A stretch of 21,948 bases of DNA from a virus. The notes under the pieces were generated by a model. That model saw only the letters and a program-made list of their open reading frames with translations. It did not search any database and was not told where the DNA came from. Positions 1 to 21,948 of the stretch are shown in pieces (the stretch's first letter is position 1; each line of letters opens with the position of its first letter). The stretch spans positions 1-21,948 of the IMG/VR virus record IMGVR_UViG_3300020178_001083. One strand, 5' to 3'. Both the position numbers and the translations under genes were made by a program.

Positions 1-489
1 TTTGGCTTCGGCTACTAGTTTGACCTTCGTTTCCACAACGCCTTTTTTGTCTTCATGGAACTCTTTGATTTCTTTGGCAAGAGCACCAACTACGAATTCT
101 TCCATCTTCTTGAAGTTTTCGTGGACACCTTTTCGGTCGCTGTGTAGTTCTTTTAACTCTTCTGACAGTTTGTTAAGTATGAAACTCTCTAACTTGGCAG
201 AATGTTTGCCTACGTTTTCTTTGTAAGCGATTTTTTCTTGTGCAAGTGCTTTTCTGTCTTCAACGAACTTAGTGATCTCTTCAGATAACTTCTCGTTCAT
301 CATAGTGTCGATGGCTTCGATCATGTTTGCTTTGTCGTGTTCGTATCTTTTTGCAAACTCTTCTCTCAACTCAGCACCCACTGTTTCTTTGTTTTCTTTG
401 ATTTTCAAGTCCCAAGCCTCTTGGATGCCTTTTTGAACATCTTCCGAGATTGCTCCAGACTCTACTAATTTTGATATTGCATCAATCAT
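1..489 (-). CDS. gp22: Prohead core scaffolding protein gp22 (3' end outside window)
   Basis: The minus strand is open from an ATG at 489 through the left edge (163 codons, no stop), so the C-terminus is missing. The visible protein is a charged, Lys/Glu-rich, almost entirely helical chain with heptad-like spacing, with no Cys and a single Trp, as expected for the internal scaffold of T4-type proheads. It starts one base after the gp21 stop, the same order as in T4 (21-22-23), so the major capsid gene gp23 should lie just beyond the left edge. A Shine-Dalgarno AAAGGA sits about 11 bases upstream, inside the last gp21 codons. In the T4 family gp22 forms the core around which gp23 assembles and is later degraded by gp21. 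The identification rests on composition plus position, because gp22 is poorly conserved in sequence. Confidence 0.8.
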   Translation of the reverse strand, partial: MIDAISKLVESGAISEDVQKGIQEAWDLKIKENKETVGAELREEFAKRYEHDKANMIEAIDTMMNEKLSEEITKFVEDRKALAQEKIAYKENVGKHSAKLESFILNKLSEELKELHSDRKGVHENFKKMEEFVVGALAKEIKEFHEDKKGVVETKVKLVAEAK

Positions 490-490
490 T

Positions 491-1123
491 TTATTTCAGG
501 TCCTTTATTATGTTTGTTAGTGCCTCTTTCAGGAACTTTTGTGCTTTTGGATCATTTCTAACTTCAGCCGCCAAACCCTTTGCCATGTTACCACCCTTGG
601 TGTTCATTAGGTGTTCGTAAATTGGCGTGGGATAAGCACCCGGTGCCGAAGGTTGGGCCACAACATCTACTGTGATGATCTCAAAGTCTGAAACTTCACC
701 GCTTCCGTATTCGTTCATGTTTCCAGAACCTCTACTTGAAACGCCTAGTTTCACACCTGATTCCAACATAGTTTTGACAAGTTGACCCATTGGTGTTGGT
801 AGGATTTTCATCTTACCGTATCCATTTGGACCGTCCATCCACATCTCAGTGATCATATGTGATACACGATCCAAATTAATTTTTAAATCATCGGGGTGAT
901 CTACTTCACCTAACACAGAGTATCCAGAACTTATCTGATCGTTCAGTGTTTTCGTCGCCTTAGCGATTTCTTGCACTGGATAGATCCTTTGATTAGCGTT
1001 CTTGATCCCACCTTGAATGCAGATGCCCTTCATGTACAAATCCTTACCGTCTTTTCCCTCGTGTAAGACCTGCACTCTGGCCTGATCAAATGTTAGATTC
1101 TCTCTTAGGTATAGTGAACTCAT
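491..1123 (-). CDS. gp21: Prohead core protease gp21
   Basis: This 210-aa protein is the T4-type prohead maturation protease (peptidase family U9/S77 type). The sequence shows the family landmarks: GEVDHP with the candidate catalytic His at residue 76, the SSRG motif at 129-132 with the candidate nucleophilic Ser, and an acidic residue (Asp153) in the ITVDVVAQPSAPGA strand. The N-terminal KGICIQGGIKNANQRIYP segment is typical of the fold. In T4 the enzyme sits in the prohead core, activates itself and cleaves core proteins and the capsid N-terminus at hydrophobic-x-Glu sites. It lies between the acidic core protein and gp22 in a minus-strand head operon. A GGAG-type ribosome site sits a few bases before the ATG at 1123. 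Length matches T4 gp21 (about 212 aa). Confidence 0.93.
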   Translation of the reverse strand: MSSLYLRENLTFDQARVQVLHEGKDGKDLYMKGICIQGGIKNANQRIYPVQEIAKATKTLNDQISSGYSVLGEVDHPDDLKINLDRVSHMITEMWMDGPNGYGKMKILPTPMGQLVKTMLESGVKLGVSSRGSGNMNEYGSGEVSDFEIITVDVVAQPSAPGAYPTPIYEHLMNTKGGNMAKGLAAEVRNDPKAQKFLKEALTNIIKDLK

Positions 1124-1148
1124 CCGATGTTCTCCGTTAAATCAACAA

Positions 1149-2075
1149 TTACTTAGAAGCAACTGGTGATTTTGCAGATTTGTCAGAACCGTCAGCAGTA
1201 GCAGGTTTAACTTCTTTTTTCATTGAAGTAGATTTTGCTTTTCCGCCTGTGTTCTCAAAGTCACCTGCCATTTTTTGTGCAGTTGGTGCCGGTCTTCCCG
1301 TCTCATCTGCTCCACCTTTGGCAATGTTAGCGCCGCCATGGCCCATTTTTGTGCCTGCGTCTGTAACTGGTGATTTTGCTGACTTGTCTGAATGGTCGGC
1401 AGTGTCTGCTTTAACTGGATTTTTGTACTCTTTCACAGTCTCTTTCGCTTCTTTGCTTTCCATTTCAACTTCTGGAGTTAACTCTGGTGCAACTTCTGGT
1501 GCTAGAGATTCGTCTTCTTTCTCTTCTTCACCGTCTTTCTTGCCCATCATTGCTTCGAATTCTGCTTTTAGTTCATCTAAAGCGTCTTCCAAGTCAACTA
1601 CTCTGTCTTCGACATCGCCTTCTGCGTCTTTTTCAGCGTCCATGTCTGCTGGCATTTCTTCGCCGTGGTCCGCATCCATTTCGCCTTCTTCTTCGCTTGA
1701 GATGTCTTTAACCAATTCGTCAGTTGCGTCGCCGCCCACTTCTTCGATTGATTCTTCTTCAGTAGTTTCTGATTCAGTTGCTTCGTCTTCGATTTCAACA
1801 ACTTCGTCTACTTGTTCGTCTTTAGACTCTTCTGAAGCCTCTTCAACTGCTTCGTCTTTAGTTTCCTCAGTAGTTTCTTCTACTTTCTCTTCTTCAGATG
1901 CTTCAGTTTCTTTAACTTCTTCGTCTTTTGATTCAGCAGTCACTTCTTCGTCTGCTAGGTTCTCGTAGATATCTCTAGATTTTTCAACTACGATCTCGTG
2001 GAATAAAGCCTCCGCTTTATCGTTTTCTTCGTTTATCAGTAACTCTAATAAACTCTCAAATTTATTATTTGACAT
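1149..2075 (-). CDS. Highly acidic prohead core protein (gp67-like, enlarged)
   Basis: A 308-aa protein with a short ordinary N-terminus (MSNNKFESLLELLINEEND..., residues 1-40), then about 150 residues dominated by Glu/Asp/Thr/Ser (42-152). A predicted coiled coil follows near 155-178, then an acidic/Pro stretch, and a Lys/Gly/Ala-rich tail (210-308). The nonapeptide SDKSAKSPV occurs twice in the tail (229-237 and 297-305). Position upstream of gp21, the N-terminal LLELL-type helix and extreme acidity fit the T4 internal core protein gp67, which is only about 80 aa, so this would be a much enlarged version. Function as an internal head protein is inferred. A clear AAGGAG site lies 10 bases before the ATG. 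The antisense Ser-rich open frame over it is a by-product of Glu/Asp codons. Confidence 0.65.
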   Translation of the reverse strand: MSNNKFESLLELLINEENDKAEALFHEIVVEKSRDIYENLADEEVTAESKDEEVKETEASEEEKVEETTEETKDEAVEEASEESKDEQVDEVVEIEDEATESETTEEESIEEVGGDATDELVKDISSEEEGEMDADHGEEMPADMDAEKDAEGDVEDRVVDLEDALDELKAEFEAMMGKKDGEEEKEDESLAPEVAPELTPEVEMESKEAKETVKEYKNPVKADTADHSDKSAKSPVTDAGTKMGHGGANIAKGGADETGRPAPTAQKMAGDFENTGGKAKSTSMKKEVKPATADGSDKSAKSPVASK

Positions 2076-2182
2076 TTTACACGTGCTCCTTCTAATTAGG
2101 TCGATTTGTACTTATAAGTGTTTGTATTTACTGTAAAGCGGTAGAAACGGTGCTGTAACTGGTGAGAAAAGGTGTATTTTTG

Positions 2183-2809
2183 TTAGATCTTGATCTGCAG
2201 GTCAAATTTTGCCAGGAATTGCTCTGTTGTGGGGTGATCTATGTTGCCCTTCCACTCTAGATCCTTGGGTTGGAACCAACCTTTGGGTATCACACGGTGA
2301 AACTGCACGTCCTTGTAGTCCTCCAAGCAACGCTTGGTCTGATTCATCCAGTTGCCGTAGAAAGTGGCCTCGTCGCTACGCTTCTTGTAGTTGCGGGTGT
2401 CGCCAAACACGTTGTTGAGTTTGTATCTGTTGTTCTTGCTGTCCTCCCGGTGCCCTTGGTAGTCGAACCCCAATATGTAGATCTCCTTGAATCCGTGATC
2501 GCAGGCCAGTTTCAGTGCTGTTGGTCCACTGCTCCATCCCAGGCTGGGTTTTGACCAGGTCACATGGTCCAGCAGTTTCTGATGTTTCTCGTATTGGTTG
2601 TTGTAGTTGGAGTACACTTTATTATGTACGACATAATCCGTCTCCGCTATCTCTATCATCATCTTGGGGTCTACCGCCACCAACCAGTGTGGTTCGTGTG
2701 TCCTGTACACTGCATTGCAGGCGTACACTGTGCCTTTTTCCTTGAGATCGTTGATATCGATGCCCCTACGGGACTCACCGTTACCCAGTACGAATGCTGT
2801 TTGTGACAT
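2183..2809 (-). CDS. Rossmann-fold protein resembling DUF115/GT42 sialyltransferase-like enzymes
   Basis: This 208-aa protein begins with a Rossmann-like strand-loop FVLGNGESRRGID (6-18). The motif continues with YACNAVYR (29-36) and, later, SSGPTALKLACDHG followed by KEIYILGFDY (93-117). This GNGxS ... CN ... SG...A...G..EIY..G.D pattern is the one seen in the CMP-sialic-acid-binding fold of CstI/CstII-type transferases and in the related MptE/DUF115 proteins. A sugar-nucleotide-binding or transferase role is therefore plausible, but substrate and activity are unknown. It is embedded in the head operon: its ATG overlaps the stop of the 80-aa gene in a TAATG arrangement, which implies coupled translation. 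An accessory enzyme between portal and core genes is not part of the T4 plan. The family call is from remembered motifs, not an alignment. Confidence 0.6.
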   Translation of the reverse strand: MSQTAFVLGNGESRRGIDINDLKEKGTVYACNAVYRTHEPHWLVAVDPKMMIEIAETDYVVHNKVYSNYNNQYEKHQKLLDHVTWSKPSLGWSSGPTALKLACDHGFKEIYILGFDYQGHREDSKNNRYKLNNVFGDTRNYKKRSDEATFYGNWMNQTKRCLEDYKDVQFHRVIPKGWFQPKDLEWKGNIDHPTTEQFLAKFDLQIKI

Positions 2810-3051
2810 TATAACTCTAAGTTATCGTCTTGGGCAGGTTGTCCGTACATCTTTTGGACGAATACTGCCTCTTCCTTCTGTTGAGCATCGTGTGCCTCTG
2901 ATGCCAACCTCATAGAGTTGATCTGTTTGAGTGTTAATCTTGTTTTTCTCGTGTCTTCTGAATCTAGAATTGAAATATCGTTCTCAGGCTCATAAGTTTT
3001 GTCCTGTTCAAAGCCGTCTGCGCCGTATGTGAAGAATTCATTCAGTTTCAT
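2809..3051 (-). CDS. Small hypothetical head-operon protein
   Basis: An 80-aa acidic protein encoded 15 bases downstream of gp20. It starts MKLNEFFTYGADG and contains a polar helical second half (residues 37-80) rich in Gln, Ala and Glu, with TLKQINSMRLASEAHDAQQ as the most regular helix. No catalytic motif, signal peptide or membrane segment is visible. The stop codon overlaps the next gene's ATG (TAATG at 2809-2811), so it is co-translated with the sialyltransferase-like gene. Tight packing inside the head operon makes it very likely a real gene and suggests a role in head or portal assembly, but that is inference only. I do not recognise a T4 counterpart. Confidence 0.75.
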   Translation of the reverse strand: MKLNEFFTYGADGFEQDKTYEPENDISILDSEDTRKTRLTLKQINSMRLASEAHDAQQKEEAVFVQKMYGQPAQDDNLEL

Positions 3052-3066
3052 AATCGTATTTAATCC

Positions 3067-4797
3067 TTATACCTGTCCACCGCCGCCTGTGCCACCTGGT
3101 GTCTGTCCACCTGGCGTTTGCCCTGGTCCGCCTGGCTGTGGTGATCCTGGTTCTGGTGCTTCTGGATCCGCTGTTGGTTCCTCGAATTGATCTAGATCGG
3201 AACTGATTCCTGACTGTGTCACACCGCCACCTCTCAATTCATTTGATTTGCTCTGTTTCTTCTGAGGCACATTGTTTTCTTCTGCCCATAGTTCTGCGTT
3301 CCTTGCCATTTCTTCCTCAGAAAGTCCAAGATATCTTTTCAATGCGAATCTTTTTGACATATAAGGTAGGTCTGCCACTGCTGTGAATGTGTTTACTCTG
3401 CTTTGGTCCATTTCTGTCTGTCTGTACTGTGCAAAGTTCTGTGGTGGGTTCAGTTTAATCTCAAACATACCATTGTCTATGTTGTAGCCTTTGTTTTTCA
3501 CCCATAATTTGAACTCACTATCAAAAGTCTCTGCTAACATGCTTTGTAATCTTGCACAATATTTGTTGAATCTCAGTTCCTGGATGTATGCTGTTCCTAC
3601 CCTACCGTCATTGTACTGTTGTCCACCATCTTCCGCACCTGTTGGTAGATAAGAACTTGGAATCCTCAATCCTCTGAACAGTTTGTTAGTGAAGAATCTC
3701 AAGTCATCGATCTCACCTAGGTTAGTACCACCAGGTAATGTGTCAACTTTAGATCCTCTACCTTCCGCTGTCTGTGGGAAGAAGTAATCTTCGTTTATAC
3801 TCATTGGGTTGTATGTTGCATCTATGAAGTTTGCTCCACCCGATGCACTTGGAATTCTTCTCTGGTTGATCTCGTTCTTCACTCGCTCGACGAACTGCAT
3901 GGCCAAGTGTGTTGGCATGTTACCCACGTCAATGTAGAAAACTCTTCTCTCAGGTGCTCTCTGTACCCTGTAAATTATGATTGCGTCTTCTAATAATTCT
4001 TTCTGTTTGTAAACTTTGAATACCTGTTCCAACACCGACTGTCCAAATGGGAATAGGTTGTCTAGTCCATCTGACATTGACATATGGATCACGTGTTCTG
4101 CGTTTATGTTGTAGGCATTCATAGTCTTGTAGAATCTTCCACCGGAGTTTCCGCCCGCAAAGCCTGACATGTTGTTTGTGGCACCTGCGTTGGCGTAACT
4201 TGAACCATAGGCCGCTGTACCGCCACCTGTTGTTCCACCGCCGCCGTATGTTTGGTTGGGTGTAATCTGTGTTGCTGATAATCTTTGTAGGTTTGGATTG
4301 ATATCTCTGATCACATACTGTTCAGGTTTCTTACCCTCTGATTCATTTACAACTATCCTGTCAACTTTTGCGTTGTCTATGTACAACCATTTCTGTGTCT
4401 CTGGATCTCTCACAAAGAAACAATCTCCGTATTTCAATGCGTTTCTGAAAATCCTGAAGATCCTCTTGTTGAACTTGTTACTCTTGGTCCATTGTTGAAG
4501 TGCCTTCTTGAGAAGTTTCACTTCGTGTTCTGTGGTCTCGTCCTTGAACACAAGATCAAACGGTGTCTCGTTTTCCGTGTTCTTCTGTGTTGAGAATTCT
4601 GCAAGTATGTCTAGTGCCGCGTTGATCTCCGAGTCTGAATCCATTTGATCATACTGGAAGTATCTCTGTATCCTGTTAGGGTGTCCTGTGTAAACATCCG
4701 GCAAGTAAGAACTGTAGTTCCTCTTGGCGAAGTTGGGCACTTTCTCTCCTGATATGGGAGACATGTTTGCGTCTTTAAAATATTTTTTCCAAGCCAT
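3067..4797 (-). CDS. gp20: Portal vertex protein gp20
   Basis: A 576-aa T4-type portal. Recognisable family stretches include YFQYDQMDSDSEINAALDI (47-65), LKYGDCFFVRDP (121-132), IHMSMSDGLDNLFPFGQSVLE and the RVQRAPERRVFYIDVGN segment. The dodecameric ring forms the unique head vertex, starts prohead assembly, passes DNA during packaging and docks the tail. Two low-complexity parts stand out: a Gly/Ser/Thr/Ala-rich insertion at about 184-221, and a Pro/Gly-rich C-terminus with a repeated QTPGG unit in the last 45 residues. T4 gp20 is about 524 aa, so these two parts can account for the extra length. The gene lies 35 bases after the tape measure-like gene and is read in the same direction. The start ATG at 4797 gives the usual N-terminus. 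Confidence 0.95.
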   Translation of the reverse strand: MAWKKYFKDANMSPISGEKVPNFAKRNYSSYLPDVYTGHPNRIQRYFQYDQMDSDSEINAALDILAEFSTQKNTENETPFDLVFKDETTEHEVKLLKKALQQWTKSNKFNKRIFRIFRNALKYGDCFFVRDPETQKWLYIDNAKVDRIVVNESEGKKPEQYVIRDINPNLQRLSATQITPNQTYGGGGTTGGGTAAYGSSYANAGATNNMSGFAGGNSGGRFYKTMNAYNINAEHVIHMSMSDGLDNLFPFGQSVLEQVFKVYKQKELLEDAIIIYRVQRAPERRVFYIDVGNMPTHLAMQFVERVKNEINQRRIPSASGGANFIDATYNPMSINEDYFFPQTAEGRGSKVDTLPGGTNLGEIDDLRFFTNKLFRGLRIPSSYLPTGAEDGGQQYNDGRVGTAYIQELRFNKYCARLQSMLAETFDSEFKLWVKNKGYNIDNGMFEIKLNPPQNFAQYRQTEMDQSRVNTFTAVADLPYMSKRFALKRYLGLSEEEMARNAELWAEENNVPQKKQSKSNELRGGGVTQSGISSDLDQFEEPTADPEAPEPGSPQPGGPGQTPGGQTPGGTGGGGQV

Positions 4798-4832
4798 GCT
4801 TTATATTACACTTTTTTATTCATTTTAGCAAC

Positions 4833-6965
4833 CTAAACCAGTCCAACTTGGTTACGGTCTTTACGTGCTGTTGTCTCAACTGCTTTCAAGGCCCTGGATT
4901 CCACTGCTACAAGCGTATTTACGCCATTTACCATACTTGCTAGTGCCTTGTTGGCGTTGTTCAGTTCCGTACTCATGGCGGCCATTTTGGTCTCCAATGC
5001 GGATGTGTCAAATGTTTTCTGTAGATCCTGGTTTGCTGTCACTGTTGACTTGGTTCCTGCTGTGATTAATTCGGGACCACGTTCACCTGTTAGGTAAGTT
5101 TTACCTGCATCCATGCCTCCGCCGAATGCACGTTCTCCACCAAACATGCCACCAACGTACTGTCCTGCCATTGATCCTAATCCTGCGCCAAGTAATGCTC
5201 CACCTGGCCCACCTATCAAACCTAATAGCCCACCAAGACCTGCTCCGACTAATCCGCCTATGCCTGCCGCGTCGTCTGATTTGTCTTTGTTCATTAGTTG
5301 TCCCGCACTTGAACCCACTCCTATCGCGGCTCCTAGTCCTGGGAGTAGCCTGGTTGCACCGAACCTTGCGGCTCCGGCGGCTCTCTTGCCACCCTTGCTT
5401 CCAAATAAGTTACCTAACATACCACCTGATCCCACTCCGGCGGCCTTCAATGCTCCCAGTGTACCTGTGAACACGACTGCGGTCTGGCCTGCCTTGTCCA
5501 ATAAAAACTTACCTGCCAGGATACCAACCAGGGCTGTACCTGTCAATGCCGGTATCTGTGCTACGCCCGCCACTAAACCGCCAACACCTTTCATAAGGAA
5601 CTGTGTGGCCTGTGACAGTCCGCCCAGTGCTGGACCAAAGCCCGCCAACAAACCTGTCTCTATCTGTTGGAACTGTCCTGATATCCTTTTGCTGGCATCT
5701 TCGAAAGTGGTTAAACCTTGCGTCAGCCTGTCGGCAGTTTCACCCTGTTCCCCGAATATGCTGTCCACGTCGGTTATCCTTCTCGCTAGATTAATCACAT
5801 CGCCTTGCAGTGCCAAGAACTCTACTTGTCCTGTTACCGTGGCTTTCCTAAATCTGTCTACGCTGGCACCAGCCGCATCTCGCAATCTTGAAAGTGCTGT
5901 CTCACTGTTGATTGCTCCTGAAATCAAATCCTGGACCACGCCACTCGCCTGCGGAATGTTCTGTACCAATGCCAATGCTGACTCGGTCACTGGAACACCT
6001 GCGTTTGCTATGAGGTCTTGGAATCCTTCGTTCAGGCCCGGAGCAATGGTTCCTATGCTGGCCGCAAAGCCTTCCAGTCTCGACCTAGCACCGTCAGTTG
6101 CATTCTGTAGGAATGCCTGGAACTTGGCGTTGCTCTGCTGTTGTTCTATCTGTGCCCTTAACTCATCTCTCTGCGATCCTGTCAGTCTTGCCAGTCTGTC
6201 TAGTTCTTCTGCGAAACGTATGGCACTTGCAGTCCTCTGTTGGTCGGTCATCCTAGAGAACATGTTTGTTCTTCTCTGTCTTTCTAGGTTCAATAGTAAA
6301 GTTTCGTTGACTTCGTCTACTGTGAATCCAAGTGGTGCCAGTCTGTCTATGCCCTCTGTCCTGATTGCTTCACCAAGCAAGGCAATGCCCTTGGCACCCT
6401 GTGTCGTGCTACCGAACAGTGCCGCCAAACTCTGGCTGTTGTCTCTGACCAATGCCGCGAAGTCATCCAACGGTAGTGCCGCAGTGGCCGCCGTCTGTCT
6501 AAGTTCAACTATGCTCTGTCCAAATGTTGCACCTATCTGTGATAGTTGTCTGAACGTTTCAATGTTGGTGTCTAACCTTTGTCCCAGGAAGCCTATCGAA
6601 TCACCAATTACACCCAATCCTTTGAAGTTGTCGGTGAATGAACTGATAGTGCCTTCGCCACGCATGGCCGCTGACCCTAGACCTATGAATGATGTTGTTA
6701 ATCTCTCTGTCTGTTTACGTGCTTTCTCGTGTGCCTCTCTGGCATCTTCCACGCTCTCTGTTAGATCCTTGATGGCTTTCTGTGCATCTTTGTCCTTCTT
6801 GGCGGCATCCCTGAGATCTGATATGTATCTGTCCAACTCTTTGTTGGTTTTTTTCTGTAGGATAAGTCGTTCTGCTTCTACCCTTCTCTTTGTGGTCGCT
6901 TCCCTGGAGTCTCCGGCTATTCCCTTGAGACCTTCTAGTATTCGTTTAATCTGTTCTTCGTCCAT
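4833..6965 (-). CDS. Tail tape measure-like protein
   Basis: A 710-aa protein with the architecture of a tail length determinant. It has a charged coiled-coil N-terminus (about 15-105), a long helical Ala/Gln/Leu/Arg-rich body and a hydrophobic stretch near 475-515. A strongly Gly/Ala-rich, membrane-active-looking segment follows (about 585-645), and near the C-terminus the motif YLTGERGPEL (624-633) that is common in phage tape measures. Contractile-tail tape measures span the tail tube and leave it during ejection. At 0.15 nm per helical residue 710 aa would span roughly 100 nm, similar to a T4-type tail (T4 gp29 is 590 aa). It is the first gene of the minus-strand head operon, directly before gp20, not in the hub gene cluster. 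No obvious homology to T4 gp29 is visible, so the role is inferred from design. A late promoter precedes it. Confidence 0.75.
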   Translation of the reverse strand: MDEEQIKRILEGLKGIAGDSREATTKRRVEAERLILQKKTNKELDRYISDLRDAAKKDKDAQKAIKDLTESVEDAREAHEKARKQTERLTTSFIGLGSAAMRGEGTISSFTDNFKGLGVIGDSIGFLGQRLDTNIETFRQLSQIGATFGQSIVELRQTAATAALPLDDFAALVRDNSQSLAALFGSTTQGAKGIALLGEAIRTEGIDRLAPLGFTVDEVNETLLLNLERQRRTNMFSRMTDQQRTASAIRFAEELDRLARLTGSQRDELRAQIEQQQSNAKFQAFLQNATDGARSRLEGFAASIGTIAPGLNEGFQDLIANAGVPVTESALALVQNIPQASGVVQDLISGAINSETALSRLRDAAGASVDRFRKATVTGQVEFLALQGDVINLARRITDVDSIFGEQGETADRLTQGLTTFEDASKRISGQFQQIETGLLAGFGPALGGLSQATQFLMKGVGGLVAGVAQIPALTGTALVGILAGKFLLDKAGQTAVVFTGTLGALKAAGVGSGGMLGNLFGSKGGKRAAGAARFGATRLLPGLGAAIGVGSSAGQLMNKDKSDDAAGIGGLVGAGLGGLLGLIGGPGGALLGAGLGSMAGQYVGGMFGGERAFGGGMDAGKTYLTGERGPELITAGTKSTVTANQDLQKTFDTSALETKMAAMSTELNNANKALASMVNGVNTLVAVESRALKAVETTARKDRNQVGLV

Positions 6966-6995
6966 ACGACTTAATTTTACACCTTTTTATACGCA

Positions 6996-7003
6996 TATAA
7001 ATA
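6996..7003 (+). promoter_or_regulatory. T4-type late promoter for the gp26-like gene
   Basis: A perfect TATAAATA octamer on the plus strand, in the context CATATAAATATAG. Predicted start is near 7010, giving a leader of about 37 bases before the ATG at 7047. It lies to the left of the opposite-facing late promoter at 7029-7036, so the two transcripts overlap by a short stretch. Confidence 0.8.
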
Positions 7004-7028
7004 TAGACATCCATACGCTTTTAGTGTA

Positions 7029-7036
7029 TATTTATA
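7029..7036 (-). promoter_or_regulatory. T4-type late promoter for the head operon
   Basis: A perfect TATAAATA octamer read on the minus strand, the hallmark of promoters used by gp55-type late sigma factors (a gp55 is encoded at 15874-16857). Transcription would begin near 7022 and run left into the tape measure-like gene at 6965 and the head genes behind it. Confidence 0.8.
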
Positions 7037-7046
7037 GAATAAAAAA

Positions 7047-7901
7047 ATGACAGAAAATACCAACCCATTAAACAAGTACTTTAGGCAGGCGGCCATACAC
7101 ATCACATTGCCGTCCAATGGTGATTATCCCCCACATGTGATAACACCCAGTGCCACTGGAGAATTCCCGGTGATGCCAATGACAGCAAAGGACGAGATCA
7201 AGTTCAAAACACCAGATGCACTAATGAACGGTCAGGGTGTGGTGGATGTCATACAGAGCTGTATGCCAAACATCAAGGACGCATGGCAGATCAAGAGTCA
7301 CGATGTTGACACTATATTGATAGCCATAAGGATAGCGACATATGGGGAGACCATGGACCTACAATTCAATGTCCCCACAATAAACGAACAAGTCACGCAC
7401 ACAATAAACCTTCCAGCCACGTTAGATCAGATAAGACAGGACAAAATCCAAAACGCTATCACACTCAAAGACGGATTGATAGTGGAGACGAGACCACTCA
7501 CTTATCGAGACATGACCCAGACCAGTCTCCAGACATTCCAGCAACAGAAGATGTACAGTTCGGTTCAAAATTCAGACATCAGCGATGAGGAGAAGGTAAA
7601 AAGATTTGATGAGAGTTTCAAGGCACTGACTGAATTGAACAGCAAAGTTTTACTTAAAAACATTTCCAAGATCACAACACCTGAAGGTTCTGAAGTATCC
7701 GACCCAGCACAGATAAAAGAATTTGTTGACAACGCAAACGCAACTTTGATAACAGAACTGCAAGACAAGTTAGCAGTGATAAGGGTTCAAGGATCTGTCA
7801 AACCGTTGACACTGAAAGCCACAGAAGACCAGATAAAGAAAGGTGCACCGGCCACTTACCAAGTGCCTGTGACATTCGACACAGCAAATTTTTTCGTATA
7901 A
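7047..7901 (+). CDS. gp26: Baseplate hub/assembly protein, gp26-like
   Basis: A 284-aa protein. The N-terminal part IHITLPSNGDYPP (17-29) followed by VMPMTAKDEIKFKTPDALMNG (42-62) and CMPNIKD is the signature I associate with the T4 gp26-type baseplate protein family (T4 baseplate protein, Pfam T4_baseplate). The family usually continues with a region that recognises dozens of hub partners during central hub assembly. The C-terminal part (about 160-284) is more helical and has no clear motif. T4 gp26 is 208 aa, so this copy is longer. It leads a short plus-strand operon with two small genes. There is no Shine-Dalgarno sequence: the ATG follows an A-run (AATAAAAAAATG). Assignment to gp26 is by remembered motif and should be read as family-level. 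Confidence 0.65.
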   Translation: MTENTNPLNKYFRQAAIHITLPSNGDYPPHVITPSATGEFPVMPMTAKDEIKFKTPDALMNGQGVVDVIQSCMPNIKDAWQIKSHDVDTILIAIRIATYGETMDLQFNVPTINEQVTHTINLPATLDQIRQDKIQNAITLKDGLIVETRPLTYRDMTQTSLQTFQQQKMYSSVQNSDISDEEKVKRFDESFKALTELNSKVLLKNISKITTPEGSEVSDPAQIKEFVDNANATLITELQDKLAVIRVQGSVKPLTLKATEDQIKKGAPATYQVPVTFDTANFFV

Positions 7902-7903
7902 CC

Positions 7904-8125
7904 TTGCTGTCACAAACGGAATCTGACATTATCAAGACTTTGAAGGACATGGAGAACTCACAGAAGGAACTTAAACACGAACTGATGAAGATATGTTGGT
8001 TTATGCGTGGAGGTGTCACTTACGATGAAGCAAACACGATGAGTCCACAGGAACGTGAGATAATTGGCCAACTGGTAAAAGACAATATGGAAACTACCAA
8101 GAAAACCGGTCAACCTTTCTTCTAG
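7904..8125 (+). CDS. Small conserved phage protein, probable TTG start
   Basis: A 73-aa frame beginning with TTG two bases after the gp26-like stop. If the next in-frame ATG (7949) were used the product would be 58 aa. The close spacing, and the fact that the only purine-rich site (GAAGGA) lies too near the ATG, make the TTG start slightly more likely. The protein has an amphipathic helix (1-30), then ICWFMRGGVTYDEANTMSP and the C-terminus DNMETTKKTGQPFF. The WFMRGG...TKKTGxPFF layout is one I recall from short proteins placed next to gp26 in marine T4-like phages, so it is probably a baseplate assembly factor. Function is not established. It ends within the palindromic sequence at 8120-8141. 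Confidence 0.65.
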   Translation: MLSQTESDIIKTLKDMENSQKELKHELMKICWFMRGGVTYDEANTMSPQEREIIGQLVKDNMETTKKTGQPFF

Positions 8126-8143
8126 AATATAGTATACTATAAT
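8120..8143. promoter_or_regulatory. Tandem palindromes with a TATAAT box
   Basis: Two perfect adjacent palindromes: TTCTAGAA (8120-8127) and the 14-base TATAGTATACTATA (8128-8141), running into TATAAT at 8138-8143. The site lies 35 bases before the coiled-coil gene. It could be an operator over a -10 element. No good -35 box is seen at the usual distance, so promoter activity is uncertain. Confidence 0.35.
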
Positions 8144-8177
8144 GGTATTTGAAAATGCAGATAATTAACACTTACAT

Positions 8178-8495
8178 ATGTCCGAACGAGACCTAGTCAA
8201 AGAACTCAAAGCCGAAATCGTAGAAATCACCAAAGACCGTGATGATGCCCTGGAGAAGATGAAATCCAAGGAGAGCCGGATGAAGCAGGTGTTGATCAAG
8301 TTGGAACACGCCACCGAGGACGTGCACAGTTGTGGACACAAGATCGGTGAGCAGAACAAGAGGATAGCGGAACTGGAGGCCAAGTTGGACACCAAGGACC
8401 GACTGCTGGACGAGGCACTCGAAAAGATAAAAAACATACACAACGATTCCACAACAGAACCATCCCAAACAATAACAGATAGCGAACAACAATAG
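8178..8495 (+). CDS. Coiled-coil hypothetical protein
   Basis: A 105-aa protein that is a continuous heptad-type coiled coil from about residue 3 to 88 (KELKAEIVEITKDRDD..., RIAELEAKLDTKDRLLDEALEKI). A Ser/Thr/Gln-rich disordered tail follows. The single HSCGHK segment interrupts the heptads near the middle. No enzyme motif is present. It follows the gp26-like and 73-aa genes on the same strand, so a structural or assembly (chaperone-like) role in tail construction is reasonable but unproven. No Shine-Dalgarno sequence precedes the ATG at 8178. Confidence 0.75.
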   Translation: MSERDLVKELKAEIVEITKDRDDALEKMKSKESRMKQVLIKLEHATEDVHSCGHKIGEQNKRIAELEAKLDTKDRLLDEALEKIKNIHNDSTTEPSQTITDSEQQ

Positions 8496-8524
8496 TTGAT
8501 TGTCAGAGACGGCTTACGCCATCT

Positions 8525-8554
8525 GAAACTTCGCTTACGCTCGTTTCTTTTTTT
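8525..8554 (+). terminator. Putative intrinsic terminator after the coiled-coil gene
   Basis: GAAAC at 8525-8529 pairs with GTTTC at 8543-8547, with a short inner GC/GC pairing, and is followed directly by seven T residues (8548-8554). The stem has internal mismatches, so strength is uncertain. A smaller hairpin (GGC-TTAC-GCC, 8511-8520) precedes it. Confidence 0.5.
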
Positions 8555-8597
8555 AACTTACGCAGTTGTAAAAACTAAATGACGCATCTTTGCGTCG

Positions 8598-8674
8598 CCT
8601 GTGGTAGATGAGCAGTCACAATTCGGCTATTTCTAGCCGAACCGACTTGAACCCTGTGGTGAGTTCGCAGTCAC
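8598..8674. repeat. Two-copy imperfect direct repeat, 55-base period
   Basis: Copy 1 at 8598-8619 and copy 2 at 8653-8674 share CCTGTGGT, then a divergent six-base core, then GCAGTCAC (17 of 22 positions identical). The 33-base spacer between them contains the perfect hairpin at 8622-8641. Only two copies are present. Confidence 0.7.
8622..8641. other. Perfect 8-bp hairpin with TTTC loop
   Basis: TTCGGCTA (8622-8629), loop TTTC (8630-8633), TAGCCGAA (8634-8641). No T-run follows, so it is not a classic terminator. It sits exactly between the two direct repeats. Confidence 0.75.
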
Positions 8675-8982
8675 TATACATCGCTACCGGAGTTGGGCGG
8701 TTGTGCTGTACCCATTTGCTCATTCATTACAACGCGAGCCTACCAAACCCTTGCATAATAGTTCTTGGCGGACCTGAGGTCTATCTTTTTCTAGGAGCCT
8801 CATCATTTTTTGCCGTTTGCATCAAAGGATTCACCTGTCGCCTTGTCGGCCGCATTTCCTTGCTCACTGGTTGCGATGCTATGTTTGCCTGTTGGAAATT
8901 TTTAAGAAATTGTAGTTTGCCTATCGCACTTGTTTATACGAGTTTTCTTTATAGGTCAATCTTTTTGGCTTTAAATACCATC

Positions 8983-9405
8983 ATGCATTGGACGTACCAG
9001 GGAAAAGAAATTACCAGCCTACCCGAGGACGTGGTGGGGTTCGTTTACCAGATAACCAACACCACCAACGGCAGGATGTACATTGGCAAGAAACTGGCTA
9101 GGTTCAAAAGATCCAGACCACCATTGAAGGGCAGGAAGAACAAGCGTAGGTACAAGGTGGATTCGGACTGGCAAGACTACTATGGAAGCAGTGACGAACT
9201 CACAGCAGATGTGTTAAGATTAGGCAAGGAAAAATTCACCAGGGAGATACTGTTCTACTGTTATTCCAAAGCAGAACTTTCTTACATAGAAGCACGAGAA
9301 CAGTTCGCACGTAAGGTTCTAGAATCAAATGACTACTACAACGGACACATCCGTGTGCGTGTGCATGGCAAAGGTATTATAGCAAAAACAAATAAAAATG
9401 AATAA
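8983..9405 (+). CDS. GIY-YIG family nuclease
   Basis: A 140-aa protein when started at the ATG at 8983. The longer open frame upstream adds 125 residues unlike any nuclease domain. Motifs: GFVY (19-22) and MYIG (32-35) separated by ITNTTNGR, giving the GIY...YIG hairpin; a basic stretch KGRKNKRRYK (49-58) likely to contact DNA; WQDYYGSS (63-70); FTREIL (85-90); and YIEAREQF (101-108), with Glu103 the candidate metal ligand. NDYYNGHIR at 116-124 matches the usual C-terminal end. GIY-YIG enzymes in T4-like phages include homing (Seg-type) endonucleases, but no DNA-binding extension is present here, so repair or phage-exclusion roles are equally possible. It lies directly downstream of the structured non-coding region. 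Confidence 0.8.
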   Translation: MHWTYQGKEITSLPEDVVGFVYQITNTTNGRMYIGKKLARFKRSRPPLKGRKNKRRYKVDSDWQDYYGSSDELTADVLRLGKEKFTREILFYCYSKAELSYIEAREQFARKVLESNDYYNGHIRVRVHGKGIIAKTNKNE

Positions 9406-9775
9406 AAAAATAATTGATCACACATATCAAAAGTACGGATATAAAATGTTCGACTGTTCGGTGGAAGAGATAAAAAGATATAATAATAAGTGTTACAATA
9501 TAAAAACAACACCAATTCCTTCCGAAATATTTTCCTATGTTAAATTTTTGAATGTGGAAGATGCTATCAAAAGAGTTAACAGCGTCTTTATACCAGCAAA
9601 TCATGGCAATCTACCCAAAACAGAGTGGAGACTTTCTGAGTCAAACAGTCTATTGATCAAAGAGATATGGTTTTATACATACCAAGATCAACAACGTTAT
9701 CAAAGTGCTGTGGAACGAGCATGGGCTCTGGGAGGACATTTGGATATTAGGGTGGAACAATATTATTATGATTAA
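9398..9775 (+). CDS. AT-rich hypothetical protein
   Basis: A 125-aa protein overlapping the end of the nuclease gene by 8 bases (ATG at 9398). It is Tyr/Asn/Lys/Ile-rich in line with the AT-rich DNA, and contains EWRLSESNSLLIKEIWFYTYQDQQRYQSAVERAWALGG as its most structured part (about 76-114). No membrane segment or catalytic motif is visible, and I do not recognise the family. The next gene starts within its last codons (TTATGATTAA), so the two are co-translated. Base composition differs sharply from the flanking structural genes, which suggests recent acquisition. Confidence 0.7.
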   Translation: MNKKIIDHTYQKYGYKMFDCSVEEIKRYNNKCYNIKTTPIPSEIFSYVKFLNVEDAIKRVNSVFIPANHGNLPKTEWRLSESNSLLIKEIWFYTYQDQQRYQSAVERAWALGGHLDIRVEQYYYD

Positions 9776-10820
9776 ACAACAAAATATCATTTTCGATAAT
9801 GATCTAAGTTTTAAAACTGAGCAAGGAGGTATTGTTGAAAACGATATCGAAAGACTGAATCTGTTCTTTCATGATAACTGTGATACTAATTCCATATGCT
9901 TAATTGGAAACAAGTTAGAGTGGAAACCAAAAATATGGACGCAGTTTGAACAAGAAAAAATAAGAAAATTAAAAGAAGTTAATATAATATGTCTTATGGG
10001 AGATCTTACTGATTTTTTTGTTTATTTTCAAAAACAATTTAGTAGTGTTAAAGTTAGTTATTATTCTTTTCATTTAGGTTTACAAATAAACTTCATTAAA
10101 GATACATTAACAAGGAAAAAAATTACATACAATCAATATACAAGAAAACAAGGTGTATATACTTCCACTGGAACTATGAGATTAAACCGATATATCTTAA
10201 TTAAAGAAGGCATAGACAAAGGTTATAATTTTTATTATCCAAAAATTCTGTACAACGTCAGTAAAGATTTTGAATATCAGATAAGTCGGTGTCTGGGCTT
10301 GTCTACGGAAAAGCCCAAAGAAATCAATGAACGACGTTTATTTCGAAACGATCTAACACCAGATGAACACAATGCAAAACAGATAGAAATGTTATCCAGC
10401 TCTTACATAAATGTTGTAGCAACATTTCCAAACACAGATTGGTTAATCGACAAAGATGACGAGAAATATTTTGATACAGTTTTGTCTAAAACAATACCTT
10501 TTATGCTGTGTGAGAAAGACAGCAACAAGTCGGGACTGAAACTTTTGGGTTTTTTACCATATGAAGGTTTTGAGTTGCAAAACGACAGCAATGATAATCC
10601 TGTGTTGAGGTGGAAGCAACTACTTTCTGACAACGAATATATTTTTAAAGATTTGGAAAAAATAAAGGAATTGCACGATAAAAATCAACGAGTGATAGAA
10701 CACAATTTTGATAGATTGGTCAACACCGACTGGGAAGCGGAAAGATTGGCACAATATAATAGACTCCCGACATTTATCAAAGACCAGTTAGATACTAATA
10801 TTTTTTCTTTTATGAAATAA
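9768..10820 (+). CDS. Putative glycosyltransferase-like protein (marine phage type)
   Basis: A 350-aa protein if started at the ATG at 9768, which overlaps the previous stop; an in-frame ATG at 9705 would add 21 residues inside the upstream gene and is less likely. The GTMRLNRYILIKEGIDKGY segment (135-153) and SSYINVVATFP ... YFDTVLSKTIPFMLCEKD...LKLLGFLPYEGF (211-268) follow the layout of a family I recall from marine phages. In that family the C-terminal half resembles the donor-binding half of GT-B/fucosyltransferase-like enzymes (S/T-E-K-T-x-x-P-I-x-x-x-x-P-F pattern, here degenerate, with the Glu-Lys positions not kept). Activity is therefore doubtful and the call tentative. The DNA is very AT-rich (13 G/C in the 60 bases from 9961). 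It ends at a bidirectional terminator. Confidence 0.5.
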   Translation: MIKQQNIIFDNDLSFKTEQGGIVENDIERLNLFFHDNCDTNSICLIGNKLEWKPKIWTQFEQEKIRKLKEVNIICLMGDLTDFFVYFQKQFSSVKVSYYSFHLGLQINFIKDTLTRKKITYNQYTRKQGVYTSTGTMRLNRYILIKEGIDKGYNFYYPKILYNVSKDFEYQISRCLGLSTEKPKEINERRLFRNDLTPDEHNAKQIEMLSSSYINVVATFPNTDWLIDKDDEKYFDTVLSKTIPFMLCEKDSNKSGLKLLGFLPYEGFELQNDSNDNPVLRWKQLLSDNEYIFKDLEKIKELHDKNQRVIEHNFDRLVNTDWEAERLAQYNRLPTFIKDQLDTNIFSFMK

Positions 10821-10824
10821 AAAA

Positions 10825-10857
10825 AAGCCTGCGTATCGCTACACAGGCTTCCTTTTT
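10825..10857. terminator. Bidirectional intrinsic terminator between convergent genes
   Basis: AAGCCTG (10825-10831) pairs with CAGGCTT (10844-10850); a C/A mismatch and a further GTA/TAC pairing extend the stem around a TCGC loop. T-runs flank it on both strands: CCTTTTT on the plus strand and eight T on the minus strand. It serves both the plus-strand accessory genes and the minus-strand histone-like gene. Confidence 0.9.
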
Positions 10858-10879
10858 GAACGTTCAAAAAATTTTAGAA

Positions 10880-11071
10880 TTAGGCGGCTTTTGCCGCGTT
10901 CTTAACTTCCTGAATTTCTTTTCTTCTTGTTTTGATCAGTTTAGATAAGTTTGCTAGGGCCTTTCTGGCTCTAGTCGCAGATGCTTTCACACCCTTATCA
11001 ACGAACTTCCCATTCTCTTCAGAGTAAGTTTGTATCTCTGTCATTATAGCGTCGTGTGTTTCATTTGACAT
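10880..11071 (-). CDS. Histone H1-like (Hc1-type) small basic protein
   Basis: A 63-aa protein with the ATG at 11071, chosen because a strong AAGGAAGGA Shine-Dalgarno lies 8 bases upstream; the longer frame from 11107 has none. The central part GVKASATRARKALANLSKLIKTRRKEIQEVKN (28-58) matches the helical repeat of bacterial histone H1-like Hc1 proteins, where a GNKAAGTRARKAL-type segment is followed by a basic helix. Such proteins bind DNA non-specifically and compact it. In a phage it could package or protect DNA or alter the host nucleoid; which is not shown. It has its own sigma70-like promoter and a strong terminator, so it is probably a single-gene early transcript. Confidence 0.75.
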   Translation of the reverse strand: MSNETHDAIMTEIQTYSEENGKFVDKGVKASATRARKALANLSKLIKTRRKEIQEVKNAAKAA

Positions 11072-11124
11072 ATTAATTGTCCTTCCTTTATTGTCGTACG
11101 ATAACATTAATTAACGTCATTGTA

Positions 11125-11154
11125 ATTAAAGCACGTAAGAAGTGGTTCTGTCAA
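11125..11154 (-). promoter_or_regulatory. Sigma70-type promoter for the histone-like gene
   Basis: On the minus strand a perfect TTGACA (11154-11149) is followed after 18 bases by TTTAAT (11130-11125), preceded by TGC giving an extended -10 (TGCTTTAAT). Predicted start is near 11118, about 47 bases before the ATG at 11071. This is a host-type early promoter, unlike the TATAAATA late promoters elsewhere in the window. Confidence 0.8.
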
Positions 11155-11171
11155 CAGGAAAAATAGTTTTA

Positions 11172-11612
11172 TTACCAAATTATTTTATTACCAATTGAAA
11201 GCAAGTAACTGATTGAATCGTTTTCCCATATGTTAAACAGCATGTAGGAATTTTTCAACAGTCTGTTACTAACTTTGTTTTGGTAATCTTTTACATAGTC
11301 AAATGACACAGGCAAATTGTTTTTATTGTGAGCAATTTTGAAAACTTTGTGCATGTTGTCTGCGTTTATCTCAACCCCGTCTATGATTATTTTGGAAACA
11401 TGGCATTCTGTGGCACCTGTGTTGGTTGTATCTAAAAGGAACTGATCGGGGGCTTCAACCTCAATTGATATCTTTTGCAGATTATAGTCAGCGTGAGACT
11501 CTACAAATGGTTGTAGTCCCGATTTACAAAACACCTTTGGATTGGCTTTTTTCCATGGTCCGGAGTGCTGTAAGTACACTTCTACCAGAATTTGTCTACG
11601 TGGAAACCACAT
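11172..11612 (-). CDS. Hypothetical beta-rich protein after the radical SAM gene
   Basis: A 146-aa frame whose ATG at 11612 overlaps the last 31 bases of the radical SAM gene. A GTG at 11579 in the same frame (VYLQHSGPW...) is an alternative start that would avoid the overlap. The core alternates short hydrophobic strands (ISIEVEAPDQFLLD, VSKIIIDGVEIN, VFKIAHN, VSFDYV; about 48-105) with turns, which looks like a beta-sandwich. The C-terminal YMLFNIWENDSISYLLSIGN is more mixed. No catalytic motif, signal or membrane segment is evident. Coupling to the radical SAM gene suggests a partner or substrate-binding role, but this is inference. AT-rich like the rest of the island. Confidence 0.6.
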   Translation of the reverse strand: MWFPRRQILVEVYLQHSGPWKKANPKVFCKSGLQPFVESHADYNLQKISIEVEAPDQFLLDTTNTGATECHVSKIIIDGVEINADNMHKVFKIAHNKNNLPVSFDYVKDYQNKVSNRLLKNSYMLFNIWENDSISYLLSIGNKIIW

Positions 11613-12922
11613 TGTTTTGCCTTTTCATAAAGTTTGTTGGCGTGGACTTCACGAGCCTCACGACCATTATTGAATTTTTCCAAGTCAACTTCACGTGAAA
11701 GTTTTGTTCCATCTAGTATGCCCAACTGAGTCATCTGTACACGTGTTATAACAGACCCTGCGTAATCCTTGTGTGCCTCGAACCACCTTAGAGCATCCGC
11801 ATGGTCCTCCTCCGTTTCGGTGTGATAAGCGGCTATCATAAGCAGATCAATCACTACGCCGTGTGATTTACACTGTTCAAGATGATCATCGAGATCCTTG
11901 TTTGTGAAATTTTTGCCTAATTTTATCCTTGCCTCAGAACTCAAACTTTCCACACCACATACTAATCTTCCATTACTGTCTTTTATATCATTGAAAAGAG
12001 AATCTGTGTGCCTTCCTTTTTTCCTGATTATGAAATTTCCATTCCAGTGTATCTGTTTGTTGGGCATCTTGTTTTTGTTGTACTGTGCTATTATTTCAAC
12101 AAGTTTAGTGAATTCTACAAGATTACCGTTTGAGATACTGCTGGCAAAATCAAAACGATATATGTTGTATTTTTTTATAAGTTCTTGCATCTGTGAGAAA
12201 ACGTTCTGTGCGGACAGGTACTGGAATTTCTTCCAAAATTCTATTACGTCGCAGAATTCACATTTCTGCACACATCCTCTGCTGTCAACAATAGGAATTC
12301 TTTTGTGTTCGTAGTTAAAAAAATCATAGTAGTCATAATTCGGTGTTACAATGGAATGGAATTCAGCATCTTGCTGTGCAGTAATATTAGTGTTAGGTTG
12401 TTTTACACCTTCCTCGAAATAGGCGATTAGATTACTATTGACATCGCCAACTATAAAGTGATCTATTAAACCTGCAGACCTAAGGCTTTCAGGGAAACTA
12501 ATGTTTTTCTTTGTTGACAGCGTGTAGAGTCCAGGTCCGCCAATTATTATTTTGACTTCGGGTGCGACCTTCTTCAACAAGTTGCAGAGCCATACAGTAA
12601 ACACTTGGCTGTCATTCGTGAAAAGGCTAAGACCTATGTGTGTTGGTTTGTGTTCCAACATTTTCTTTGCATAATGGTACAACATTTCTGACAGTGACCT
12701 GTATATTCTTGGATCAATTTTTTGATGATAAAAGAAATCCAGATAAAGTTTCCGATCTGGATCATTTTTAATTTTGTTATAGATTTCTATGTTTAGATCA
12801 AGGCCAATGCAATCAACGCCGTGATTGTTGAGCAGAGCACTGAGGTATGCTGGAGAACTGATCGGGGTGTTCCAGTCAATAAAAGGTACGGTGGTAACAA
12901 CTACTTTTGAGGGCAATGGCAT
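11582..12922 (-). CDS. Radical SAM protein with B12-binding-like N-terminal domain
   Basis: A 446-aa protein. The cysteine motif SRGCVQKCEFCDV (214-226) carries C217-x3-C221-x2-C224, the ligands of the 4Fe-4S cluster that cleaves S-adenosylmethionine. The part before it (6-175) has the layout of the cobalamin-binding Rossmann domain found in BchE-type enzymes, with the strands VVVTTVP, GLSLFTND and KIIIGGPG. The B12-coordinating DxHxxG motif is missing, so cobalamin binding is doubtful. The TIM-barrel half continues to about 400 (IHWNGNF at 291-297, CGVESLS near 320). Substrate is unknown; methyl transfer or C-C/C-S bond chemistry on DNA, RNA or glycans are all possible. It starts nine bases after gp46, so it joins the gp47-gp46 operon by read-through but is AT-richer. 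Confidence 0.85.
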   Translation of the reverse strand: MPLPSKVVVTTVPFIDWNTPISSPAYLSALLNNHGVDCIGLDLNIEIYNKIKNDPDRKLYLDFFYHQKIDPRIYRSLSEMLYHYAKKMLEHKPTHIGLSLFTNDSQVFTVWLCNLLKKVAPEVKIIIGGPGLYTLSTKKNISFPESLRSAGLIDHFIVGDVNSNLIAYFEEGVKQPNTNITAQQDAEFHSIVTPNYDYYDFFNYEHKRIPIVDSRGCVQKCEFCDVIEFWKKFQYLSAQNVFSQMQELIKKYNIYRFDFASSISNGNLVEFTKLVEIIAQYNKNKMPNKQIHWNGNFIIRKKGRHTDSLFNDIKDSNGRLVCGVESLSSEARIKLGKNFTNKDLDDHLEQCKSHGVVIDLLMIAAYHTETEEDHADALRWFEAHKDYAGSVITRVQMTQLGILDGTKLSREVDLEKFNNGREAREVHANKLYEKAKQCGFHVDKFW

Positions 12923-12931
12923 AACTTATAA

Positions 12932-14707
12932 TTATACGATGATATCGACGTCGTTTGCATAATTTGTAAAGCCATTTTCTTTGACAACTTTCAGTACGCT
13001 GTTCACCCTGCTTACCAGTTCGTCTTTGTGTGATATCAGGAATATGTTCTTTTTTTGCGTCCTGCTCATGTCTTTCAGCACTGCCATGGAACTTTCAACA
13101 CCGGATATGTCCATACCTGCGTCCACAAGTTCATCAATGAACAGCAAGTTGATCTGTTGATAAAGGCTCTCCCACACATCTCTGAACGCCCAACTCAGAC
13201 TCAGAATCAATCTGTTTCTCTCACCTCTACTTAGATTATCAAAATCTAGTTCTCTGCCAAGTTCTTCGATACGCACAGTTAGATCTGATTGGAAAGTCAC
13301 TGTGTGTGGTAGTTTGACCTTGCCCAGGAAGTATGCCAGTCTCTGATTCAGGTACGTCAAGTTCTGTTCTATGATCCTGGTCCTTATGAATGAATCTTTC
13401 GCGGTCAACAGTTTGTACAGGAACTCCTGGTGCCTGTGTAGGTCTTCTAGTTCGTTTGCCTTCTCATAATCGATATCTTGTATCGCGGATTTGGTCATCT
13501 CCGCTATCTGTTCTGCGTAGGTATCTTCTTTCTTCTCTGTCTGTTCCAACTGCCTCTTAAGATCCTGTAGAGAACCTTTGTGGTTGTACGCCTCGTCTAT
13601 GGTATCGTAGTATGTTTCGGGCACCTGTCCGAGATCTCCCACCTCGTCTATGCCTTCCTGTATTTTCGCTAGGGCTGACTTCAGTTTCGTCACGTAGTCT
13701 GTGGATTCTGTAAGTTGTACTTTCAGTTTGTCAACGAGATGTGTGTGCTTGTCGTCGTGCAGTTCCTGTTCGCAGGTTGGACATTTCTGTTGTTCAGCGT
13801 ATTCTAGATCTGTGTTGGTCTTGGAAACAGTGCTTTCAGCCTTGGTTAACGAATCCTCGTGATACGCTTTCTCTTTCTCGAGGCTCCTCAGCATGGTCTG
13901 TAGTTCATTCCTCTTCTGCAGTTTCTTGTGCTTCTCTATCTCGATCTCACTGTCCACTTTCTCCAGTTCCGCGATCGCTTCCTTGAAACTCTTTATGTCA
14001 TCGTCTTTCTGGCTTGCCCAGGCGTTTGACCTTATTTTCAAACTTTCTATGGACTCCTGTATCTTTTCGTTGGAGGCAACTTTAGCGTCTATACGCATCT
14101 TCTCTTCAGTCAGCATCTGTTTTGTCGCCTTCTGCTTTTCCTTCAATAGGTCCGCTTTCTGCGATAGTAGTGTTATACCCAACAGTTGTTCTATTATTTC
14201 CCTCTGCTCTGCCTGTTTGGTTGACAGGAAAGGTTGTGTGTATGTGTTCAACGCGATGATGTTCTTGAACATGGAGTGGGTCATGCCCATCAGTTTGTTG
14301 ATCTCCACCTGTGTCTCCCTGTTCTCCCCTTGTGCTTCGTTGTTGTCCGTGTTCTGTTCTATGTCGTTGGCGTAGAATCTGAATATCTGTGGCTTACGTC
14401 CTCGCTCGATTGTGTATGTGACTCCGTTCTTTATGAACTTGACGCTTACCAACATACCCTTCTCGTTGGTCTTGTTGACAAGATTGTCTCTCCTGATGTT
14501 TGTGAGTGCTTCACCAAAGAACACGTAACTCAATGCATTGATAATTGTGGTCTTACCCGTACCGTTCCTGGCACCTGCGTCATCCCCACCTAGGTCCATG
14601 TTCTCACCGATAACAAGAACCAGGCTCTTGTTTGAGAAGTCAATGGCCTGGGCCTGGTTGCCCACACTCATGAAGTTCTTTACCGTGAGTTCTTTAATCG
14701 TCAGCAA
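12932..14707 (-). CDS. gp46: Recombination endonuclease subunit gp46 (Rad50/SbcC-like ATPase), TTG start
   Basis: A 591-aa SMC-like ATPase. Walker A GARNGTGKTT is at 45-54; two long coiled-coil arms (about 175-310 and 320-450) meet at a CPTC zinc hook (310-313). The signature LSRGERN lies at 492-498, Walker B LLFIDE at 521-526 and an H-loop ISHKDE at 558-563. With gp47 it resects broken DNA ends for recombination-dependent replication and host DNA breakdown. The start codon is TTG (14707), supported by GAGGA six bases upstream and by the need for the first beta strand (LTIKELTVKNFMSVG aligns with the T4 start). The first ATG would remove 12 residues of it. It overlaps the preceding 55-aa gene by 14 bases. 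Confidence 0.96.
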   Translation of the reverse strand: MLTIKELTVKNFMSVGNQAQAIDFSNKSLVLVIGENMDLGGDDAGARNGTGKTTIINALSYVFFGEALTNIRRDNLVNKTNEKGMLVSVKFIKNGVTYTIERGRKPQIFRFYANDIEQNTDNNEAQGENRETQVEINKLMGMTHSMFKNIIALNTYTQPFLSTKQAEQREIIEQLLGITLLSQKADLLKEKQKATKQMLTEEKMRIDAKVASNEKIQESIESLKIRSNAWASQKDDDIKSFKEAIAELEKVDSEIEIEKHKKLQKRNELQTMLRSLEKEKAYHEDSLTKAESTVSKTNTDLEYAEQQKCPTCEQELHDDKHTHLVDKLKVQLTESTDYVTKLKSALAKIQEGIDEVGDLGQVPETYYDTIDEAYNHKGSLQDLKRQLEQTEKKEDTYAEQIAEMTKSAIQDIDYEKANELEDLHRHQEFLYKLLTAKDSFIRTRIIEQNLTYLNQRLAYFLGKVKLPHTVTFQSDLTVRIEELGRELDFDNLSRGERNRLILSLSWAFRDVWESLYQQINLLFIDELVDAGMDISGVESSMAVLKDMSRTQKKNIFLISHKDELVSRVNSVLKVVKENGFTNYANDVDIIV

Positions 14708-14861
14708 GTTGTTTCCTCTTCCATTCCTTGTAGCCTTTCAGCCATTCTTCCTGTGTTGGTGGATTTTTGAACATGTCAAATATCTGTGCTTTAGACATGG
14801 TCGGTTGTTCAAAATCACCCTTCAACACTTTTATCAATTTCTTTTTACTAATTCGTGACAT
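14694..14861 (-). CDS. Small basic protein between gp47 and gp46
   Basis: A 55-aa protein beginning MSRISKKKLIKVLKGDFEQ and ending with a Trp/Lys-rich helix EEWLKGYKEWKRKQLADD. The ATG at 14861 overlaps the end of gp47 by 14 bases and its stop overlaps the gp46 start by 14 bases, so all three frames are translationally coupled. Basic N-terminus, then an acidic/aromatic middle (TMSKAQIFDMFKNPPT). The conserved-looking overlap pattern and lack of any other use for the 140-base gap make it credible. A role as an accessory factor for the gp46/47 nuclease, or as a DNA-binding helper, is a guess from position only. I do not recognise a T4 homologue. Confidence 0.75.
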   Translation of the reverse strand: MSRISKKKLIKVLKGDFEQPTMSKAQIFDMFKNPPTQEEWLKGYKEWKRKQLADD

Positions 14862-15870
14862 CTAGATCGTTGTAAATTGCTGTTAAAACATTCTTGTCGT
14901 ACACTTCCGAGTCCACGCCCTGTAACTGCTTGATGACTATCTGATCAACGCTGTCAAACTTCTGCACTTCGACCAGTGGTTGTTGTGCGTTGTCCACCTG
15001 TTCCGGGATCAGTTGTAGTTCCCTCAGTTGATACTTGTCTATGAATGTTTCCCTCACGAAGTTTGCTTCTTCGTATGAAATTTTTATGTCCAGCGTGACC
15101 CTCACATACATCTTGGGTTTCAGGTACTTGTCTGGATCTTCTAGCAGTTCCGACACTTTTATTGTGATGTACCTTGGCATTTCTGGCCAGTTGATGAACT
15201 TGGGTTCTCCGCCGTATTCCAGTATCATCATGCCACGATCGTCGTCCCAGGCGTCCGCGTAGTTGTGTGGGAAGGCGTTGCCCATGTACGTGACGTTCTT
15301 CATGTACTGTCTCTTGTGGAAGTGTCCTGAGAACACCTTGCCGCAACCTGCGAAATGGTCCGTCTGTATTCCACCCACGTCTGGCATCTCCACCATGGCG
15401 TTCATCTTGAAGTACGGTAGTTCAAAGTGTCCGAACACGTACTTCTGTTTCATCTTTTCGATCTTCTTCCATTCGTCCTGTACCACCCAAGGGATGATTG
15501 CCACGTCATCTTCCACTAACCATTCATTCACTATGTGTATGTTTGGAATGTTACGTATGTACTCCATTGAGTTGATTTCTCTCTTGTCCCTGTAGTACAA
15601 GTCGTGATTGCCCATGATCACGTACACTTTCTCAAACGCCGCACCCAGTCTCTCCATATTTGACACTGTGTAGTTCATGGTGCTGACATTTGTGGCTGAT
15701 CTGTGATGGTGCCAGTCGCCCAGGAATACGCAGGTCTCACATCCGTGCAGTTTTGCCTGTTCAATGAACCATTTGACGAACTCCTCACAGTCATCGTTGT
15801 GTACACGACTGTTGCCTTTGAGGCCAAAATGTATGTCCGTGAAACAGGCTACCTTTTTAAAGAATGCCAT
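14848..15870 (-). CDS. gp47: Recombination endonuclease subunit gp47 (Mre11/SbcD-like)
   Basis: A 340-aa calcineurin-type phosphoesterase. Metal-binding motifs in order: FTDIHFG (10-16; Asp12, His14), GDWHHHR (51-57), GNHD (87-90), GHFE (147-150) and GHFH (182-185). These are the five nuclease motifs of the Mre11/SbcD/gp47 family, which cuts DNA ends using two Mn/Mg ions and acts as a complex with gp46. The C-terminal 130 residues are the less conserved partner-binding part. It starts a few bases after gp55 and is followed by the overlapping 55-aa gene and gp46, the expected T4-like nuclease module. Length matches T4 gp47 (about 339 aa). Confidence 0.96.
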   Translation of the reverse strand: MAFFKKVACFTDIHFGLKGNSRVHNDDCEEFVKWFIEQAKLHGCETCVFLGDWHHHRSATNVSTMNYTVSNMERLGAAFEKVYVIMGNHDLYYRDKREINSMEYIRNIPNIHIVNEWLVEDDVAIIPWVVQDEWKKIEKMKQKYVFGHFELPYFKMNAMVEMPDVGGIQTDHFAGCGKVFSGHFHKRQYMKNVTYMGNAFPHNYADAWDDDRGMMILEYGGEPKFINWPEMPRYITIKVSELLEDPDKYLKPKMYVRVTLDIKISYEEANFVRETFIDKYQLRELQLIPEQVDNAQQPLVEVQKFDSVDQIVIKQLQGVDSEVYDKNVLTAIYNDLDVTN

Positions 15871-15873
15871 TGA

Positions 15874-16857
15874 TTACCACTTCTTCTTAACTGTTGGTTT
15901 GTGATTGGTCATGTCGATCTTGTTCTTGAATTGCACGTCGTCAAAATCATCAGAGTCCAGTTTGCCTTTTTTCTTGAGTGTCTTGTTCAACTTCTTCAAT
16001 GTGGTCTTGTTGACCTCATGCACGTCACCATGTGCGGTCTTCATTCTCTTCTGGTATGACGGCCCTGCAGTCTCGTTCTCGTTCTGTCTCGTGAAACTGG
16101 GCATCATGCCGTTGAACTCCAACAGATCATCCCTGATCGCTTGATTTTTCTTTTCGATGTTCAGTATCCTCGTGAAACTGTTTGTGATTGCCGCCGTGTA
16201 ATATGCGAATGGATTGTCTGACTTTGATTCATCAAACTGTAGTCCGATCTGACTCAACTGCATCAACGCCTGTGATTGCATCTCGTCATTGTAGGTGTAC
16301 CCCCTCCAGTTGGCCCTGGTACCATATCTCTCACACAACTTCATGTACATCATGGCCAGGGTGTTGGTCATCTTGCCGTGATCAACGGAGAAGTGTCCGT
16401 TGCTCATTCCACCCACCCAGTGTGATTTGCCCACGCACACCAGTTTGCCTTTTTTGTCAAACTTGTAGTGTTGGAACGGGGGGAAGTTCACCTTGCTGTG
16501 ATGGTCCGCCGTGGTCTTGGGATTTCGTTTCCTCTCGTCGTCCATGGGCACGTGGTCAAACATCATGACCCTGAACACCAGATCCGTCTTGTCTATCTTC
16601 CTTGGACTCACAGTGTAGTCCGCTAGTTTTATCTTCTTGAGTCCGGCCGCCTTGGCCTCTTCCCACGCTTCCTGTGTCAGTCGCTTGGCCTTGGCCTTAC
16701 GTGCCTGTGCCACCGCACTGGCGTTGACCTTCTTTAGGTTGGGCACTATTAAGTCATACTGTGCGTCCTCGGGCGTCACGTACGAGCAGTAGGTGTTCTT
16801 GCTGGCGTGTATCTGTGCCAGCAGATCTCGGTTGTTTAGGTACTTGACTCTCTTCAT
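15874..16857 (-). CDS. gp55: Late-transcription sigma factor gp55 with a large internal insertion
   Basis: A 327-aa protein; T4 gp55 is 185 aa. The first 18 residues (VKYLNNRDLLAQI) align with the T4 N-terminus (YNYVNNKELLQAI). Residues about 163-245, with MMYMKLCERY, NWRGYTYNDEM, LQFDESKSDNPFAYYTAAITNSF and IEKKNQAIRDDLL, align with the T4 core that binds core RNA polymerase and reads the late promoter. Between them lie about 130 residues not in T4 gp55, basic in the first half and with the block GKLVCVGKSHWVGGMSNGH (137-155). The C-terminus is Lys-rich (TLKKLNKTLKKKGK, TVKKKW). gp55 recruits the host polymerase to TATAAATA promoters, which are present at 6996, 7029 and 16948. A Shine-Dalgarno AAAGGA precedes the ATG. 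Confidence 0.92.
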   Translation of the reverse strand: MKRVKYLNNRDLLAQIHASKNTYCSYVTPEDAQYDLIVPNLKKVNASAVAQARKAKAKRLTQEAWEEAKAAGLKKIKLADYTVSPRKIDKTDLVFRVMMFDHVPMDDERKRNPKTTADHHSKVNFPPFQHYKFDKKGKLVCVGKSHWVGGMSNGHFSVDHGKMTNTLAMMYMKLCERYGTRANWRGYTYNDEMQSQALMQLSQIGLQFDESKSDNPFAYYTAAITNSFTRILNIEKKNQAIRDDLLEFNGMMPSFTRQNENETAGPSYQKRMKTAHGDVHEVNKTTLKKLNKTLKKKGKLDSDDFDDVQFKNKIDMTNHKPTVKKKW

Positions 16858-16947
16858 AATTCCTTTACTTTATATTGTTGAGATTGACCACAAACAGGTC
16901 TGTTGAATCGTGCCGTATGGTGAATTAAGTGCGCCTAAAATAATGCC

Positions 16948-16955
16948 TATAAATA
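16948..16955 (+). promoter_or_regulatory. T4-type late promoter for the baseplate operon
   Basis: A perfect TATAAATA (context CCTATAAATATAG) in the 141-base gap between divergent gp55 and gp48. Predicted start near 16962, giving a leader of about 37 bases with AAGGAAA 12 bases before the gp48 ATG. The leader length matches that of the gp26-like gene's late promoter. Confidence 0.88.
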
Positions 16956-16998
16956 TAGTTAAAGTATACGAAATTTTACAAAGGAAAGCAACCATATA

Positions 16999-17808
16999 AT
17001 GGCATTCGGAGACATAGGCAAGATAGTCAAGAACGTGGGAGGGGGCATATTCAACAGGACCCTGGGCAGGCTCACGGGTGCTGGTATTTCCACGGATTCC
17101 AGGATCGTCAACGCCAGGGCCAAATGGTCCGGACGTTCGGACAAGACCGACTGGCGTGTGAGACTACAGATACCAAACGGCGCAGACGCGGTCTACGACT
17201 CCATACTGGCCAACAACGAATTAATGGCGCCATTGGTGCCTTCACGTGGCATATTCTGGCCATTGACACCAGCGGTGGTGATACAGCATTCGGCCAACTA
17301 CAATCCATTATCGCAGACACACAGCAACTACCCATTCCAGGCTTACCAGAACTCACAGGTGGACTCCATGAACATAATCGGAGAGTTCCCCGTGCAGAAT
17401 TCAGATGACGCCAAGCACTGGGTGGCGACCGTGAACTTCCTGAGGACCATAACCAAGATGTACTTCGGCAAGGAACAGGCATTGAAAGGCAATCCACCAC
17501 CGATCATGCACATGTCAGGTTACGGTGACCACATGTTCCAGAAAGTGCCGGTGATAGTGAACACGTTCAACGTGGAGCTCAGACCGGGCATAGACTACAT
17601 TTCAACAAAACAATCAGAAGTTTATAGATCTAATGTACAGGATTTTGACCTTGACTCTGCAGATCAAACCTGGGCACCCACACTGTCAAACATTTCAGTG
17701 TTAGTAACACCGGTGTACAGCAGGGAGTCCATCAAGAATTTCTCACTGTCAGAATTCGCACGTGGCCAGTTGAACGGTAAAGGCACAGACGAGATAGGAT
17801 TCATCTAA
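16999..17808 (+). CDS. gp48: Baseplate tail-tube cap gp48
   Basis: A 269-aa protein of the gp48/gp54 tube-initiator type. The recognisable stretch is GIFWPLTPAVVIQHSANYNPL ... HSNYPFQAYQNSQVDSMNIIGEFPVQN (about 84-132), followed by the helix ATVNFLRTITKMYFG (143-157) and GNPPPIMHMSGYGDHMFQKVPVIVNTFNVEL (163-193). The C-terminal strand pattern APTLSNISVLVTPVYSRESIKNFSL is that of a tail-tube fold. In T4 it sits on the hub and starts polymerisation of the gp19 tube. It is the first gene after a late promoter, with an AAGGAAA ribosome site. The TAA stop overlaps the gp53 ATG (TAATG). Confidence 0.93.
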   Translation: MAFGDIGKIVKNVGGGIFNRTLGRLTGAGISTDSRIVNARAKWSGRSDKTDWRVRLQIPNGADAVYDSILANNELMAPLVPSRGIFWPLTPAVVIQHSANYNPLSQTHSNYPFQAYQNSQVDSMNIIGEFPVQNSDDAKHWVATVNFLRTITKMYFGKEQALKGNPPPIMHMSGYGDHMFQKVPVIVNTFNVELRPGIDYISTKQSEVYRSNVQDFDLDSADQTWAPTLSNISVLVTPVYSRESIKNFSLSEFARGQLNGKGTDEIGFI

Positions 17809-18107
17809 TGGCCAAGTATTCTTCCACATCGCCGTATTTCGCCACACCGCAGAACGAAGTCAACCTAGAGACGTTCGTACCGAGGCCTATAACGGCGGAG
17901 GATGATGACCAGAGTTACACCATAGAGAGGACATACGCATACAGGCCAGACCTGTTGGCCTATGACCTGTACGGCACACCCCGATTATGGTGGGTGTTCG
18001 CACAACGTAATCCAGACCAGATAGAGGACCCCATATACGATTTCAGACCGGGAGTGACCATACAGTTGCCAAAACAGGCCAACGTCAATGCAGACCTAGG
18101 AATATAA
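17808..18107 (+). CDS. gp53: Baseplate wedge subunit gp53
   Basis: A 99-aa protein. The block YRPDLLAYDLYGTPRLWWVFAQRNPDQIEDPIYDFRPGVTIQLP (46-89) is the conserved LysM-like wedge motif of phage gp53 proteins, which join the wedge to the hub at the end of baseplate assembly. It is shorter than T4 gp53 (about 196 aa), as is usual for the marine type. Translation is coupled to gp48 through the TAATG overlap, and the next gene begins one base after its stop. Confidence 0.92.
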   Translation: MAKYSSTSPYFATPQNEVNLETFVPRPITAEDDDQSYTIERTYAYRPDLLAYDLYGTPRLWWVFAQRNPDQIEDPIYDFRPGVTIQLPKQANVNADLGI

Positions 18108-18108
18108 A

Positions 18109-20280
18109 ATGGCATCCAGCAATAAGGAAATCAATCCATTACACAATGTCGCGACGTACAACACCATCTTCACGCTGAGCGGACTGAGGGAAACAGAGAT
18201 AAGGGATCATAGTTTCCTCACCAACTCGCCCCATGACATCATAGCACGTACCGGCGGGATCGGAAACGCCAACGTCAGCAGTGGTGGGGATCCATTTGCC
18301 GGCACAGGTGGTACCAATGCAGACGACAAGATAGTCAGGGACGCCTACAAGGACTTTACAGGCAAGTACCAGGACAGCATCAGTATACTGAAGAGAAGCC
18401 ATGACATGTTCATAGAGAACGTGAACATAACATCCACGGTAGGACCCAACAACGAGAGAAATCTCGCCAACTTCACCAAGATGGAGTTTGAAATACACGA
18501 ACCATTCGGCATCACGCTGATAGAAAAGATCAGGGCCGCCACGGCACTGAACGGGTTCCAGGATTACCAGGACGCACCCCTGCTGTTGACCATAGACTTC
18601 AAAGGGTTCGACGAACACGGGAGACCACTCGCTTTCAACATCAAAGATGCCGGTGGACTTCGCAGGAGGATACCTATCTTGATAGCCCGTGTGGATTTTG
18701 ACGTCAACGAGGGAGGTGCCAAGTACAACGTGGTGGCCGTGCCATACACGGACATAGCGTTCGATGACAGGTTCAAGTTCCCTAGGACAGATCTACCGGT
18801 CGCGACCAATAACGCCCTAGCATGGACGCTCAAGGTACAGGAACAGTTAGACACACAGATGCAACAAGAGATCGATGAGAAGAAACGAGAATTCAAGGAC
18901 GAATACGTTTTCAAGATAGATCCAGAGGTGATCAAGAACGGAGGGGTGTATCAGTCCGAAGCAGATTCCATAAACACTACCTCCCAGGTGGAGGATTATG
19001 CCGCCGGTCCTTTTTCGTATTTCGCCAACAGCGATGCCAAGCAGTTCAAGAGCTATGCCAAGGCCACCAGTTTCACCAGCCTCACGAAATTCTTCGAGGA
19101 CGCGGTTAGGCAGTCCTTTGGATACATCAGCCTGGTACAAAACTTCTGGGAAGGTTACCTGCAGAGCCTGGGTTACACAGTGTCGGCCGAGACCCCCGAT
19201 TCCATAAAGCAGGTTCTACGTAGCAAGGAATTCGCCAACAAGATAGCCTCTGATCCGTACATACCATGGTTCAAGATCAAGTCCACGGTGCAGACCGACA
19301 CCACGAGGTTTGACAACATCACCAAGATGCATCCAAAGAAAATCATCTATCGAGCCGTTCCCTACAGGATACACGTGCTGAAACTGATGGGGGCCGGCAT
19401 GAGCGTGAAGGCGGACTGGAGCAAGTACGTGAGAAAAGAATACAATTACCTCTACACCGGTGACAACCTAGATGTCCAAGGTTTGAGGATCAACTACAAG
19501 ACAGCCTATTACATGCGTAATGTGAGGGAGGCCAAGAGCACCACGGAGACCGGTGTGCTACAGGACATCAAACAGACCATACTAGAGGCATTCGGACAGG
19601 AGAAGGATCCCGAGCCCACACTGCCTTTGCGACAGTACCCTTCTATACTCAAGGGCAGGAGCACCACGGAGACAACTAATCTCGAGAACCTCAAATCCCA
19701 GGAGTTCTATGATTACCTCACAAACCCTGAAGCGGACATGATGAAGATCGAGTTGGACATACTGGGCGATCCCGCCTACATCTGCCAGGACGTTTACATG
19801 CCGGTCACAGATGCGCAGGATGACAAGATCTTTGGTAACAAGGGAGAAGTTTTTGATCAGCAGAATCACAGTTTCAACGCAGACCAGTTCATGCCATGCA
19901 TTAACCTAAGATACAGGTTACCAGATGACATAGATGAAAGGCAAGGCACAATGTTCAGTGGCAAGAAACTGTTCAGGGACGAGAATCTATTTTTCAGCGG
20001 GGTGTACCAGGTGGTCAAGATAGACAGCAGGATGGACCAAGGGCAGTTCCTACAAACACTCACATGCGTGAGACTGAACAACCAATCAGGAGAAGCCTTG
20101 CCAATAGATCTTGTTAATTCTGCTCGAAGAGGAACGGACCTCCTATCTGAGGAAGCAGGCACAAACGCCATCAACGGCACCAGGACAAGACAAAAAATAC
20201 AAGAGAATATCAAGACCAAGGCAACCACAGAAATCAACAAGGTAATTAAAAAAACAAATCTTAGGGGAATGAACAGGTAA
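18109..20280 (+). CDS. Large baseplate protein, candidate central hub (gp27-equivalent)
   Basis: A 723-aa protein between gp53 and gp5, the position where a hub protein that carries the gp5 spike is expected. The N-terminal third (about 90-265) has strand-rich segments such as FTKMEFEIHEPFGITLIEKIRAA and LLLTIDFKGFDEHG, with RIPILIARVDFDVNEGGAKYNVVAVPY, resembling the tube-like domains of hub proteins (T4 gp27, Mu gp44). The C-terminal part contains MMKIELDILGDPAYI, NLRYRLPDDI and LFFSGVYQVVKIDSRMDQGQFLQTLTCVRL (about 545-675), a pattern typical of the hub end that contacts the spike. The middle (265-500) has no motif I recognise. It is nearly twice the size of T4 gp27 (391 aa), so an extra domain is present. 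TAATG couples it to gp5. Confidence 0.7.
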   Translation: MASSNKEINPLHNVATYNTIFTLSGLRETEIRDHSFLTNSPHDIIARTGGIGNANVSSGGDPFAGTGGTNADDKIVRDAYKDFTGKYQDSISILKRSHDMFIENVNITSTVGPNNERNLANFTKMEFEIHEPFGITLIEKIRAATALNGFQDYQDAPLLLTIDFKGFDEHGRPLAFNIKDAGGLRRRIPILIARVDFDVNEGGAKYNVVAVPYTDIAFDDRFKFPRTDLPVATNNALAWTLKVQEQLDTQMQQEIDEKKREFKDEYVFKIDPEVIKNGGVYQSEADSINTTSQVEDYAAGPFSYFANSDAKQFKSYAKATSFTSLTKFFEDAVRQSFGYISLVQNFWEGYLQSLGYTVSAETPDSIKQVLRSKEFANKIASDPYIPWFKIKSTVQTDTTRFDNITKMHPKKIIYRAVPYRIHVLKLMGAGMSVKADWSKYVRKEYNYLYTGDNLDVQGLRINYKTAYYMRNVREAKSTTETGVLQDIKQTILEAFGQEKDPEPTLPLRQYPSILKGRSTTETTNLENLKSQEFYDYLTNPEADMMKIELDILGDPAYICQDVYMPVTDAQDDKIFGNKGEVFDQQNHSFNADQFMPCINLRYRLPDDIDERQGTMFSGKKLFRDENLFFSGVYQVVKIDSRMDQGQFLQTLTCVRLNNQSGEALPIDLVNSARRGTDLLSEEAGTNAINGTRTRQKIQENIKTKATTEINKVIKKTNLRGMNR

Positions 20281-21758
20281 TGGCATATTTTGATTCTAGG
20301 GGATTCACGGATTCACAGGACAACCAGAAGGATTTCAATGAGAAGTACATTGATAGTGATCCGGGCCCATACATTGCCACGGTCAAGACCACAGCGGACC
20401 CATTGCGCATGGGTAGGTTGGGAGTGAATATTACAGCACTTACTAATACCCTCAATCCAAAACCAAATCAGATCACTTGGTGCCAGTACCTGTCGCCCTT
20501 CTATGGTGTGAAGAGCCTGGGTGCGACATCAAACACAGACCCCTACAGTTTCAAGGACACACAACAATCATACGGAATGTGGGCGGTGCCACCCGACATA
20601 GACACCACAGTGTTGGTGATCTTCGCCAAGGGTGACAACCTGGCGAACTCGGCATTTTGGATGGGTTGTGTACAGGACCCCATGACGAACCAGATGGTAC
20701 CGGGAAATGGTGCCACAGATAAAACACGAGTGGCCGCGGACGGTACGGATTTCTCACAGAACAAGCAACAAATTTACGGAACAGACGTATTACCGGCCGG
20801 TGAGAAAAATCGTAAATTATTTGACGCAGGTGAAACTGTCTCTAGTGCCAGCAAATGGAATTATCCCATCAACGATATCTTAGCAAATCAGATGACTTCC
20901 CAAGGACTGATACAGGATCAGGTCAGGGGAACCACATCATCGTCAGCACGTAGGGAATCTCCCAGCCAAGTTTTTGGATGGAACACACCGGGCAGAATCA
21001 GAGCAGACAGTAGGACAAAAAATATAGGACTAGACGGTGCACCGGTGAGGGTAGACAGGGAGACCGGACACAGTTTCGTGATGGATGATGGTGCTGAAGA
21101 TGGCACGAACCAACTCACAAGATTACGTACAGCCTCCGGACACCAACTCCTGATGCACGATACAGAGGGAGTGGTCTATCTAGCCAACGGTTCAGGCAAA
21201 GCATGGATAGAGATGGACAAGAATGGAAAGATCAGCATATATTCCGACAAGGGCATAGACATACGGGCAGAGGGAGATTTCAATCTACACGCAGATGATA
21301 ATATTAACTTCCATGCAGGAAAAAAAATTAAATTTACCGCTGAAGAGAATGTAGTGCTAAACGCTGAGAAATATGTGTACGTGATGGGAGAGTCTGGAAT
21401 ATTGAACGCATCTCAGAAAGGCAGTGTTAGACATTTTGCCAGGGACGGCATTACTTCCCACAGCAAAGGCATACAGTTCCATAGTGCGGACGGGAGGATT
21501 GATTTAGCGAGTGGCAGTCAAGTTCATTTGAACTCTGTTGGTCCAAGAGCTGTTATGGGACCTGGTTGGTTGAAGCCAACAAGCGTCAAAGTAGGAATAA
21601 AGGAAACAAAAAAACAAGATGTGATCGCACAACAACCTATGGTAAATGGCAAAGTCAACTACGAGAAAGTAAAAGTTAAAACCACTGTCGAAGGCTTTGT
21701 GACACACGAGCCTTACACAAGACCAGCGGGCGGCAGAGACAAGGACGATAGAGCATAG
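20280..21758 (+). CDS. gp5: Baseplate spike protein gp5, lysozyme domain not visible
   Basis: A 492-aa VgrG-like spike. Residues about 30-150 form the OB-fold (GPYIATVKTTADPLRMGRLGVNI, WAVPPDIDTTVLVIFAKGD, FWMGCVQDP). A linker of about 110 residues follows (150-260). From 265 to about 430 come short repeated strands, with GHQLLMHDTEGVVYLANGSG, ISIYSDKGIDIRAEG, FNLHADDNINFHAGKKI and VVLNAEKYVYVMG, the triple-stranded beta-helix of the membrane-piercing needle. T4 gp5 has a lysozyme domain between OB-fold and helix. No lysozyme motif is seen here and the linker is too short for one. The C-terminus (460-492) ends TTVEGFVTHEPYTRPAGG, a tail typical of marine versions, where a separate tip protein may dock. 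Confidence 0.9.
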   Translation: MAYFDSRGFTDSQDNQKDFNEKYIDSDPGPYIATVKTTADPLRMGRLGVNITALTNTLNPKPNQITWCQYLSPFYGVKSLGATSNTDPYSFKDTQQSYGMWAVPPDIDTTVLVIFAKGDNLANSAFWMGCVQDPMTNQMVPGNGATDKTRVAADGTDFSQNKQQIYGTDVLPAGEKNRKLFDAGETVSSASKWNYPINDILANQMTSQGLIQDQVRGTTSSSARRESPSQVFGWNTPGRIRADSRTKNIGLDGAPVRVDRETGHSFVMDDGAEDGTNQLTRLRTASGHQLLMHDTEGVVYLANGSGKAWIEMDKNGKISIYSDKGIDIRAEGDFNLHADDNINFHAGKKIKFTAEENVVLNAEKYVYVMGESGILNASQKGSVRHFARDGITSHSKGIQFHSADGRIDLASGSQVHLNSVGPRAVMGPGWLKPTSVKVGIKETKKQDVIAQQPMVNGKVNYEKVKVKTTVEGFVTHEPYTRPAGGRDKDDRA

Positions 21759-21772
21759 AGTAAATAAAGCAT

Positions 21773-21948
21773 ATGGCATACGGAGATTCAGGATCAGGAG
21801 ACCTATCAAACAAAACGGTGACCTTCAAGGGTTTCAGTTCACGTGCGGACAAACAGAACTTCAAACTGTATGACTTCGAGGTGGCCAAGCAGGACCTGAT
21901 CAACAGGTTATCGGTGCGTAAGGGGGAGAGGGTCGAGAACCCGGAGTT
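21773..21948 (+). CDS. gp25: Baseplate wedge subunit gp25 (cut by right edge)
   Basis: The first 58 codons of a gp25-type protein are present, starting at the ATG at 21773, 14 bases after the gp5 stop. It begins MAYGDSGSGDLSNKTVTFKGF and continues with YDFEVAKQDLINRLSVRKGERVENPE (33-58), where the KQDL..RL..RKGERV.NP motif is the recognised gp25/lysozyme-like wedge signature. T4 gp25 initiates sheath assembly through contacts with gp18. The C-terminal part lies outside the window. No strong ribosome site is visible; it probably relies on read-through from gp5. Confidence 0.88.
   Translation, partial: MAYGDSGSGDLSNKTVTFKGFSSRADKQNFKLYDFEVAKQDLINRLSVRKGERVENPE

Follow-up and report, generated by a model that had tools for sequence, protein, structure and literature searches.

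A mobile two-component module of a radical SAM enzyme and a beta-sandwich partner in uncultured phages, with a possible role in glycan modification

The window analyzed here, a stretch of 21,948 nucleotides (21.9 kb) of viral DNA from IMG/VR record IMGVR_UViG_3300020178_001083, encodes T4-type gp46, gp47, and gp55 together with a portal protein, and is a piece of a T4-superfamily phage genome. The best-ranked cultured matches of the portal, about 50% identical, come from the large phages Phosso, Atu_ph07, and PA5oct. On the minus strand lie a radical SAM enzyme of 446 residues (11582..12922; ATG start, TAG stop) and a small beta-sandwich protein of 146 residues (11172..11612), hereafter the partner. 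The two reading frames overlap by 31 nucleotides (11582..11612, minus strand), with the start codon of the partner placed inside the last codons of the enzyme gene (..CGFHVDKFW, then stop). Directly upstream on the same strand stand gp46 (12932..14707; phrog_77, E 6.8e-100), gp47, and gp55 (phrog_12791), of which gp46 serves here as context outside the module, its phylogeny differing from that of the pair. These frames, their overlap, and their position behind gp46 agree with the first-pass annotation of this DNA. Just downstream of the pair, an Hc1 histone H1-like protein of 75 residues is encoded (10880-11107, minus strand; PF07432, E 1.7e-11).

The larger protein belongs to the radical SAM superfamily by virtue of its CX3CX2C motif and of a match to Pfam Radical_SAM (PF04055) above the curated cut-off (39.1 vs 29.5 bits). 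The motif, which marks the [4Fe-4S] cluster and had been picked out earlier, reads C217-V-Q-K-C221-E-F-C224 (12251..12274, minus strand), and all three cysteines are kept in 65 of 65 relatives. It is preceded by a B12-binding-like Rossmann domain spanning approximately residues 5-170 (12413..12910, minus strand), which is delineated by a sub-threshold match to PF02310 (residues 87-131; 22.8 bits, below the cut-off of 32.1), by conservation over the 65 relatives, including DLN (42-44) and GGxG (128-131), and by a structure model. An AlphaFold2 model of the window enzyme, built from the 65-sequence alignment, reaches a pLDDT of 91 and is matched by Foldseek to TsrM, MgmA, MiaB, OxsB, and AprD4; the matches to TsrM and OxsB place it in the fold of the class B methylases, with an N-domain of the B12-binding type. 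No curated NCBIfam equivalog is reached; the best, TIGR04072, scores 42 bits where 360 would be required.

The DxHxxG motif is absent from the sequence of this N-domain in the window enzyme, as the first-pass annotation had observed, and its stress on the missing histidine motif was misplaced. TsrM and other class B cobalamin radical SAM enzymes bind cobalamin although they lack DxHxxG, and the motif is therefore not diagnostic; this general knowledge led to rejection of the idea that an enzyme without it is of a non-B12 kind. A different assignment is raised by a weak match of the window enzyme (11582-12922) to the PADLOC defence candidate PDC-M51A (E 4e-6; 3.8e-11 for the enzyme of relative L071) and by a neighboring N-twitch radical SAM enzyme with a score of E 5e-11 on viperin models. 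Such results would fit a system, viperin-like or of the PADLOC candidate class, that makes a small molecule and serves in anti-defence, inter-phage exclusion, or nucleotide signaling; scores of this size, however, are expected between radical SAM subfamilies, and the enzyme has no paired nucleotide kinase or effector. We regard a system of this kind as improbable.

The partner has no family in PHROGs, Pfam, or NCBIfam. The median identity among partner sequences is only about 20%, and homology was therefore tested separately. A profile HMM built without the whole clade of the window protein recovers it at E 2.7e-7 in a search of 117 frames of the window, and this match, together with the adjacent radical SAM gene, assigns it to the partner family. 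The window-type and loop-type groups of partners are joined by profile-profile comparison with a probability of 99.7% (E 1.4e-25). Modeled on the protein of relative L071 with a 58-sequence alignment, the family adopts a beta-sandwich with a mean AlphaFold2 pLDDT of 95.8, which bears out the earlier description of a small beta-rich gene product. The top PDB folds for this model are the CBM60 modules 2xhh (E 4.8e-4) and 2xfd (E 1.2e-3), both with a probability of 1.00 and with moderate TM-scores of 0.61 and 0.67 by target; C2 domains come next, at E 6e-3 and weaker, and the best BFVD matches are exclusively unnamed proteins of uncultured Caudovirales (TM approximately 0.8). The match to the CBM60 beta-sandwich fold thus comes from the model of a relative rather than from the window protein.

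A loop of the form [GN]Kx(n)DT..D..GxI..DK is kept in 29 of the 58 partners at the position where CBM60 carries its ND..GRD calcium loop, the Asp residues of which coordinate calcium. Several lineages have lost the loop, the window's among them: the calcium-type Asp pair present at a comparable place in those 29 relatives is missing from the window partner. Pfam gives no match of the partner to CBM60 (PF16841), hhalign against a two-sequence CBM60 profile, a comparison of low power, returns a probability of 0.3, and a search of four phage records yielded none either. Membership of the partner in CBM60 by sequence was accordingly rejected on these results, and since sequence comparison fails to place it there, a CBM60-like fold is claimed and not family membership.

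Scans of IMG/VR yielded 5, 15, 59, and 80 loci, which were merged into 72 loci with non-redundant enzymes; these relatives all stem from metagenomes, as contigs that in several cases are fragments. The first-pass annotation had named co-occurrence elsewhere, in advance, as the observation on which the coupling of the two genes would stand or fall, and a partner-family gene lies directly adjacent to the enzyme in 63 of the 72 loci. Among the closest enzyme relatives (HMM score above 480 bits) it follows immediately downstream in 59 of 61. The start-to-stop spacing of the pair ranges from -70 to +9 nucleotides, and in one clade (L051, L053, and L061) the gene order is reversed, with the partner upstream of the enzyme. 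The 31-nucleotide overlap with its embedded partner ATG is common to the window's own clade, termed the primase-helicase clade, and because members of the clade in other phages have kept both overlap and start codon, the overlap is not a product of chance. The same holds for the gene pair itself, as comparison of the window with its nearest relative shows purifying selection on both members (dN/dS 0.077/1.02 for the enzyme and 0.167/0.98 for the partner).

The two proteins also occur as one. A 703-aa reading frame on a 192-kb phage contig comprises the enzyme in residues 2-479 and a partner domain in residues 532-658. A wider scan of IMG/VR returned 572 relatives, and examination of the best 80 of the 572 left 55 that are non-redundant: the partner is downstream in 28, upstream in 1, fused in 7, and not detected in 19, proportions that are biased because the query alignment was led by a fused protein. 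On the radical SAM tree the fused state accounts for at least three changes; fusion of enzyme and partner occurs in at least 7 non-redundant phages and has two to three origins. Where partner-like frames were sought beside partnerless relatives, other genes were found instead. Judged by eye, the partner's place is taken in L213 and L238 by a protein resembling a 2OG-oxygenase, in L190 by an N_Twi-looking, twitch-type radical SAM enzyme, and in L217 by an acetyltransferase-looking protein.

Searched against 50,697 cultured-phage records, the window enzyme finds no match at E 0.01 and the partner nothing beyond noise at E of about 1, while searches of cultured phages with other family members return weak radical SAM matches or nothing. 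A scan of cellular genomes adds just two remote relatives besides L065, which comes from a 'Candidatus Pelagibacter' metagenome-assembled genome. Being phage DNA with 99.9% identity to phage contig L002, L065 does not represent a host copy; either a phage was binned together with its possible host, or the contig is a contaminant. The pair is found in many uncultured phages of marine and fresh waters, and looks like an undescribed enzyme system.

How tightly the two genes are bound to each other, and how loosely to their surroundings, can be read from their phylogenies. In a mirror-tree comparison, enzyme and partner distances correlate at r=0.75, a value attained in 0 of 5000 permutations (best 0.16). 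In loci carrying gp46, the correlation is 0.85 between enzyme and partner and 0.31 between enzyme and gp46, and across gp46, gp47, and gp41 the enzyme reaches only r 0.13-0.31. The genomic sites are manifold: the gap between primase and helicase, the position after gp46, the gap between gp47 and gp46, the vicinity of neck genes, and that of GT-like or 2OG-like genes, with 22 changes of context along the tree. In L128 (5967-10525), the pair has gone in precisely between the genes for the two subunits of one nuclease, gp47 and gp46. The window pair is nested in the primase-helicase clade yet sits after gp46, and its neighbors therefore say little about its function. Given a co-evolution stronger than that of enzyme and gp46, and given the many sites, the pair is one mobile two-component module, co-evolving and sometimes fused, and not a DNA-metabolism gene. 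That the two are mere neighbors acting independently within a mobile segment, as L049 and L077, two core relatives with no detectable partner, might suggest, is very hard to reconcile with a partner that is nearly always adjacent, occurs in either gene order, has been fused repeatedly, and co-evolves strongly with the enzyme, and we give it almost no weight.

The same data bear on what had been made of the gp46 neighborhood. The earlier suggestion of a coupled, uncharacterized, and probably modifying system is upheld by co-occurrence, whereas the tie to DNA metabolism that it implied does not survive the phylogeny and the range of sites; a DNA-metabolism role for the pair was rejected on mirror-tree and context evidence. 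Modification of DNA or RNA nucleosides alongside the adjoining replication genes would draw on the approximately 12 loci in which the pair adjoins primase or helicase, the 16 in which it adjoins gp46 or gp47, and a fold shared with MiaB and RimO. It is nonetheless an unpromising reading, considering that the phylogeny of the pair is unlike that of gp46, gp47, and gp41, that neck and other sites are also occupied, that both proteins have a median pI of about 5.9, unlike typical nucleic-acid binders, and that no base-modification partners were seen.

Other genes of the window recur near the pair in relatives. A 371-aa gene on the plus strand (9705..10820) is a candidate companion in the cassette; it has no match in Pfam or NCBIfam and only sub-significant matches in PHROGs, and its homologue in L249 (E 2e-7) adjoins the pair and overlaps its start. 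A Sialyltransferase/MptE-like protein (2183-2809, minus strand; weak in Pfam, phrog_30607 at E 5.5e-26) has homologues in L244, L246, and L248, where they come immediately after the pair. A SegE-type GIY-YIG endonuclease (8608-9405, plus strand; PF19835, E 1.3e-35), whose family is present in 23 of the 72 loci, could be a helper in cassette movement.

Near the pair in relatives lie SDR genes (in 10 of the 72 loci) and, in some, GT8, PLP enzymes, a second radical SAM enzyme, or a fusion of a cytidylyltransferase with a mannose-6-P-isomerase-type cupin; some of these functions were judged by eye, and several glycosyltransferase-like neighbors have no significant Pfam match. In L079, L080, L081, L083, and L114, the pair is followed by arrays of as many as five twitch-type radical SAM enzymes in tandem, and N_Twi_rSAM scores above its cut-off in the three enzymes tested from the L114 array. 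The partner family itself extends further. A member directly follows an above-cut-off N_Twi_rSAM enzyme in L160 (189-1845) and L161 (219-1941), another precedes a SPASM-type radical SAM enzyme in L153 (1450-2864), and in L071 (9483-11807) a second partner-like gene stands between two related PLP-enzyme-like genes, one of which matches Aminotran_1_2. As partner genes overlap or abut N_Twi_rSAM and SPASM-type enzymes, the partner is not restricted to enzymes of the B12 fold.

Our preferred reading, which we hold at roughly even odds (about 0.5), is that of a two-component phage enzyme that modifies glycans or sugars, moves as a cassette, and has its substrate presented by the partner. Fold relatives that act on aminosugars, the resemblance of the partner to a carbohydrate-binding module, and sugar-type neighbors in some relatives speak for a sugar or glycan as what is modified. 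The radical SAM subunit would generate a 5'-deoxyadenosyl radical through its CX3CX2C cluster. If the B12-type N-domain holds cobalamin, the predicted outcome is C-methylation in the manner of TsrM; if cobalamin has been lost from it, dehydration, deoxygenation, or epimerization in the manner of AprD4 is predicted. The beta-sandwich subunit would bind the enzyme in a physical complex and, as an adaptor, present the substrate, for which a sugar or surface-glycan intermediate is the likeliest candidate. What the phage would probably gain is an altered surface polysaccharide of the infected cell, or an altered phage-made glycan, during infection. Against this reading count the ease with which beta-sandwich fold matches are shared, the absent sequence link between partner and CBM60, the half of the partner family, window protein included, that is devoid of the Asp loop, the presence of glycan genes near some loci only, the two close relatives without a detectable partner, and some distant ones with substitute genes.

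Alternatively, the radical SAM enzyme may have the beta-sandwich protein itself as its substrate, which would then be a small protein of the virion or a secreted one, much as RiPP maturases act on their precursors. A single substrate gene coupled to a single enzyme is the typical RiPP-like arrangement, lone partner-like genes follow a small 122-aa gene in the jumbo phages L153, L155, and L157, and the partner diverges much faster than the enzyme (median identity of 20% vs 43%). Yet no conserved residue is fit for modification, P51 and G122 alone being nearly invariant across 58 partners; the model predicts a confident, rigid fold devoid of a flexible core or leader; and fusion to the enzyme suits an adaptor better. 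We therefore find this alternative unlikely. Extending the adaptor role, the beta-sandwich may be a general substrate-presenting subunit of phage radical SAM enzymes (B12-fold, N-twitch, and SPASM), found also beside PLP enzymes, and may form with them phage-borne glycan-tailoring pathways not known from cultured phages, a proposal that we put forward tentatively and at somewhat less than an even chance.

Aquatic phages are frequently observed to carry radical SAM genes, and a dedicated partner of about 140 residues gives them a concrete handle: an expressible two-protein enzyme, a partner for ligand screening, and a signature for finding hundreds more such systems. Should the substrate be a glycan, the module would point to phage remodeling of host surfaces by radical chemistry.

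Among known systems, the calcium-dependent modules CBM60 and CBM36 (2xfd, 2xhh) have a strand order similar to that of the partner, whose variable loop occupies the position of their calcium site; they are associated with xylanases, whereas the phage partner lies beside or is fused to a radical SAM enzyme. Were it a general companion of radical SAM enzymes, the partner could be likened in role to RiPP recognition elements. The N_Twi_rSAM (NF033640) arrays of aquatic phages often adjoin the pair in relatives, and two N_Twi enzymes have a downstream beta-sandwich gene of their own; the window enzyme differs from them in its B12-type domain and in lacking a twitch/SPASM domain. Radical SAM cassettes have also been described in the host-recognition cluster of pelagimyophages (PMC7029224).

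Another related system is the radical SAM 1,2-diol dehydratase AprD4 (6fd2), equal to the phage enzyme in length and domain order. It has the best TM among the listed matches (0.65/0.66), with TsrM and MiaB similar, and its profile match is not significant (E 0.85). AprD4 is cobalamin-independent. A dedicated SDR partner serving as NADPH reductase, as in the AprD4 type, was not seen in the window, and SDR genes occur near only 10 of the 72 relatives. AprD4 acts on paromamine with its reductase partner AprD3, and aminosugars are methylated by the class B enzymes GenD1 and GenK, which work alongside dehydrogenases and PLP aminotransferases (PMC5461906). TsrM (6wte), OxsB (5ul4), and MgmA (9ccb) share with the phage enzyme a B12-type Rossmann N-domain joined to a radical SAM barrel; MgmA is also its best PDB sequence match, and class B methylases give the best Foldseek E-values (8e-15 for TsrM, which likewise lacks DxHxxG). 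From these methylases the phage enzyme is set apart by scores below the equivalog cut-offs and by its dedicated beta-sandwich protein, carried as a separate partner or as a C-terminal fusion.
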